Shown here: in pieces, positions 1 to 64,000 of the stretch
How positions within the stretch are numbered: the first letter of the stretch is position 1
How the letters are laid out: every line of letters starts with the position of its first letter
Origin: an uncultured Kiloniellaceae bacterium
Lineage (GTDB): Bacteria > Pseudomonadota > Alphaproteobacteria > Kiloniellales > Kiloniellaceae
Direction: 5' to 3'
Length of the DNA: 64,000 bases
NCBI GenBank assembly: GCA_947493695.1
Contig: CANLSF010000004.1
Span: 248,001-312,000, forward strand
Position numbers and translations under genes: made by a program
The notes under the pieces: generated by a model
The model's database searches: none
The model's input: only the letters and a program-made list of their open reading frames with translations
What the model was told of the DNA's origin: nothing

Positions 1-1
1 C

Positions 2-73
2 ACCGAAGTAAAGATCGACGGCAAAACGCTTCTGATCATGCGTGAGTCCGACATCATGGGTATTCTCCAGTAG
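2..73 (+). CDS. groS: Co-chaperonin GroES, C-terminal fragment
   Basis: The window opens inside a reading frame whose last 24 codons end in MRESDIMGILQ and a TAG stop. This matches the typical GroES C terminus, which forms part of the base of the heptameric lid that caps the GroEL folding chamber in the cytoplasm. The GroEL start lies 14 nt downstream, the classic groESL operon arrangement, which makes the call secure despite the short fragment. The promoter and any CIRCE/HrcA or sigma-32 control elements lie upstream of the window and cannot be assessed. Confidence 0.93.
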   Translation, partial: TEVKIDGKTLLIMRESDIMGILQ

Positions 74-81
74 GGAGCTGA

Positions 82-1743
<1,662 letters not shown>

Positions 1744-1795
1744 GAAGTCCGAACATCTCTGCGGGGGCTTTCGCACCCTGCAACGCACAGAAATC

Positions 1796-1824
1796 GGGGA
1801 CTGCCTTAGGGCGGTCCCCTTTTT
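1796..1824 (+). terminator. Rho-independent terminator of groESL
   Basis: A 10-bp stem (GGGGACTGCC / GGCGGTCCCC, with one G-U pair) closes a TTAG tetraloop and is followed at once by a run of five T. It lies about 50 nt after the groEL stop and fits the operon terminator. Confidence 0.92.
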
Positions 1825-1911
1825 CATGCCTTTAATCCGGTTTCCCTATAAACTGGCGCGAATCTATTGCCTAACCGCTAAAACCCCACTTCCGAAAGGT
1901 TCTGTTTCCAT

Positions 1912-2715
1912 ATGATCGATGCTGCCACCGTCACGAAAATCATCGAGGAAACGGCCCAGGAGGAGGTTTTACCGCGCTTTCAGAAGCTGAAGGAGGGCGA
2001 GGTCAGCGAAAAGGCCCAGGGTGAAGTGGTCACCATTGCCGATACTGAGACGGAACGTGTGTTGAGCGAACGGTTCCGTGCGCTGCTTCCCGGCTCCTAC
2101 GTGGTAGGGGAGGAAGCTGTTTCGGCCGATCCCGCGGTGATGAAGCTGCTGGAAGGTCCGGAACCGGTCTGGATCATCGATCCGATCGATGGCACCAGTA
2201 ATTATGCCTCGGGTAAACCGGTCTTCGCAGTCATGGTCGCGCTTGTGGTGGCCGGAGAAACCCGCAATGCCTGGATCCACGATCCCATCGGCGCGCGTTG
2301 TCTGACAGCCGAGCATGGGGCAGGGGCATGGATGTCCGGTCAACGACTCGCTGTGAAGGAGAGTGCCGCTGCCAGCGATATGTCCGGCACGCTCCATGCC
2401 AGCCAGTATGCGCTTCCCGACACGGCGGCCAAGATCAAGGCCAACCGCGAGCAGGTTCAGGCACTTCCCAGTTTGCGCTGTGCCGGTCATGAATACCTGC
2501 GGCTGGCCACAGCGCAGATGCATTTTTCCCTCTTTACCCGCCTGATGCCCTGGGATCACGTGGCGGGCTGCCTGATTCAGGAAGAGGCGGGTGGCGTGGC
2601 CCTCTGCTTCGACGGGACGCCCTACACAGCGCTTCGTCATCAGGAAAAGGGGCTGTTGATTGCGCCTTCGAGAGAGGCCTGGCTGGAACTGCAAAGTACA
2701 CTGCTTGCGGACTGA
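1912..2715 (+). CDS. Inositol monophosphatase family protein
   Basis: A 267-residue member of the Mg-dependent, Li-sensitive phosphatase superfamily (inositol monophosphatase, CysQ and histidinol-phosphatase relatives). The metal-binding motifs are visible: GEE at 66-68, DPIDGT at 90-95, and WDHVAG near residue 210, which carries the last catalytic aspartate. The length is normal for the family. The start ATG is preceded by GAAAGG about 13 nt upstream. The following membrane-protein gene starts 22 nt after the stop, so the two are probably cotranscribed. The substrate (inositol-P, PAP or histidinol-P) cannot be chosen from sequence alone. Confidence 0.9.
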   Translation: MIDAATVTKIIEETAQEEVLPRFQKLKEGEVSEKAQGEVVTIADTETERVLSERFRALLPGSYVVGEEAVSADPAVMKLLEGPEPVWIIDPIDGTSNYASGKPVFAVMVALVVAGETRNAWIHDPIGARCLTAEHGAGAWMSGQRLAVKESAAASDMSGTLHASQYALPDTAAKIKANREQVQALPSLRCAGHEYLRLATAQMHFSLFTRLMPWDHVAGCLIQEEAGGVALCFDGTPYTALRHQEKGLLIAPSREAWLELQSTLLAD

Positions 2716-2737
2716 TCCAAGAACAGGAGGCTGGAGT

Positions 2738-3472
2738 TTGGACGGAAGCCCGAGTTTGAACCAGAAACCGCCCTCGATTTTGCGTGATTTGCGCGAGGTG
2801 GTGCTCACCAACCTTTGTGTCTTGGCGTTTCGCGAAGCTGTGCCGGACCTTCGGAGGCTTGGCGGCCTATATCTTGCTTTCGGTTTATTCTGCACCTGGT
2901 TGGCCGGAGTGGGACGCTACTGGGACAATGAACGCGCAGACGTGTGGCAATACCTAGGCTTGGGTTCGGTTGCCTATGTATTTGCCATGTCGGCCGTGAT
3001 CTGGCTCCTGCTCTATCCCCTCAAACCGCGCCATTGGAATTATCGCAACGTCCTCATTTTCGTTTGCATGACGGCACCTCCGGCTCTGCTTTATGCGATC
3101 CCTGTGGAGCGCTTCATGACTTTGCAATCGGCGCAGACGGTCAACGTTTGGTTCCTTGCGGTGGTTGCCGGTTGGCGTGTGGCACTGTTGTTTCGGTTCC
3201 TGAAACGAAGCGCGGGTCTTTTCGGGGGTGAATTGATTGTGAGCAGCCTTTTGCCGATTACCCTGATTGTGACGGCATTGACCTTTCTGAATCTGGAACA
3301 CGTCGTGTTCAATATCATGAGTGGGATTGCGCCCGCGCAGCAAACAGCCAACGATGCAAGCTATGGCGTTCTTATCCTGATTACGGCGGGATCGGCAATG
3401 TTACTGCCATTTTTGGCGATCGGCTATCTCGTGCTCGTGTGGCTCTATTATTCAGGTGCAAGAACGCGATGA
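2738..3472 (+). CDS. Uncharacterised multi-pass membrane protein
   Basis: Not recognised as a named family. I place the start at TTG 2738 because a perfect AGGAGG lies 7 nt upstream and no ATG nearby has one; the longer frame from 2660 would overlap the preceding gene. The 244-residue product has a basic, hydrophilic N terminus of about 45 residues and then roughly six hydrophobic segments, ending in a membrane helix (LVLVWLYYSGARTR). Its stop overlaps the ATG of the radical SAM gene (ATGA at 3469-3472), so the two genes are translationally coupled and may act together, although no function can be read from the sequence. Confidence 0.8.
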   Translation: MDGSPSLNQKPPSILRDLREVVLTNLCVLAFREAVPDLRRLGGLYLAFGLFCTWLAGVGRYWDNERADVWQYLGLGSVAYVFAMSAVIWLLLYPLKPRHWNYRNVLIFVCMTAPPALLYAIPVERFMTLQSAQTVNVWFLAVVAGWRVALLFRFLKRSAGLFGGELIVSSLLPITLIVTALTFLNLEHVVFNIMSGIAPAQQTANDASYGVLILITAGSAMLLPFLAIGYLVLVWLYYSGARTR

Positions 3473-4782
3473 AGCTGGGCCTGATCGCCATGAGTGGTGT
3501 TCGGGCGCAAAACCCCGAACTGAACAGGCTTGGATTGACCTTGCCCGGTTTCGTCGAGCGAAACCGGGTGATTGCTTCTTTGCCCAGCCTCTCACTTTTG
3601 ACGCTTGCGGGGATGACGCCGACGGATATCGAGATGGAATACCATGAGGTGCCGGACCTTTCCCGGATGGCGGATCTTCCCGGTATTTTTGACGTGGTTG
3701 CGATCGCCAGTTACTCCGCCCAAATCAAGGATGCCTATCGTCTTGCTGATCGTTACCGCCGGGCTGGGAGCAAAGTTATTCTTGGCGGTCTGCACGTCTC
3801 GGCACGTCCGCACGAGGCAGCGACGCACGCGGACAGCATTGTGGTTGGGGAAGCTGAGCCGGTTTGGGCACAGGTTCTTTCCGACTTGAGGGCAAAACGC
3901 CTGCAACCACGCTATGCGGCATCCAGCGGTCAGTTTGATTTGCGTGAGGCGCCAATGCCGCGTTTCGAACTCCTGGATCCGGAGCGTTATAACCGCATTA
4001 CTGTCCAGACACAGCGCGGCTGCCCGCTATCCTGCGAATTCTGCGCGTCCTCGATCCGGATCGCACCGAAGTTTAGGACCAAACCGGTGGAAAAGGTCAT
4101 CGCGGAGATTCGTTGCATTAAGTCAATTTGGCCAAAACCCTTTATTGAATTTGCCGACGACAACACTTTTGCCAATAAAGCCCATGGAAAACGCCTGGTT
4201 AAAGAGCTGGAGAAGGAAGGGGTCCGCTGGTTCACTGAGACCGATGTCTCGGTTGCCGAGGATGATGAACTGCTTGCTATGCTCTCGGGCTCCGGCTGTT
4301 CGCAGCTGCTGATTGGACTGGAGGCCCCTGACGTCGAGACTCTCGACGGCCTGGAGACCAAGACAAACTGGAAGGCCAAGCGTGCGGATTATTACCTTGA
4401 GGCAATTGAAAAAATTCAACGTCACGGTATCACGGTCAACGGCTGTTTCATTCTAGGTCTGGACGGGCAGGGGCCGGGAGCTTTCGACGCGGTCCGAGAC
4501 TTTGTGCGTCAGTCGGCACTCTACGAGGTTCAAGTCACGCTTCAGACACCTTTTCCGGGTACCCCACTCTATGAACGCCTGCAGCGAGAGGGGCGACTTT
4601 TAGCCAAGGAAGACTGGGACCGCTGCACTCTTTTTGACTTGATGTTCGAGCCAACCGGGATGTCGGTCGAGGAACTGGAAACCGGCTTCAAGGGATTGGT
4701 CGAGGATCTCTACAGCGCGGATTTTACCCGGTGGCGCCGGGGGCAGTTTCGGCGCATTGGCACAGATAGAAGAGTCTCCTGA
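3469..4782 (+). CDS. B12-binding-domain radical SAM protein
   Basis: A 437-residue protein with an N-terminal Rossmann-like B12-binding-type domain (about residues 5-150, containing KVILGGLHVSARP) and a radical SAM core. The [4Fe-4S] ligands sit in RGCPLSCEFC (C185, C189, C192). The classical DxHxxG cobalamin-ligand motif is not visible, so B12 may bind base-off or not at all. Relatives include enzymes that modify hopanoids, tetrapyrroles and antibiotics. The GLEAP and FILGLDG segments typical of the core are present. The gene starts at the ATGA overlap with the upstream membrane protein. The substrate is unknown; coupling to a membrane protein fits lipid or pigment modification, but that is inference. 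Confidence 0.88.
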   Translation: MKLGLIAMSGVRAQNPELNRLGLTLPGFVERNRVIASLPSLSLLTLAGMTPTDIEMEYHEVPDLSRMADLPGIFDVVAIASYSAQIKDAYRLADRYRRAGSKVILGGLHVSARPHEAATHADSIVVGEAEPVWAQVLSDLRAKRLQPRYAASSGQFDLREAPMPRFELLDPERYNRITVQTQRGCPLSCEFCASSIRIAPKFRTKPVEKVIAEIRCIKSIWPKPFIEFADDNTFANKAHGKRLVKELEKEGVRWFTETDVSVAEDDELLAMLSGSGCSQLLIGLEAPDVETLDGLETKTNWKAKRADYYLEAIEKIQRHGITVNGCFILGLDGQGPGAFDAVRDFVRQSALYEVQVTLQTPFPGTPLYERLQREGRLLAKEDWDRCTLFDLMFEPTGMSVEELETGFKGLVEDLYSADFTRWRRGQFRRIGTDRRVS

Positions 4783-5159
4783 TTGTAACTTCAAGCTGAT
4801 TTGCATGGACCTGCAAAGCAGGCTGATGGCGGGTTAACCAAGTTTAACGGCTCTGTGCTTGGCTTTCGGCACGCTCGCACACCGGTATTTCGCTATCTCA
4901 TTGTTAAATAATGATTAAATTTCCAAATCATTAAAGATTAATTAAAGATTTAATCCAAAAATCTATCTCGGGTAGCAAGAACGGGAAGCGAAATACTAAC
5001 TTTTATGAGTATTGCGATTAACATTTTCGAGTTGCTATCCCCTCGCGCTGAGCGTGCGTCAAGCCAGTGAAGCCGGATCCTTTTTCATCCGAAGCAATGA
5101 AGGAGGATCGAATTCTGGAGTGACGTAATTCTATATAAGAGTTAGGGGACTACAGTGAG
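4783..5159. other. A+T-rich intergenic region with structured leader
   Basis: A 377-nt gene-free stretch before the AAA ATPase gene. The first part is very A+T-rich (repeated ATTAAAGATT around 4930-4952). The second part holds nested inverted repeats: GGGTAGCAA at 4970-4978 pairs with TTGCTATCC at 5032-5040 (one G-U), and AATACT/AGTATT lies inside. A second, stronger hairpin at 5076-5109 follows. Together they look like a structured 5' leader rather than a decayed gene. Confidence 0.5.
5076..5109 (+). promoter_or_regulatory. Leader hairpin burying an AGGAGG and an ATG
   Basis: A 13-bp stem (GATCCTTTTTCAT with ATGAAGGAGGATC, two G-U pairs) closes an 8-nt loop. The right arm contains both an AGGAGG (5101-5106) and an ATG (5097) that opens an 8-codon frame (MKEDRILE, stop TGA at 5121-5123). 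The hairpin ends about 50 nt before the ATPase start. It could act on translation or transcript stability; this is inference from complementarity alone. Confidence 0.4.
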
Positions 5160-6224
5160 ATGGAAGCTGCAAAATCGCTTACGCCGAAAGAACTTTCCGA
5201 GTTTCTTCGACGCGTCGCACCGGTTCGGCCGGTCTTTGTCTGGGGACCGCCCGGCGTCGGAAAATCGGCCCTGGTCGAAGACTTCGCCCGCTCCGTGGGT
5301 ATGGAGTGTTTATCACTCCGTGGTTCTCAACTGGCGCAAGAAGACATTCTTGGCGTGCCGCGGGTCGAAGCCGGTGTTCTTCGCTTCTCGCCGCCGGCTC
5401 AACTGGCCCGTAAGGAGCCCTATTGCCTCTATCTGGACGAGTTGAATGCCTGTTCGCCAGATGTTCAACGTGCGTTCTATTCCCTGATAGACAACCGCGG
5501 TATTGGTGAGTTCAGGTTACCAAAAGGCTCGGTTGTCATAGCGGCCGGTTATCGGGGCGGGGCGGATTCAATCACGAGGCCTTTAGCGTCCGATCTGATC
5601 AACCGGATGGCACATGTGCGACTGCGGGCCAATGCAAAGAGTTGGCTTGATTGGGCGGATAATGCCGGAATTCACCCACTCGTGACCGAATACATCCGAC
5701 TACGCTCGGATCATCTTTGGTCGACGCCCTCGCTTAATGAAGAGCCTTTTTCCAGTCCGCGCGCCTGGCACATTCTTTCCGATGCGCTTAAGTCCTGCGG
5801 TAACGAAGGTCTGAGCGAGGGTTTTGTGGAGACACTCGCCTCTGGTCTCATCAATCCGCCTCATGCCCGGCAATTTTCGGCCTTTAACCGGCAGCAGCTT
5901 CGTTCGCACGACCTCAAGGCCATATTTCAGGGCGAGACCGGGTGGCCGGACGCACCTGAAGAGCGCGATATCCTTTTCTTTCTGGTCGAATCCTTCCGTG
6001 CACAGCTGATTAGCGAGCTTCCCGTGAATGGCGACAATCTGGCGCAGGAAACTCGAGCTTTCACACGATCCGCCAAGAATCTCTTCGTGCAGCTTTCGGG
6101 CATTTCCCTTGAACTGGCGCAGTTGGTTGTCGCAAGAGGTGAAGATGGCGGGATTCTGCCGGACTGGTTTTTGGTCGAGCTGGCACGCGATCTGCCGAGG
6201 CTTGTGGCTTCGCGGAGAATTTGA
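5160..6224 (+). CDS. MoxR-type AAA+ ATPase
   Basis: A 354-residue cytoplasmic AAA+ ATPase of the MoxR/dynein-related type. Walker A is GPPGVGKS (about residues 29-36) and Walker B is CLYLDELNA (about 91-99); downstream segments such as DLINRMAHV fit the arginine-finger region. MoxR ATPases are thought to act as chaperones that remodel or activate partner proteins, typically VWA-domain proteins encoded next to them. The start ATG is preceded by TTAGGGG (spacing about 9). The partner gene follows after 3 nt, so the two form a bicistronic unit. The C-terminal 150 residues are helical and not assigned. Confidence 0.88.
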   Translation: MEAAKSLTPKELSEFLRRVAPVRPVFVWGPPGVGKSALVEDFARSVGMECLSLRGSQLAQEDILGVPRVEAGVLRFSPPAQLARKEPYCLYLDELNACSPDVQRAFYSLIDNRGIGEFRLPKGSVVIAAGYRGGADSITRPLASDLINRMAHVRLRANAKSWLDWADNAGIHPLVTEYIRLRSDHLWSTPSLNEEPFSSPRAWHILSDALKSCGNEGLSEGFVETLASGLINPPHARQFSAFNRQQLRSHDLKAIFQGETGWPDAPEERDILFFLVESFRAQLISELPVNGDNLAQETRAFTRSAKNLFVQLSGISLELAQLVVARGEDGGILPDWFLVELARDLPRLVASRRI

Positions 6225-6227
6225 AGC

Positions 6228-7538
6228 GTGACGCTTGTTGGAAAACTCGGGAAAAACCAGACCGCAATCCAGGAGGGTTATCAGCAGGCAGCCCGGTATC
6301 CTTTGATAGCGTCTCTGCCTGAGGTCGAGATTTCCTTCAGGGGGGTCGCATTTCACTTGCCGGCAAAAAGCTGGATTTCGATCTGTGCCGAACCGGCTTT
6401 ACAGAGCAAGCCAACAGCGGGTTCAAAAAAGGAACGAGAACCACTTGTCACCCTTTGGCCCAACCTGCGGCGCCGGGCGTCCGCGGAGGACTGGACTTAT
6501 ATCTTTGCACGTGTTCGGCTGCACATCGCCTTGAACCACCTCGACCCTCAGCGCAGGGATCTCAGTTGGCATATGGCAAGCTGGTGCCGTGCCGAGCAGA
6601 TGCTCGCGACCCTCGGTATCGGATCCCGGCCCGTGGAGTTTGGCCCCCTGCCGGAAGACCTGCCGCGGGGTGACGATGTCGCACTGGCGGCTTTCCTCGA
6701 CGAACAACCAATGCGACCGGAAATCGCGTGCCTTAGTCTGGCTGGAAGCGGACAGCGGTTCTGGCACTTTGGGGAACACTTTGAACTTTCCGGGAGACTT
6801 CGGGAGCAGCGGTCGGCCGCTCTGGCCCTGGGCATTCGCACCGCTGCCGCGCGGGCTCTCAAAAATCCCTGCGGTTCGGGCATGTCTTCAGATACCGGCA
6901 ACAAGTCCCACACAGTCGTGAGGTGCGCCCGCGACTGGATTCTCTCCGAGTATCCTCTGTTGGCAGCCTTGGCATCCTCTTTCGCCCTGGTCGAAGATGA
7001 AGCACAGTGTTCAAGGCTGTCGGTCACCGTTGCGGCCATCTGCGACGTGACTCAGGAAATCTATGTCAATCCCCGCGCGGCCCTGACGGAGGAAGAAGCG
7101 CGTTTTGTCCTGGCACACGAGTTCCTGCATGCCGGATTGCGTCATAGTGTGAGGCAGGGGGAGCGCGACCCCTGGTTATGGAACGTCGCCTGCGATTTCG
7201 TCATTAACGGCTGGTTACTTGAGATGAAACTGGGACATCCCCCTGAGGGTATTGGATTTCTGCATGATCCCGGTCTGAGGGATTCTTCCGCCGAAGAGAT
7301 ATACGAGCAGATCGTTTCAAACCTGGGATTGCTGCAGAAACTAAGTGGTGGCAGTACACTGAATGGAGAGAACTGCGATATTCTCAAAGGCGAAGAATGC
7401 CTGGGCACGTCGCGGGGAGGCGGGGTCGATCTGGATAGCTTTTATCGCCGGGCGTTGTTCGATGGCATAAGCCGACATCGCGATTCCAGCCGGGATCCTT
7501 TGCCGTTCGGGTTTATCAAGGCGATAGGAGCTCTATAG
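6228..7538 (+). CDS. DUF2201-type putative metallopeptidase with duplicated domain, no VWA
   Basis: A 436-residue protein starting at GTG, with GGAG 10 nt upstream. The C-terminal half contains HEFLHAGLRH (residues 297-306), the zinc motif HExxHxxxxH of the putative metallopeptidase domain normally found at the N terminus of DUF2201 'VWA-like' proteins. An earlier segment (about 83-160) aligns with the same domain: ARVRLHIALNH at 94-104 matches AHEFLHAGLRH, and LATLGIGSRP matches LEMKLGHPPE. It has lost the first His and the catalytic Glu. In related proteins a VWA region follows the peptidase, but here the frame ends shortly after it (LPFGFIKAIGAL). The upstream ATPase is the expected partner. 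Family identity is fairly sure, activity unknown. Confidence 0.78.
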   Translation: MTLVGKLGKNQTAIQEGYQQAARYPLIASLPEVEISFRGVAFHLPAKSWISICAEPALQSKPTAGSKKEREPLVTLWPNLRRRASAEDWTYIFARVRLHIALNHLDPQRRDLSWHMASWCRAEQMLATLGIGSRPVEFGPLPEDLPRGDDVALAAFLDEQPMRPEIACLSLAGSGQRFWHFGEHFELSGRLREQRSAALALGIRTAAARALKNPCGSGMSSDTGNKSHTVVRCARDWILSEYPLLAALASSFALVEDEAQCSRLSVTVAAICDVTQEIYVNPRAALTEEEARFVLAHEFLHAGLRHSVRQGERDPWLWNVACDFVINGWLLEMKLGHPPEGIGFLHDPGLRDSSAEEIYEQIVSNLGLLQKLSGGSTLNGENCDILKGEECLGTSRGGGVDLDSFYRRALFDGISRHRDSSRDPLPFGFIKAIGAL

Positions 7539-7574
7539 ACTTTGCCTCGCAGACGCGATCGAGCATCCTCGCGT

Positions 7575-8267
7575 TCAACTCAGGGCAAAATCCATCGCCG
7601 CACGGGCATGGAGTGCCGTTGTGTCGAAGGCCGGAATCTCGAAGTCATCTGCGGAAACCAGAAGACCCACTTCGGTACAGCCGAAGATGACGCTGTCAGC
7701 GCCGGATTTCTGCCCCCGGTCAACGACTTCCAGATAACCTGCTTTTGAGGTTGGCGAGATCACGCCCTGACAGAGTTCGTCATAAATTACGTCATGAACG
7801 AGTGTCCGGCCCGCGTCATCGGGTATGCGGGCGGTGATGCCGTGGCGTTCGTTCAGGCGGCCTTTATAGAAATCCTGTTCCATGGTGTAGCGTGTGGCCA
7901 GGAGGAGAGGGTGCTGGACCTGCGCCTTCTTCAGCGCAAGAGCCGTGGTATCGGCGATATGAATCAAGGGGATGTGGACCGCACTTTGCACCTCTTCCGC
8001 CATTTTATGCATGGTGTTGGTGCAGATCAGGACACAGTCGGCGCCGCCTTTTTCGATGTTCCGGGCCGCCTCCGTCATCTTCTCGGTGGCCTGCTCCCAA
8101 TCACCGGCGGCCTGTAAGGTCTCGATCTCGCCGAAATCGAAGGACCATATGAGAATTTGCGCTGAGTGCAGTCCGCCAAGAGCTTCGCGGGCCATGCGGT
8201 TAAGCAGCTGATAGTAGATCACGGTGCTTTCCCAGCTCATACCGCCGATCAGACCAATGGTTTTCAT
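7575..8267 (-). CDS. Aspartate/glutamate racemase family protein
   Basis: A 230-residue PLP-independent amino acid racemase of the YgeA/aspartate racemase type. The two catalytic cysteines are visible: C82 in CTNTMHK and C197 in GCTEVGLL. The N terminus (MKTIGLIGGMSWEST) is the family signature. Such cytoplasmic enzymes interconvert L- and D-amino acids (Asp, or broader substrates). The gene ends only 36 nt from the end of the convergent metallopeptidase gene and lies 38 nt downstream of mazG, with which it is probably cotranscribed. Substrate specificity cannot be told from the sequence. Confidence 0.93.
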   Translation of the reverse strand: MKTIGLIGGMSWESTVIYYQLLNRMAREALGGLHSAQILIWSFDFGEIETLQAAGDWEQATEKMTEAARNIEKGGADCVLICTNTMHKMAEEVQSAVHIPLIHIADTTALALKKAQVQHPLLLATRYTMEQDFYKGRLNERHGITARIPDDAGRTLVHDVIYDELCQGVISPTSKAGYLEVVDRGQKSGADSVIFGCTEVGLLVSADDFEIPAFDTTALHARAAMDFALS

Positions 8268-8305
8268 TCGGGTGTCCGTTTCTGAGAGTTTGGCCGGAAG
8301 AATTC

Positions 8306-9136
8306 TTAGCTTCGTTCCGTCTCTTTGGCTTTTTGCCAGTGGCTTTCCATGAGATCGAGCGGTGCATCTGCAGGATTGATGCTGTCCTCGGCAAGGCGTT
8401 GCTCGACAATACGGAAACGGCGTTCGAATTTTGCATTGGTGCCGCGCAGGGCAGCTTCCGGGTCGATATCCAGATGCCGAGCCAGATTCGCCAGCGCGAA
8501 GAGGGTGTCGCCAAATTCGTCCGCGAGCCGTTCCTGCCGGGTCGCGCGTGCTTCCGGGCTGGCAGACCCCTCATCGCTGTCCATGACTTCCCGCAACTCC
8601 CCGATCTCCTCGCTGACCTTGTCGAGGACCTGGCGTGCTTCTGGCCAGTCAAATCCAACGCGGGCGGCGCGTTTCTGGAGTTTGAGGGCGCGGGTCAAGC
8701 CCGGCAGGCCAACCGTCACGCCTTCAAGGGCGCTGACAGGCGCGCCGTTGGCCTTTGCGCTGCGTTCCTCGGCTTTCTGTTTTTCCCAGGAGGCCGTCTG
8801 CGTGGCCGCATCGCGCTCTTTCTCGCTGCCGAACACATGCGGATGGCGGCGGATCATCTTATCGCTGATCGCCGCGATGACATCGTTGAAATCGAAGGAC
8901 TCCTGCTCCTGCGCCATACGGGAATGAAAGACCACCTGAAGGAGGAGGTCTCCCAACTCGTCTTTCAGCGCATCCATATCGCCTTGCTCGATTGCTTCGG
9001 CGACCTCGTAAGCTTCTTCGATGGTGTAGGGGGCAATGGAGGCAAAAGTCTGCTCTACATCCCATGGGCAACCGCTATCGCGGTTCCGCAAACGGGCCAT
9101 GATTTCGAGCAGAGCGTCTATCTTGTGAGGGGACAT
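8306..9136 (-). CDS. mazG: Nucleoside triphosphate pyrophosphohydrolase MazG
   Basis: A 276-residue two-domain MazG that hydrolyses non-canonical or excess NTPs/dNTPs to NMP and PPi in the cytoplasm. The N-terminal domain shows CPWDVEQTF and YTIEEAYEVAEAI (Mg-binding ExxE type), and the second domain carries DEFGDTLFALANLARHL. The start is placed at ATG 9136, after a GAGAGA-type ribosome binding site; a GTG at 9157 would add seven residues (MKNTERS) but has no good site. The racemase gene follows 38 nt downstream in the same direction. Confidence 0.95.
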   Translation of the reverse strand: MSPHKIDALLEIMARLRNRDSGCPWDVEQTFASIAPYTIEEAYEVAEAIEQGDMDALKDELGDLLLQVVFHSRMAQEQESFDFNDVIAAISDKMIRRHPHVFGSEKERDAATQTASWEKQKAEERSAKANGAPVSALEGVTVGLPGLTRALKLQKRAARVGFDWPEARQVLDKVSEEIGELREVMDSDEGSASPEARATRQERLADEFGDTLFALANLARHLDIDPEAALRGTNAKFERRFRIVEQRLAEDSINPADAPLDLMESHWQKAKETERS

Positions 9137-9263
9137 GCTTCTCTCTGTGTTTTTCACAGGGGAGCATATCCCAATTCGGGCCTAGAGCAAGACACCGGGC
9201 CCGATGAACGCGGCACACCGAAAGGTTTTTTTCTTCTATCGAGAAGCGAGCGGATGAGAGGTA

Positions 9264-9308
9264 AAAGGTCGCAAACCAGACTTAACTCCCAATCGGTTTG
9301 CGACCTTT
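9264..9308 (-). terminator. 14-bp inverted repeat, terminator of the XRE gene
   Basis: A perfect 14-bp inverted repeat (AAAGGTCGCAAACC at 9264-9277, GGTTTGCGACCTTT at 9295-9308) closes a 17-nt loop. Read leftward it lies 118 nt after the XRE gene stop and its outer arm ends in a run of T, which fits an intrinsic terminator ahead of mazG. The long loop leaves room for a protein-binding role instead. Confidence 0.6.
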
Positions 9309-9425
9309 AAAATATACCATTTCCTTGCACCCGTATTCGCACGCGAGATCATCGGGTAAACCAACTGTACCGGGAGCCAATTGCTCTCTATCCCGGTACA
9401 TTGGCCAGGCTTTTTATTCCGTTCG

Positions 9426-9809
9426 TCAGGCTGTCTCGGTTGTCCCCAGCGCGCGGATCAGCCCCGAAATGCTTCGTCGGATGCTGTCGGACGGAATTGC
9501 GTTGAACTGCCGGACGAGGCGGACCGATTCCATCGAGTTGGTCTGTTCGCCCGCAGATTTTGCTTCCTGAGAAGCATCCTGCTCGTAACCGGCAAAAAAG
9601 TAGGTAATGCTCGTGTCGAGGACATCAGCAAGCTGGTACAACCGTCCGGCGCTGATGCGATTCGTGCCGTGCTCATATTTCTGCAACTGTTGGAAAGAAA
9701 TCCCAATCAGGCGTGCGACCTGTTGTTGTGTCAGTCCAACTTCGATGCGACGTGCATGTATTCTACGTGCGACGTGCGCATTTATCGATTTTTGTACGTC
9801 TGGCGACAT
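9426..9809 (-). CDS. XRE-family transcriptional regulator (first of two)
   Basis: A 127-residue DNA-binding protein with a Cro/C1-type helix-turn-helix at about residues 12-68 (IHARRIEVGLTQQQVARLIG, then FQQLQKYEHGTNRISAGRLY). The next segment, TSITYFFAGYEQ, is typical of short alphaproteobacterial XRE regulators. The start is placed at ATG 9809 because GGTGGAAG precedes it; the frame is open further upstream, but that part is unlike protein. The C-terminal 50 residues are hydrophilic and unassigned. It is followed by a terminator-like inverted repeat. A related regulator lies 290 nt upstream in the same orientation. The target is unknown. Confidence 0.88.
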   Translation of the reverse strand: MSPDVQKSINAHVARRIHARRIEVGLTQQQVARLIGISFQQLQKYEHGTNRISAGRLYQLADVLDTSITYFFAGYEQDASQEAKSAGEQTNSMESVRLVRQFNAIPSDSIRRSISGLIRALGTTETA

Positions 9810-10099
9810 TATCTTCCACCTGTTTTTTGTGCCAATAAAACTGTCGTTTCTTATTATTGCTCTGCGTCTATGGTGCGTTGATTCGCTCTCGTTTAGATTA
9901 GATGGCACGAACCTATTGGTTGTTATTTTTTTCCAAAAGCTTCACACTCACACCCGATCGCAAATTAGGTAGTATACTTACGCATTATGGAATCCTTCGC
10001 AATGCGTATAGCTTCTTCAAACTCTGAGTTTCTCATTCTTTTTCCGACTATTGAGCCGAAATTTTAATTAGCATCAGTATGGTTAATCTCAGCATCAAC

Positions 10100-10411
10100 T
10101 TACTCAATAGTATTGCCTGTTGAGGTGACATTTGTGCCTAAGTCTACAACTTTTGCGGTTTCTTCCGCTATTGTCTCTTCGTTGTAACCTTCGAAGAAAA
10201 ACCCGACGGGCACACCAACAACTTGTGCTGCTTCGTACAGACTCAGGGCGCCAATCGATTCGCTGCCTGATTCGATTTGCCTGAGCTTTTGCACGGGAAG
10301 GCTGAGGGCCGATGCCAGTTCTTCAGCTGAGATATTGTTGTGTTCGCGCTGCTGTTTCAGTCTGCGTCCAACGAATCTGTCCACCGCTTGACTCGATCTT
10401 CGACTTTTCAT
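10100..10411 (-). CDS. XRE-family transcriptional regulator (second of two)
   Basis: A short helix-turn-helix protein (103 residues from ATG 10411). The HTH spans about residues 14-68 (RRLKQQREHNNISAEELASA, then VQKLRQIESGSESIGALSLY), followed by GVPVGFFFEGYNEE, which parallels the FFAGYEQ segment of the neighbouring regulator. ATG 10411 is preceded by GAGGAG at about 10-nt spacing. An in-frame ATG at 10534 would add 41 residues but has no ribosome binding site. Both regulators lie in an unusually A+T-rich stretch, and the pair may stem from duplication; identity outside the HTH is low. Confidence 0.75.
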   Translation of the reverse strand: MKSRRSSQAVDRFVGRRLKQQREHNNISAEELASALSLPVQKLRQIESGSESIGALSLYEAAQVVGVPVGFFFEGYNEETIAEETAKVVDLGTNVTSTGNTIE

Positions 10412-11023
10412 ATCTGCCGTACTCCTCGTGAGAGCTTTTTCGTTTATTGCTTGAAACACGATCTGCGCCTCTAACAACACGCCGGGCTTCTCCTGGCCGG
10501 TATTGGTATTCTCATTCACCTTCTGCGATGGCATCGGCGACGCTTGCGTAACAATTTATTAAAATGCGCTCGTCGAGCAATTTGGGGATTCTACTTATAC
10601 GCGCGCATACGGTTTTAACGCGCGGCGATGTGGTGAGGGACAAGAGGGCATCGGATGGTTGGCAGGCGGCGCCTTGGAAGCGCCTGTGATGCATGGTTTT
10701 TGAGCGGCTCGAATTTCGCTGAACCCGGTAAAAACCGGCGATTTTGTGCTGACTTTGGGCAGCGCATTGATTTGGATCATGTCTGGACCGGGCTTGCTCA
10801 GCTTTAATCCCGAAGTCGTTCTAACATTGGATCGAGGGGATGTCGTTGTCGGGGGTAATTCTTGCAACTGCAAATCATTCTTGACATTAACGGTCAAGCG
10901 TCGTTATTTGCGGAGATTGAGGCTGAGATTTCTCAAGCGCAGGAAACGCGACGCTGATAGCCGTTTGGATCTCGATCCGAAGCCAGATGATTTATTTTAG
11001 CCAATTAAGGATGAGCCGGAACC
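10412..11023. other. Gene-poor stretch
   Basis: About 600 nt between the second XRE gene and the next credible gene. Open frames on both strands are Arg- and Pro-rich and unlike natural proteins. I see no RNA gene, repeat or recognisable remnant. The part nearest the XRE gene is presumably its promoter region. Confidence 0.5.
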
Positions 11024-11227
11024 ATGTGCCTTTGCCGCATCGCTACGACCAAAGCTTATGACGAACTGCGCAAGCTGGGGGAAAACGAGGGCGATGCCTA
11101 TGACGCTGCAGTCCGTGTATACCGGCATCATCATCCCGAGCATCCGCGGGTTCTGGCTTACGAGACCGTCGCCGACTGGCTTGAGCATCACGAAGATCAG
11201 TATGCAGCGGGCGGTTCTGCCGCCTGA
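11024..11227 (+). CDS. Small hypothetical protein
   Basis: A 67-residue frame with natural-looking composition: KAYDELRKLGENEGDAYDAA, then HHHPEHPRVLAYETVADWLE. It starts at an ATG with AAGGA about 13 nt upstream. It is His- and acid-rich, predicted helical, without signal peptide or membrane segment. I do not recognise a family. Frames on the other strand and in +1 look less protein-like, so this is the best reading, but it has no operon partner to support it. Confidence 0.55.
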   Translation: MCLCRIATTKAYDELRKLGENEGDAYDAAVRVYRHHHPEHPRVLAYETVADWLEHHEDQYAAGGSAA

Positions 11228-11389
11228 AGGCGGACCGCGCGAGGGGATCAAACTTGGCTTTGAGCCAGGGGATGGCCAATAACTGATCTGAACCGGCGCG
11301 GGCAGGGCGGTTTAAGCCTGTTCGTTGCAGGTGGGCGTTTGAGCCTCTGGAAAGCTATTCCTGAAAAGATCGCTTGAGACCTTCTGTCT

Positions 11390-11866
11390 CTACAGCGCCT
11401 TCCGGAAGACAACTTTATCATCGCCGGATGCCCAATAGTCGCGAATACGGGCTTCGTCCTGGTAGCCGTTTTTGCGATAGAAGCTGCGCGTCCGGGCATA
11501 TCTATCGGTTCCGGAGGTGTCGACGATAAGCAGCCGCTGCTTGCGTTCACGCAGGCTGTCTTCAAGTTTGCCCACCAGATCACTGCCGATTCCGCCGCCT
11601 TGGTTCGAGGAAAGCACCGCGATCGCCAGCATATTCCATGTGCCGTCAGTCAGTTCCTCCAGAACGGCATAGCAAAAGCCGACAGCTTCGCCGTCTATCT
11701 CACAGGTCAGCCAGATTTCGCCGTTTGTCTTCTCTGTCAGGAAACTGCGCAACATGTCCGGCAGCATTTCACGCGGAAAGAGTTCAGTGTCGTCAAGCAC
11801 CCGCTGCAACGCAGGAACATCCGCGGAACAGGTCGCTCTGACCTTAGTTGTGGGCTGCTTTTTCAT
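11390..11866 (-). CDS. GNAT-family N-acetyltransferase
   Basis: A 158-residue GCN5-related acetyltransferase that would move an acetyl group from acetyl-CoA to an amine. Strand beta-4 with WNMLAIAVLSSNQGGGIGSDLV (about residues 77-98) contains the acetyl-CoA pyrophosphate-binding Q/R-x-x-G-x-G/A loop (QGGGIG). TRSFYRKNGYQDEARIRDYW near the C terminus is the typical last helix and strand. It stands alone between a small forward gene and the nitrilase-family gene, from which it diverges. The acceptor substrate is unknown. Confidence 0.92.
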   Translation of the reverse strand: MKKQPTTKVRATCSADVPALQRVLDDTELFPREMLPDMLRSFLTEKTNGEIWLTCEIDGEAVGFCYAVLEELTDGTWNMLAIAVLSSNQGGGIGSDLVGKLEDSLRERKQRLLIVDTSGTDRYARTRSFYRKNGYQDEARIRDYWASGDDKVVFRKAL

Positions 11867-11998
11867 TTCGTAGATTAGCGGCGCGATTGATGGGAGAAGG
11901 GTGCCCTCGTATTCAGTCTTATCGCTTACCTTATAGCTTACCGAACGGGTGAGTGTTCATATTCATTCATCGCTCCGGCAAGGTGGTTCAGCCAACTC

Positions 11999-12838
11999 AT
12001 GAGCAAAAAGCTTCCGATCGCGATCGCCCAAAGCCTCATTACAGCGGATGTCCAGGCCAACGGCCGGCATATTCGGGATCTAATGGCCCAGGCCGGTCAG
12101 GCTGGCGCCCGGTTAATCCATTTTCCCGAGGCTGCGCTGTCTGGCTACGTAAAGGCGCAGATCAGGGGCTGGAATGAAGTTGATTGGGCTGCGCTCAGGA
12201 AGGAATTGCTTCTGACCATGGAGCAGGCGAAACGCCTTGGTATCTGGTGCGTTGTCGGGTGTAATCACAAACTGACGCCCCCAAACCGGCCGCACAACAG
12301 CCTCTTTGTCATTTCTGACCGAGGAGAGCTTGCGACCCGTTACGACAAGAGGTTCTGTTCGCATAGTGAGATCTCGGACTGGTATTCACCTGGTCGTCTT
12401 CCGGTTCTCTTCGAGGTCGAGGGCTTTCGGTTTGGTTGCGCGCTTTGTATCGAAATTCAGTTTGCTGAGGTTTTCGACGAATACGAACGCCTGGACGTGG
12501 ATTGCGTGCTTTTTTCCGCTTATTCCGAGGATCCACTCTTTAGGCTGAAGGCGCAGAGCTATGCCGGCATCAACTGCTACTGGATCAGTGTCTCGGCACC
12601 GGCTCAGTGCGCTGCTGGTCTGCAGAGTGGCCTTGTCGGTCCACACGGGCAATTTCTGTCCGTGAATGACGCAAGAGAAAGCGCCTGCATCCAAATTGTG
12701 GAATTGGATAAGAGCAACCCTGATCTACAGGTCGCCCTGACAAAGGCGCGACCGTGGCGACGCAAGGCCAAATCAGGGGGCATTTATCAGCCTGGGCCGA
12801 TTGGCGACGTCCGCAGCGAGGACCCCACATGTCTGTGA
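11999..12838 (+). CDS. Carbon-nitrogen hydrolase (nitrilase superfamily)
   Basis: A 279-residue amidase/nitrilase-fold hydrolase with the full catalytic triad: Glu44 in FPEAALSGY, Lys117 in RYDKRFCSH and Cys150 in CALCIEIQF. Relatives hydrolyse non-peptide C-N bonds such as those of amides, carbamoyl-putrescine or nitriles. There is no signal peptide, so it acts in the cytoplasm. The start ATG has AAGGTGG about 12 nt upstream. It diverges from the GNAT gene and has no operon partner, so the substrate remains open. Confidence 0.92.
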   Translation: MSKKLPIAIAQSLITADVQANGRHIRDLMAQAGQAGARLIHFPEAALSGYVKAQIRGWNEVDWAALRKELLLTMEQAKRLGIWCVVGCNHKLTPPNRPHNSLFVISDRGELATRYDKRFCSHSEISDWYSPGRLPVLFEVEGFRFGCALCIEIQFAEVFDEYERLDVDCVLFSAYSEDPLFRLKAQSYAGINCYWISVSAPAQCAAGLQSGLVGPHGQFLSVNDARESACIQIVELDKSNPDLQVALTKARPWRRKAKSGGIYQPGPIGDVRSEDPTCL

Positions 12839-13347
12839 TCCGGTAGAGTGTGTCTTCCAGGGGCGTCTTTACAGGCCTGTTTGTAACAACCGGACCAGCG
12901 TCACAGAGATCGTCGGGGCGAGGGCGCGTGCGGTGGTTATCGCGGCAACGCGTCCAGCAGGATTTGCTCCAGATCGTCGCGTCAGTGAACACTGACTGAC
13001 TGCTGGCTCTGCTGCGCTTGAATGCGGACGACGTTGTTGACTGGCTGGCGTGCGGCTCGATCATAACCACAGTCACCAAGTGAGCATGTTCGCGGTTACT
13101 TTTTTGATGAAAGGGCGCTGACGACAAACGGCGACACAGCCGCTGGTATGAGCTTCTCTGGGGCCCGGATCTCAATACACAAAAGACGCATAATGTATAT
13201 TATGGAAAATATTGAACCTGAGATTCTATGCGTGCCTCGGCAGGTCTTTCCTGTATCTCAGCTGCCTGAAGCGTCTTCTGTTCTGTTGGTGTCTCTGTTG
13301 TGTTATCCAGCCCTGCCAATCCCAATACCGCAGACGAAGGACGCCTC
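12839..13347. other. Gene-free stretch
   Basis: About 500 nt without a convincing gene on either strand. It contains a short A+T-rich imperfect palindrome (CATAATGTATATTATG, around 13190-13205), which could be an operator or promoter element for the following gene. Nothing else is recognised. Confidence 0.45.
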
Positions 13348-13689
13348 ATGGACACGATCTTTCTGGTGAAGCCCGGTTTTCAGGATCCTGAATTTCCTGG
13401 AAAGGACTTCTACTGTTGGCACTGTGCGTTGATCGAAGGCATTCTGGCTTCTTTCCCGGATCTGGCGGCGAAGCTGATCGTTAAGCGCGTCGACTGGCCG
13501 CGACCGAGAACCGAGGTCATCGACATCGTTGGCGAAGAAAATCAGTCGCTCCCGCTTCTGGTGTTCGGCGCTGACCCGAAGCCCGATGATAAATCCGGCG
13601 AGCTTTCCGCGCCGTCGTTCATTGCCGACAAGGATGCGATTCTGCAGGCACTGACCGATCGTCATGGTTTTCCACATCCGCATCCCTGA
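13348..13689 (+). CDS. DUF3088 family protein
   Basis: A 113-residue protein that matches the DUF3088 pattern I recall: a start like MDTIFLVKPGF, then FYCWHCALIEGILASFP with a CxxC-like pair (C-W-H-C), VDWPRPRTEVI, and GEENQSLPLLVF. The CxxC and the overall layout suggest a thioredoxin-like fold, so a redox or glutaredoxin-like role is possible but unproven. The start is set at ATG 13348, with AAGGA 8 nt upstream; the frame stays open for 16 further codons upstream. It stands alone and is followed by a 9-bp inverted repeat. Confidence 0.85.
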   Translation: MDTIFLVKPGFQDPEFPGKDFYCWHCALIEGILASFPDLAAKLIVKRVDWPRPRTEVIDIVGEENQSLPLLVFGADPKPDDKSGELSAPSFIADKDAILQALTDRHGFPHPHP

Positions 13690-13739
13690 TCTCGGCAAGC
13701 CATAGGATTTTCGGGCTCAAGGCCGTCCATTTACCTCTA

Positions 13740-13780
13740 GCGCTTCAGTTTGTCCGGCCAAATCCACAGGCCTGAAGCGC
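13740..13780. repeat. Inverted repeat after the DUF3088 gene
   Basis: GCGCTTCAG (13740-13748) and CTGAAGCGC (13772-13780) form a perfect 9-bp inverted repeat around a 23-nt loop, 50 nt after the stop. There is no T-run, so it is at best a weak terminator or an mRNA 3'-end stabiliser. Confidence 0.4.
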
Positions 13781-13889
13781 GACACCCGGTTCGTGAAGCA
13801 GGCCTTTGCGCCCGCTTAGCGCTAATCATCAGGCGAGCGTTTGGGTGAAGTCTTGCCACTATAGGCTTGTAATTACCGGACTTTAGCTC

Positions 13890-13932
13890 TTGTCAGATAA
13901 ATAATAATTGATAATGAGAATGAATCGCATTA
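13890..13932 (+). promoter_or_regulatory. Putative promoter overlapped by a Fur-like box
   Basis: TTGTCA (13890-13895) and TAATGA (13912-13917) with a 16-nt spacer resemble a sigma-70 promoter. The segment GATAATGAGAATGAATCGC (from 13910) matches the classical Fur consensus GATAATGATAATCATTATC at about 14 of 19 positions and covers the -10 element. This geometry would allow iron-dependent repression of the PEP-CTERM gene 50 nt downstream. It is a pattern match by eye only. Confidence 0.4.
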
Positions 13933-13980
13933 ATAGATCCAGATAACTTCCCTCATCCGATTTATTCCGGAGAAAATCAA

Positions 13981-15264
13981 ATGACGATCAAAAACGCCGC
14001 ACGTGCGGCGACGGTATCCGCTTGTCTTTTTGGCGGCTGCCTGACCATCGGCGGGCTCCTGTTAACCGCTCAGCCGGCGAAGGCTGCACCCTTTACCTTT
14101 GGATTCGATATTCTTGTTGCTGATCAAGGTCTTGACGGGGTTTACCGCAGCCGGGATCTCAATGGTGACGGCGATGCTAATGACAGCGGTGAAACCAGCG
14201 TTTTCTTTAATGGCGATAACACCAGCGGGCTCGAAAACCCCAGCAGCAACATCTTTACAATTCTGCAGTCCCGCAGCGGTGAGCTTTATGTCGGCGACGG
14301 CACCAGTGACAGCGTTTACCGCCTGTCCGACAAGAATCGCGATGGCGATGCGCAGGACAACGGAGAGGCGCAGGTCTGGTTTTCCGAAGATAATGCGGCC
14401 GGATTGACCCTCCCTACTCCGAACGGCATCGGCGAAGACAGCGAAAACAACGTCTACATCGTCAATGCGGGAACAGGATCCAGCCCTTCAGACGGTATAT
14501 ACCGCACCCGCGATCTCAACGGCGACAGTGACGCAAATGACGTCGGCGAAGCGAGCCTCTGGCTTGATCTGGGGAGATTGAACCCTTCGGCTTCCGCTTT
14601 CGAGATTACCTTTCAGGGGAATGTCGCCTTTGTTGCTGATACCGTTGGAACCGACACCAATGTGATCTATCGGGCAGAAGACAGTGACGGCAACGGCTCG
14701 ATCAGCGACGACGAGGTTTCGGTGTTCATCGATGGCAATAACCCTTACGGCGTAACCATCGACTTTGCCTTGTCAGGTGACGACACGAGCCTCTTCATGT
14801 GGGAGTTTCTGGACTTTGATGGACCTCAATCTCTTTTCAAGCTGACCGACCTAGACGGCAGCGAGATGATTGATGACGTTCTTGAGGTGGTTGATGTCTG
14901 GGATACCAGCCTCTTGCCCAGTGAATTCGTCACCGGTGCTGGGTTTGGTGTGGCAGTCGGTCCTGACGGAAGCATTCTGCTGACCTCCAACGGCCGGAAT
15001 CCTAATGAGGATAATGTTTATCTTTTACAGGACCTTAACGGCGACGGTGATTATCGCGATGAAGGCGAGACTGCGGTCTGGCTGTCGCGATCGGTAAGCG
15101 GTGATGTTCCCGACCGGCCACGGGCAGTGGCTTTTGCCCCGCGAAACCTGGTCGTGGCCGTTCCAGAGCCGGGCTCCCTGCCCTTGCTGGCAATCGGGTT
15201 TATTTCGATGGCCGGTCTGGCGGGCTTTTCAAAACAGCGTTCGCGCGTAAGACGCTCTGACTAA
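13981..15264 (+). CDS. Exported PEP-CTERM protein with Asp/Asn-rich repeats
   Basis: A 427-residue secreted protein. It has a long signal peptide ending near AQPAKAA (about residue 36). At the C terminus VPEPGSLPLLAIGFISMAGL is followed by a basic tail (KQRSRVRRSD), the PEP-CTERM sorting signal recognised by exosortase/archaeosortase-type transpeptidases. Between them lie at least five copies of a DLNGDGDANDSGE-like motif (near residues 59, 119, 178, 234, 350), often preceded by VYR or IYR. These resemble calcium-binding Asp/Asn loops and may mark the blades of a beta-propeller. No exosortase gene is in the window. A GGAG ribosome binding site precedes the ATG, and a hairpin follows the stop. 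Confidence 0.85.
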   Translation: MTIKNAARAATVSACLFGGCLTIGGLLLTAQPAKAAPFTFGFDILVADQGLDGVYRSRDLNGDGDANDSGETSVFFNGDNTSGLENPSSNIFTILQSRSGELYVGDGTSDSVYRLSDKNRDGDAQDNGEAQVWFSEDNAAGLTLPTPNGIGEDSENNVYIVNAGTGSSPSDGIYRTRDLNGDSDANDVGEASLWLDLGRLNPSASAFEITFQGNVAFVADTVGTDTNVIYRAEDSDGNGSISDDEVSVFIDGNNPYGVTIDFALSGDDTSLFMWEFLDFDGPQSLFKLTDLDGSEMIDDVLEVVDVWDTSLLPSEFVTGAGFGVAVGPDGSILLTSNGRNPNEDNVYLLQDLNGDGDYRDEGETAVWLSRSVSGDVPDRPRAVAFAPRNLVVAVPEPGSLPLLAIGFISMAGLAGFSKQRSRVRRSD

Positions 15265-15296
15265 GGCACAGGCTCTTTGAGAACGAGATGAAAACT

Positions 15297-15324
15297 GAGG
15301 CCTCGGCATCCTGTCCGGGGCCTC
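15297..15324 (+). terminator. Hairpin after the PEP-CTERM gene
   Basis: A 10-bp stem (GAGGCCTCGG / CCGGGGCCTC, one G-U pair) with an 8-nt loop, 32 nt after the stop. The T-run is weak and displaced (TCTTTTG about 10 nt further on), so it is a probable but not textbook terminator. Confidence 0.6.
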
Positions 15325-15749
15325 GGTGTACTCGTCTTTTGACGAAGTTAATCCTGAAGTGTGAAGCTCAAGTAGCGCGCGTTTTCCATGTGTTCAGACA
15401 TGATGGCGGTCTAACGGCAAATTAAGAATAACCTCTACGTGTATCGAGCGCGCGAATTGCTGCTGATAAGTTGCTCACTCTGTCCAATCCGGCTCCGGAA
15501 ACGATAGGGTTTTCGTCGAAACCGGCGATTTGGCGATTGAAACTTGCCTCTGCCACATAATTATCAACTGCATGCCATGGAATGTGCGGCAGAACCCGTG
15601 TAGCCTCTATCCAACAAAAAAATGAACAGGGTTGGCTTTGTATGTTGCTTGTTTGGGCATCTGGACTTCGTCTCGGCAGAGACGAGGGCGAGAAGCATCG
15701 CTTCGTATCGGCGAAGGATGGTCTGTGGGAGACCGTTGGGTGCGTGAGA
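15325..15749. other. Intergenic region before the solute-binding protein gene
   Basis: About 420 nt without a credible gene. The frame of the next gene stays open upstream to 15582, but that extension lacks a ribosome binding site and precedes a clear signal peptide, so I treat it as untranslated. No known RNA or repeat was seen. Confidence 0.45.
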
Positions 15750-17702
15750 ATGCCGCTGGGTAAACTGCTCGCTGCTGCGGCCGCGGTGTGCTGTGTACTA
15801 GCGATGCCGTTCGGCGCTTTAGCGGCGGAACCAATTCTCGAAACCCTCAAGCTGCCTGAGGTGAAAACACTCCGCAGCCTGCAGGAAACACCCTATTTGA
15901 GCGATGCAGTCGCTGCCGGTGATCTTCCGGCTATCGCCGACCGGCTGCCGGCGGCTCCCCAGATTGTGCCGCGCGGGAGCGCCCAGCGGGTTGGCAAGCC
16001 AGGTGGCAGTATCAACACGCTGATAACGCGGGAAAAAGACATCCGTTTGCTGGTTGTCTACGGCTATTCGCGGTTGGTCGGTTACAACGAAAAGCTCGAG
16101 ATCGTCCCGGATGTCCTTGAAAAAGTTGAAATCGAAGACGGTCGCAGCTTCACCTTTTATCTCAGAAAAGGACATAAATGGTCTGATGGCGCGCCCTTCA
16201 CGACTGAGGATTTCCGTTATTACTGGGAGGATGTGGCGAACAATGACAAGCTCACTCCGTCCGGGCCGACCACATCTCTAGCGGTCGATGGCGAGTTCCC
16301 GAAGGTCGAGATCATCGATGCGCAGACAATCCGCTATAGCTGGTCAAACCCGAATCCCTTCTTTCTGACCAAGCTTGCCGGTGCGCGCCCACTCTTTATC
16401 TATCAGCCCTCGCATTACCTGAAGCAGTTTCACGCGAAATACGCCGAGCCCGCCACCCTGGCGAAGTATGTTGACCACTCAAATGCCCGGGACTGGGCGC
16501 AGATGCATAATCGCAAAGCCCGGCAATACCGCTTCACCAACCCGAAACTTCCGACCCTCCAGCCCTGGGTCAATACGGTCAAACCACCCTCGACCCGTTT
16601 TGTGGCAAAGCGTAATCCCTATTACCATCGGGTGGACGAGTTCGGGCAGCAGCTCCCCTATCTTGATGAAATGGTTCTCAGCGTTGTGACAGGTTCGCTG
16701 ATTCCGGCGAAAGTCGGTGCCGGAGAGTCGGACATCCAGTCGCGAGGCCTGAATTTCAGCGATTACACCTTTCTGAAGGAAAACGACGAGCGCAGCGGCT
16801 ACGACGTGCGGCTCTGGAAAACCGTGCGCGGTTCGCAGCTTGCGCTTTATCCCAACCTCAACACCAATGACCCCGAGTGGCGTAAACTCTTCAGGGACGT
16901 GCGTTTCCGCCGTGCTCTTTCCATGGCAACGAACCGGCATGAGGTCAATCAGGTCATCTATTACGGCCTCTGCATCGAAGGCAATAACACGGTGCTGCCT
17001 GCCAGTCCTCTGTATCATCAGAACTATCGTGATGCCTGGGCAATGTACGATCCCGAGGCCGCAAGCGCGTTGCTGGATGAGATGGGCCTGACGGAGCGCG
17101 ATGAAGACGGCATTCGGCTTCTGCCCGATGGACGGCAGATGGAGATCATCGTCGAGACGGCCGGAGAAAACACCGAAGAATCAGATGTTTTAGAACTGAT
17201 TCATGACTCCTGGCTGGAAGTCGGGGTCAAGCTCTTCACCAAACCGTCGCAGCGAGAGGTCCTGCGAAAGCGGATATTTGCGGGCGAAACCCTGATGACC
17301 ATGTGGTTCGGCTACGAAAACGGTGTGCCCACGGCAGATATGAGCCCGGATGAGTTTGTACCGCTTCATCAGCAGAGCTATCAGTGGCCCAAATGGGGTC
17401 AGTACCATGAGACCAGTGGAAAGTCCGGTGAGCCTGTGGATATGCCCCTGGCTCAGGAACTGCTTGAATTGCACATCAACTGGACGACGGCGCGCTCCAG
17501 GGACGAGCGTGAAAAGATCTGGCACCGGATTTTGAAAATCCACGCGGATCAGGTCTATACCATTGGAATCGTTGCACAGGTGCCGCAGCCGATCGTGGTT
17601 TCCAGCGATCTGAAAAACGTACCGGTCGAAGGGATCTACAACTGGGAACCCGGCGCGCAGCTTGGCATTTACCGGCCGGACCGCTTCTGGCTGGATCGCT
17701 AG
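15750..17702 (+). CDS. ABC transporter substrate-binding protein, family 5
   Basis: A 650-residue periplasmic binding protein of the peptide/nickel (SBP_bac_5) type. A Sec signal peptide covers about residues 1-26 (LLAAAAAVCCVLAMPFGALA, then AEP). The family signature is seen in FTFYLRKGHKWSDGAPFTTEDF, and the later FRRALSMATNRHEVN fits the second lobe. There is no lipobox. At 650 residues it belongs to the long subgroup of the family. I chose ATG 15750 because it opens the signal peptide. No permease or ATPase gene is adjacent, so it is an orphan whose ligand and transporter are unknown. Confidence 0.9.
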   Translation: MPLGKLLAAAAAVCCVLAMPFGALAAEPILETLKLPEVKTLRSLQETPYLSDAVAAGDLPAIADRLPAAPQIVPRGSAQRVGKPGGSINTLITREKDIRLLVVYGYSRLVGYNEKLEIVPDVLEKVEIEDGRSFTFYLRKGHKWSDGAPFTTEDFRYYWEDVANNDKLTPSGPTTSLAVDGEFPKVEIIDAQTIRYSWSNPNPFFLTKLAGARPLFIYQPSHYLKQFHAKYAEPATLAKYVDHSNARDWAQMHNRKARQYRFTNPKLPTLQPWVNTVKPPSTRFVAKRNPYYHRVDEFGQQLPYLDEMVLSVVTGSLIPAKVGAGESDIQSRGLNFSDYTFLKENDERSGYDVRLWKTVRGSQLALYPNLNTNDPEWRKLFRDVRFRRALSMATNRHEVNQVIYYGLCIEGNNTVLPASPLYHQNYRDAWAMYDPEAASALLDEMGLTERDEDGIRLLPDGRQMEIIVETAGENTEESDVLELIHDSWLEVGVKLFTKPSQREVLRKRIFAGETLMTMWFGYENGVPTADMSPDEFVPLHQQSYQWPKWGQYHETSGKSGEPVDMPLAQELLELHINWTTARSRDEREKIWHRILKIHADQVYTIGIVAQVPQPIVVSSDLKNVPVEGIYNWEPGAQLGIYRPDRFWLDR

Positions 17703-17789
17703 TCCAGGATCTTGCAAATTTGAGTTGTGTTCAGGTCTCTTCCAAAGGACTTGTCTTGCATGGTGTTGCCTAGTGCTTCGACCTATGCG

Positions 17790-18293
17790 TCAGGAATAAC
17801 GACCCCAGAAATCTCCACTCCTAGATTTTAGGTGCTCGCATTTGATGCGATGAACGAAGCGTGAAAACATCGCAAAGTGCGTCGCTGTGAACCCAATACC
17901 AATTGCTCCAGCGAGCAAAATATTGCCTTCAAGTGAAGAGGAAGAGTCAGTTGATATGAGGCTATAGAAAGCAAGCGTCAGCACCGGTGCGCAAAACATA
18001 AATCCAATGCGTAAGAACGCTGATTTATATAAATACTTAAAGGATATCCAGTAGCAAGCCTCCCACGATATGCTAAGAAAGCCGTAGAAAACTGCAAAGA
18101 AGAAAAAATAATAAGTGCCAGTATTTTTGTTTTTAGCGCTAATGATTTTTTCAGTTACTAACGGTGAGTCTGGTGGACTATCTAGAACTAAGAGCCAAGG
18201 AGCGAATACTATAGTGTATGTGATGATGGCGGTGAGTAATGTCCGCACAACGTACGGGAGCAGCAGCGTTCGATCCTTAAAGACGTTCTCCAT
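17790..18293 (-). CDS. Hypothetical four-helix membrane protein
   Basis: A 167-residue protein with about four hydrophobic segments (near residues 15-36, 60-80, 93-112 and 125-145) and a basic C terminus (HRIKCEHLKSRSGDFWGRYS). The gene is visibly richer in A+T than its neighbours (for example, runs of T and A around 18090-18150), with rare-looking codons, which suggests recent acquisition. No family is recognised. It is not in an operon: the next gene in the same direction begins about 430 nt further upstream (18725). Confidence 0.65.
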   Translation of the reverse strand: MENVFKDRTLLLPYVVRTLLTAIITYTIVFAPWLLVLDSPPDSPLVTEKIISAKNKNTGTYYFFFFAVFYGFLSISWEACYWISFKYLYKSAFLRIGFMFCAPVLTLAFYSLISTDSSSSLEGNILLAGAIGIGFTATHFAMFSRFVHRIKCEHLKSRSGDFWGRYS

Positions 18294-18488
18294 TGGTTTA
18301 GAGTTAGGTGTTAGTCACCCGACCACAACCTGAAAGTGATCATTGATGAATTTTTGGAAGGGCGATTGCCTCTCATTGGAGTAATGAAGCCGAGAGAAGG
18401 ACGTGTTTTGACGCAACCTTTGAGCGGCTCCGTCAAAACATGTCTCGTCGTTCTAACTTAGATCTTTAAGAGTGATCGAAATGCCGAG

Positions 18489-18725
18489 CTAACGGCGCAG
18501 AGGGCGGTGATATTTGTCGCCCATGGAGCCAATGATCAGCCGGACAAAGTCGATAATTGTCCAGATTCCAAGGCCACCCAGGGTGATCAGCATCAGCAGG
18601 CCGGTTCCGATCTTTCCGAGATAAAACCGGTGCACGCCGAAGGATCCCAAAAAGAAGCAAAGAAGCACGGCGGGTACAAAACCCTTGTCGCTCACTTCAT
18701 CCATCGACTGTGTTTCATGCGACAC
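18489..18725 (-). CDS. TM2 domain protein
   Basis: A 78-residue membrane protein with the TM2 signature: two helices joined by a short loop, with [20 protein letters not shown] and [16 protein letters not shown]. Start is GTG 18725 with AGGAG 6 nt upstream (frame MSHETQS). TM2 proteins are widespread small inner-membrane proteins of unknown molecular role. A second TM2-like gene lies 18 nt upstream in the same direction, so the two are probably one transcript. Confidence 0.9.
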
Positions 18726-18743
18726 ATTATTCTCCTTTAAAGG

Positions 18744-19025
18744 TTATTTCAGTTTTACGAGTCTGCCGCTGCCGTCGCGGGCTTGTTCCGTAATGAGACG
18801 ATAAAAAACGATGACCGTGTGCAGGGCATCGATCATCAGGACCATGTAGGCGAGACCCACACGATCCTGGGACAAAAGAACCAGAAAAAGCAGAAACAGA
18901 CAGAGATCAGCGATGCCATGCAGGTAGTTGCGCAGGTAAAAATGGTGAATACCTATGACGCCGAATATCCCGCAAAGAATAACTGCGGTGCCGTAGTTCG
19001 CCGGAGACTTTTCGGATACATCCAT
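18744..19025 (-). CDS. TM2-like membrane protein
   Basis: A 93-residue protein with a TM2-type first helix and turn (CGIFGVIGIHHFYLRNYLHG), a second helix (LCLFLLFLVLLS), and an extra C-terminal hydrophobic stretch (YMVLMIDALHTVIVFYRLI). It is a diverged relative of the next gene and is probably cotranscribed with it. The role is unknown; two adjacent, dissimilar TM2 proteins suggest a heteromeric pair (inference). Confidence 0.82.
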   Translation of the reverse strand: MDVSEKSPANYGTAVILCGIFGVIGIHHFYLRNYLHGIADLCLFLLFLVLLSQDRVGLAYMVLMIDALHTVIVFYRLITEQARDGSGRLVKLK

Positions 19026-19188
19026 GGATCGTTCTGTTCGAAAGGGATATGTAATTTTTGCTATAGGGCGCTAAAACTGTAAAAAATTCATAAAGCGATA
19101 CAATCAGAGCTTAAATCTACGCTGCTCTGGTGTACTTCCACTGAAGGAATAAGTCCAGCTTTCTCAATTCTTTAAGCTAAAATTATTC

Positions 19189-19965
19189 TTAAATCTCAAC
19201 CGTCAGCCCATCGTATCCTGGCTCAACCCCAGGCGGGCAGCGGGACAGTAGGTCTTCATAGTCGATCTGGTGGTTCAGATGGGTCAGAATTGCGCGCTCT
19301 GGCTTAACCCGTTCAATCCATTCTAGGGTCTGGGCAAAGTGCGAATGGGTCGGATGCGGTTCATAGCGCAGACAATCGACCACCCAGAGCCTGATCCCTT
19401 CCAGGGCTTCAAAGGCGGCTTCGTCCAGGCTTGAGGCGTCGGTTGAATAGGCAATATCGCCGAAACGCAGTCCCAGGCTCGTTGTACCGCCGTGCTGCTG
19501 TAGAAAGGGCTGAATCGGAACCGAGCCGACTTTGAAGGCGCCTTCAATCAAACGATCATTGAGCATTGGTTTGTAGGGGTTTTTGGGGTTACAGCTGGAG
19601 GTAAAGATGTAGTCGAAACGGCGGGTCAGCGACTCGCGTGTCTGCGCGTCCATAAAAGCGTCGATAGGCCCCTGGTTCACGTAGGTGAGATAGCGCAATT
19701 CGTCGATACCGTGCGTGTGATCCGCGTGATCGTGAGTGTAAACCACCGCATCCAGCGATGTGATCTCGTTGTCGATCAGCTGTACCCTCAGATCAGGCGA
19801 GGTATCGACGAGAACCCGTGTCCCCTGCTCTTCCACCAGAATAGAGACCCGGCGCCGCCGGTTCTTTGGATTACTCGGGTCGCAAACGCCCCAGGAACCA
19901 CCCGCTTCGGCGCCTGCCAGTGGGACGCCGCCGGAACCGCCGCAGCCGAGCAGCGTCACCTTCAT
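19189..19965 (-). CDS. MBL-fold metallohydrolase, PhnP-like
   Basis: A 258-residue metallo-beta-lactamase-fold hydrolase. The binuclear metal motif HDHADH (78-83) is intact, and an N-terminal CGGSGGVP loop and a C-terminal ILTHLNHQIDYEDL His region complete the site. It resembles PhnP-type phosphodiesterases and the MBL genes that follow tatD in many alphaproteobacteria. The start overlaps the tatD stop by 4 nt (ATGA at 19962-19965), so it is translationally coupled as the last gene of the metG-tatD cluster. Cyclic phosphodiester substrates are likely but not shown. Confidence 0.92.
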   Translation of the reverse strand: MKVTLLGCGGSGGVPLAGAEAGGSWGVCDPSNPKNRRRRVSILVEEQGTRVLVDTSPDLRVQLIDNEITSLDAVVYTHDHADHTHGIDELRYLTYVNQGPIDAFMDAQTRESLTRRFDYIFTSSCNPKNPYKPMLNDRLIEGAFKVGSVPIQPFLQQHGGTTSLGLRFGDIAYSTDASSLDEAAFEALEGIRLWVVDCLRYEPHPTHSHFAQTLEWIERVKPERAILTHLNHQIDYEDLLSRCPPGVEPGYDGLTVEI

Positions 19966-20771
19966 TGCGCGCCGCCAAAGCCGGGTTGGTCGATCGCGCT
20001 GCCCGCCCGTGAAAAGAGTTGTTTGAAGTTCGCGGTGGTTGTTTCAATCAGAAGGTCGTTCGATATCTCTTTGATTTCAGAGAGTTTTTCCGCAGTGTGC
20101 ACGACGAAGGCGGGCTCGTTTGTTTTCCCGCGCTTGGGCACCGGTGCCAGGTAGGGAGAATCCGTCTCGACCAGCAGGCGGTCGAGCGGAACTTTGCGTA
20201 CCGTGTCGCGCAGGGATTCGGCATTCTTGAAGGTGACGACCCCAGCAAGCGAGATATAGAAGCCCATCTCCAAAGCGGCTTCCGCCAGCTCGGGACCGGC
20301 TGTAAAGCAATGAATAACAGCGGGATAAGCCCCGTTTTTGTACTCGTCACGTAGAATGTCGACGGTGTCGTCATCCGCGTCACGGGCGTGAACGATCAAA
20401 GGCAGGCCGGTTTCTCGCGCCGCGGCGATATGTGCGCGGAAGCTGACCTTCTGCTCTTCGCGGGGGGAGTGCTCATAGAAATAGTCCAGACCCGTCTCGC
20501 CGATCCCCACGACCTTTGGATGTTTGGCCAGCTCGATCAGGCGATCCGGGTTTTCCTGGCCCTCTTCACCTGCTTCGTGCGGATGGACGCCGACGGAACA
20601 AAAGACATTGGGATATCGTTCCGCGATATCGAGGACGATAGGGAATTCACTCATCTTCGTGCAAATGGTCACCATGGCGCCGACACCGGCCCGCCCTGCC
20701 CGCGCCACGACCTCGTCGATGTCGCCGTCGCGCTGCAGGTAGTCAAGATGACAGTGGGAATCGATCAGCAT
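19962..20771 (-). CDS. TatD family hydrolase (metal-dependent nuclease)
   Basis: A 269-residue TIM-barrel metal-dependent hydrolase of the TatD family; characterised members are DNases with 3'-5' exonuclease activity involved in DNA repair and quality control. Metal ligands are visible: HCH near the start (DSHCHLD), Glu in GIGETGLDY, His in LPLIVHARDA and AVIHCFTAG, and Asp in VETDSPYLAPVP. The start is set at ATG 20771 with GGAG 9 nt upstream; a GTG at 20786 would add five residues. It lies 36 nt after metG and overlaps the MBL gene. Confidence 0.94.
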   Translation of the reverse strand: MLIDSHCHLDYLQRDGDIDEVVARAGRAGVGAMVTICTKMSEFPIVLDIAERYPNVFCSVGVHPHEAGEEGQENPDRLIELAKHPKVVGIGETGLDYFYEHSPREEQKVSFRAHIAAARETGLPLIVHARDADDDTVDILRDEYKNGAYPAVIHCFTAGPELAEAALEMGFYISLAGVVTFKNAESLRDTVRKVPLDRLLVETDSPYLAPVPKRGKTNEPAFVVHTAEKLSEIKEISNDLLIETTTANFKQLFSRAGSAIDQPGFGGAQ

Positions 20772-20807
20772 GTTTACGTGCTCCACTTCACGCTTTTCAG
20801 TTCTAAC

Positions 20808-22367
20808 TCAGGCGCTTTCGGGGTTTTCCTCGACGTAGCGCGGAAAGATACCTTCCGGCTTGGGCACGGGTGCACCGGCCTCAAGCGGCGTCGCGAGGCT
20901 TTCGAAACCGCGGGCGTCCGCTGCAACCGACAGCTGATCCAGCATTTTGGCCATGGAATCGGGCATCACCGGCTGGGTCAGAATGGCCAGACGGCGTACG
21001 GTCTCGGCAAGCACATAAAGAACCGTCTTCATCCGCTCCGGATCGGTCTTCTTGAGGCCCCAGGGCGCCTGATCGTCGACGTAGCGGTTTGCCGCTCCGA
21101 TCACATCCCAGGTGGCTTCCAGGGCCTTGTTGAAGGCCTGAACAGCGTATTCCTCGCGCAAACGGTCAGGCAGACCTCCGGACAATGCCAGGAGAGCTTC
21201 GTCCTCAGCCGTAAAGGCTCCAGGCGCAGGAACCGCGTTCTCGCAGTTTTTGGCAATCATCGAGAGCACGCGCTGGGAGAGATTGCCCAGATCGTTGGTG
21301 AGATCCCCGTTCATGCGGCCCACAATCGCGCGCCTGGAGAAATCGCCGTCGTTGCCGAAAGGCACTTCACGCAGCAGGAAATAGCGGACCGGGTCCAGGC
21401 CATAGGTTTCCACCAGTTGCAGCGGATCGATCACATTCCCCAGAGATTTGGAGATCTTCTGGCCCTCATTGGTCCACCAGCCATGGGCAAAGACGCGTTT
21501 CGGGGTCTGCAGTTCGGCGGCCATCAGGAAGGCCGGCCAGTAGACCGCATGAAAGCGCAAGATATCCTTGCCCACCATGTGAAGATCAGCCGGCCAATAG
21601 GTTGAATAGTCGCTGCTTTCCACGTCCGGGTAACCGGCAGCAGTCATGTAGTTCGTCAAGGCATCGAGCCAGACATACATGATGTGATCGGAATCGTCGG
21701 GCACCGGCACACCCCAGGAAAAGGTCGTGCGGCTGATCGAGAGATCCTTCAACCCGCCCTTGACGAAGCTGATCACCTCGTTGCGCCGGGTTTCGGGCGC
21801 AATAAAGTCGGGATTGGCTTCATAAAACGCCAGGAGACGGTCCTGCCAGGCCGAGAGGCGGAAAAAGTAGGAGGGTTCCTCGACCCATTCCACTTCGGCC
21901 CCGCTGGCCGTGGCGATACGCTTGCCGTCCGGCTGCTTGGTCAACTCGCTTTCCGTATAGAACGCCTCGTCCCGGACCGCGTACCAGCCGGAATACCCCC
22001 CCAGATAGATCTCGCCATTATCGAGCAGCTTCTTCCAAAGCGCCTGACAGGCGAGTTTGTGGCGCTCTTCCGTGGTGCGGATGAAATCGTCGTTACTGAA
22101 GTTCAGTACCGGCGAGAGGTTACGGAAATTCTGCGACACCCGGTCAGTGAAGCTTTGCGGGTCGACCCCGGCAGCCTGGGCGGATTTCTCGACCTTCTGG
22201 CCGTGTTCGTCGGTTCCGGTCAGAAACTTCACGTCCCGCCCATCCAAGCGCATAAAACGTGCCAGAACATCACAGGCCAGCGTCGTGTAGGCATGTCCGA
22301 TGTGCGGCACGTCGTTTACGTAATAGATCGGCGTCGTAATGTAGTAAGGCGTTTTCTGCCCGGGCAT
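20808..22367 (-). CDS. metG: Methionyl-tRNA synthetase
   Basis: A 519-residue class I aminoacyl-tRNA synthetase that charges tRNA-Met. The two ATP-site signatures are HIGH at 22-25 (DVPHIGHAYTT) and KISKS (GQKISKSLGN, about residue 300). The connective peptide lacks the two extra zinc knuckles, and there is no C-terminal tRNA-binding domain, as in most alphaproteobacterial MetG. The start is ATG 22367 with AGGAG 7 nt upstream; the frame continues upstream to 22421 without support. It sits in the conserved tmk-holB-metG-tatD order. Confidence 0.98.
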   Translation of the reverse strand: MPGQKTPYYITTPIYYVNDVPHIGHAYTTLACDVLARFMRLDGRDVKFLTGTDEHGQKVEKSAQAAGVDPQSFTDRVSQNFRNLSPVLNFSNDDFIRTTEERHKLACQALWKKLLDNGEIYLGGYSGWYAVRDEAFYTESELTKQPDGKRIATASGAEVEWVEEPSYFFRLSAWQDRLLAFYEANPDFIAPETRRNEVISFVKGGLKDLSISRTTFSWGVPVPDDSDHIMYVWLDALTNYMTAAGYPDVESSDYSTYWPADLHMVGKDILRFHAVYWPAFLMAAELQTPKRVFAHGWWTNEGQKISKSLGNVIDPLQLVETYGLDPVRYFLLREVPFGNDGDFSRRAIVGRMNGDLTNDLGNLSQRVLSMIAKNCENAVPAPGAFTAEDEALLALSGGLPDRLREEYAVQAFNKALEATWDVIGAANRYVDDQAPWGLKKTDPERMKTVLYVLAETVRRLAILTQPVMPDSMAKMLDQLSVAADARGFESLATPLEAGAPVPKPEGIFPRYVEENPESA

Positions 22368-22489
22368 TCCATTCTCCTGCGGTCCGCTTGGGGCTTTGGC
22401 CACCGGTAACCGCGCCTGCAACTTTGTAAGGGGCTCCGCGGGTCACGGTGTCCGATCCGAGGGCCTGATCGCCGGAGACGGAACCCGCT

Positions 22490-23584
22490 CTAGGTCGTGA
22501 GAGCCTCGATCTCGGAAAAGACACTGATCACAACATGTTTGCGGTCGAGGTTCGCGCGATCCGCCGCGTTGTACAGAGCCGAGGTCTTGTCCCACAGCGT
22601 GAGCCACTGCGCAAGAGGGCGACGAGCCATCAGGCGCTCCATGATGTCGCTTTCGCCCTCGATCACGGGCGGCGGCAGTTGCCCCCGGGCGGCACCATTG
22701 ATCATGCGCGCCAGCCACCAGAGCAGGAGCTCCATACCGGTGCGGAAAGTTTCGCCACCGCTGTCCCGGGCGAGCTGGTCGCCAAAAGCCTGAAGCTTGA
22801 CCACATCCAGGCGCGGCAGGTGAGAAATGATATCCATCAAGCCCTTATAGAGTTCCAGTCCACCGATCGTGTGAAGCTGTAGCGCCTTTCCGATACTGCC
22901 TTCAGATAGCCGCGCGAGGGCCTGTGCCTCTGCCGGATCCAATTCCGGCCGGTGTTCCTGCAGCAGGCTTAGGACAGTCTCTTCATCAAGCGGCACCATT
23001 GGAAGATGGCAGCAGCGGGAATGGATCGTCGGCAGCAGGCGTGCAGGCTGGTGACTGATCAGGATCAGCAGAACGTCGTTGGGTGGTTCCTCAAGAATCT
23101 TCAGCAAGGCATTGGTTGCACTGACATTCATGTCGTCGATCGGATCGACGATCACGACCCGCCAGCCGCCTTCGGTCGAGGTCTTGCGAAGGAAAGATAC
23201 GACGTTGCGCGCGTCTTCGACCGGGATCACGGAGCGCATCTTTCCCTTCGGATCGACGCCGCGTTCGACGGTCATGAGATCACCATGGCCGCCGGAGGCA
23301 ATCCGGCGAAAGACCGGGTTGTCGGCATCGACAGTCAGGCCGTCCGGGGCGTCGCCAAAGAGGCCAGGTGCAGAGCCGCCGCCGTTCAGGACAAAGCGGG
23401 CGAAGCGAAATGCCAAAGTTGCCTTACCGATACCGCGCGGTCCATGAAACAGCCAGGCGTGAGGCAAACGTTCCGATTCATAAGCGGTTAGAAGACGCTG
23501 CTCAGCCGCTGCATGGCCAATCAAGGTGGCATTTTTCCGGGGAGCCAGCGTTTCGATTTCAGGCGCTGCCGCGGCACGGGCCAT
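22490..23584 (-). CDS. holB: DNA polymerase III subunit delta'
   Basis: A 364-residue clamp-loader subunit that, with delta and tau/gamma, opens the beta sliding clamp during replication. The N-terminal AAA+ domain shows LPHAWLFHGPRGIGKAT (P-loop about 48-56) and, later, LLKILEEPPNDVLLILISHQP with the SRC motif (IHSRCCHLPM). The retained GxGKA P-loop is normal for alphaproteobacteria. The start codon shares one base with the tmk stop (TAATG), so the two are translationally coupled. It is followed by metG. Confidence 0.96.
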   Translation of the reverse strand: MARAAAAPEIETLAPRKNATLIGHAAAEQRLLTAYESERLPHAWLFHGPRGIGKATLAFRFARFVLNGGGSAPGLFGDAPDGLTVDADNPVFRRIASGGHGDLMTVERGVDPKGKMRSVIPVEDARNVVSFLRKTSTEGGWRVVIVDPIDDMNVSATNALLKILEEPPNDVLLILISHQPARLLPTIHSRCCHLPMVPLDEETVLSLLQEHRPELDPAEAQALARLSEGSIGKALQLHTIGGLELYKGLMDIISHLPRLDVVKLQAFGDQLARDSGGETFRTGMELLLWWLARMINGAARGQLPPPVIEGESDIMERLMARRPLAQWLTLWDKTSALYNAADRANLDRKHVVISVFSEIEALTT

Positions 23585-24222
23585 TATGTGAGATCCAGAT
23601 TAAGACGGGTTCGAACCAGATCGAGGATCTGGCTTTCAATAACTTCTATTGCCCCCCTGGCTGGCACAAGTGCACAGCGTTCCGGCGCGCGTCGGGCGAT
23701 ATCGAGAAAACCGTCGCGGAGCCGTTGGTGGAAGGCCACAGCCATGGATTCGTAACGGTCTTCGCCGCCTGCCCGGCTCCCGGCCCGTTCGAGCCCCTCT
23801 TCGGGGGCGATATCCATGATGATGGTAAGTTCCGGAAGAAGTTGTTCCACAACAATCGCTTGGAGCTTTTCGATAATTTCCCGGCCGAGCTCGTGACCGT
23901 AACCCTGGTAGGCCATGGTCGAGTCGACAAAACGGTCACATAGCACCCACTGCCCCGCGTCGAGGGCAGGAATAATCGTCTTTTCCAGGTGATCGCGCCG
24001 CGCGGCGAAGTGCAGCAGGGCTTCGGTGGTGGCCGACCAGCGATCTGCCGGGCCATTGACCAACAGAGCGCGGATTTGTTCGGCGCCCGGACTGCCGCCT
24101 GGTTCCCGCGTCGTGGTGACCTGAAGGCCAGCCGCAGAGAGCCTGTCGGCGAGACGCTTGATCTGCGTTGTCTTGCCGGCGCCCTCGCCACCTTCGAATG
24201 TAATGAACTTGCCACGCACCAT
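23584..24222 (-). CDS. tmk: Thymidylate kinase
   Basis: A 212-residue dTMP kinase that makes dTDP from dTMP and ATP in the dTTP pathway. The P-loop EGGEGAGKTTQ (10-20), the DR motif in LCDRFVDSTMAYQGYG and the substrate loop TTREPGGSPGAEQIR are all in place. The length is normal. It lies between the PBP5-type gene and holB, overlapping holB by one base, in the order conserved among alphaproteobacteria. Confidence 0.97.
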   Translation of the reverse strand: MVRGKFITFEGGEGAGKTTQIKRLADRLSAAGLQVTTTREPGGSPGAEQIRALLVNGPADRWSATTEALLHFAARRDHLEKTIIPALDAGQWVLCDRFVDSTMAYQGYGHELGREIIEKLQAIVVEQLLPELTIIMDIAPEEGLERAGSRAGGEDRYESMAVAFHQRLRDGFLDIARRAPERCALVPARGAIEVIESQILDLVRTRLNLDLT

Positions 24223-24377
24223 GACTTGACCTTGCCGCCCGCCCCTATCAGCGTCAAGCGCCCCTAAAGAGATCCCACGCGCCGGAGGTTCCGTCCGGTG
24301 TGATTGAGACAGCTTTGAGCCACTTTCTATAACCTGTTGCTTTAACGAACAGAAATTCGCCTTTGGGTGATCTCCGC

Positions 24378-25526
24378 TTATGGCGCGCCAAACAGCAGAT
24401 GTTTGACCCCTGCCGTGATTTTGCCAAAGCCGCCGAGCTGACCGACGTTCGCGCCGGTGACCAGTGGAATCTCGATGGTTTCGACATCCTTGGCTTCAAT
24501 CCGCAGGGTTGCGAGTTGATCACCCTCGGCAATCGGGGCGGCAATCGGACCTTCGTAAGAGACGGTAACCTTCATGGATTCCCGTGCCTTGCGGGGCAGC
24601 GTTATTAATACATCTTCGGCTGCAACCAAAGGCACAGTGTTCTCCTCACCGAGCCAAACCGACGCATCGTCCACGGTTTCACCGGCGGAAAAGAGTTTAT
24701 AGTTGTCAAACTCCCGAAAGCCCCACTGCAGCAGTCTGGCGGATTCTTCGCTGCGTGCCCGGACACTGGGCAGGCCATTCACCACCAGGATCAGGCGCCT
24801 GTCGTCCTTTACGGCGGACGAGGTCAGTCCGTAACCCGCCTCTTCGGTATGTCCCGTTTTCAGGCCATCGGCACCAATATTCATATAAAGCAGAGGGTTA
24901 CGGTTGCTTTGTTTGATGTCAGACCAAGTGAATTCGGTTTGCGAGTAGTAGTGATAGTATTCAGGGAACTCGTTGATGACATACTCAGCAAGTGTCGCTA
25001 GATCCTTGGCCGTCATGCGATGGTTTGGGTCCGGCCAGCCGGTCGCGTTGGCAAAACGGCTGCCGGTCATGCCGATTTCCCGGGCTTTCTTGGTCATCGC
25101 TTCGGCGAAGGCCTCTTCCGTCCCGGCCAGCCCCTCAGCGAGCACGATGCAGGCATCGTTCCCGGACTGGACGATGACACCCTGCAGCAGGTTTTCGACA
25201 CTGATCTGGTCGCCGACCCTGACGAACATCTTCGAGCCGCCTTTTTTCCAGGCTTTCTCGGAGACCGGAAGAGTTTCTTCAAGCGACAGACGCCCATCCT
25301 TAAGGCGTTCGAACACGACCACGGCGGTCATGATTTTACTCATGGAGGCCGGAGGCATGGATTCCTCGGCATTCTTCGAGAGCAGCACTGTGCCGGTGGC
25401 GACGTCGAGCATGTAGGCTTCCCGCGCCTGCGTGTCGATCGCCTGGGCGGAAACGGCCCAGGCCGCTGTGAGGCTGCCGGCAAATGCCAGGCCGAAGGTG
25501 AAGCGTCGAAGATGTCTCTGTGGCAT
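24378..25526 (-). CDS. D-alanyl-D-alanine carboxypeptidase (PBP5 family)
   Basis: A 382-residue low-molecular-mass penicillin-binding protein that removes the terminal D-Ala from peptidoglycan stem peptides in the periplasm. A signal peptide ends near AVSAQA (residue 29). The active-site motifs are SMSK (61-64), SGN (121-123) and KTG (223-225), and a C-terminal beta domain follows (VTVSYEGPIAAPIAEGDQLA). The start is set at ATG 25526: the frame stays open to 25775, but that extension overlaps rlpA and lacks a signal. It is followed by tmk after 155 nt. Confidence 0.96.
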   Translation of the reverse strand: MPQRHLRRFTFGLAFAGSLTAAWAVSAQAIDTQAREAYMLDVATGTVLLSKNAEESMPPASMSKIMTAVVVFERLKDGRLSLEETLPVSEKAWKKGGSKMFVRVGDQISVENLLQGVIVQSGNDACIVLAEGLAGTEEAFAEAMTKKAREIGMTGSRFANATGWPDPNHRMTAKDLATLAEYVINEFPEYYHYYSQTEFTWSDIKQSNRNPLLYMNIGADGLKTGHTEEAGYGLTSSAVKDDRRLILVVNGLPSVRARSEESARLLQWGFREFDNYKLFSAGETVDDASVWLGEENTVPLVAAEDVLITLPRKARESMKVTVSYEGPIAAPIAEGDQLATLRIEAKDVETIEIPLVTGANVGQLGGFGKITAGVKHLLFGAP

Positions 25527-25722
25527 CCTGGATTCTGGTCCTTTGAATTCGTCCGAGTTAGCTATTGCAGCGGGCCGGTGGCCTTGGGGAGCGTCGGTGC
25601 GGAGTGTCGCTCTCAATCGAAGCTGGGGCAAAAATTTGGAGAAAATGAGGCCGCAGTTCATAAAGGCCGCTCTACTAGGTTGGATGATCGCCGGCGGTAC
25701 CTGCTCTGATTTTGGCTCATGC

Positions 25723-26727
25723 TCATTCGACGACAACACGTGCTTCGTTAAAACCGTTGCCGTGCAGGGTCGCAAGCAGTCTGTCAGCCTCGGTTACCGA
25801 GACGAGTGGGCCGAGCCGGACACGAAAATACTGCGCTTCGCCAATCTGGGCCGTCGCGATCTGAGTGGTGCCGAGTGAAGAGAGCTTTGCGCGCAGACGC
25901 TCCGCATTGGCGACTCTGACAAACGACCCGGCCTGAACGAAAATATTACTGGCGGCCACTGGCGCCTGGGTGACCACACCATCTGGTGTTGGAGCGGTAA
26001 TGGTTCGGCGGGCAGCAGGTACCGGTTTGCTTTTCGAGGGCGCCGATGGCCGGGCGGCGACCTGAGTGGTGCCGCTCGGTGCCGCCAGCGATTCTCCGGT
26101 CACGGCCACTGTTGGCGCCGCTTTCACCGGTGAGGCCGTCAGTTCGGTCGAGACCTGCCCCGCAGGCTGTGCAGTGCGCGCGAGCTGGGTTCCGCCGCGT
26201 TGAGCGAGTGCCGCCAGTTGGCGGCTTTCTTCCTCGAGAATCTCGACCTTGACCTTCGCGGTACCTGCAACGCGGAACCCCAGAAGTTCTGCGGAATGGC
26301 GCGACAGGTCGATGATCCTGTTATTTGCGAAGGGCCCGCGGTCATTGATCCGCACGGTAATCGAGCGGCCGTTTCCGAGATTGGTCACCCTGACCATACT
26401 GGGCAGCGGCAGAGTGCGGTGGGCTGCGGTCAGGTCGTATTGATCGTAAATCTCGCCGTTGGCGGTTTTCTTGCCGTGAAAGCCGGGACCATACCAGGAC
26501 GCGATGCCTGTTTCGATATAGCTATAGTCGACCTTGGGGTAATACCAGATCCCGCGGATCTCATAGGGCTTGCCGACTTTGTAGGCGCCCTGGGACTTGG
26601 TTGGGGAGGTTCCCGGAATCTTGACCTGCTTCGCGGTGTGCGACGCAAGCTCCAATTCGGCACAGGACGAGATGAGAAGACCTGCGGCAGCAAGGGCGAT
26701 CCAGGCGGAGACACGCCGATTGAACAT
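25723..26727 (-). CDS. rlpA: Septal ring lytic transglycosylase RlpA (lipoprotein)
   Basis: A 334-residue outer-membrane lipoprotein. The signal peptide ends in the lipobox LISSC (Cys22). A double-psi beta-barrel domain (about 72-165) contains [19 protein letters not shown] and INDRGPF with the catalytic Asp of RlpA-type transglycosylases that cleave denuded glycan strands. A Pro/Ala-rich linker leads to a C-terminal SPOR domain (about 260-334, [20 protein letters not shown]) that binds denuded glycan at the septum. I prefer ATG 26727; a GTG at 26739 would add four residues. It lies between mltB and the PBP5-type gene in a cell-wall cluster. Confidence 0.96.
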
Positions 26728-26854
26728 TATGATGAGCACCTGAAGGAGGTTAACTATAGAATCGGCAGTTTACTTGGTCTTTCGTCCAACAGCAATCGTC
26801 TGCTTTTCACCTTAAAAGAGCGTAAAAAGGCGCGCTCAACGCCGGCTCTCCAAG

Positions 26855-28195
26855 TCAGTTCGCTGCTGCGGAGCGTAGGCGGCCCAAAAGCTCGACATCC
26901 GCATAACCGTCCGCCGGGATTGCAGATTTGCGCTGAAAGGCTTTGATGCCTGCCCGTGTTTGCCGCCCGGCGACCCCATCGGGGGCGCCAACTTCATATC
27001 CAAGTCTGTTCAAGAGCGCCTGAATCTCTTTAATCTCCGCGCGCAGGAGGGGCTTGTCGTTCGCCGGCGCTTTGGCCAGGAGCTTACCTTTGCCTTCAAT
27101 CCGGTCGGCGAGGTGTCCGACTGCGATGGCGTAGAAGATCGAGTTGTTCCATTTAAGGGTCGCGCGGAAGTTCCCATAGACCAGAAAGGCCGGTCCCTTG
27201 AGACCAGCAGGCAGCACAAGCGATCCTTCGACGTCGGCCTGCGGCAGATTACGTCCATCGGCGCGGCGCACGCCCAGAGCTTGCCAGCTTTTGATCGGCT
27301 TCTTGGTCTGAAAACCAACCAGTTCCAGGTCGAAGCCTGCCGGAAGCGTGACTTCCCTGCCCCAGGTTTCCTGGTCGTTCCAGCCGAGATTGCTCAGGAA
27401 ATTCGCGGCTGAAGAGAAGATATCAGGCAGGCTGTTCCATAGATCGCGACGGTCGTCGCCGTCGGCATCAACCGCATGACCGAGGAAAGTCGAAGGAATG
27501 AACTGGACCTGGCCCATTGCGCCCGCCCAGGACCCGGTCATCTGAGAGGTGGCGATATCGCCATTGTCGATAATCTGAAGCGCCCCAAGCAACTGACCGC
27601 GGAAAAAGTCGCTGCGGCGGGCATCATATGCCAGCGTGGTGAGCGCTGAGATCACCTTGAAGCCGCCCGTGTTGGAGCCGAAATTACTCTCCAGACCCCA
27701 GAATGAAACGAGAAAGCGGGCCTGCACGCCGTATTTATTTTCGACCTGTGCCAGAAGGTCGGCGTGCTTCGCCATCAACTCCTGGGCTTTTTTGACCCGG
27801 GCGTCGTTTACCGATCGGTTCAGGTAGGTCCAGAAGGTCAGAGAAAACTCAGGTTGCTTGCGGTCCAGCTCTACAACCCTTTTTACCGGCGCAACATCCT
27901 TGAACGAATTCTCCAGGACCTCTTGTGAGATACCCTTTGCCCGGGCTTCTCGCTTGAATTCCGCAAGCCAGGCCTGAAAGGCCGGATCCTCGGTCTGGCT
28001 ACCGACTGCAGCGGAGTTCGGCTCTATTGCCGTGTTCTGCGCGATTAAGGTTGGCTCGAGTGCCTGCGCGACAGCGTTCGGGACTGAAAAAGCCATAAGC
28101 GAGCTTGCGAGGAGCGCCGTGCTCAACAGCCGGGGAATCGTATGGTTACAGGACGTTGGGGAGGCGGTGAACGCCCTTACGAATCGGAAAGCCAT
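26855..28195 (-). CDS. mltB: Lytic murein transglycosylase, MltB type
   Basis: A 446-residue periplasmic enzyme that cuts the glycan backbone of peptidoglycan and forms 1,6-anhydro-MurNAc. After a signal peptide (cleavage near VPNAVAQA, residue 44) comes the SLT_2/MltB catalytic domain, with the catalytic Glu169 in FWGLESNFG and GAMGQVQFIPSTF further on. A peptidoglycan-binding type 1 domain forms the C terminus (about 375-440, IKEIQALLNRLGYEVGAPDG). There is no lipobox, so unlike E. coli MltB it is soluble. It is the first gene of the leftward cell-wall and replication cluster. Confidence 0.96.
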   Translation of the reverse strand: MAFRFVRAFTASPTSCNHTIPRLLSTALLASSLMAFSVPNAVAQALEPTLIAQNTAIEPNSAAVGSQTEDPAFQAWLAEFKREARAKGISQEVLENSFKDVAPVKRVVELDRKQPEFSLTFWTYLNRSVNDARVKKAQELMAKHADLLAQVENKYGVQARFLVSFWGLESNFGSNTGGFKVISALTTLAYDARRSDFFRGQLLGALQIIDNGDIATSQMTGSWAGAMGQVQFIPSTFLGHAVDADGDDRRDLWNSLPDIFSSAANFLSNLGWNDQETWGREVTLPAGFDLELVGFQTKKPIKSWQALGVRRADGRNLPQADVEGSLVLPAGLKGPAFLVYGNFRATLKWNNSIFYAIAVGHLADRIEGKGKLLAKAPANDKPLLRAEIKEIQALLNRLGYEVGAPDGVAGRQTRAGIKAFQRKSAIPADGYADVELLGRLRSAAAN

Positions 28196-28315
28196 CGGAG
28201 GAACCTCTGATCACAGGAATGAGGTTTCTTCTGCCACAGCGTAGGTTAACGTGCAATCGCACTCTCTTTTCTAGGGCAGCTTTTCCAGGCGACTCTCGAG
28301 GGGCACGCCGAAGGG

Positions 28316-28777
28316 TCACCCCTGAGGCCCGACCCTGGCACCGCGATGATAAACCCGGCAGCGCGTTGTGCCCTGGCTGCGGAAAACATAGACGTTATCG
28401 GGGATCGCAACACCGCGAGGATCGTAAAGGGTCTGGCGCGAGTCTGTTGCCGCACCATAGATCTGACCCTTGAGAACGGCAACGAAACGGCGGTCGCGCT
28501 TCTGGACAAACTTTCCGTCGCGGCAGAAGTCACTCAATTCCCGGTCCAGAGTCCAGTTCCCTTCGGCGAGAGTCTCGTCGCTCCGGAAGATAACACCTGG
28601 CTTTATGCGCGGCAGCTTGGTTTTGCTGTGCGGAATCGCTGCCGGCTGGGTGGTCATGCGCTTCGGAGGCGTCGAGTAGTGCCGCGGATGGGTGACCGCG
28701 ATTTCCGCCCGCGCCGGTGTCAACCAGATCAGGGCAGCGAGCACAACACTCATTGAGAGTAGAATCGATTTGGGCAT
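28316..28777 (-). CDS. Secreted hypothetical protein
   Basis: A 153-residue protein with a Sec signal peptide (MPKSILLSMSVVLAALIWLT, cleavage after TPARA). The mature part is basic, with PHSKTKLPRIKPGVIF and a C-terminal region containing two Cys (FCRDGKFVQ and TTRCRVYHRG) that could form a disulfide. No family is recognised. There is no clear ribosome binding site; GTG 28780 is an alternative start. It precedes mltB by about 120 nt in the same direction. Confidence 0.7.
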   Translation of the reverse strand: MPKSILLSMSVVLAALIWLTPARAEIAVTHPRHYSTPPKRMTTQPAAIPHSKTKLPRIKPGVIFRSDETLAEGNWTLDRELSDFCRDGKFVQKRDRRFVAVLKGQIYGAATDSRQTLYDPRGVAIPDNVYVFRSQGTTRCRVYHRGARVGPQG

Positions 28778-28967
28778 CACGCATGCATTTTGGTTCGAAG
28801 GTCTGCTTTTTGCAGATTAGAGCTATGTTTATAAGACCAAGTTAACGGAAATTTTGCCGTCATTGCGCGAATCTCCCGTATCGAGTGCCGCGCTTGGAGA
28901 TTGGGCTTCTTCCCTTAAATCGACAGATCGCGGAATTTGGTCTCCGCTTTTTAGGGTTACAGATCAG

Positions 28968-29465
28968 ATGGCCGACGAAACACTTCAGAACACTGATGAA
29001 CCTGATGTAGATGACGCCTCCGAAAATTCGGCAGAGGTAGCCGACGAGCTTCAGGAGACTGCGCCTGAAGCCGAAGAGCCTGGAGAGAGTCAGGCTCAGG
29101 ACGAACCTGGGGAAAGTGACGCTCAGGACGAAGATACGCCTGCGCAGCCAACCCAGCGGCGCCGCGAAGCCCGGGATTTTGAAGTCACAGGCGATGTCAC
29201 CATTGATGGCAAGGCATTCCCATTGCGCGATTGGAGTTCCAGCGGTTTCGGGATCGTTTCCTGCGATTTGGAGTTTGAGGATCACGCGAGAGTTCCGATC
29301 GACTTCAATGTGACCCATGCGGCCGGAACGCTGAGTTTTTCCTGCAAGGCAATTATTGTGCGCTCGGACACGGTCAGCTGCGAAGTGGCTGGGGCCTTCG
29401 TTGAAATGGGACGCGAAGACCGGGTTGCCGTAACCGCCTACTTCGATTCTCTCGACGAGGCTTGA
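28968..29465 (+). CDS. PilZ domain protein with acidic N-terminal tail
   Basis: A 165-residue protein. Residues 1-60 form a strongly acidic, probably disordered tail (EPDVDDASENSAEVADELQE and onward). Residues 64-160 form a PilZ domain with both c-di-GMP-binding motifs: RRREAR (RxxxR) and DWSSSGFG (D-x-S-x-x-G). Such proteins bind cyclic di-GMP and control motility, exopolysaccharide or attachment. I place the start at ATG 28968, where the acidic tail begins; the frame is open upstream to 28854. The next forward gene is a FliN-like protein, which hints at a link to the flagellar motor (inference). Confidence 0.85.
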   Translation: MADETLQNTDEPDVDDASENSAEVADELQETAPEAEEPGESQAQDEPGESDAQDEDTPAQPTQRRREARDFEVTGDVTIDGKAFPLRDWSSSGFGIVSCDLEFEDHARVPIDFNVTHAAGTLSFSCKAIIVRSDTVSCEVAGAFVEMGREDRVAVTAYFDSLDEA

Positions 29466-29681
29466 GGCGACATTCTTTCGTTTCGGCGAAGTTGTTAAGG
29501 TGAGTGCCGGAGAGATCTCTGCACAGCACCAGAATTTCCGTCATGGTTAACAAATCTTTATTCATTACCGTTCTTTAATGCTTCTGAAGTCTCGAGTTAC
29601 GGGATCAGCTTTGGGATATGACCGGCGTATCGTTCAGAATTCCACGAGCATTCAATGAGATGCCTTGATCAGGAGTAAAAG

Positions 29682-30170
29682 ATGGCGGACGAGGACGAGG
29701 GCGAAATGGATATGGCAGCCGCGATGGCTGCAGATGAATCGCTTGGGCCCCAGTCTGACGACGATGAAGGTGAACTGGACATGGCAGCCGCAATGGCTGC
29801 GGACTCTTCTCTTGGTCCTCAGTCCGATGACGATGAAGGCGAGTTGGATATGGCCGCCGCGATGGCCGCGGATTCCTCGCTTGGGCCCCAGTCAGAGGAC
29901 GGCGATGCCCCTGATCTCGGCCCGCTGATCGATGTCCCGGCCATTCACGGTGTTTCGCTTGAGGCCTCTGCAATTCTGGGTACCGCCCTGATGCCGGTCA
30001 GCCAACTACTGAAAATGGGACGTGGTGCTGTCGTTGAGCTCGATAAGTCCATCGGTGACATGATCGATATCAGCATCAATGATCAGATGGTGGCTCGCGG
30101 AGAAGTGATGATTAAGGAAGACCGCCTCTGCATTGAAATCACCGAGATGGTCAAGCGGATCAGCAGTTAG
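29682..30170 (+). CDS. FliN-like SpoA-domain protein with acidic tandem repeats
   Basis: A 162-residue protein. Its C-terminal half (about 78-160) is a SpoA/FliN domain: AILGTALMPVSQLLKMGRGA, then VELDKSIGDMIDISINDQMV and GEVMIKEDRLCIEITEMVKR, typical of the flagellar C-ring switch protein FliN. The N-terminal half is three copies of a 23-residue acidic unit (residues 5-27, 28-50, 51-73) built on GELDMAAAMAADSSLGPQSD. FliN proteins are usually 110-140 residues without such repeats. The start has AGGAG 8 nt upstream. No other flagellar structural gene is visible nearby; the PilZ gene upstream is the only motility-related neighbour. Confidence 0.85.
   Translation: MADEDEGEMDMAAAMAADESLGPQSDDDEGELDMAAAMAADSSLGPQSDDDEGELDMAAAMAADSSLGPQSEDGDAPDLGPLIDVPAIHGVSLEASAILGTALMPVSQLLKMGRGAVVELDKSIGDMIDISINDQMVARGEVMIKEDRLCIEITEMVKRISS
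29694..29900 (+). repeat. Three 69-bp in-frame tandem repeats
   Basis: Three head-to-tail 69-bp units inside the FliN-like gene. The protein copies are nearly identical (two or three substitutions), while the DNA copies differ at many third positions, so the array is not a very recent expansion. Confidence 0.9.
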
Positions 30171-30177
30171 GTCCTGG

Positions 30178-30220
30178 GCCGGTCCAGAGACCTCTGCGGA
30201 CCGGCGAAATCTCCATTTTT
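30178..30220 (+). terminator. Probable terminator of the FliN-like gene
   Basis: GCCGGTCC (30178-30185) and GGACCGGC (30198-30205) form a perfect 8-bp stem 7 nt after the stop, with a T-run at 30216-30220, 10 nt beyond the stem. The displaced T-run lowers confidence. Confidence 0.55.
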
Positions 30221-30414
30221 ACCCTTGTTTATAGCCGGTTCCAGGCGGGCGTTCTGTCCACCCGGGGCTGAGTCTATTCGCATCCTCTCGCGTACGACCA
30301 CGCGCTGGGACTGCGCCTTCCGTGGGCGCTGCGCATCACGACAGCGTGCCTTTCTTTCCACCCATGCCGGTCCACATCTTGGAATAAGAACCCAGGCATA
30401 GGTGTTATCTCTAC

Positions 30415-31479
30415 ATGACGTATCGTCCAAAATTGCTGTCCCTGGCAACGGCAGTACCGCCTTTTGTGTTGCAACAAACCGAAGTAGCCGCTCAAGCCCG
30501 CGAACTCTTCGCCCATCGGGCCCGGGATATCGAGCGACTGATGCCCGTCTTCACAAATGCGGGGATCGAGACCCGTCGCTCCTGTGTGCCGCTTGCATGG
30601 TATCGGGAGGCCGCGGACTGGAAAGAACGCAATGCAATCTATGTGGAAAGTGCCGTTGAGGTGCTGGCGAAAGCGACGCTCGATTGTCTGGAACAGGTGG
30701 ATATGGCGGTTGAGGAAGTGGACGCCATTATCACGGTCTCGACCACCGGTATCGCCACGCCCAGCCTGGATGCTCACCTGATCAACAAGCTCGGCCTGCG
30801 CCGGGATGTTATGAGACTGCCGGTGTTCGGGCTGGGCTGCGCCGGCGGGGTTCTCGGATTGTCGCGAGCCGCTTCCTTTGCGTCGGCCATGCCGGGCAAG
30901 AATGTCCTGTTGCTTGTGGTCGAACTCTGCGCCCTCACCTTCCGCCCCGGCGATCTCTCCAAGAGCAACATTATCGCCGCGGCTTTGTTCGGTGACGGCG
31001 CTGCAGCAGCCCTCGTGAGCACGCGGACCTCCGCTGCCGCGCCACACAGCCAGCCGACCCTGACCGCGGCAGGTGAATATACCTGGCCGAATTCGATGGA
31101 TGTCATGGGATGGCACATTGAGAACGATGGCTTCGGGGTGCTCTTCTCCAGGGATATCCCAGCGATCATCGCCGAACGCTTTGGACCGGCGCTTGACGGG
31201 TTTTTGAGTGCGAACGCCTTAAACCGGCAGGATCTGTTTGAATACGTCTGTCACCCCGGCGGCACCAAGGTTGTAGGCGCATTGGAGCGTGTGCTCGGTT
31301 TGCCTGACGGTGCAATGCGCGACGCTCGCGATGTTCTGAAGGAATACGGGAATATGTCGGCAGCGACAGTCATGTTTGTTCTGGAACGATCTCTCCGGCG
31401 CCCTCCGAGAGACCGGATACTGATGTCTTCCCTGGGGCCCGGCTTCTCGGCGGCTTTTCAGATCCTGGAAAATCAATGA
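30415..31479 (+). CDS. Type III polyketide synthase
   Basis: A 354-residue chalcone/stilbene-synthase-fold ketosynthase. The Cys-His-Asn catalytic triad is intact: C142 in VFGLGCAGG, H280 in YVCHPGG and N313 in EYGNMSAAT. The last Gly-Pro-Gly loop is SLGPGFSAAF. Bacterial members condense malonyl-CoA onto acyl-CoA starters to give alkylpyrones or alkylresorcinols. The stop overlaps the start of an isoprenylcysteine-methyltransferase-like gene by 4 nt, the same pairing as bpsA-bpsB of Bacillus subtilis, where the second enzyme O-methylates the pyrone. Chain length and product cannot be read from the sequence. Confidence 0.95.
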   Translation: MTYRPKLLSLATAVPPFVLQQTEVAAQARELFAHRARDIERLMPVFTNAGIETRRSCVPLAWYREAADWKERNAIYVESAVEVLAKATLDCLEQVDMAVEEVDAIITVSTTGIATPSLDAHLINKLGLRRDVMRLPVFGLGCAGGVLGLSRAASFASAMPGKNVLLLVVELCALTFRPGDLSKSNIIAAALFGDGAAAALVSTRTSAAAPHSQPTLTAAGEYTWPNSMDVMGWHIENDGFGVLFSRDIPAIIAERFGPALDGFLSANALNRQDLFEYVCHPGGTKVVGALERVLGLPDGAMRDARDVLKEYGNMSAATVMFVLERSLRRPPRDRILMSSLGPGFSAAFQILENQ

Positions 31480-32003
31480 CTGTCTTTTGGGCGCTGTTTA
31501 TCGCGATCGTTCTTGCCCGTCTGGCGGAACTGGCCTACGCGCGCCGCAATACGCGGCGGCTCATGGCCGAGGGCGCACAGGAATTCGGCGCAGGACACTA
31601 CCCGCTGATCGTTCTCTTGCATGTGGCCTGGCTTGCCAGTCTGGCCGCCTTCGTCCCGGGAGATGAGGTCGTTGTTGTGCCTTTGCTTGTGCTGTTCGGC
31701 GTAGTTCAACTGCTTCGAATCTGGGTGTTGGTAAGTTTGGGGCGCTATTGGACCACGCGAATCATCACCCTGCCGGATGTGCCGTTGGTCGCCAAAGGGC
31801 CCTACCGCTTTATCCGCCACCCCAACTATCTGGTCGTGGTTTTGGAAATCCTGATCCTGCCGCTTTGTTTCGGTGCCTGGCAGATTGCTGCGGTTTTTAC
31901 CCTGCTGAACGGGATGATGTTGTTTTGGCGGATTCGTGCCGAGAACGCGGTTCTAGAGACTCGAAGAAATTTAGACGTCGAGATCGAAGTCAGAGGGACC
32001 TGA
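31476..32003 (+). CDS. Isoprenylcysteine carboxyl methyltransferase-like membrane protein (BpsB-like)
   Basis: A 175-residue integral membrane methyltransferase with about four helices. The SAM-binding signature GPYRFIRHPNY (about 109-119) and the later RIRAENAVLE are diagnostic of the ICMT family. Bacteria lack prenylated CaaX proteins, and homologues next to type III PKS genes methylate alkylpyrones (BpsB in B. subtilis). The ATG overlaps the PKS stop (ATGA at 31476-31479), so the two are translationally coupled and very probably form one pathway. Confidence 0.92.
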   Translation: MTVFWALFIAIVLARLAELAYARRNTRRLMAEGAQEFGAGHYPLIVLLHVAWLASLAAFVPGDEVVVVPLLVLFGVVQLLRIWVLVSLGRYWTTRIITLPDVPLVAKGPYRFIRHPNYLVVVLEILILPLCFGAWQIAAVFTLLNGMMLFWRIRAENAVLETRRNLDVEIEVRGT

Positions 32004-32057
32004 CTTGTGAAATTCGGACGTAAATATCTGTTTTAAGAAATGACTATAAGAACTTAA

Positions 32058-32073
32058 TATTTCACGTGAAACA
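32058..32073. promoter_or_regulatory. parS-like ParB binding site
   Basis: TATTTCACGTGAAACA matches the chromosomal parS consensus TGTTTCACGTGAAACA at 15 of 16 positions, with the essential TTTCACGTGAAA core intact and outside any gene. ParB proteins bind such sites and spread to organise the replication origin region for segregation. Chromosomal parS sites usually cluster near oriC, though parAB itself is not in the window. Confidence 0.75.
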
Positions 32074-32242
32074 AATATTCCTTCTACATTTGGTGTGAGA
32101 AAATATGAAAAACTCGAAATCTTGCGGTTAGATGGTAAACGGAGTGTTTATTTTCGAATTTAATCAACTTTTTCCCATAAGTATGAGGTATTTGGTGAAA
32201 AGTTCTAGTTTCTATATTTGATATTTAAAACAGACCGCTGTC

Positions 32243-32265
32243 GCTTTCTTTTAAAGTAAGAAAGC
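32243..32265 (-). terminator. Hairpin downstream of tRNA-Ser
   Basis: GCTTTCTT and AAGAAAGC form an 8-bp stem around a 7-nt loop, about 55 nt past the 3' end of the leftward tRNA-Ser gene. There is no strong T-run on that side, so it is only a candidate terminator. Confidence 0.35.
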
Positions 32266-32319
32266 TTTAACCAGTTGAAACCTGCTGATTTTATGGTGCT
32301 TCGCCTGGCCGGAAGCTTG

Positions 32320-32409
32320 TGGCGGATGGGGTGGGATTCGAACCCACGAGACGCTCTCACGCCTGCCGGTTTTCAAGACCGGTGCCTTCAACCGCTCGGC
32401 CACCCATCC
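32320..32409 (-). tRNA. tRNA-Ser (anticodon UGA)
   Basis: A complete 90-nt serine tRNA on the minus strand. The acceptor stem is GGATGGG/CCCATCC with discriminator G and encoded CCA. The anticodon arm CCGGT-CTTGAAA-ACCGG gives anticodon TGA. A long variable arm and the T arm GTGGG-TTCGAAT-CCCAC are typical. It reads UCN serine codons. Confidence 0.96.
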
Positions 32410-32774
32410 GCAAGCAACACCATCAAAGGCGTTGCATCTGCAGCGGCGGAAAGTTCGGCTGATTTCAAGCCGCACTTTTGCCTGCCCCCGCAGTACGGGC
32501 AACCTTCTAACGCTTTTGACAGGGCCGCGTCCAGCGAAGAAGCGAAAGAAATTTACGCCCGTCGCGGCGCAAGGTGATCAGCGTCCCGCGGTGGCCCAAC
32601 CGGATCGGGTTTTCCATAGCCCCTTCGCGCAGCAGCCTTTGCTTGTTTCGGAACGGCCAAGGGCGTATTCCAACAGCCGATAAGCGATGTGAAGCCGGTT
32701 TTCGTTTTGAGAGGCCAGTCGTGAAAATGATCGGTATCGGCTTCCAGGCAACCAGATCAGACGTGAGACGCTCC
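32410..32774. other. Intergenic region upstream of tRNA-Ser
   Basis: About 365 nt between the tRNA and the small gene at 32775. It should carry the tRNA promoter on the minus strand. Open frames here are not protein-like and nothing else is recognised. Confidence 0.45.
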
Positions 32775-33029
32775 ATGACAAACACGACTCCTCCCGCAAT
32801 GCCGCAGCTTTCAGAACTGCAAGCTCATCTCGAGCAGGTAAGTCAGGAGATGATCGGCTTGATTCGCGCCTACGACCTTGATGCTGATACGCCGTTTGAG
32901 GTTATTCCCGTCGCGCGGAAAAAGATCAGTGATCCGAAGGATTATGTGCGGTTTTTGGAACTTTCTTTGGAGGGGCGCATCTATGGCGAGGCCGCGTCGG
33001 CATTGATGGAAGCGCAAAAGAATGCCTGA
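32775..33029 (+). CDS. Small hypothetical protein
   Basis: An 84-residue frame with natural composition: LSELQAHLEQVSQEMIGLIR is predicted helical, followed by FEVIPVARKKISDPKDYVRF. There is no signal peptide or membrane segment. The chosen ATG 32775 has only a weak ribosome binding site; the frame is open further upstream, but that part is Arg- and Ser-rich and overlaps presumed tRNA upstream sequence. I recognise no family. It stands alone. Confidence 0.55.
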   Translation: MTNTTPPAMPQLSELQAHLEQVSQEMIGLIRAYDLDADTPFEVIPVARKKISDPKDYVRFLELSLEGRIYGEAASALMEAQKNA

Positions 33030-33332
33030 GGTCGAGACGCCCTAGCCTGCCTCTGAACGCTTAAGAGGATGGTTCTTCGCACCCAGGTTTTTCAATTACT
33101 GTTATTTTTCAGAAAGATAACGGACTTCAACTCTATTTTTCTCAAGATTTGCTTCACGTCTCATCGCAAGAATGAGACCTGTTGAAGATCCGCAAAATCG
33201 CTCGCAATTTTAGTAAAATCACTGCTGCTGAGATATAAGCTTAAAAAGCGATACAGTAATCGCGCATTAATGAAGCAGGTTCATAATTCCCCTCGGTTTT
33301 CATTAGCTTAGTGGCTAGCAGAGGCAGCAATT
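33030..33332. other. A+T-rich intergenic region
   Basis: About 300 nt upstream of the TPR lipoprotein gene, presumably containing its promoter. No RNA gene, strong hairpin or repeat was seen. Confidence 0.4.
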
Positions 33333-35333
33333 ATGGGCTCAGCATTCCCGATCAAAATCGCAGCAAAAACAATCCTGGCGGGTACAGCTCTGCTGTTGCT
33401 CGGCGCCTGCGCTTCTGTGCCGGTCACGTCTGAAGGAGACAAACAGGTAGGGTCCGCGCAGATCCTGTCGATTTGCGAGAAACTCGCCAAGTCAAACGAT
33501 ACGCGTATTGCGATTGGATTGTGCGAGAAGGCTCATATGGAGGACCCGGACAACCCGGTGCCTCTTCTGATTTTGGGTGACATGCTGCAACAGCAGGGTG
33601 CTCTGGCCCAGGCCGGTCGTGCCTACGGTATGGCGATTGACCTCGATCCTGAAAATGTTGAAGCGTATTACGGTTTGGGCAAGGTCTTTCTGGCGCGTAA
33701 TCAGTATGAACTTGCTACGGAGCAGTTCGAAATTGCCCGTGAACTGAATGCCAGTGATCACAGGCTCTACAACGCTTTGGGTGTTGTCCTCGATAACCTT
33801 GGCGATCACGTTGCCGCGCAGCAGCATTACCGGGTCGGCTTGGAGCTGGCACCCCATAACCGTGCTCTGAAAAAGAACCTGACGCTCTCTCGCCGTCTCG
33901 ATGATTCCGTTACCTCACCCGCGATTGGTCCGCGTTTTGAGGTCGTGCCAGCGCCGGCCTCTACACCGGGCGAAACACAGAATGGCAACGGCGGCCCGGC
34001 ATTTACGCCGGGTACAACACCCAGTAACCGCCAGGGGCCTGGCGCTCCGGCCGGGCGGCTTGGTCATGAACCGCTTGCATACGCACCGACTGTTCCTCCG
34101 CAGAAGACACCCTATCAATCCAACAGCAAAGCCGTTGTTACCCAAGCCTCCAGTCGTCAGTCCGCGATCACAGACCGCCACGACCCAATGGCCACGCGCC
34201 AAGATGATGCAGATCGGATTGAGCCGCTCGGGCGTCCCGCAGCGATTGAGACAAACCGCAACAAACGGGTTGCAATTCGGGCTGAGCGTGGCTCTTACAG
34301 GAATGCAGATGCGGCTGTCCTTGTGGAACAGTCGACGGCTACCATGACTATTCCTGCCAATGATGCGGACCACAGTGTTTCGGAAGCCACAGTAGAAAAC
34401 ACCTATCTTGCCTATTTCCCGATTGTTGCCCCAAGCCACACCCAGACGGCTGACTCGGTCCAGGCAGCCCTGCCACAACAGATCGCCGAAACCCAGGTGA
34501 TGAAATACCAGTTGGCTGCTTCCCCCATCGCTCCACAGGCGGAGCAGAATTACATTCAGCCTCTACTCAACTCGATCCACACCACCGCTGCAGTGATGCC
34601 CGCTGTGGCACCGCGTACCGCGCCCGGCCCCGTAATCCTTGTTGCCTCGGGTCTTCAGGATCATGTCATTCATGCGGAGCCCCTGGTGAGCGCGCCTGCG
34701 GCTCAACCTGTCCAGATCGCTACATTGCCCAGCGACAACGTTGAGCTCGAGACAATCCAGCGAGACAAGCGCGCACCGGCGAGCCTCGTCACCGTGCCAC
34801 TGGTGCCGACAAGCGTGGAAGAGGGTTTTACACCGGAAACCTCCGTTTCCTCACTCCTGGCCGATTTTGAACCGGGCGAACCCCTTGCACCTCGGGTGAC
34901 GCTGACCCTGGAAGCAAATCGTTTTGGTGTCGGAGATGTTACGGTGGCAACACAGGTTGCTGCCCTGCCCTCTGCAGATGTTGAACTGCGCAGAGTGCCG
35001 CGCACCCGCTTCGGGCGCGAGCATGAGGGCGATCACGAGACAAGGCATATCGAGGGTGAGTTTTGGGACCTTGTCGATGTGGTGAACCCAATGCAGCATA
35101 TTCCGGTCGTGGCCTCGATCTACCGGGATGTCACTGAAGATGAGATTAAACCCGCAGCCAAGATCGCAGGCGGCACTCTCTTTGGCGGTGTTCTGGGCTT
35201 CGCTTCCTCTATTTTCGACTCCGTGGTCGAGGAGGTCTCAGGCCAGGATATGACCCAGACCGCGGTTACGGCGCTCTCTCAAGAAAGTCCTGAACACCAA
35301 CGAAGCGCCACCTTGGTCCGAGATCAGCAGTAA
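33333..35333 (+). CDS. TPR-repeat lipoprotein with long disordered region
   Basis: A 666-residue lipoprotein. The signal peptide ends in LLGAC (Cys26). Residues 55-195 form about four tetratricopeptide repeats (for example QAGRAYGMAIDLDPENVEAY and LYNALGVVLDNLGDHVAAQQ), close to the TadD/PilF type used as pilotins or scaffolds. About 370 Pro/Ala/Thr-rich, low-complexity residues follow. The C terminus is again ordered: FWDLVDVVNPMQHIPVVASI, then a glycine-rich helix KIAGGTLFGGVLGFASSIFD. The latter looks conserved and membrane-active, but I cannot name its family. A strong bidirectional terminator follows. No Tad or pilus genes are nearby. Confidence 0.82.
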   Translation: MGSAFPIKIAAKTILAGTALLLLGACASVPVTSEGDKQVGSAQILSICEKLAKSNDTRIAIGLCEKAHMEDPDNPVPLLILGDMLQQQGALAQAGRAYGMAIDLDPENVEAYYGLGKVFLARNQYELATEQFEIARELNASDHRLYNALGVVLDNLGDHVAAQQHYRVGLELAPHNRALKKNLTLSRRLDDSVTSPAIGPRFEVVPAPASTPGETQNGNGGPAFTPGTTPSNRQGPGAPAGRLGHEPLAYAPTVPPQKTPYQSNSKAVVTQASSRQSAITDRHDPMATRQDDADRIEPLGRPAAIETNRNKRVAIRAERGSYRNADAAVLVEQSTATMTIPANDADHSVSEATVENTYLAYFPIVAPSHTQTADSVQAALPQQIAETQVMKYQLAASPIAPQAEQNYIQPLLNSIHTTAAVMPAVAPRTAPGPVILVASGLQDHVIHAEPLVSAPAAQPVQIATLPSDNVELETIQRDKRAPASLVTVPLVPTSVEEGFTPETSVSSLLADFEPGEPLAPRVTLTLEANRFGVGDVTVATQVAALPSADVELRRVPRTRFGREHEGDHETRHIEGEFWDLVDVVNPMQHIPVVASIYRDVTEDEIKPAAKIAGGTLFGGVLGFASSIFDSVVEEVSGQDMTQTAVTALSQESPEHQRSATLVRDQQ

Positions 35334-35391
35334 CGCTGCGTGATCCCGTCGGATCCACCGCTCGCTTAGCGCAAGCGCCCATCAGACCTTT

Positions 35392-35443
35392 CCAATGAAA
35401 AACGACGCTTGATCAGAACCGGTCAAGCGTCGTTTTTCATTGG
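35392..35443. terminator. Bidirectional terminator with a 21-bp stem
   Basis: A perfect 21-bp inverted repeat (35392-35412 with 35423-35443) closes a 10-nt loop. Its core is ACGACGCTTGA / TCAAGCGTCGT, flanked by A-runs on the left arm and T-runs on the right, so it works in both directions between the convergent TPR lipoprotein and PAS-like genes. Confidence 0.9.
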
Positions 35444-35509
35444 ATTACCAAAGGAGCCAAAGGCTGACTGTGGTCGGAACAGCTTACATCTTCAAGAAGC
35501 GTACCTGGG

Positions 35510-36409
35510 TCACACCACCGTGCTTTGCACCGGCATCAGGGGAATATCGACATTCTGGGTAATCAGGGAATTGGTCATGAGGATGGGATGATTGTTGCTG
35601 TCCCGCCATAGGGTGCGGAGGCATTTGTAGCGGCTACGCCGGTACTCGCCGTTCGGCCGGCGGATGCGCGCATCCACGTGCTCATACTGCGGCAGGCCTG
35701 ACTCCCGCATGACAGCAAGCGCCTTGGCGACCCAAACCCCGTAACCGGAGTCGAATTGCTGCTCGACCGGCTGCCCTATCCCCTCTTGTGGCCAGGATCT
35801 GCCGTAAACCGTGAAGTCGTCGCCGATGAAGGTAAACTTCCCACTGCCATTATCATTGACCGGTTCGATCAGCAGCGTGCGTGACAGGAGGCCGAATTCT
35901 CGAAGCAGAGGAATCGTCGTGTCGTTGAAAACACCCGTGGAGTCGCGCCAGGTCCTCAAGAGTTTCCCGAGACGCTGAGCTTCATTGTCTTCCTCCCGAA
36001 AGAGGACTTCAGGGTCCTTGGCCGCTGCAAAAAACTCTGACCTGCGCCGGAGCTGCTCCGCGGACTGCGCAATCTCCATAACCCGCAGGCTTGCAGAAGA
36101 TCCATCCAGGTGTTTCTCGAAGGTCCATCCATGGAAATGGTACTTGAGCACGACGGATTTGAGCTTGGGAATGAGCAGCAGCGCACAGGCTGCAGTGACA
36201 GCCTCTTCGGCCATGTCCATGGCCCGGAAAGTGAGTTTGATCTCCTCCCGCGCCTCACTGAAATCAACTCCGATCCAGCCTTTTTCCCGAACCGCGTGAT
36301 CGACGGCATCGGAAATAGCACGCGCTTCCCCGCCCGATTGATAGGCACTATGGCCAATCACTGGGCAGCGTTTACCATTGCTGGTGATCAGAAAACTCTC
36401 GTTATGCAT
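35510..36409 (-). CDS. Uncharacterised protein with PAS-like C-terminal half
   Basis: A 299-residue soluble protein of unknown family. The N-terminal half (about 20-120) is helical, and AVREKGWIGVDFSEAREEIK and MAEEAVTAACALLLIPKLKS recall a sensor-type fold. The C-terminal half looks like a PAS-type domain: KFTFIGDDFTVYGRSWPQEG, then GYGVWVAKALAVMRESG and DARIRRPNGEYRRSRYKCLR, ending in a strand with NSLITQNVDIPL. There is no kinase or output domain, so if it senses, it must signal through a partner. It ends near a bidirectional terminator. A second PAS-type protein lies at 41573-42160. Confidence 0.72.
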   Translation of the reverse strand: MHNESFLITSNGKRCPVIGHSAYQSGGEARAISDAVDHAVREKGWIGVDFSEAREEIKLTFRAMDMAEEAVTAACALLLIPKLKSVVLKYHFHGWTFEKHLDGSSASLRVMEIAQSAEQLRRRSEFFAAAKDPEVLFREEDNEAQRLGKLLRTWRDSTGVFNDTTIPLLREFGLLSRTLLIEPVNDNGSGKFTFIGDDFTVYGRSWPQEGIGQPVEQQFDSGYGVWVAKALAVMRESGLPQYEHVDARIRRPNGEYRRSRYKCLRTLWRDSNNHPILMTNSLITQNVDIPLMPVQSTVV

Positions 36410-37556
36410 CGCCGACTTACCGACAGTTTGTCTTATCGAAGTATAGAAACTTTGATCGGCGCTTGCTAGATCCTATTTATATCAACCAAAGAAATATAGT
36501 TTCTTTATACCGCTAACAACCATAGAGGGAAATGAATTCTTAATTCATAATGATGGATAAGTTGCCAAAAACATATGCCGTTCAGTGGTCTGTTTATAGT
36601 AGGAACTTTCCATGACTTCTTGCTTATATAGTTTAAAAGAAAGCTGTCTTTGGTTGTATTTTGTTTCTGTTCATCGCCTAGATAATCTGGCGTTAACAGT
36701 AAAGTTGCCATAGGAAAACTTGCCGAACGACGCTTTTTTCAGCACCAAGCTCTTCGCTGAAAATTTTCCGCATGGGTTGCGTTGCTTCTCAGAGCATTAA
36801 ACCAGATGAAATATTGGCTTTTTATGATCTGGCATTCTCTCGCACCCTGTGGATGCGAGCAAATAGGACAGCTCTGAAGAGCATGCTCCCAGTCGCTAAC
36901 TCCATAGTTTTTTAAGTTTCAGCCGGAGTAAAGCAGTTGCGAAGTTGCCTGTAAGGTGAATTTATTCGGTCCATTTTTGCCATATGATTACTACGGCAAG
37001 CCTGACTCTCTACCCACGAGATACCAGGCTAACGCTTCGATGGGACCACATTCATCCTCATCCGGTGCTGGTTTTCTTGAATTTACTCATGCTCGAGAGA
37101 CAGGGGAATGTCATTTCCTTGAACCTGCGGGCGCTACATCGCGCGCCCGACAGCTGGGTGACTGCAGGCTCTGGCAAAGGGCTTCTTTGGCAACATTCGC
37201 GAGGAGAGACGCAGGTCTGGCTGGCTTTGCAGACGGCGATCCCTCTTTCTCGTCCCTCCCTCTTTTCGCAGGCAAGGTCTTGTGCCTTCTCATGTTCGCG
37301 CAGGGTTCCGGACGCATTCGATCTAATATGAACCTGAGAGAATGCCGAAAACCGGTCGCGCAATCCCCGTTCAAACGAGGCTGCGCTCCGGATTTATTCA
37401 GCAGCGTGATTTTCCGACTTGGAAGCTGCCTCGCTGCACTAGATTTCTGGCGTTTAACGCCTGCCCATAACGGCGTGTGCAGGCAATAGGATCGAACTGA
37501 TTCGCAGGATTTTAAAGCGTATCAATATCCTTGCAGGTCGATCTAGCGACCGCTTC
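36410..37556. other. 1.1-kb gene-free region
   Basis: The longest stretch without a credible gene. The first 500 nt are very A+T-rich (promoter-like for the leftward gene). From about 36960 to 37500 the composition returns to the genome average and many frames are open, but none looks like a protein and they contradict one another. A clean 7-bp hairpin (CGGGCGC at 37128-37134, GCGCCCG at 37143-37149) lies inside. This part could encode a structured RNA or be a decayed gene; I cannot tell which. Confidence 0.45.
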
Positions 37557-37691
37557 TTATCTGGCCATCACTTCGAATGCGGTGACCCAGCCATAGGTCA
37601 GCACAAATAGGAAGAAGCAGAAGCTGCCAATCGCAGCGATGCTGCTGAGAAGCATGTCGAGATTGCTCGTTCGTTCTTGAGTGTGGATCAT
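37557..37691 (-). CDS. 44-residue single-span membrane protein
   Basis: A small gene starting at ATG 37691 with AAAGGGG 8 nt upstream. The product has a polar N terminus (MIHTQERTSNLDMLL) and one membrane helix (SIAAIGSFCFFLFVLTYGWV). A good promoter precedes it. Such tiny inner-membrane proteins often regulate larger complexes; no partner is apparent here. The frame is open further upstream, but that part follows no ribosome binding site. Confidence 0.7.
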   Translation of the reverse strand: MIHTQERTSNLDMLLSSIAAIGSFCFFLFVLTYGWVTAFEVMAR

Positions 37692-37722
37692 TGTCGTCCC
37701 CTTTCTGCATCCTGTTGAAGAG

Positions 37723-37751
37723 AGGATAGGCGAAGAGGAATCTTGAATCAA
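37723..37751 (-). promoter_or_regulatory. Sigma-70-like promoter of the small membrane protein gene
   Basis: On the minus strand TTGATT (37751-37746) and TATCCT (37728-37723) are separated by 17 nt, about 30 nt upstream of the ATG. Confidence 0.45.
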
Positions 37752-37885
37752 GAACAAAACAAGAACAAATTAATGCTAAGTATCAAACCCCCGGAAAACC
37801 GGGCATTTTAGCGGATGATTTCCTTAGATGCGGTGTGGCTCAGCTCTGCTATGCGGCGCCAGCGAGGCGTTGATGCAGGGTAAAA

Positions 37886-38941
37886 TTAGACGACGATGTC
37901 GATGGGCTCCGGACGCGCGACCGGCGGTGATGCCGGGGTGTCTAGAAGCTGATTGACGCTGAGTTGCTGAGCAGGTGCGGCCTGTTCCGAAACACGCAGC
38001 AGGATGTCGAGCCTGAAGCTTTGCAGGGTTTCGCTACTGCTTTGCGCGTTCTCATCCTGGTTTTCGGAGATCAGAATCAGCGGGGACGCCTCGGCATCAT
38101 CTGCGTTGTCGTCGACGTTCTTTTGGTCAGGATCGTTTCCAACTGATGCGAGCTCATCTTTATTGGCGGCGTCAGCCTGCGATGCGATCACGGCCCTATC
38201 TTTGGCACCCGCTTCGAGCTGCAGACCATTAAAGAAGTTTCCGCCAAGCAACTGATCGAGATCGACCTGACTGCCGGCATTGTCGAGCAGTGTTCCGGCA
38301 CCAACATCTTTTACAAAATCGCCAGTGCCGATTTCGACGGAGATAGAAACCCTCACAACGCTGGCCGAAAAGGCGCCTGTTTCCGCGTTGTAGGAGACTT
38401 CAAGCTGTTCGGCGACGAGCGAAGCGCCGTAATAGAAATCACCGTCGCTCTGCTGTGCACGAGTTTCCTGAGCGGTGATTTTGCTCATTTCGAGCTGAAA
38501 GGATTGGCTCTGGGTTGCGCCGGTGACTGCATCCCGGGCGGCGTTGGCTGCACTTGCAGCTTCGCTGGCGCTTAACCCAAGCGCGGTGAAGGCTTCTTCG
38601 AGCTGGTTTCGCAGTTCCTGAATGGCACCGGCAACCGCCTGCCCCAGGTTATCCAGGCCGTTGACGGCATTGTTCTGATTGGCGCCTGACGCGTTTTTCT
38701 CTTCGCCCATGGCTTGCAGGCGTGCCCGTGCGGAAAGACGCAGTGTGGAGGCGTCGCGGTCAAATCGATTGAGCGCGCCGCTGTCGGCGTCACTTTTTTC
38801 AAGGGCTGGAACCGCGCCGGCGGGATTTTTTGCGCCACCGGCAGACTCAGAGGAGGCAGGTAAACCAAGGGCGTTGGCGTTCAAACGATCTTTTGTCTGC
38901 TGCAAGAGATCGGTCGCCTGGTTCATCAAAGCTGACAGCAT
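37886..38941 (-). CDS. Hypothetical acidic, Ala/Ser-rich protein
   Basis: A 351-residue protein that I do not recognise. It has no signal peptide. Residues 1-100 are low complexity, residues 95-150 are helical (LGQAVAGAIQELRNQLEEAF, then SASEAASAANAARDAVTGAT). A more structured part with FQLEMSKITAQETRAQQSDG and FSASVVRVSISVEIGTGDF suggests beta strands, and the C terminus is acidic and ends in ARPEPIDIVV. The layout recalls flagellar hook-length or secreted cell-surface proteins, but no motif proves it. The start has AAGGAG about 9 nt upstream. It stands alone. Confidence 0.75.
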   Translation of the reverse strand: MLSALMNQATDLLQQTKDRLNANALGLPASSESAGGAKNPAGAVPALEKSDADSGALNRFDRDASTLRLSARARLQAMGEEKNASGANQNNAVNGLDNLGQAVAGAIQELRNQLEEAFTALGLSASEAASAANAARDAVTGATQSQSFQLEMSKITAQETRAQQSDGDFYYGASLVAEQLEVSYNAETGAFSASVVRVSISVEIGTGDFVKDVGAGTLLDNAGSQVDLDQLLGGNFFNGLQLEAGAKDRAVIASQADAANKDELASVGNDPDQKNVDDNADDAEASPLILISENQDENAQSSSETLQSFRLDILLRVSEQAAPAQQLSVNQLLDTPASPPVARPEPIDIVV

Positions 38942-39267
38942 ACCTTGCGTCTCCTTGTGTCGCTGCGGCCCACGCCACTATCGGAGCGGCTCCATAAAAT
39001 GGCCGTTTGGATTTATCTAAAACACGATCAAGCGTGATGAGTATAACCCCTGGCTCTTGCAGAAACGTTAATTGGCGTGGTCTTCGCTCACGACTTTTTA
39101 GCGTTTGGATTTCTAGACTACGGCTTTATAGCCTTGATTATCGGCAGGCCTGTGTCATGAACGCGGACCCAAACGCACATCACACTGACCGATAGCGGTA
39201 CAAGGCTAACGGTATCCCGCCTTCGCCAGCGTTGAACTCGTCATCCGCCTGCCCGGACCTTTACCCT
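38942..39267. other. Divergent intergenic region
   Basis: About 325 nt between the divergent hypothetical gene and the MFS gene, presumably with promoters for both. No gene, RNA or repeat was recognised. Confidence 0.4.
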
Positions 39268-40497
39268 ATGAGCTATCTTTCGTTCATATTCGCCAATCCA
39301 CGCTTTCTGGGTTTTGGGCTGTTTCTCACTTTCTCTTCGAGCTTCGGACAGACTTTCTTTATTTCTCTCTTCAGCAATGAACTGCGAGGCGACTTCGGAC
39401 TGAGCCATGGAGAGTTTGGTGGGGTCTATTCGCTCGCAACCCTCAGCAGCGGCTTCTTCCTGATCTGGGTCGGACGCGCAATCGATCGCCTGGATCTGAG
39501 GATTTTCACAGGGATTGTGGTCCTGGGGCTCGCCGGTGCCAGTTTTACCATGGGCAACGCAGGCTCAATCCTCATGCTCGGGTTGGCGATCTTTGGCTTA
39601 CGTCTCTTCGGGCAGGGATTGCTTGGGCATATTGCGATGGTCTGCATGGCGCGCTATTTCGAGAAAGCGCGCGGTAAAGCGGTCAGCCTGGCGACCCTCG
39701 GCTATCCTTTGGGTGAGGCCGCCCTGCCTTTTATGGCGATCGCTGTCCTGGGAGCATATGGCTGGCGGGCCTCTTGGGAATTCTTCGCAGCTGCGATCCT
39801 CATCCTGGTGTTCCCGATCGCGATGTTGCTGTTACGCAGCGCGCCCCATAAGAACATAACCGAACCGGAGAGCGCCGGGAGCAGCGTCGCGCGCAAGTCT
39901 GCCGCTCAGGAATCTTCGTTGCGCGAAGTTCTGCGCGACAGCCGGTTCTATCTGATTCTGCCGGCGATCCTGGCGCCTTCCTTCATTACGACCGGCATGT
40001 TCTTTCATCAGCGTCATCTTGCGGATGTGAAAGGCTGGAGCCTGGAGCTTCTGGCATCCGCCTTCGTCATCTTCGCCATCAGCCAGAGCTTAACCGGCCT
40101 CTCGGCGGGACAGGCGATTGATCGCTTCGGGGCACGCCGCCTGTTGCCTGTCTTTCTGCTCCCCATGGGGGCAGCCATGCTGTTGCTGTCCTTTTCAGCC
40201 GCACCCCTGTCCGCCCAGCTCTATATGTTTGCGACCGGCGCAACGGCAGGAGCCGGCGCGGCGCTTTTCGGGGCGCTCTGGGCGGAGCTGTATGGCGTGC
40301 GTCATCTTGGCGCGATCCGCTCCTTCGTGACTTCGCTGATGGTGTTCTCGACAGCGCTGTCGCCGCCGTTTATGGGATTACTCTTCGACGCCGGAATCGC
40401 CTTTGAAAGCCTGACTCTAGGCTATTTTGTATACTGCTTTCTGGTTTCCGGCTTTCTCAGCCTGATCGTACGTCGAAAAGCCTGGTCCGGTGTTTAG
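39268..40497 (+). CDS. MFS transporter
   Basis: A 409-residue inner-membrane transporter of the major facilitator superfamily with about 12 hydrophobic segments and the usual central hydrophilic loop (about 190-220). The loop between helices 2 and 3 contains WVGRAIDRLDLR, a variant of MFS motif A, and the second half repeats it with AGQAIDRFGARRLLP. I chose ATG 39268; TTG 39232 would add 12 polar residues. No regulator or enzyme gene is adjacent that would point to the substrate. The sterol-desaturase-family gene follows after about 120 nt. Confidence 0.9.
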   Translation: MSYLSFIFANPRFLGFGLFLTFSSSFGQTFFISLFSNELRGDFGLSHGEFGGVYSLATLSSGFFLIWVGRAIDRLDLRIFTGIVVLGLAGASFTMGNAGSILMLGLAIFGLRLFGQGLLGHIAMVCMARYFEKARGKAVSLATLGYPLGEAALPFMAIAVLGAYGWRASWEFFAAAILILVFPIAMLLLRSAPHKNITEPESAGSSVARKSAAQESSLREVLRDSRFYLILPAILAPSFITTGMFFHQRHLADVKGWSLELLASAFVIFAISQSLTGLSAGQAIDRFGARRLLPVFLLPMGAAMLLLSFSAAPLSAQLYMFATGATAGAGAALFGALWAELYGVRHLGAIRSFVTSLMVFSTALSPPFMGLLFDAGIAFESLTLGYFVYCFLVSGFLSLIVRRKAWSGV

Positions 40498-40621
40498 CGA
40501 GACCAGCACGAAGGGCGAAACCACATAGGCGCCGCACAGCGCGCAAGAGAATTGAAAGCTTTTGCAATTACAAAGGCTTCGTTTACCATGTCGCGATTCT
40601 AGCGGGGGACTCCGGAAAAAT

Positions 40622-41506
40622 ATGATTCGTGTCGCTTCTTCCTATGTGCTGTGGCCGCTCCTTCTTGCGGTCTGCATCGGGCTTACCCAACTTGGCATGC
40701 AGAACGGCCATGGGGTTCTTACCTTCAATTTCGTATATCTGGGACTGGCCATCACCCTGTTTCTGTTGGAGCGCGCGATGCCGCACGAGGCAAGCTGGCT
40801 GCGCAACGACGGGCAGATGTTACCTGATCTGTCCCATACCCTGCTGAACAAAGGCCTTGTGCAAATCCTGGTCGTGACAGCCACAACTATGGGCGCTGCC
40901 GAAGCCCTGGCACCCGAGGGCGGCGGGATCTGGCCGACTGAGCTGCCTTTGGCGCTTCAAATCGTCTTGGGTCTGGTGGTCGCTGAATTCGGGCTTTACT
41001 GGGCTCATCGCCTGTCGCACGAGATCCCCTACCTCTGGCGGTTTCATGCGGTGCATCACAGTGTCAAACGCCTGTGGTTCTTCAACACCGGCCGGTTCCA
41101 TTTTGTCGACACCGCGATCAGCATCATTCTGAGCCAGCCTCTGTTATTTCTGGCTGGAGCCCCCAAGGAGGTCTTCATCTGGGTCAGTGGCGTTACGGCC
41201 TTTATCGGAATTCTGACACACTGCAACATTGAGATGCGCTTTGGTTTTCTGAACTACATCTTCAATACGCCCGGACTGCATCGTTGGCATCACTCGATGG
41301 ACCTGCGCGAGGGCAACAAGAATTACGGCGAAAATCTTGTGTTGTGGGATCAGTTGTTCGGTACCTATTTTGACGCCGCGCGCCGTCCGCCCGAAGTCAT
41401 TGGCATCAAGGACCATATGCCCGAGAGTTTCGCAGGACAGCTGTTGCAGCCCTTCAGCCCGCGCAAAGGCGAGGTTGCTTCCAATGTGGAGAGCGAAAAG
41501 GCCTGA
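40622..41506 (+). CDS. Sterol desaturase / fatty acid hydroxylase family protein
   Basis: A 294-residue integral membrane di-iron oxygenase. The eight-His signature is present as HRLSH, HAVHH and HRWHH, between about four membrane helices. Members hydroxylate or desaturate sterols, fatty acids, carotenoids or ceramides using O2. The start is ATG 40622, where the hydrophobic N terminus begins. The downstream gene is convergent; short palindromes (for example TGACGCCAGGCGTCA at 41561-41575) lie in the gap. The substrate is unknown. Confidence 0.92.
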   Translation: MIRVASSYVLWPLLLAVCIGLTQLGMQNGHGVLTFNFVYLGLAITLFLLERAMPHEASWLRNDGQMLPDLSHTLLNKGLVQILVVTATTMGAAEALAPEGGGIWPTELPLALQIVLGLVVAEFGLYWAHRLSHEIPYLWRFHAVHHSVKRLWFFNTGRFHFVDTAISIILSQPLLFLAGAPKEVFIWVSGVTAFIGILTHCNIEMRFGFLNYIFNTPGLHRWHHSMDLREGNKNYGENLVLWDQLFGTYFDAARRPPEVIGIKDHMPESFAGQLLQPFSPRKGEVASNVESEKA

Positions 41507-41572
41507 TTGGCCTGGTTTCCAATGAACATTGGCGGAGCCGCCTGCCACTCTGTCTAAACCTGACGCCAGGCG

Positions 41573-42160
41573 TCACATAGAAGGACTGCTCTGAAGTGGT
41601 CTTTGCGGCTGAATGGTGAAGAGCCTCACCGGCTTGATATGATTGGGTTCGGTCAGCCAGATAGGCCGTGCGGTTGGAGTTGTCTTATCACGAACCTGAC
41701 CGACCAACAGCATTGCTTGCGAGTCAGTTTCACCATTTAGCGGCAGGAAAATCCGATTGACCTTCTTCGGTCCTTCGTCCTGGGTGTATCCGTAGGAGTA
41801 GGCGCTGTATACGCCGTCATGGCTGATCGCGCCAACACGATAGAGTTCGCTGAGGTGGTCCAGATAGGGCGTCTTTGGCCCTCTTTCATGCAGATAGCGC
41901 CCGGTCAGATCCGAGCCCTGAGCGAACGCGATATCGGATCCGGTCAGGCGGAACTTGATGCGCTGGCCGGCGTCGTAGCATTCCGCCAGGATGATGTAAG
42001 GCAAAAGATGGGGGATATCGATCGGGTCCACATCACTGCGCGAAACGGTCTTTCGGTCGCCACGCAATCCGGACCAATAACTGTAGAGCTCCAGCAAAAT
42101 CGGATCGTCGATCTGATCAGGTGAGTTAATCGGCAAGCTGAAGTTTGACTCTGAGCTCAT
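41573..42160 (-). CDS. PAS_5 domain protein
   Basis: A 195-residue protein that fits the PAS_5 (PF07310) family found mainly in alphaproteobacteria: LLELYSYWSGLRGDRKTVSR, then DPIDIPHLLPYIILAECYDA and FRLTGSDIAFAQGSDLTGRY. The domain covers about residues 20-165. There is no output domain. These proteins are thought to be sensory or signalling modules, but no ligand is established. It lies between the sterol-desaturase-family gene (convergent) and the acyl-CoA operon. Confidence 0.88.
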   Translation of the reverse strand: MSSESNFSLPINSPDQIDDPILLELYSYWSGLRGDRKTVSRSDVDPIDIPHLLPYIILAECYDAGQRIKFRLTGSDIAFAQGSDLTGRYLHERGPKTPYLDHLSELYRVGAISHDGVYSAYSYGYTQDEGPKKVNRIFLPLNGETDSQAMLLVGQVRDKTTPTARPIWLTEPNHIKPVRLFTIQPQRPLQSSPSM

Positions 42161-42438
42161 AGAGGCAATCTACAATAGATAGGTTTAGATAACCTTGACC
42201 AACCTCTGGGTGAGAAAGTATTCCCAGTTGAAAAACTGAATTGAACTTCTTGAATAATAGTCATTTTTTGATATTCGCTGATTTTTCAATTCTTTAGATG
42301 GTCGATCTATTCTTGCCGAAACAAACTTCGGGTTGGAAGGGGAAGTGGATTTTAGACCTAGAGTTGATCCAGGTTTTGCGGAACTGGGACGAACGTCCAA
42401 CTGGTATGGTGGGTTGTGCTGTCATGTTTCGTCTCGCG
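42161..42438. other. A+T-rich intergenic region
   Basis: Nearly 280 nt upstream of the PAS_5 gene, presumably with its promoter; also the 3' end of the acyl-CoA operon. Nothing else seen. Confidence 0.4.
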
Positions 42439-43866
42439 CTAGGGCGTCAACTCTCTAGAAACCTTCTCCAGCATCGCCAGGTGTAGCGTGGTACCTCGGT
42501 TGGAGGCCGCCCATGTGTTCTCGGGCGAGGTTGCGCTGGAATGTGGAGCATCGGATTCCGCCGCCAGTGTCAGGTCCTGAAGCACGCAGGCAATCGCATC
42601 CGCGATCATACGACCGTTCGCGCGCTGATCGTCCGGCAGTGCTGGTTCGATCTCATCACGAAAGACTTTTGCGGCGCTTTCAAGCAACTTTTCCGTATCG
42701 CGGGCCGCGGGCCGATCTTTCACATTTCTATCGTCCAGTGAGCTGGTTTCAAGATCCGCCATCTGCGCTCTCCCCTTCTTCCAGTTTTCCGGCGCGGTCA
42801 TTTCGAGCAGATGCCTTTGGATCTGTGCGGGCCGGAGACGCCCGGTGAGCGCGAGATCAAGCGTATCTTCCCCGCCCGCGAAAAACCGGGCGCCTTGCTG
42901 GCAGGCGATGATGGCCCAGCGGATATGTGCGAGGATTTCCCAGAAACGGACGCTTTCCGGATCGATTGTCTGACCTGTCGCTTTTTCATAAGCATGATAG
43001 AACGCCGCGCGCGTACCAACCCCGCCCGCCTCCAGATCCTGGCGATCGAAACGCCAACACGCCGCGCAGAACCAGCCGATATCGCTCATCGGATCGCCCC
43101 ACTGTGCAAACTCCCAATCAAGAATAGCACTCAAGCGGCCCTGCGGGTCCTCGCTTTCGTCTACCATGTAGTTGCCCGTGCGGAAGTCACCATGCAGCAG
43201 GCAATGCTCGCGCGGTGCTCTGGGCAAATGGTTTTCGCACCAGCGCAAGCCCCACTCCAGGGCGGGCCAGGAACCTGTCAGCCTATCCAGTTCCCCACGC
43301 CAATGACGAACCGCCTGCAGTGCCGGACAAGCGTCAGATTCCAGCAAGAAAGAGAGTTCTTCCGGTAAGCTTTTGATATTGTGTATTTTTGCAAGCTGTT
43401 CCCCGAGAGCTTTTACAAGCGCAGGGTTGCCGCCTTCTGGTCGATTGAGTGCCGTGATGGCTTGGCCTGCCGCGCGCCCCGGAACTTCACGGGAAATAAA
43501 GAAGTCTGCGCCGATGACACTGGGATCCTCGCAGAGCCACAGTGGCTCGGGCACCAAGACACCTGCTTTCCAGGCAGTATGCAGAATTGCAAACTCCTGA
43601 GCCTTCGGACGACTGTCCGGCAGATGGGTTTTTGCCGAGGTGCGCAGAACATAGTGCTCCGGATGTGACACGCCGCCGTTGCTAAGCTCGACGACAAGCC
43701 GCCAGTTCTCCTGAACCGCACCGCCTTCCAGACGAACGCAAGACAGGAGCTGGACATCATTTCGTCCAAGCTGTTGTGCGATAAAAGCCGTCAGGCCAGA
43801 CGCGGAGCCGGACTGCGCCTGTGCTGCCGCGTCATGTGGAACCGGGTTTTTTAATGCCAGGACCAA
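42439..43866 (-). CDS. APH-like phosphotransferase fused to a DUF6285-like domain
   Basis: A 475-residue protein. Residues 20-350 form an aminoglycoside-phosphotransferase/choline-kinase-like domain of the ACAD10 type, with the catalytic loop LLHGDFRTGNYMVD and the metal-binding ILDWEFAQWGDP. After a linker, residues 370-475 (RDTEKLLESAAKVFRDEIEP, then NGRMIADAIACVLQDLTLAA) resemble DUF6285, usually a separate gene beside such kinases. The start must be TTG 43866, overlapping the acyl-CoA dehydrogenase stop by 16 nt, with AAGG 9 nt upstream. Paired with acyl-CoA dehydrogenase, it probably phosphorylates hydroxyacyl substrates for degradation (inference from ACAD10/11). Confidence 0.88.
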   Translation of the reverse strand: MVLALKNPVPHDAAAQAQSGSASGLTAFIAQQLGRNDVQLLSCVRLEGGAVQENWRLVVELSNGGVSHPEHYVLRTSAKTHLPDSRPKAQEFAILHTAWKAGVLVPEPLWLCEDPSVIGADFFISREVPGRAAGQAITALNRPEGGNPALVKALGEQLAKIHNIKSLPEELSFLLESDACPALQAVRHWRGELDRLTGSWPALEWGLRWCENHLPRAPREHCLLHGDFRTGNYMVDESEDPQGRLSAILDWEFAQWGDPMSDIGWFCAACWRFDRQDLEAGGVGTRAAFYHAYEKATGQTIDPESVRFWEILAHIRWAIIACQQGARFFAGGEDTLDLALTGRLRPAQIQRHLLEMTAPENWKKGRAQMADLETSSLDDRNVKDRPAARDTEKLLESAAKVFRDEIEPALPDDQRANGRMIADAIACVLQDLTLAAESDAPHSSATSPENTWAASNRGTTLHLAMLEKVSRELTP

Positions 43867-45047
43867 AAATCCGAGCCTTCTTTCATATAGTTACGGGCCA
43901 GAACCATCTTATGAACTTCGGAGGCACCATCGACCAGGCGGGCCTGCCGCGCATAGCGGTACATCCATTCCAGGGGCGTATCCTTGGAATAGCCCCGGGC
44001 ACCGCATAGTTGGATCGCTGTATCGATGGCCTTATGCAGGGTTTCGGAAACCTGGACTTTCGCCATTGAGACCTCTTTGCGCGCGAAATCGCCAGAGTCG
44101 AGGGTGGCAGCAGCCTTCATGGTCAGCAAACGCCCAATTTCGATCTCCATGGCCACCTCACCCAGCATCCATTGCACGCCCTCATGCTCCGAGAGCTTGG
44201 CGCCGAAACTGTCGCGTTCACGCACGTAAGGCGCGGCAATCTCCACGGCCCGTTTCGCCATCCCCAGCCAGCGCATGCAGTGGGTCAGGCGCGCAGTCCC
44301 CAGGCGAATCTGGGTCAATTTCAGGCCGTCGCCGACCTCCATCAGCCGGTTCTCGTCGGGGACCTCCAGGTTTTCCAGATGAACTTCGCAGTGACCGCCA
44401 TGCTCTTCGGGGCCCATAATGGGAATACGGCGACCGACCCGGAAACCAGGCTGATCATGGGCGACCAGAAAGGCAGTCAATCCCTTGCGCGGGTCATCCG
44501 AGGTCTTGGCCAGCAGGATGAAGTGCTTGGCTTCACCTGCGCCGGTGATGAACCACTTGTGACCGTTGACGATCCAGCGGTCATTCCGGCGTTCGGCACG
44601 GGTGAGCATAGCCGAAGGATCCGATCCGGAACCGGGTGCCGGTTCGGTCATCGCAAAGGCCGAGCGAACCTTGCCGTCGATGATCGGCTGCAGCCACTGT
44701 TCTTTCTGCGCTTCGGTGGCTACACGGTTCAAAACATACATATTTCCGTCATCGGGGGCTGCTGAGTTGAACACCACCGGACCGAAGATCGAACGCGCCA
44801 TTTCTTCGTAACAGGCAGCCATCGAGACGGTATTCAGGCCGCCGCCGCCCCGTTCTTTTGGCATCTGAAGTGACCAGAGCCCCTCGGCTTTGGCTTTGTT
44901 TCGGACCGTTTCCAGGACATCGAGTCGGATGTTTTCATGTTCGTCGAAACTGGCCGGGTCATCCTCCAGCGGCAGAATCTCAGCGGCAACAAAGCTCTTG
45001 AGGCGCTGACAGAGCGCGGCAGTTTCAGAATCTAGAGCAAAATCCAT
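43851..45047 (-). CDS. Acyl-CoA dehydrogenase family protein
   Basis: A 398-residue FAD enzyme that oxidises the alpha-beta bond of acyl-CoA. Family features are FAMTEPAPGSGSDPSAMLTR (FAD and substrate contact), WFITGAGEAKHFILL and, at the C terminus, LCGARGYSKDTPLEWMYRYA and LVDGASEVHKMVLARNYM. The subgroup resembles ACAD10/11-like dehydrogenases acting on long or hydroxylated chains. GAAGG precedes the ATG by 8 nt. It is the third gene of the leftward operon and overlaps the APH-like gene by 16 nt. Confidence 0.95.
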   Translation of the reverse strand: MDFALDSETAALCQRLKSFVAAEILPLEDDPASFDEHENIRLDVLETVRNKAKAEGLWSLQMPKERGGGGLNTVSMAACYEEMARSIFGPVVFNSAAPDDGNMYVLNRVATEAQKEQWLQPIIDGKVRSAFAMTEPAPGSGSDPSAMLTRAERRNDRWIVNGHKWFITGAGEAKHFILLAKTSDDPRKGLTAFLVAHDQPGFRVGRRIPIMGPEEHGGHCEVHLENLEVPDENRLMEVGDGLKLTQIRLGTARLTHCMRWLGMAKRAVEIAAPYVRERDSFGAKLSEHEGVQWMLGEVAMEIEIGRLLTMKAAATLDSGDFARKEVSMAKVQVSETLHKAIDTAIQLCGARGYSKDTPLEWMYRYARQARLVDGASEVHKMVLARNYMKEGSDFWSWH

Positions 45048-45115
45048 GGGTTAGGCCTTCGGGTTTATGTGATTTAATGGTTGTCATCGGGCAGGCGGTT
45101 TACAGGCAGGTAGCT

Positions 45116-45880
45116 TCACACACAGGCGGATTGTCCGCCATCGATCGTGATGATGCTGCCGGTCATGTACCGCGAGGCCTCGGATGCCATGAGCAGGAGG
45201 GCCCCGTCCAGGTCGCGTTCCTGGCCAAAGCCGCGTTGCGGAATCTTCTTTTTCAGCTTCTCACCTGTAGGGCCGTTCAGAAAATCCCGGTTGATATCGG
45301 TCTCGATGTAACCGGGTGCCAGAGCATTCACCCGGATGTTGTAGCGGGCCAGTTCAATGGAAAGGGCGCGGGTCAGATTGACCACGGCCGCCTTGGTCGC
45401 GCAGTACCCCGCCAGGTGACCGGTGGCCCGCTCTCCCAACACAGAAGCAACATTGATGATCGAGCCGCCGTGCCCCAGGCGCACCATGTGCTGTGCGACC
45501 TGCTGGGCCATATGCCAGACCCCGTTGAGATTGGTGTCGATTACCCGGTCCCATTCCGAGCGTTCCAGCTCCAGGGCAGGTTTGGAGACAGCAATGCCGG
45601 CGTTGTTGACCAGGATCGTGATCGGACCCAGTTCAGTCTCGGCTGTATCGATACAGGCGGCGATGGAGTCCGGATCCGTGACGTCCAGACGGATCGGGAT
45701 CGCCCGTCCGTCCTCCGCACTAATCTTGCGCGCCAGATCGCTGAGCGAGTCCGTGCGTCTGGCAGCAATTGCCACCTTGGCGCCTGCGGCGGCCAGCGTT
45801 TGGGCAAAGTGACGGCCCAGGCCGCTGGAAGCGCCGGTGACCAGTGCGACCTGACCTTCGAGATTAAAAAGTGAATTCAT
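45116..45880 (-). CDS. SDR family oxidoreductase
   Basis: A 254-residue NAD(P)-dependent short-chain dehydrogenase. The cofactor motif TGASSGLG (15-22), the NNAG motif, the catalytic Ser in INVASVLGE and the YCATK (YxxxK) pair are all present, and the protein ends in the usual SRYMTGSIITIDGGQ. Its start overlaps the stop of the acyl-CoA synthetase gene by 4 nt (ATGA), so it is coupled. In this operon it could act as a hydroxyacyl-CoA dehydrogenase or ketoreductase; the substrate is inferred from context only. Confidence 0.95.
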   Translation of the reverse strand: MNSLFNLEGQVALVTGASSGLGRHFAQTLAAAGAKVAIAARRTDSLSDLARKISAEDGRAIPIRLDVTDPDSIAACIDTAETELGPITILVNNAGIAVSKPALELERSEWDRVIDTNLNGVWHMAQQVAQHMVRLGHGGSIINVASVLGERATGHLAGYCATKAAVVNLTRALSIELARYNIRVNALAPGYIETDINRDFLNGPTGEKLKKKIPQRGFGQERDLDGALLLMASEASRYMTGSIITIDGGQSACV

Positions 45881-47565
45881 GCTTCTGCGTCCTGAGTCCG
45901 CTGTCTGAGGAGAAATTTCTGGATCTTGCCGGTCGAGGTTTTGGGCAACGCGCTGAAGATTACCGTTCTGGGCACTTTAAAGGCTGCCATGTTATCCCGG
46001 CAAAAGGCGATCACGTCTTCTTCGCTGGCATTCTCACCGTCTTTCAGTGTGACAAAGGCGCATGGCGTTTCTCCCCACTTTTCGTCATTTTTGGCGACCA
46101 CCGCGGCTTCCAGGATCTTTGGGTGCCGGTAGAGCGTGTCTTCGATCTCCAGGCTGGAGATGTTTTCACCGCCCGAGATGATGACGTCCTTGGCGCGGTC
46201 CTTGACCTCAATGTAACCATCGCGGTGCCGGACCGCCAGATCGCCGCTGTGAAACCAGCCGCCCGAGAGGGCTGCATCGGTGGCATCGGGATTCTTCAGA
46301 TAACCCTTCATGACCGTGTTGCCGCGCAACATCAATTCGCCCAGGCTTTCGCCGTCCCAGGCGCACTCTTCCATGGACTGGGGGTCGGCAACCATGATGT
46401 CTTCCAGTGTCACAAGGCTGACGCCCTGGCGGGCCATTTTGGCCGCCCTGCCCTGCAGGTCCAGGCCGTCCCAGGCCTCCTGCCAGGCACAGAGCGTGGC
46501 GGGACCATAGGATTCGGTGAGGCCATAAAGATGCAGTACTCGGAATCCGTCATTTTCCATGGCTTCGATCACCGCGCTGGGCGGTGCGGCACCGCCGGTT
46601 GCGATTTCAACTTGGTGGTCGAAGGCCACTTTGACGCTGTCTGGCGCATTGGAGAGCATATTGAGCACGATCGGCGCGCCGCACATCTGGGTGACGCGAT
46701 GCTCGCGGATCATGGGGAAGATCAGCGCCGGATCGACCCGGCGCAGACAGACATGGGTGCCGCAGGCGGCGGTCACCGCCCAGGTGAAGGTCCAGCCGTT
46801 GCAGTGGAACATCGGCAGGGTCCAGAGGTAGACGCTTTTGGGCGATAAGCCGAAGGTCACCAGATTCCCCATGGCATTGAGATACGCCCCGCGATGATGG
46901 TAGACGACCCCTTTGGGATTCCCGGTCGTGCCCGAGGTGTAGAGCAGTGAGATTGCCTGCCACTCGTTTTGAGGCTGCATGGACGTAAATTCGGGATCAC
47001 CCTCCTGAAGAAAGACTTCATAATCCAGTTCGCCAAGGCATTCTCCTGCCTCCGCCATAGGGTCATCTATGTCGATCACCAGGATTTCGCCGTTGAAATC
47101 TTCCAGTGCCTTGGAGATCACTGGCGAGAACTCCCGGTCGGTGATCAGGACCTTGGCCTCACCATGTTTGAGCATGAAAGCAATGGATGCGGCATCCAGA
47201 CGGATATTCAGCGCGTTGAGTACTGCGCCAAGCATCGGAATACCATAGTGTGCTTCAAGCATGGCCGGCACGTTGGGAGCCATGATCGCTACCGTATCAC
47301 CGGGCCCGATACCGCGCTGGGACAACGCCGAGGCGAGACGGCGGCACCTGATATAGAACTCCCGATAGCTGATGCGTTGATCGCCGTGGATAACGGCAAC
47401 TTTCTCGGGATAAACCTGCGCAGCCCGTTTCAGAAAACTGATGGGGGATAGCGGTTCGAAATTCGCCGGATTAGCCTCAAGGTACTGTTCGAAGATCGAA
47501 ACCTCCGGAGCTCGAAGCCGGGCGCCTGCCCTCACCTCCTCAAGAGTATTCTCCGGCTCCGACAT
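45877..47565 (-). CDS. Acyl-CoA synthetase (AMP-forming)
   Basis: A 562-residue ANL-superfamily ligase that activates a carboxylic acid with ATP and CoA. The P-loop-like LLYTSGTTGNPKGVVYHHRG, the LYGLTESYGPAT motif, the HSGDLAVRHRDGYIEVKDRA hinge and the catalytic Lys near the end (LPKTSTGKIQKFLL) are intact. The N-terminal AAQVYPEKVAVIHGDQRISY is typical of medium/long-chain or 3-methylmercaptopropionate-CoA ligase relatives. It is the first gene of the four-gene leftward operon, so it probably feeds the SDR and dehydrogenase with acyl-CoA. Confidence 0.95.
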   Translation of the reverse strand: MSEPENTLEEVRAGARLRAPEVSIFEQYLEANPANFEPLSPISFLKRAAQVYPEKVAVIHGDQRISYREFYIRCRRLASALSQRGIGPGDTVAIMAPNVPAMLEAHYGIPMLGAVLNALNIRLDAASIAFMLKHGEAKVLITDREFSPVISKALEDFNGEILVIDIDDPMAEAGECLGELDYEVFLQEGDPEFTSMQPQNEWQAISLLYTSGTTGNPKGVVYHHRGAYLNAMGNLVTFGLSPKSVYLWTLPMFHCNGWTFTWAVTAACGTHVCLRRVDPALIFPMIREHRVTQMCGAPIVLNMLSNAPDSVKVAFDHQVEIATGGAAPPSAVIEAMENDGFRVLHLYGLTESYGPATLCAWQEAWDGLDLQGRAAKMARQGVSLVTLEDIMVADPQSMEECAWDGESLGELMLRGNTVMKGYLKNPDATDAALSGGWFHSGDLAVRHRDGYIEVKDRAKDVIISGGENISSLEIEDTLYRHPKILEAAVVAKNDEKWGETPCAFVTLKDGENASEEDVIAFCRDNMAAFKVPRTVIFSALPKTSTGKIQKFLLRQRTQDAEA

Positions 47566-47822
47566 GACGCTTCCAACCCTGACACTGCTTCTTTTTATAC
47601 GACCCTGGATGCTTCATGATTTTCCGGGTCGCTCTTAGACAGCTATGCTCGAATGCCGGAGCGGAAAGGTCAAGCTTATCAAAGCTGACCGCCAACAAGT
47701 TGGTTGCGCAAGAAACCATCGAGAATGTGAATAGCCCTCTTGCTTTTGGGGTGCGAGACTGCACCATGACCGGTGCGACGCCGGAACCAACAGACAATAT
47801 GTAAGCGCAAGGACCTAACACC

Positions 47823-48464
47823 ATGGAACTGGACATTTTTTCGGATACGATCTGCCCCTGGTGTTTGATCGGAAAACGCCGTCTGGAACGCGCATTGGCG
47901 GAACGACCCCAGCCCGGACTCAAGATCCGTTGGCGGGCTTTCCAGCTCAATCCCGATATGCCGGCCGGTGGTATGGACCGCACGCTCTACCTGGAGACCA
48001 AGTTCGGCGGTCCGGAAAATGCCCGCAGCGTTTACGACCGCATCCGTGAAGCCGGCGCCACAGAAAACATCGATTTCAATTTTGACGGCATCAAGCACAC
48101 ACCCAACACCGTGGATTCTCACCGCCTGATCAGCTACGCCGAGCGCAACAACTGCCAGGATGAGGTGGTCGAAGCACTGTTTCAAGCCTACTTCATCGAT
48201 GGCCGGAACATCGGCGATCATGAGATTCTGACCTCGGTTGCAAGCTCCAGCGGCCTGAAGGAAGAAACCGTCCGTGCTTATCTGGCCTCAGGTGAGGATG
48301 CTGATGCGATCCGCGCCGAAGACGCGCAGGCCCGCGCTGTCGGGATCAACGGTGTACCCTGTTTCATCTTCAACGGCCGTCATGCTTTGCCCGGAGCGCA
48401 ATCGCCGGAAGTCTTCTATCAGCTTTTCGATCTGGCCCGGGAAGAGACGCAATCGGTCGGGTAG
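47823..48464 (+). CDS. DsbA family oxidoreductase (FrnE-like)
   Basis: A 213-residue thioredoxin-fold protein of the FrnE/2-hydroxychromene-2-carboxylate isomerase-like group. The redox pair is CPWC (11-14, SDTICPWCLIG), and the cis-Pro loop is INGVPCFIFNGRHALPGAQS near residue 180. There is no signal peptide, so it is cytoplasmic, unlike DsbA proper. The start has AAGGA about 10 nt upstream. It diverges from the acyl-CoA operon. FrnE-type proteins act as disulfide oxidoreductases, including in stress response. Confidence 0.93.
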   Translation: MELDIFSDTICPWCLIGKRRLERALAERPQPGLKIRWRAFQLNPDMPAGGMDRTLYLETKFGGPENARSVYDRIREAGATENIDFNFDGIKHTPNTVDSHRLISYAERNNCQDEVVEALFQAYFIDGRNIGDHEILTSVASSSGLKEETVRAYLASGEDADAIRAEDAQARAVGINGVPCFIFNGRHALPGAQSPEVFYQLFDLAREETQSVG

Positions 48465-48518
48465 CTGCGGCAGACAGATTCTATCTGAATTTCGCTTAAA
48501 AAAACAGGGAACCCTAAA

Positions 48519-48914
48519 TTGAAAGAGATCACTCGAATTAATCATTTGGGTTTGCGGGTGCGGGATTTGAAAGTCGCTCGCGCGTTCTATGAGAAGCTTG
48601 GCTTTGTGTTCATCGTTGGGCCCATTGGGCCTGAGCCTGTTGCGATTATGGAACACCCAAGTGGGGTCAACATCAACTTTATCCTCAATGCTTCTGAAGA
48701 TGCTTCACCCGTAAATCTCTTGATGGATGTGCCACAGAAGCACACGGGTTTTACCCACATTGCATTGGAGATTACGGACCCGGAGGCGGTGAAGGCCCAA
48801 TTGGCGGAGTTGCGGATCCCCATAACCGAAACAGTGGACCTGCCAGACGGATCACATTTTTTCTTCGTACGGGATCCAGATCAAAATGTCATCGAATTCC
48901 ACCGCCCGGGCTAA
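48519..48914 (+). CDS. VOC family protein (glyoxalase/dioxygenase fold)
   Basis: A 131-residue vicinal-oxygen-chelate protein with two beta-alpha-beta-beta-beta modules. The putative metal ligands are His in ITRINHLGLRVRDL, His in GFTHIALEITDPEAV and Glu in QNVIEFHRPG. The start is TTG 48519, with AGGGA 8 nt upstream and no suitable ATG. The family includes glyoxalase I, bleomycin-resistance proteins and ring-cleaving dioxygenases; this member cannot be assigned further. It follows the FrnE-like gene by 54 nt and may share its transcript. Confidence 0.88.
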   Translation: MKEITRINHLGLRVRDLKVARAFYEKLGFVFIVGPIGPEPVAIMEHPSGVNINFILNASEDASPVNLLMDVPQKHTGFTHIALEITDPEAVKAQLAELRIPITETVDLPDGSHFFFVRDPDQNVIEFHRPG

Positions 48915-48936
48915 CGGTTGCCCCGCCCCTTAAACG

Positions 48937-49785
48937 TCAATTCGCGGATGTAGTGTAGTTCCAGGCCACGTAGGCGAGGTAACTGACTACGGCCAAACGC
49001 AATACTATTGTGATCGGGCCCTGTTGCAGTTTTACGTTCTGTTCCGTCAGTTCCAGATTCATGTGTTTGGCCGGGTTGCCCACGAACGGAAACACGAACT
49101 GAAAGTTTCGATTTTCTGTCTCTAAATGAATGAAATTGGCAGTTCTTGGCCACTGTTTGGCCTTGTAGGCGATCGCCTTTTTTACGTCCGAAAAGAGAAT
49201 GATCCAGTCGCCGCACTCAACCCGATCGTCATAAACCCGGAACATGGCCCGTCGTGAAAGTACCCAGTTGATCGAAGTTCGAGGTTCTCCTGTTTCTTTA
49301 TCGGTTCCCCTGCACCAACAGCTGTAAAGCGGTTGGTTTCCAGACACTTCCGTGCCGCTCGAAACGCCAGTGTCCGAGAAGGGTTTTGATGGAAGGAAGA
49401 CGAGAAGCAGAACGAAAATCAAGTTCACAAAGGGTATCAAGGCGATAAAGGCCAATGACTTATTGTAACCTATATCAATGACCCGCCGGGTGAGTTGGCG
49501 AAAATAGAAAAATACAGCGGCACCGAAAACAATCAGCACAGCTAAAAAGACCAAGCCTGCGTCTTCCGGTATCGCCCCGTCTGCAACGCCCATTACCATA
49601 ACGAGCAGGAAGAATAGAATCAGCACACCGGCGGTCCAGACGGCAAATTTCAACCTGCCCGTCCGCCGTTGTCTCCGTTCGATAAAGATTGCGCCTGCAG
49701 GTACCCCTAGAATTACGAGCAGGACGAAAGCAATGCCTATCCATTCCCCGATAGAAGGCGCGTCCATAACCTGACTCTTCCTCAA
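48937..49785 (-). CDS. Hypothetical membrane protein
   Basis: A 282-residue protein with about four N-terminal membrane helices (residues 14-135) and a cytoplasmic or periplasmic C-terminal domain of about 130 residues. The helix pair with RRVIDIGYNKSLAFIALIPF vaguely recalls DUF805 proteins. The soluble part has SINWVLSRRAMFRVYDDRVE and DWIILFSDVKKAIAYKAKQW, which look like a PH-like beta domain, and one further C-terminal helix is likely (ITIVLRLAVVSYLAYVAW). No function is known. It converges with the VOC gene, 22 nt apart. Confidence 0.75.
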   Translation of the reverse strand: MRKSQVMDAPSIGEWIGIAFVLLVILGVPAGAIFIERRQRRTGRLKFAVWTAGVLILFFLLVMVMGVADGAIPEDAGLVFLAVLIVFGAAVFFYFRQLTRRVIDIGYNKSLAFIALIPFVNLIFVLLLVFLPSKPFSDTGVSSGTEVSGNQPLYSCWCRGTDKETGEPRTSINWVLSRRAMFRVYDDRVECGDWIILFSDVKKAIAYKAKQWPRTANFIHLETENRNFQFVFPFVGNPAKHMNLELTEQNVKLQQGPITIVLRLAVVSYLAYVAWNYTTSAN

Positions 49786-49934
49786 TATATGCTGTAAACA
49801 AGAATAGCCCGACGAGCCACTCTATTATCAGTTGTGAGGGCAAGCGGTTGCTTGGTCAAGAATGCTGTCACATTTTTTGATGGGAACCATTCCCTTACAG
49901 AGATTGTGTAATCCCTAGACGTCACCGCAAAGGC

Positions 49935-50822
49935 TCAAAGCTCAGCCTTGAGAAAGTCGATGAAGGTCCTGACACGGGGAATCTGTTGCCGCCCCGGCAC
50001 GACCAGTGCGGTTATCGGCTGCGGGTCGGGTTCATGGCAATCCTCCAGTAAGGGCACAAGTCGACCGGCTTGGATCGCTGCCTCACCCAGGAAGTCACCC
50101 AGCCGGATAATCCCTGCGCCTGCTATCGCCATCTGCAGGAGGCTGTCCGCGCTGTCGGACGTCAAATTTCCCGAAACCTTCACGTCGACAGGCCGTTCGT
50201 CCTGGTACATCGGCCAGATTGCCTGGTGAGCAAAACCTTTTAGCAGGAGGCAATTATGCCCTCCAAGGTCCTGCGCGGTTTCGGGTGTTCCGCGATCCGC
50301 AAGATATCCCGGGCTGGCGGCAATCACCCGCTTTACGGTTCCCAGCTGGATTGCGATCAGGTCGCTGTCATTCAAGGCACCGACCCGGATTGTAACGTCA
50401 ATCTGTTCCGCTATGGGGTCTATGCGCCGATCACTTACCGACAGATCGACTGTGATGTCAGGATAGCGAGCCAGCAGTTTTGGCAGGATCGGTGAGAGTT
50501 TGTGACTGGCAAAGGCTGTCCCGCTGTTAATCCGCAGATGACCGCTCGGACGACCATGTGTCTGTGAAACATCGGCCTCGGCGGCCTCAGCGACTGAGAG
50601 CATCTCGCGCGCGTATCGCAGGAAGGTCTCGCCCTCCGGCGTGAGCGTGAGCTTCCTGGTCGAGCGATGAAGGAGTTTCACGCGAAGCCGATCTTCGAGC
50701 CGTGAGATTACCCGGGAGACACCGGATGAAGTGAGACCGACTTCCTCTGCGGCCGATGCAAAGGTCCCAAGCTCCAGAACGCGGACGAACAAGGCGATGT
50801 CAGGGAGGAGAAGATGTTTCAT
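49935..50822 (-). CDS. LysR-family transcriptional regulator
   Basis: A 295-residue LTTR: the N-terminal winged HTH (about 4-63, FASAAEEVGLTSSGVSRVIS, then RLEDRLRVKLLHRSTRKLTL) is followed by a periplasmic-binding-like effector domain (about 90-293). It belongs to the group with SGHLRINSGTAFA near residue 95. It is divergent from a tautomerase gene across 107 nt, which it very probably regulates, as is typical of LTTRs. The inducer is unknown. Confidence 0.94.
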   Translation of the reverse strand: MKHLLLPDIALFVRVLELGTFASAAEEVGLTSSGVSRVISRLEDRLRVKLLHRSTRKLTLTPEGETFLRYAREMLSVAEAAEADVSQTHGRPSGHLRINSGTAFASHKLSPILPKLLARYPDITVDLSVSDRRIDPIAEQIDVTIRVGALNDSDLIAIQLGTVKRVIAASPGYLADRGTPETAQDLGGHNCLLLKGFAHQAIWPMYQDERPVDVKVSGNLTSDSADSLLQMAIAGAGIIRLGDFLGEAAIQAGRLVPLLEDCHEPDPQPITALVVPGRQQIPRVRTFIDFLKAEL

Positions 50823-50929
50823 TCATGACTGTTTGGCACGGCAGAGTATCAAATTAAAGATTTTTCGCTGGTTTAAGCTGAAATAGAACCCAGGCACTTA
50901 CTCTTCCGACAATCAAAAAGGAGGGCGTC

Positions 50930-51331
50930 ATGCCTCTCGCCCGGATTTCAGTTCCCCAGAACCTGCCTGCCTCTAGAGTCCGCGCACTGGCCGATGCCGT
51001 GCATGATGGCCTTGTGAGTACATGTGAGGTGCCGCAGAAAGACCGTTTCCAGCTGATCTCGCGCTTTGGTGAAGACGAGATGCTGATCGACCCGCACTTT
51101 CCGGATGTTGCCCGGACAGCAGATGCTTCGATCATTGAGATCCTCTTCCTGGAAGGCCGCTCAATCGCTCAGCGGGCAGCGTTGTTTCAGCATATTGCCA
51201 AGGATGCGATCGCCGCCGGCTTCCAAGGCGACGACATCATGATCACGCTCATGGAAAACTCCGCGACCGATTGGTCGCTGGGTTTTGGCCGCAGTTATGG
51301 AGACCGGCATGAACCAGCCTCCATAACCTGA
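50930..51331 (+). CDS. Tautomerase family protein
   Basis: A 133-residue member of the 4-oxalocrotonate tautomerase superfamily, long (Tautomerase_2-like) subgroup. The chain begins MPLARI, so Pro1, the general base, is exposed after Met removal; RVRALADAVHDGLVSTCEVP and RFQLISRFGEDEML follow the usual helix-strand layout. AGGAGG lies 6 nt before the ATG. It diverges from the LysR gene. The reaction is probably keto-enol tautomerisation of a small aromatic or dicarboxylic intermediate, substrate unknown. Confidence 0.92.
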   Translation: MPLARISVPQNLPASRVRALADAVHDGLVSTCEVPQKDRFQLISRFGEDEMLIDPHFPDVARTADASIIEILFLEGRSIAQRAALFQHIAKDAIAAGFQGDDIMITLMENSATDWSLGFGRSYGDRHEPASIT

Positions 51332-51388
51332 GTGAGGGCGCTATGCGGGTTTGGAACCGGGAATGTCAGTGCCAGACCATCACGGAAT

Positions 51389-51997
51389 TCAAGCGCCCTT
51401 GCGGCGACGTGCAACGCCAAGGCCCAGAAGTCCGAGGCCCAGCAGGGCAAGGCTTGCCGGCTCGCTTACGGCAACCGGGGTCTGACGACGGGTGGCCGTT
51501 AAAGTCGAATCAGGGAAAGGAGGGCGTCTCAAATACAACCAGCTGCCAAAGAGATATCCGTCATTCTGACAAAAGCCTTGAGCAGCTGTTCCACTGACAA
51601 AGCCTACTGAGCAGAAGCTGGAACCAGCGACAAACCATTGCTGCCCATCGAGGCTTTTGGAACTGCCAAGCACATAAAAGGTTTCGGCTATCGGGTTGAA
51701 GTTAAAGTTGAAAGGTTCGAAGTATGTGCTGGCCAAGTTCCCGCTGCCGAGAGAAACACCGTTGAACCATGCGGTGAAGTCGAAACTTGTTAGTTCCGTT
51801 TCGTCAATACGACCGTCCGCGCCGTCTGACGCGTTAAAACTAAAGCTCCCTGTCATTGTGTAGCCGTTCAAGCCGGTCCAGTTAATATCATAGACAAGCG
51901 GTGTTGCAGAGGCGCTCGGCGCCTGCGCGACGACCATTATCGCCAGTGCGCCGAGGCACGCCATTTTGACAGATTTAAAGAATGCGAGCATTCGCAT
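51389..51997 (-). CDS. Exported PEP-CTERM-like protein (SEP variant)
   Basis: A 202-residue secreted protein. The start is set at ATG 51997, where AGAGGAAA lies at good spacing and a signal peptide begins (cleavage near PSASA). The C terminus has SEPASLALLGLGLLGLGVAR plus RRKGA, a PEP-CTERM sorting signal in which the first Pro is Ser. The mature part is rich in Ser, Gly and Phe with SFSFNASDGADGRIDETELT, and two Cys that may pair. The second PEP-CTERM protein of the window; no exosortase gene is visible. The gene converges with the tautomerase gene. Confidence 0.85.
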   Translation of the reverse strand: MRMLAFFKSVKMACLGALAIMVVAQAPSASATPLVYDINWTGLNGYTMTGSFSFNASDGADGRIDETELTSFDFTAWFNGVSLGSGNLASTYFEPFNFNFNPIAETFYVLGSSKSLDGQQWFVAGSSFCSVGFVSGTAAQGFCQNDGYLFGSWLYLRRPPFPDSTLTATRRQTPVAVSEPASLALLGLGLLGLGVARRRKGA

Positions 51998-52476
51998 GAT
52001 ATAGTTTCCTCTCATTGATGTTTCTGATCGTCTGAAAGAAGTCCTCCGAGGCACGGACATGCAGATCCATGCTCCGACGTGCTGTTTGCAGCGGTCAAAA
52101 CCTGGAAAATGACGTGTCTTTAGGCTTCTGATCTCAGTGAGGAGTGGTTAACTCCGGTCTTCGCGGACGCGTTTCCGTGTCGGGGTCACCCGAACTCTCT
52201 TCGTTCACTGAATAAATGGATAGTTCATCGCACCAGCTCCCCACAGATAGTGTTGGGGCTATTACTAAGAGACATTTCAATGTCGGTCCAATGCTACTTT
52301 TGGATCAACTGATACACTAAAAGTATCGAATATTAATTGATTCTGCTGGGTTCTTCGTGAAGACGGCATGATGCGTCTTTTCAAGCAGTTAGCTTGTTTT
52401 TCCGCAGCAGCCCGATGGTGGGGATGTGACTGCTGAATGACCGCTATCGCACGGCTTTATCTCATCTGGGGACGAT
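51998..52476. other. Intergenic region
   Basis: About 480 nt between the PEP-CTERM-like gene start and the mfd stop. It should contain the promoter of the PEP-CTERM-like gene and the mfd 3' end. No gene, RNA or repeat was recognised. Confidence 0.45.
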
Positions 52477-55400
52477 CTAGCGGGTCATCTTGACCAGGCT
52501 ACTCAGCATCATGCGAACACCCTTTACCCGGGCTTTCGCATCGGTCCAGGCGCGCTTGAAGACCAGTTTATGGTCCGGGCGCAGGTTTACGATGCCGGCC
52601 TGGGACTGGATGTAACCGATCAGCTTGGCCGGGTTTGCGAACTGGTCGTTGTGGAAGGCGACCACAGCGCCCTTTGGCCCTGCATCGACCTTGATCACAC
52701 CGGCATCCCTGCAAAGTTGCTTGATGGTCATGATGTCGAGCAGGTTCTCGACTTCTTCCGGCAGGTCGCCGAAGCGGTCGATCAGTTCGGCGGCAAAACC
52801 TTCGATTTCCGTGCGGGAAACCAGTTCCGACAAGCGGCGATAAAGACCGAGACGCACGTTGAGGTCTGTCACGTAACGCTCTGGAATCAGGACAGAAGTT
52901 CCTATGTTGATCTGGGGCGTCCAGCCTTTGGCGGTCTCCTGCTCGTCTTCACGGCCACCGCTCTTGGCCACGGCAACGGCTTCTTCGAGCATTTGCTGGT
53001 AAAGCTCGATCCCGACCTCACGGATGTGGCCGGACTGCTCTTCGCCCAGCAGATTTCCTGCACCGCGGATATCCATATCGTGGCTGGCCAGCGTGAAACC
53101 TGCCCCAAGAGTGTCGAGGGTCTGCATGACGTTCAGGCGCTTTTCAGCGGCGGAGCTTAGCAAACGTCCCGGCGGCAGGGTCAGGTAGGCATAGCCACGG
53201 GTCTTGGAGCGTCCGATGCGCCCGCGGATCTGATAGAGCTGCGCCAGGCCGAACATATCGGCCCGATGAACGATCATGGTATTGGCGCTCGGAATATCCA
53301 AACCTGATTCAATAATATTGGTAGAGAGCAAAACATCGTACTGATGGTCATAGAAAGCGGTCATGACCGCTTCCAGGTCGCTTGGCGCCAGCTGTCCGTG
53401 CGCAACCGCGACCTTTACTTCAGGCACCAGTTTGGCCAGGCGTTCTTTCAGCTCGGCGATATCCGCCAGACGCGGACAGACGTAGAAGGTCTGCCCGCCG
53501 CGATAATGTTCGCGCAGGATGGCTTCGCGGATGATGACCGGATCGTAAGGCAGGACGAAGGTCCGCACGGCCAGACGGTCGACCGGCGGCGTCGCGATCA
53601 GGCTCATTTCCTTCACGCCGGACATAGCCAGCTGCAAAGTGCGTGGGATCGGTGTGGCCGTCAGGGTCAAAACGTGAACGTCTTCGCGGATTTGCTTGAG
53701 TCGTTCCTTCTGTTTCACACCGAAGTGCTGTTCCTCGTCGACGATCAGGAGGCCGAGGTCCCGGAAGCGCACGGTCTTTCCGAGCAACGCATGGGTGCCG
53801 ACCACGATCTCGACGGTGCCTTTCTCCAGTCCCGCACGGGCATCACTGGCATCCTTGGCGGTGACCAGACGTGAGAGTTGGACCACACGCACGGGCAGGC
53901 CGCTGAAGCGCTCTGCAAAGGTCTTGTAATGCTGACGCGCCAGAAGTGTGGTCGGAACCACCACCGCGACCTGTTTGCCGGCCATGACCGCAATGAAGGC
54001 TGCCCGCAAGGCAACTTCGGTCTTTCCGAAGCCAACATCGCCGCAGACCAGACGGTCCATCGGCTTGCCGGATCCCAGGTCCTCGAGAATATCCTCGATC
54101 GCGCGCAGCTGATCCTCGGTCTCCGGGAAAGGAAAGCGGGCCGCAAACTCGTCGTAGATGCCTTCCTGGGGCACAAGGGAATCGGCGGTCCGGAGCGCCC
54201 GGGCTGCTGCGATCTTGATCAGCTCGTCCGCGATGGCCTTGATGCGCTGTTTGACCCGGGCCTTGCGGGATTGCCACCCGCCCCCGCCGAGCCGGTCAAG
54301 TTCAACCGAATTGTCTTCCGATCCGAAGCGAGAGAGCACTTCGATGTTTTCCACCGGCACAAAGAGCTTGTCGCCGCCATGGTAGATAACCTTCAGGCAA
54401 TCATGCGGCGCGCCCCCTACCTCGATGGTCTCCAGTCCCTCGTAGCGTCCGATCCCGTGATCGACATGGACCACCAGATCCTGCGCCTGCAGGGTCGAGA
54501 CCTCGGTCAGGAAGTTCTCTGACCGTCGGCGCTTCTTCTGCTGACGACCGATCCGCTCGCCCAGGATGTCCTGCTCGGTGACCAGGGTGAAGTCCGGCGT
54601 GGCGAAGCCGTGATCGATCTCCAGCGTAATCAGGCCGACTGATGCAGCATCCAGTGCCAGGGCATCGGACCAGGTTTCGGCATTGGTCAGTCCCGCCTGA
54701 CCGTGTTCACGCAACAGATTGCCCAGGCGGTCCCTGGCGCCGTCACTGAAAGCCGCAACGATAATGCGTCGGCCCTCAGACTGCTCCTGCACGATGAATT
54801 TGCGGACGGCGTCAAAGACATTGACGTCGTCCTGGGCCCGGGCCTCGGAGAAGTTTTCGCCCGCTTTCGCCTCGGCATCGAGGATGCCTGGCATATCGTC
54901 CGGCAGAGCGAAGGGTGTGAATTGGCCACCGCGCACCTTGGAGAGGCCATCGTCCCATTCCGCGCCACTGAGGTAGAGACCTTTCGGCGACAGCGGTTTG
55001 TAGGGCGCCCCGCCCGCATCCCGGACCGAAGCCATGGTCTTTCTGGCGCCGTAAAAGTCGTCAATGGCCTCCCAGCGGGCATCCCGGGCTTCCGCAGCCT
55101 GATGGTCCAGCAGGAAGATCGCATCGGGAAGATAATCGAGCAGAGTTTCCAGCTCTTCGTGGAAAAGCGGCAGCCAGTGCTCCATACCAGGATGGATCCG
55201 GCCATCGGAGATGGACTCGTAGAGCGGATCGTCGCGTGATACCGCGCCGAAGCTCTCCCGGTAACCGGAGCGGAAGCGCTCGACGGCATCGGGTGATAGA
55301 GTGATCTCGCCGACCGGCTTCAGGCTGGCGTGCTCCAGCTTGCCGGTGGTGAGCTGTGTAAGGGGATCGAACTGGCGGATGCTTTCGATTTCATCGCCAA

Positions 55401-55992
55401 AAAAGTCCAGGCGCAGCGGCTGTTCCGCTCCCGGCGGAAAGATATCGACGATACCGCCGCGAATGGCGAACTCGCCGGCTTCGCTCACGGTTTCGGTGCG
55501 GATGTAGCCATTTGACGTCAGGAACGTCAGCAGATCAGCGGTTTCAATTCTTGTCCCGGGCGCGATCTCTTTCAGTCTGCCCGCGAAGGCTGCCTGTGGC
55601 GGGACACGCTGCATCAGGGCATTGACGGTTGTAACGATGACGCGAACGGGCGCCTTGGCCTTCCCGGAGGTCTCCTCGTTGGAGACGATATCGGTCAGAA
55701 CATCGACCCGGCGCGCCAGAATATCGCGATGGGGGCTGACCCGGTCATAGGGCAGGCAGTCCCAGGCGGGGAAACTGCGGATACGGGCGTGAGGAGCGAA
55801 GAAAGCCAGCACGCTTTCCATTTTGGCCATACGGGTGTCGTCGCGCGCGACGAACACGATTGTGCTGTCGGGCTTCGCATCGCAGAGCTGCGCAACCGCG
55901 AGCGCGTCCACACCGTCCGGTGCATTGGCAATTTGGTGACGTACCGGGCTGTTCTGGCCAGCCGGATCAAGAATAGACTTTAAAAAACTCAA
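52477..55992 (-). CDS. mfd: Transcription-repair coupling factor Mfd
   Basis: A full-length 1171-residue Mfd, the ATP-driven translocase that removes RNA polymerase stalled at DNA damage and recruits UvrA. The UvrB-like N-terminal modules, the RNA-polymerase-interaction domain (VHVDHGIGRYEGLETIEVGG) and the RecG-like helicase motor (GDVGFGKTEVALRAAF; DEEQHFGVKQKERLK; TATPIPRTLQLAMSG) are in order. A C-terminal TRCF domain ends the protein. Its start overlaps the sdhE stop by 4 nt. mfd, sdhE and recG are neighbours in many alphaproteobacteria. Confidence 0.98.
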   Translation of the reverse strand: MSFLKSILDPAGQNSPVRHQIANAPDGVDALAVAQLCDAKPDSTIVFVARDDTRMAKMESVLAFFAPHARIRSFPAWDCLPYDRVSPHRDILARRVDVLTDIVSNEETSGKAKAPVRVIVTTVNALMQRVPPQAAFAGRLKEIAPGTRIETADLLTFLTSNGYIRTETVSEAGEFAIRGGIVDIFPPGAEQPLRLDFFGDEIESIRQFDPLTQLTTGKLEHASLKPVGEITLSPDAVERFRSGYRESFGAVSRDDPLYESISDGRIHPGMEHWLPLFHEELETLLDYLPDAIFLLDHQAAEARDARWEAIDDFYGARKTMASVRDAGGAPYKPLSPKGLYLSGAEWDDGLSKVRGGQFTPFALPDDMPGILDAEAKAGENFSEARAQDDVNVFDAVRKFIVQEQSEGRRIIVAAFSDGARDRLGNLLREHGQAGLTNAETWSDALALDAASVGLITLEIDHGFATPDFTLVTEQDILGERIGRQQKKRRRSENFLTEVSTLQAQDLVVHVDHGIGRYEGLETIEVGGAPHDCLKVIYHGGDKLFVPVENIEVLSRFGSEDNSVELDRLGGGGWQSRKARVKQRIKAIADELIKIAAARALRTADSLVPQEGIYDEFAARFPFPETEDQLRAIEDILEDLGSGKPMDRLVCGDVGFGKTEVALRAAFIAVMAGKQVAVVVPTTLLARQHYKTFAERFSGLPVRVVQLSRLVTAKDASDARAGLEKGTVEIVVGTHALLGKTVRFRDLGLLIVDEEQHFGVKQKERLKQIREDVHVLTLTATPIPRTLQLAMSGVKEMSLIATPPVDRLAVRTFVLPYDPVIIREAILREHYRGGQTFYVCPRLADIAELKERLAKLVPEVKVAVAHGQLAPSDLEAVMTAFYDHQYDVLLSTNIIESGLDIPSANTMIVHRADMFGLAQLYQIRGRIGRSKTRGYAYLTLPPGRLLSSAAEKRLNVMQTLDTLGAGFTLASHDMDIRGAGNLLGEEQSGHIREVGIELYQQMLEEAVAVAKSGGREDEQETAKGWTPQINIGTSVLIPERYVTDLNVRLGLYRRLSELVSRTEIEGFAAELIDRFGDLPEEVENLLDIMTIKQLCRDAGVIKVDAGPKGAVVAFHNDQFANPAKLIGYIQSQAGIVNLRPDHKLVFKRAWTDAKARVKGVRMMLSSLVKMTR

Positions 55993-56261
55993 GGTACTTC
56001 AGGCGTGTATCGAAAATTCAGGAGAAGTTCGGTGACATCGTTCAACAGCTCTTCGGGCGGTTGCGACTCACCAGTGAACCACTGATAGAGCACCGGATCG
56101 GGTTGATCCAGAATAACTTCGTAGCGGTCGAGTTGCGCCTTATCCATCCCGTCGAGATGCTGGTTTGCAAAGTTTCCCAGAATCAGGTCGGTTTCCTTTG
56201 TGCCGCGATGCCAGCTTCTGAATTTCAACTGTTTGCGGCGTTTTTCCAGATCTTCAGTCAT
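55989..56261 (-). CDS. sdhE: FAD assembly factor SdhE
   Basis: A 90-residue SdhE/Sdh5 protein that helps attach FAD covalently to the succinate dehydrogenase flavoprotein. The conserved RGxxE motif appears as WHRGTKETDLILGNFA, followed by the usual YEVILDQPDPVLYQWFTGES. The ATGA overlap at 55989-55992 couples it to mfd. The sdh operon itself is not in the window. Confidence 0.95.
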   Translation of the reverse strand: MTEDLEKRRKQLKFRSWHRGTKETDLILGNFANQHLDGMDKAQLDRYEVILDQPDPVLYQWFTGESQPPEELLNDVTELLLNFRYTPEVP

Positions 56262-56403
56262 TGGGTCACCGATCTTTGCAGTTGGTTGCTAAGGTGTTCC
56301 TGCCGATCCAGGGGCCCGTGGTTGGTCTCGGCGGTACAGGAGTGGAAACTGTGCGCTGAGAGCGCTGCATTCAAGCTCTGTCGTCAGTGGCAGATTGTGA
56401 CGG

Positions 56404-57459
56404 CTACTTGTAGCGTTTGACTGCCGCTTCGATCTCCTGAAGCAAGGCGGTTCCGATGTCGCCGCCATCACCGACAATCTTGTTCTTGAATACCGTCCGG
56501 ATCGTATCGATATGCGCGCCGATCAGCTTGATCCGGTCCTTGGTCGGTGGATGGCCGGTCGGCTTGGTGGCCTTGTAGAGCGACTTACCCACATCGGTGA
56601 CCAGTGGATAGTCGAAGATACCGCCCTGCCCGCGAAGTTCGTGCGCGACCTCATTGATTTTGGCCAGATGAAGCTCCTGGTCTTTACCACCCTTGATCAG
56701 AGCTTCCTGAGCCGTGCTGATCGCGGTCACGTAACGCTCCATCCAATCGCCGTAATCGCCGACAAGCGACTGAATGCGGCGCTCAGCGGCTTGAATGAGT
56801 GCCGGGTCGAACGCTACGGGGATGTTGCGTGCATCCGGTCCAAGTTTGTCACGCAGACGGTCGTTCAGATTGAAGTGTATCGCACGGACATCATCGCGCA
56901 GGGTTCTCTCCGAAGAAGGTCCCCGGATAAACTGGATTTGTTCCTTCTTGGTAATCCTTCGCTCTTCGGCGACCGCTGTGGACGCACGCCGACGGTCCGG
57001 TCCGAAGTATCCCTCCGCCAACACAAAATGACGGGGTGAATTCACCAGCATCAGAAGGCGTTCGGCGATGGTCTTGGATGCAAAGGGTTTGGCCAGGAAT
57101 TCTGTGACGCCCCCATCGCGCGCGGCCTCCACGACTTCCCGGTCGGCGGCTCCGGAAACCATAATAAAGGGAACGAAGCGATCCGGGACGTTGGGGCCGG
57201 TTCGAAGCCAGCGCAGGAACAGGCGTCCGTCGACCTGAGGCATTACGCAGTCGGAGATGATCAGATCGACGGTGCCGATTCCAGCGCCGATCGGGTCTTC
57301 AAGGCTCATCTTCAGGCGTTCAATTGCCGCCGCGCCGTCGATGTCGGCGACCACCTTGCCGACACCCAGCGTTTTCAGAACCGAAGTCAGCAGTTCCCGA
57401 ATAAAGCGATTGTCGTCGACAACCAGAACCGTCAAACGATCCCAACGAAGATCTTGCAT
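56404..57459 (-). CDS. Response regulator with Hpt-like C-terminal region
   Basis: A 351-residue two-component protein. Residues 8-135 are a receiver domain with the acidic pair D15-D16, the phosphoacceptor D70 in LIISDCVMPQVDG and the switch Lys124 in FLAKPF. The C-terminal region is helical and contains INEVAHELRGQGG (His273), similar to the H-x-L-K-G histidine of Hpt domains. If real, the protein combines both halves of a phosphorelay. There is no DNA-binding or catalytic output. No kinase gene is adjacent; the gene diverges from recG. Confidence 0.86.
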   Translation of the reverse strand: MQDLRWDRLTVLVVDDNRFIRELLTSVLKTLGVGKVVADIDGAAAIERLKMSLEDPIGAGIGTVDLIISDCVMPQVDGRLFLRWLRTGPNVPDRFVPFIMVSGAADREVVEAARDGGVTEFLAKPFASKTIAERLLMLVNSPRHFVLAEGYFGPDRRRASTAVAEERRITKKEQIQFIRGPSSERTLRDDVRAIHFNLNDRLRDKLGPDARNIPVAFDPALIQAAERRIQSLVGDYGDWMERYVTAISTAQEALIKGGKDQELHLAKINEVAHELRGQGGIFDYPLVTDVGKSLYKATKPTGHPPTKDRIKLIGAHIDTIRTVFKNKIVGDGGDIGTALLQEIEAAVKRYK

Positions 57460-57643
57460 AACTCACCACATGTCTTACGCCGCCCGAAAACGCCGGGCGG
57501 TGATCTCGCGCAAAATGTCTTGTCATTGACAGGCTGCCCGTGACCGGGCCGTATTTTCCTATACGATGACGATTATATGATAGCTCCGATTCCGCGATAG
57601 GTGCAGTCTCTGAACTTCGTACCCTTTTCAGGCTTACAGACAG

Positions 57644-59737
57644 TTGCGACCCGAGATCCTATTTCCCCTCTTTGCTCCGATTACCAGTATTTCAGGCATC
57701 GGTCCACGTTTCGCTGCGCTTTTCGAGCGTCTGGTCGGCGCGCATGTCCTCGATCTCTGTTGGCATTTACCCAATGGGTTGATTGACCGGCGCTACAGCC
57801 CCCGTATTGCGGAAGCTCAACCCGGCCGAATTGCGACAATTTCAGGCCGTGTTCTCCGGCATCACCCGGCGCCTGCGCGGGGCCGTCCTTATAGGGTTGT
57901 TCTGGCAGACGATACCGGTGAGCTGCAGTTGGTGTTCTTTCATGCCCGTGCCGATTACCTGGAGAAGATGCTTCCAGAGGGCGAAACCCGTGTGGTCAGC
58001 GGAAAGCTGGAAGTCTTCGGCGGCGGTCTGCAGATGTCTCATCCGGATCATATCGTGCCCGAATCGGAGCGCACGGAGATCCAGACCGTTCAGCCGGTGT
58101 ATCCGCTGACCGCAGGACTGCCTCAGAAGGTGGTGGCGAAAGCTGTCACCAAGGCGGTGGAGGCTGCCCTTACCCATACAGCCGTTTTCCCCGAGTGGCT
58201 GGATCCGGCCTTCCAGCGTCAGCGTTCCTGGCCGTCGTGGGATGAAGCCCTGCGCGATGTTCACAAGCCCGAGGAGGCGCAGGACCTGGAGCCGACAAGG
58301 CCCGTCCGCAGCCGCCTGGCCTATGACGAGTTACTGGCCAATCAATTGGCGCTGGCGCTCATCCGGCGCAATCAAACCCGGCACAAGGGACGCCGGATCG
58401 AAGGCAATTCAAGTCTTCGGAACAAAGTGCTTCAGGCCCTGCCCTTCTCTCTGACCGGTTCCCAGCAACTGGTACTGAGCGAGATCGATAGTGATATGGC
58501 GAGCGACTCGCGCATGCTCAGGCTGGTCCAAGGCGACGTCGGCAGCGGTAAAACGGTGGTCGCTCTGCTGGCCATGATGGCGGCGGTCGAGTCGGGTGCC
58601 CAGGCTGCGATTATGGCGCCGACAGAGATCCTTGCGCGACAGCACCACAAGACCATCGAACCTTTGGCGCACGCAGCAGGAGTTGCGGTCGAGCTTTTGA
58701 CCGGTCGCGACAAGGGCAAAGGGCGTGCCGCGGTACTGGAGCGGATTGCATCCGGCGAGTCGGCGATTGTTATCGGTACGCATGCCCTGTTCCAACAGGA
58801 TGTGGCGTTCCGGGATCTGGCGCTGGCGGTGATCGACGAGCAACACCGTTTCGGCGTGCACCAGCGCCTGACCCTCGCGGAAAAAGGCCGGGGTGTGGAC
58901 ATGCTGGTGATGACCGCAACTCCGATACCGCGCACGCTGATGCTGACCGCCTACGGCGACATGGATGTCTCAAAGATCACCGAGAAACCCGCAGGTCGCC
59001 AGCCAATTGACACCCGGACCCTGCCGACCGACCGTCTGCCGGAGGTCGTTGATGGAATCGGGCGGGCGCTGAACAGCGGCACACGCGTTTATTGGGTCTG
59101 CCCGCTGGTGGAGGACTCTGAGGTCAGCGATCTGGCTGCCGCCGAAGAACGGCACCGGGAACTCCAGATGCACTTTGGGAACAGGGTCGGTCTGGTTCAC
59201 GGTAAGATGAAGCCGAAAGAGAAAGATGCCGCGATGGCGGCCTTCATCTCAGGTGAGGTCTCGCTGCTGGTCGCGACAACCGTCATCGAGGTCGGTGTCG
59301 ATGTCCCTGAAGCTTCGATCATGGTGATCGAACATGCGGAACGCTTCGGGTTGGCCCAACTGCATCAGCTGCGGGGGCGGATTGGCCGCGGTTCCACGAA
59401 ATCGAGTTGTCTGCTGCTTTACCAGGGACCTCTTGGGGAAATTTCCCGCGCGCGCCTGAATATTATGCGCGAGACCGACGACGGCTTCCGCATTGCCGAG
59501 GAAGATCTGCGCCTGCGCGGTGCTGGGGAACTGCTCGGCACCCGTCAGAGCGGCTTTCCTGAGTTCCGTCTCGCCGACCTTGAGGTACATGGCGATCTGC
59601 TGGCGGTTGCCCGGGACGATGCACAATTGATTTTGAACAAAGATCCGGACCTCGACACAGAGCGCGGAAAGGCCCTCAGGATCCTGCTTTACCTTTTCGA
59701 GCGCGACGCGGCGGTCAAGTATCTGAGGTCCGGCTGA
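57644..59737 (+). CDS. recG: ATP-dependent DNA helicase RecG
   Basis: A 697-residue helicase that remodels stalled replication forks and Holliday junctions. The N-terminal wedge (OB-fold) region has GIGPRFAALFERLVG; the motor motifs are VQGDVGSGKTVVALL, VIDEQHRFGVHQRL, MTATPIPRTLMLTAYG and the C-terminal RGRIGRGSTKSSCLLLY, with TRQSG in the TRG region. The start appears to be TTG 57644 (MRPEILFPLF); there is no good ribosome binding site, and other starts would remove conserved wedge residues. It diverges from the response regulator gene. Confidence 0.97.
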   Translation: MRPEILFPLFAPITSISGIGPRFAALFERLVGAHVLDLCWHLPNGLIDRRYSPRIAEAQPGRIATISGRVLRHHPAPARGRPYRVVLADDTGELQLVFFHARADYLEKMLPEGETRVVSGKLEVFGGGLQMSHPDHIVPESERTEIQTVQPVYPLTAGLPQKVVAKAVTKAVEAALTHTAVFPEWLDPAFQRQRSWPSWDEALRDVHKPEEAQDLEPTRPVRSRLAYDELLANQLALALIRRNQTRHKGRRIEGNSSLRNKVLQALPFSLTGSQQLVLSEIDSDMASDSRMLRLVQGDVGSGKTVVALLAMMAAVESGAQAAIMAPTEILARQHHKTIEPLAHAAGVAVELLTGRDKGKGRAAVLERIASGESAIVIGTHALFQQDVAFRDLALAVIDEQHRFGVHQRLTLAEKGRGVDMLVMTATPIPRTLMLTAYGDMDVSKITEKPAGRQPIDTRTLPTDRLPEVVDGIGRALNSGTRVYWVCPLVEDSEVSDLAAAEERHRELQMHFGNRVGLVHGKMKPKEKDAAMAAFISGEVSLLVATTVIEVGVDVPEASIMVIEHAERFGLAQLHQLRGRIGRGSTKSSCLLLYQGPLGEISRARLNIMRETDDGFRIAEEDLRLRGAGELLGTRQSGFPEFRLADLEVHGDLLAVARDDAQLILNKDPDLDTERGKALRILLYLFERDAAVKYLRSG

Positions 59738-59762
59738 GAGCCCGAAGCCACAAATCCCAGCC

Positions 59763-61247
59763 TTAACCTGCCTTGGCGACGGGCTCGATGCCCTGAGGTG
59801 GCTGTCCGGGGTCGTCGGGGTCAGAGCTTTCCGGCGGTGCGTCAGCGCTTTTCCTGCGATCCGGGGGCGTTACGATCCCGCCGGAAACCACCATCTTGAT
59901 CCCCTCCTCAATCGTCATGCTGAGCGTACGGGTTTCTTTGCGGGGCACGAACAGCAGGAAGCCGGAGGTCGGGTTCGGCGTGGTCGGCAGGAAGATGTTC
60001 ACCGCATCTTCAGGACCGGCTTCGGTGATCCGGTAGTTGGCACCACCTGTCATGAAGCCGATCGCCCAGCTGTCCTTACGAGGATATTGCACCAGGACGA
60101 CATCGCGAAAGGCGTTTGACTGTTGTTGAAAGACGGCTTCGAAGATCTGTTTAAGTGCGCCGTAAACACCACGGATGACCGGCATACGGTCCAGCAGGCT
60201 TTCGCCGAAGCGCAAGATGCTCCGCCCCACCAGACCAGCGGTGAAAAATCCGATAAGGGTCAGAACCAGGACCATCACAATGACGCCGAGCCCGGGGATG
60301 CCAAACGGCAGATAGGTCTCAGGATTCCATTTGGCGGGAATAAGCGGCGTGACCCGGTCGTCGATGAAGGTCACGATCTCCCAGGCAAGCCAGCAGGTTA
60401 TCCCAATTGGGGCCGTGATCAGGATGCCGGTGAAGAAGTGATTTCTAAGACGGCCGATGAAGCCCAACTGATGCGAGCTGTGGGACTCGGGTTCGACAGC
60501 TTTCTTCTTACCGCTCCCATTGCCGTTGCCGTTACTGCGCTCCAGCGCGCGTCCATCTGCCGTGCCGTTCTCCGGCGGTGTGACGATGCCGCTTGAGATG
60601 ACCAGCTTGATGCCTTCCTCGACCGTCAGGTCCAGATGGTGGATATCGCGTTCCGGAATGAAAAGCAGGAAACCGGTTGTGGGGTTGGGCGTTGCGGGCA
60701 CGAACACATTGACCACGGTTTCGCTGGTGAGCTCCTGCACCTCTCCTTCGGTCTGGCCGGTGATGAAGCCGATGGCCCAGGTGCCCCGGTTCGGGTACTC
60801 GACCAATACCACCTCCCGAAAGGCGGTCGATTTCTGCGACAGCACCGTTTCAAAGACCTGGCGGGTCCAGCTGTAGACACTCCGGACGATGGGAAGCTGC
60901 GATATCGCGCTTTCGCTGACGCGTGTGATCAGGCGCCCCAGATAACCCTTGGTGACAGCGCCGACCGCCGTCAGGACAATCAGCACGACGACCAGTCCCA
61001 GACCAGGCAGGGCAAACGGCAGATAGCTCTCGGGATTCCATTTGACCGGAATGTAAGGGCGAACCGTGTTGTCGACGAAGGAAATGAACTTCCATGCGAG
61101 CCAGAAGGTAATGCCCACAGGCGCTGCAACCAGCAAACCGGCAAGAAAGTAGTTTCTCAGGCGCCCGGCAAAACTCAATGCGTGGACCGGCCTGTGCTTA
61201 CCTGCTTCGGCTTTGGTAGCGGCCTTGCGATCCTTCTTGATCGTCAT
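59763..61247 (-). CDS. Tandem DUF502 membrane protein (fused duplicate)
   Basis: A 494-residue protein made of two complete DUF502 domains in one chain: first copy about residues 26-228, a linker rich in Gly/Asn/Lys (GNGNGSGKKK) at about 229-265, second copy about 266-465, and a Pro-rich acidic tail. Both copies show RLRN-F-G, an APVGIT-WLAW helix, WNPE-YLPF, LPI/MPV-R-VY and the P-TPNPT-GFLLF-P segment. DUF502 proteins are normally about 200-230 residues with two helices. The start is set at ATG 61247 (MTIKKDRK). Function of DUF502 is unknown. The neighbouring recG gene converges, 25 nt apart. Confidence 0.9.
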   Translation of the reverse strand: MTIKKDRKAATKAEAGKHRPVHALSFAGRLRNYFLAGLLVAAPVGITFWLAWKFISFVDNTVRPYIPVKWNPESYLPFALPGLGLVVVLIVLTAVGAVTKGYLGRLITRVSESAISQLPIVRSVYSWTRQVFETVLSQKSTAFREVVLVEYPNRGTWAIGFITGQTEGEVQELTSETVVNVFVPATPNPTTGFLLFIPERDIHHLDLTVEEGIKLVISSGIVTPPENGTADGRALERSNGNGNGSGKKKAVEPESHSSHQLGFIGRLRNHFFTGILITAPIGITCWLAWEIVTFIDDRVTPLIPAKWNPETYLPFGIPGLGVIVMVLVLTLIGFFTAGLVGRSILRFGESLLDRMPVIRGVYGALKQIFEAVFQQQSNAFRDVVLVQYPRKDSWAIGFMTGGANYRITEAGPEDAVNIFLPTTPNPTSGFLLFVPRKETRTLSMTIEEGIKMVVSGGIVTPPDRRKSADAPPESSDPDDPGQPPQGIEPVAKAG

Positions 61248-61618
61248 CCCTGTCTTGTCCCTGTTACCGGTGCGATCCGTAAAACCGCAGAAAGTTGGCT
61301 TTGAGCAAACGTCCAATCACGGGTTGCGTGTCATATGGGCATCCGCCAGAGGCTCTGCCAGTAAGAAAAACAACAAGATTTTGGCCGTTATTTCGCAAAA
61401 GTCTCGCCCAGTAACCTGCCTGAACGCCTGCCTCCAAACCCCATACCCTATTGGACTAGGCGCTGATGAGCCAGCGCCAGCTTGAAGCAAAGCGAATATT
61501 TGCCCGCATAGCATTTATTGACGGCATTAAAGGACTGAATTTCGGCATTTTGGAGGCCGACATTCATCCTGGAGAAGATTGGGTATTTTCCGGGAGTTCC
61601 GATATTTATCGGGTCAGG
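61248..61618. other. Intergenic region between DUF502 gene and tRNA-Leu
   Basis: About 370 nt, presumably with the promoter of the DUF502 gene and the 3' trailer of the tRNA transcript. Open frames here are tRNA- and codon-bias shadows. Nothing else was recognised. Confidence 0.45.
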
Positions 61619-61705
61619 TGGTGCGGATGAGAGGACTTGAACCTCCACTCCCTTTCGGGAACATGCACCTGAAGCATGCGCGTCTACCAATTCCGCCACA
61701 TCCGC
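61619..61705 (-). tRNA. tRNA-Leu (anticodon CAG)
   Basis: A complete 87-nt leucine tRNA on the minus strand: acceptor GCGGATG/CATCCGC, anticodon arm CATGC-TTCAGGT-GCATG giving anticodon CAG, a variable arm (TTCCCGAAAGGGA), the T arm with GTTCAAGTC, and encoded CCA. Confidence 0.95.
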
Positions 61706-61783
61706 ATCAGTTGTCCAGGAGGACTAAATTACCTCCTAAACCATCTCGTGACTTCCATACCGCTCGGCTCAAACTTCCGAACT

Positions 61784-61870
61784 TGGTGCGGCTGAGAGGA
61801 CTTGAACCTCCACCCCGTTTCCAGGACAACGACCTCAACGTTGCGCGTCTACCGATTCCGCCACAGCCGC
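61784..61870 (-). tRNA. tRNA-Leu (anticodon GAG)
   Basis: A complete 87-nt leucine tRNA on the minus strand, 78 nt upstream of the first. Acceptor GCGGCTG/CAGCCGC, anticodon arm CAACG-TTGAGGT-CGTTG giving anticodon GAG, and encoded CCA. The two probably form one transcript. Confidence 0.95.
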
Positions 61871-62189
61871 ATGCATGGAACGAGCCAATGGCCCGTCGTC
61901 ACGGAGCGGGATTTATAACCTTCTAATCCGAAAGGGCAACGGAAATTTACGTTGAATTGAATTTATTCTCTTTTGCCCGGTTTCCTCAGCGTTCCTGAGG
62001 CTCTGAAATCTCCCCTCGCCGACCTCAGAAGCCAGATGGCGCTGGATATGCTAAACAATTGTCAAAATTACCATTCGATTCGCGGATCGATCACACACTT
62101 GATCGCGGAGTCGGTTGCCTGGGTCGCACGACGCCATGGTTGTAGGATTGCGCCTACTTTCGTGAGAAATCTATGTCTACACTATACGG
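61871..62189. other. Intergenic region
   Basis: About 320 nt upstream of the divergent tRNA-Leu and DksA/TraR genes. Promoters for both should lie here; no gene or repeat was seen. Confidence 0.4.
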
Positions 62190-62585
62190 ATGGCCAGCTT
62201 TACTGCTAACCTGCGAGTTCTTGTGACCGATCGAACTGAAATCGACATTCCTGCCATGACCAAGCGACTGCACGATCGCCGTGCTGAGCTTCAGGGGCTG
62301 ACAGCCAGCAGTGAAGATCAGCGACGGCCCGTTGAACTCGACCAGACACGTGTTGGTCGCCTGTCACGCATGGATGCTCTGCAGGTTCAGGCCATGTCGA
62401 TTGAAACAGAACGCCGCCGTTCCATTGAGCTGAACCGTATCGAAGCCGCCCTGGAGCGGATCGCCGTCGGCGACTATGGCTATTGCATGCTGTGCGGTGA
62501 CGATATTGCGGTGAAGCGACTTGAGTTCGATCCTACCGCAACAACCTGCATCTCCTGTGCCCGCGAAACCGAGCAGAAGCATTAG
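62190..62585 (+). CDS. TraR/DksA-type C4 zinc-finger protein
   Basis: A DksA/TraR-family protein of up to 131 residues. A helical region (about 23-90, MTKRLHDRRAELQGLTASSE onward) leads to a four-Cys zinc finger: C99-x2-C102 and C120-x2-C123 (YCMLCGD and TTCISCA). Such proteins bind in the RNA polymerase secondary channel, often with ppGpp. This one is shorter than DksA itself. The start is uncertain: ATG 62190 has no ribosome binding site, and GTG 62223 or ATG 62256 are possible. It converges with the DUF3126 gene. Confidence 0.88.
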   Translation: MASFTANLRVLVTDRTEIDIPAMTKRLHDRRAELQGLTASSEDQRRPVELDQTRVGRLSRMDALQVQAMSIETERRRSIELNRIEAALERIAVGDYGYCMLCGDDIAVKRLEFDPTATTCISCARETEQKH

Positions 62586-62707
62586 ACCGGATCGTGTAGG
62601 TGGAGCAGTTTCATAAGCTCTGCAGACCGACTTTGCCGATTCTATCTGAACTTGATCTGCTCTCGTGTGCTGGCCTTATCAACAGCCAGCCTGCTTGCGA
62701 TCGAAGC

Positions 62708-62729
62708 CGCCCCCTTAGAGTCGGGGGCG
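62708..62729. terminator. G+C-rich hairpin between convergent genes
   Basis: CGCCCCC and GGGGGCG form a perfect 7-bp stem around an 8-nt loop between the convergent DksA/TraR and DUF3126 genes. There is no T-run, so function as a terminator is uncertain. Confidence 0.4.
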
Positions 62730-62755
62730 TATCGCGGAGTTCCAGGTGCGGGAGA

Positions 62756-62974
62756 TCAGTTGGCTGGCGGCAGGTCAATATCGAGGATGGCCATATTGAA
62801 GGCGTAAGATGTTTCGCCTTCGTCTTCATCTTTGTAAATCACACCGATGAATTCGCCGCCGATGCTGACCTCAATCGAATCACTTTTTCTTGTCTTCATG
62901 TCCAAGGTGATCCGGTCAGTATTGAATTTTTCGCGCAGATAGCTCTGGATGCGCAGGATTTCTGATGTCTCCAC
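62756..62974 (-). CDS. DUF3126 family protein
   Basis: A 72-residue protein matching DUF3126, a small family largely confined to alphaproteobacteria: ILRIQSYLREKFNTDRITLD, then DSIEVSIGGEFIGVIYKDED and ETSYAFNMAILDIDLP. It is soluble and acidic, with a helix followed by four strands. No function is known. It stands alone, convergent with the DksA/TraR gene. Confidence 0.9.
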   Translation of the reverse strand: METSEILRIQSYLREKFNTDRITLDMKTRKSDSIEVSIGGEFIGVIYKDEDEGETSYAFNMAILDIDLPPAN

Positions 62975-63326
62975 GATGGACTCCGTTCACCTAGGTTTTC
63001 CGCGGTCCCCATCTGCCAGTCCCCGGGCGATGGGCTTAAGACACTGCGGATTGTTAATATATTGATCGTTTCAGCGGTATTTCAAACAGACGCAAGCCTG
63101 TTACCGACGAATTGACGCTCGTTCCGCTAAGGGTTAGCAGGCGGCGTCGGGGCACTGCAATGGTCAATTTTTGTCATTTATTCAGGTAGGTATACACTGT
63201 AGGAGTTTTTGAATTTTTGTAATAAATAAAAATTTATTCAAATTATTATCAAATTGTTTAAGTAAAAATACAGTAAATTTCCAATAATTTCTTGACTTAT
63301 TCGAGTACCAACAGTATATCAGTGTT
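62975..63326. other. A+T-rich intergenic region
   Basis: About 350 nt; from 63170 onward it is extremely A+T-rich, ending in a strong promoter for the small gene at 63327. Frames within it are not protein-like. Confidence 0.5.
63292..63320 (+). promoter_or_regulatory. Sigma-70-type promoter, possibly for a leaderless mRNA
   Basis: TTGACT (63292-63297) and TATATC (63315-63320) are separated by exactly 17 nt. The ATG of the next gene begins 7 nt after the -10 element, where transcription would start, so the mRNA may have no 5' leader. No ribosome binding site precedes that ATG. Confidence 0.6.
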
Positions 63327-63545
63327 ATGATTATCCAAAGTTCCATAACGCCTGCAGCAGTGCGCGATGGCGATACTTCTGCGGCTCCATCCCTGGTCGC
63401 CAACCAGCCGAGGATATCTCAATCAACAGCGCCGGAAACGACGCGGCCTGTAGAGGCCAGCGATCGAGCGGAAATCGTCCGTAATGACGATTCTGCACCG
63501 AGCGAAGCGTCCGGCCGCGGCAGTTTGGTTGATGTTTCGGTCTAA
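63327..63545 (+). CDS. Small hypothetical protein
   Basis: A 72-residue, hydrophilic and probably disordered protein: MIIQSSITPAAVRDGDTSAA, then SLVANQPRISQSTAPETTRP, ending RGSLVDVSV. There is no signal peptide or helix-rich segment. The strong promoter placed directly before its ATG supports it being real, but the composition alone would not. No family is recognised. Confidence 0.55.
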   Translation: MIIQSSITPAAVRDGDTSAAPSLVANQPRISQSTAPETTRPVEASDRAEIVRNDDSAPSEASGRGSLVDVSV

Positions 63546-63734
63546 GACGACCTAAGTACCGACTTCAACCTGCCAGTACGCAGCAACCCGGGTTCTAGCG
63601 TCAATGACCACCTCTTGTGGCCGTTGGCGTTAGCGCCTGTTCTGCGTTTCCTCCCTTGCTGGCAACTTTCGGAAACCTGACAGGCCGGGCGAAAAAGCAT
63701 TCACAAGCCTGATAGCGGGCAGTATTGATGTGCT

Positions 63735-64000
63735 ATGAGCAAAGAAAGCACAGAATCCCCTGCCCGGCTTGCTGTAGCCGGAGTCGGTTTGGTTGGCAAA
63801 CGCCACGTGGAAATCCTTGCCGCTGAAGGAACCCTTGTCGCGATTGCAGACCCCTCACCTGCTGCCACAGAAATTGCGCATCAACTGGGTGTCCCGGCTT
63901 ACCCGAACTTGACGGAACTTCTTGTCTCTGAGAGGCCAGACGGTGTGGTTGCTGCTACACCAAACCAGAGCCATGAGGCCGATGGTCTGGCATGCATCGA
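63735..64000 (+). CDS. Gfo/Idh/MocA-family oxidoreductase, N-terminal part
   Basis: The frame opened by ATG 63735 runs off the window end. The visible 88 residues show the NAD(P)-binding start LAVAGVGLVGKRHVEILAAE, then VAIADPSPAATEIAHQLGVP and DGVVAATPNQSHEADGLACI, which is the signature of the Gfo/Idh/MocA family (sugar, inositol or cyclitol dehydrogenases). The substrate-binding half lies outside, so the substrate cannot be guessed. Confidence 0.9.
   Translation, partial: MSKESTESPARLAVAGVGLVGKRHVEILAAEGTLVAIADPSPAATEIAHQLGVPAYPNLTELLVSERPDGVVAATPNQSHEADGLACI

Follow-up and report, generated by a model that had tools for sequence, protein, structure and literature searches.

A tandem peptidase protein lacking the VWA domain, and matching changes in its AAA+ ATPase partner, in three species of one genus

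How might an AAA+ ATPase of the MoxR/dynein type work with a peptidase partner that has no VWA domain? The question is raised by a gene pair in a 64,000-nucleotide stretch (hereafter the window) of the 6.46 Mb genome of an uncultured Kiloniellaceae bacterium, the closest named relatives of which are alphaproteobacteria. The working of MoxR-type ATPases with VWA partners is itself poorly understood (PMC13036017). Here, we demonstrate that the peptidase domain of this system is duplicated, that the VWA is absent in three species, that the ATPase carries matching changes and that purifying selection on the pair has continued. We propose from these data how the remaining parts may act together.

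The gene pair and its two peptidase copies

The ATPase gene and the 436-residue peptidase gene lie on the same strand (Table 1), flanked by a radical SAM gene and by a convergent Asp/Glu racemase gene. The peptidase start codon is 3 nt downstream of the ATPase stop codon, so that the peptidase gene adjoins an AAA ATPase gene as in DUF2201-type systems. A first-pass annotation of this DNA had listed the peptidase reading frame, an intact HEFLHAGLRH motif, a degenerate ARVRLHIALNH motif and a gap of 36 nt to a convergent gene, all of which are present as described, the convergent neighbour being the racemase. By sequence, the solved structures closest to the ATPase are midasin first and AFG2/Cdc48-type ATPases next. 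In the peptidase protein, PF13203 (DUF2201_N) matches residues 234-362 at 62.9 bits (curated cut-off 23.2); no VWA family of Pfam matches it at E 1 or better, and NCBIfam gives zero matches. Elsewhere in the window (13981-15264), a predicted protein ends in a C-terminal VPEPGS... tail (by eye), which we take to be PEP-CTERM-like.

Table 1. Features of the gene pair and its convergent neighbour, in window coordinates
Feature	Position	Strand	Basis
AAA+ ATPase (MoxR/dynein-like), 354 aa, partner gene	5160..6224	+	ORF; PF07728 AAA_5, 40.7 bits (cut-off 22)
Walker A GPPGVGKS, aa 29-36	5244..5267	+	G29, P31, G32, G34, K35, S36 invariant in 15 rows of alignment A2
Walker B LDEL, aa 92-95	5433..5444	+	L92, D93, E94, L95 invariant in 15 rows of alignment A2
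Sensor-1 position and post-sensor-1 loop, aa 131-141, Tyr for Asn, YRGGADSITRP	5550..5582	+	Alignment
Candidate arginine finger R149, kept	5604..5606	+	Invariant in 15 rows
Tandem zincin protein, 436 aa, GTG start	6228..7538	+	ORF
N-terminal pseudo-peptidase copy, about aa 1-212	6228..6863	+	hhalign against C copy; secondary structure of model
Degenerate motif ARVRLHIALNH, aa 94-104, first His and Glu lost	6507..6539	+	Sequence, alignment
C-terminal peptidase copy, about aa 230-420	6915..7487	+	
Active-site motif HEFLHAGLRH, aa 297-306	7116..7145	+	H297, E298, H301, H306 in 15/15 members
D323 of WNVACD, candidate further zinc ligand	7194..7196	+	Kept in 15/15 members; ligand role putative
Protein end LPFGFIKAIGAL and stop, where relatives continue into linker and VWA	7500..7538	+	Alignment A1; tblastn
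Asp/Glu racemase gene, convergent neighbour, outside the system	7575..8267	-	PF01177, 131 bits

The two halves of the peptidase protein derive from a duplication. Comparison of residues 1-225 with residues 226-436 in a 14-row alignment (hhalign) gave a probability of 99.1% (E 7e-19, score 122.6); the top score among 100 column-shuffled N halves was 21.0, and a control comparison of the N half with the VWA scored 13.8 (probability 0.2%). The proof rests on the relatives, because the window-genus sequences alone fail to show the duplication: the three of them give a probability of 1.0%, and the window-genus N half set against the C half of the relatives gives 21.6%. The AlphaFold2 model of the window protein (mean pLDDT 78.3, pTM 0.51) has the same order of elements in both halves, namely helices, two strands, the HExxH helix, a helix and a helix. 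Together with the hhalign probability, this order is in keeping with the common fold that the two segments had been suspected to share.

The catalytic Glu of the N-terminal copy is absent in all 15 aligned members, which makes this copy an ancestral pseudo-peptidase. The C-terminal copy has both the HExxH motif and the candidate ligand D323, as expected for a putative gluzincin-type peptidase. The sequences thus support the initial reading, in which a protein that lacks a VWA and is encoded beside an AAA ATPase combines a pseudo-peptidase with a peptidase that appears to be active. Such tandems are not peculiar to the window genome; the members of the family are scattered over several phyla, and the arrangement goes back to their ancestor. 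In six of the 15 N-terminal copies (L007, L010, L018, L019, L020 and L103) the Glu is replaced by Cys and three His are kept (HCLLH...H); metal binding may thus persist at this dead site, or the site may work as a redox switch.

Absence of the VWA domain and distribution of the family

Fourteen relatives (L004-L011, L016, L018, L019, L020, L021 and L103, of which L007 is cut by a contig end and L011 lacks its 5' end) continue beyond the point where the window protein ends, first with a linker and then with a VWA bearing the DTSGSM motif. The proteins of the window, of another uncultured Kiloniellaceae bacterium (L002) and of Denitrobaculum tricleocarpae (L003) all end at the equivalent of LLPAGLVEEIRAL in alignment A1. 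Of the 14 members of this alignment, 10 match PF09967 (the DUF2201 VWA) and 11 have a VWA by alignment, one being cut by a contig end. Pfam and the alignment confirm that the C-terminal VWA, already noted as missing from the window protein, is indeed absent; apart from the three congeners, the intact family members in this analysis all retain it. In the model of the L004 protein (mean pLDDT 72.7, pTM 0.41), the end point of the window protein corresponds to a helix, followed by one more helix, a low-confidence stretch and the VWA. No remnant of the domain was found when the VWA parts of four relatives were searched by tblastn against the window, L002, L003 and the corresponding locus of a fourth genus member (L126; best E 0.19). 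As a control, the same queries recover at least eight loci with a VWA, among them the ones from which they were taken, all at E 1e-37 or better.

The missing VWA is not an artefact of sequencing or assembly: three assemblies of three congeners end identically, which points to an old shared loss. In the ATPase tree, the three VWA-less rows form one clade (support 100/100), nested with L004 and L005 (99/97) and with L006 (100/98), and the stem of this clade (0.48) is the longest among the inner branches listed. The VWA-less state, as judged from these sequences, is derived and common to the three congeners, and the simplest reading is one single, old loss. The three genomes count as one evolutionary event, and we know of no independent VWA-less lineage.

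The family is rare. At E 1e-20, four of 385 genomes in a sample of the class match (the window's own, a congener, the VWA-bearing L103 and a broken remnant, G305), and one of 398 in a sample of the phylum, again the window's own. The tandem-peptidase copies of G305 (L106) and of a Streptomyces plasmid (L108) are broken, with the match split across frames. The fourth genus member (G001) lacks the gene pair; between its radical SAM and racemase genes (L126:7253-7947) lies a different ORF, 7362-7886 on the minus strand, and the site is therefore variable. One of the VWA-bearing loci, L016 (MT835968.1, unverified, "Bacteriophage sp."), carries ORFs resembling transketolase halves, glycerol kinase and several phosphoesterases (by eye; one phosphoesterase is confirmed by Pfam), and may thus be a bacterial contig.

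Hints of a family role in RNA damage or translation stress come from the neighbourhoods. At least five of the 14 relatives with a VWA have the pair next to RNA-repair-linked genes: RtcR and RtcB in L004:576-3829, RtcB and a band-7 protein in the close mutual relatives L008:668-2957 and L009:49-2759, a band-7 (band-7/slipin) protein in L011:2387-3532, and a PNKP-type kinase-phosphatase-ligase in L006:60-2618. The single RtcB match in the window genome lies on a different contig.

The ATPase partner and selection on the pair

The Walker A and Walker B motifs of MoxR-clade AAA+ proteins are present in the 15 rows compared, as is R149, by its position a candidate arginine finger. At sensor 1, all 13 VWA-bearing rows read GNR, the Asn of which aligns with the TNR Asn of VCP-like ATPases, whereas the three VWA-less rows (window, L002 and L003) read GYR; Tyr131 thus stands where a polar residue (Asn, Ser, Thr or Asp) is expected. 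The 13 VWA-bearing rows share 100 invariant ATPase positions when one gap is allowed, and eight of these are changed in each of the three VWA-less rows. This number is ordinary (1 to 9 in control lineages), and it is the clustering at the post-sensor-1 loop that stands out: N131, D135 and A137, three of the four invariant positions of 131-141, are all among the eight (hypergeometric P 0.0013, a post hoc value, since the loop was picked for testing after the sensor-1 change had been seen).

Divergence along the protein gives a similar picture. Stretch 130-140 ranks first among the 11-residue ATPase stretches in the VWA-less clade; in ten control lineages stretch 131-141 ranks 11 to 325 of 344, and the nearest control is the VWA-bearing L021, with its top divergence at 134-144. 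Loop identity is 0.27 against an overall identity of 0.80 for the window and L002, 0.36 against 0.82 for the window and L003, and 0.73 against 0.94 for L002 and L003. Across 78 VWA-bearing pairs, it spans 0.45-1.00 (median 0.73) and lies at most 0.10 below the overall identity of the pair.

In NorQ, a MoxR ATPase of solved structure, the C-terminus of the VWA partner binds the post-sensor-1 loop, the shape of which is set by the sensor-1 Asn; NorD without its last two residues no longer co-purifies, and point mutations in the NorQ loop lower ATPase activity merely somewhat (PMC13036017). ATPase function depends critically on sensor 1, a position mostly occupied by Asn and otherwise by Ser, Thr or Asp (PMC5039278). 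The loop decay fits a loss of VWA docking, because that loop in NorQ holds the VWA C-terminus. Taken with this literature, the sensor-1 Tyr and the decayed loop suggest that VWA docking has been lost and that the window ATPase probably hydrolyses ATP weakly. The first-pass annotation had supposed that such a pair may work differently from known MoxR/VWA pairs; the matching changes in the ATPase lend support to this idea, and the mode of working proposed below is our own conjecture.

Could the VWA be supplied in trans, by a protein from another gene of the genome? The genome does contain 14 VWA_2 matches, 9 of them above the cut-off. However, PF09967 matches neither the window protein nor anything in the whole genome at E 0.001, and the ATPase loop expected to dock it is no longer conserved, and we regard a partner in trans as very unlikely. 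The ring might instead have remained a full ATP-driven motor that tolerates the sensor-1 Tyr, with the pseudo-copy or the altered loop docking the peptidase protein to it. The conserved Walker motifs and R149 would agree with such a motor, as would the example of McrBC, named as a VWA-free partner contacting post-sensor-1 loops (PMC13036017). We nevertheless think a full motor improbable, given the narrow range of residues and the critical role reported for sensor 1 (PMC5039278); moreover, the loop varies among the three VWA-less species to the extent given above (0.27, 0.36, 0.73), which resembles lost constraint rather than a new dock.

Between L002 and L003, the peptidase has a dN/dS of 0.134 and the ATPase one of 0.116, against 0.089 in the racemase and 0.144 in MazG; within the peptidase it is 0.142 for residues 1-82, 0.116 for residues 83-230, 0.059 for the active domain and 0.37 for the tail. 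The values for the pair speak for continued purifying selection on both genes. They also bear on the possibility that the truncated gene and the altered ATPase are a functionless relic on its way out. A relic would account for the long stem in the ATPase tree (compatible also with a phase of relaxed selection), for the genome without a copy among the four of the genus, for the broken copies in G305 and Streptomyces (L108) and for the fast-evolving C-terminal tail. Yet both frames are open, in the same order, in all three species despite a dS of 1.5 between the ATPases of the window and L002, the active-site residues are kept, and the dN/dS of the peptidase (with its active domain at 0.059) lies between those of its neighbours, the racemase and MazG; we therefore consider decay unlikely.

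We thus favour the following scenario. The ancestor would have been a three-part machine, in which an AAA+ ring acted with one protein composed of a pseudo-peptidase, a zinc peptidase and a VWA. The common ancestor of the three species would then have shed the linker and the VWA, with a clean break where the peptidase domain ends. Two changes in the ATPase fall on that branch of its tree: Tyr replaced the sensor-1 Asn, and conservation of the post-sensor-1 loop was lost. With both Walker motifs and the candidate finger R149 intact, the ring presumably still assembles and binds ATP, and it may hydrolyse it slowly or not at all. With ATP bound, it could then scaffold the zinc peptidase or gate it, and the pseudo-copy could offer a surface for docking or for presenting substrate. 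We give roughly even chances to this proposal of a zinc peptidase gated or scaffolded by an AAA ring that has been freed from its VWA and probably hydrolyses ATP poorly. It is tempting to speculate further that the ring is a nucleotide-sensing platform, which binds and hardly hydrolyses ATP and, without the VWA arm, switches the zinc peptidase with the pseudo-copy as docking surface. This more specific version is doubtful; if true, it would describe an AAA/peptidase system in which assembly gated by nucleotide takes the place of ATP-driven remodelling.

Comparison with known systems

In the available parts of the literature on DUF2201, MoxR/vWA/metallopeptidase systems, RtcB and RNA repair, we found neither the tandem nor the VWA-less form described, and in those on pseudopeptidases no link between a pseudopeptidase and MoxR; in the literature searched, the tandem peptidase family with a dead copy is apparently undescribed. 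The phage family phrog_1314 (PHROG), which matches residues 235-590 of L004 (peptidase and VWA), carries the name HNH endonuclease and looks by its domain content like a metallopeptidase-VWA protein. The phage records concerned are H4, H9, H15, H17 and H19, and several RefSeq phage records are also named HNH endonuclease.

MoxR-vWA systems in general are treated in PMC7159879, and the combination of MoxR with a vWA protein bearing an N-terminal metallopeptidase domain is known from group 2.2 jumbo phages (PMC7824862). The phage system (PF13203 and PF09967) resembles the window pair in that an AAA gene adjoins that of a DUF2201_N protein; the window protein differs by its additional N-terminal pseudo-copy and by the absence of the VWA. 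Minigluzincins (selecase, abylysin and jannalysin) and Wss1/Spartan-type peptidases are also among the closest known systems, and Wss1 with Cdc48 offers a working parallel for an AAA ATPase acting with a minigluzincin-like peptidase (PMC4559962). Carboxypeptidase D has tandem active and inactive domains (PMC11266112), so that there too an inactive peptidase domain is retained beside active ones in one chain; however, it belongs to family M14 and to another setting, and the principle alone is common to both.

The most instructive comparison is with NorQ/NorD of Paracoccus, where an AAA ATPase likewise stands beside its partner gene (PMC13036017, PMC9976466). As in NorD, the VWA of the VWA-bearing relatives is C-terminal, and nine of the ten complete members of alignment A1 have a hydrophobic stretch (e.g. 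VFRL) within about seven residues of the end (by eye). The window pair, in contrast, lacks the VWA and therefore the finger, has lost the sensor-1 Asn and the conservation of the loop, and does not fit a NorQD-type motor, in which a VWA docks on the ring. In a lineage that lost the VWA and, on the same branch, the conservation of the presumed docking loop, nature has in effect carried out the deletion experiment. Its outcome suggests that a contact between VWA and loop as in NorQD extends to a distant branch, and it points to candidate residues.
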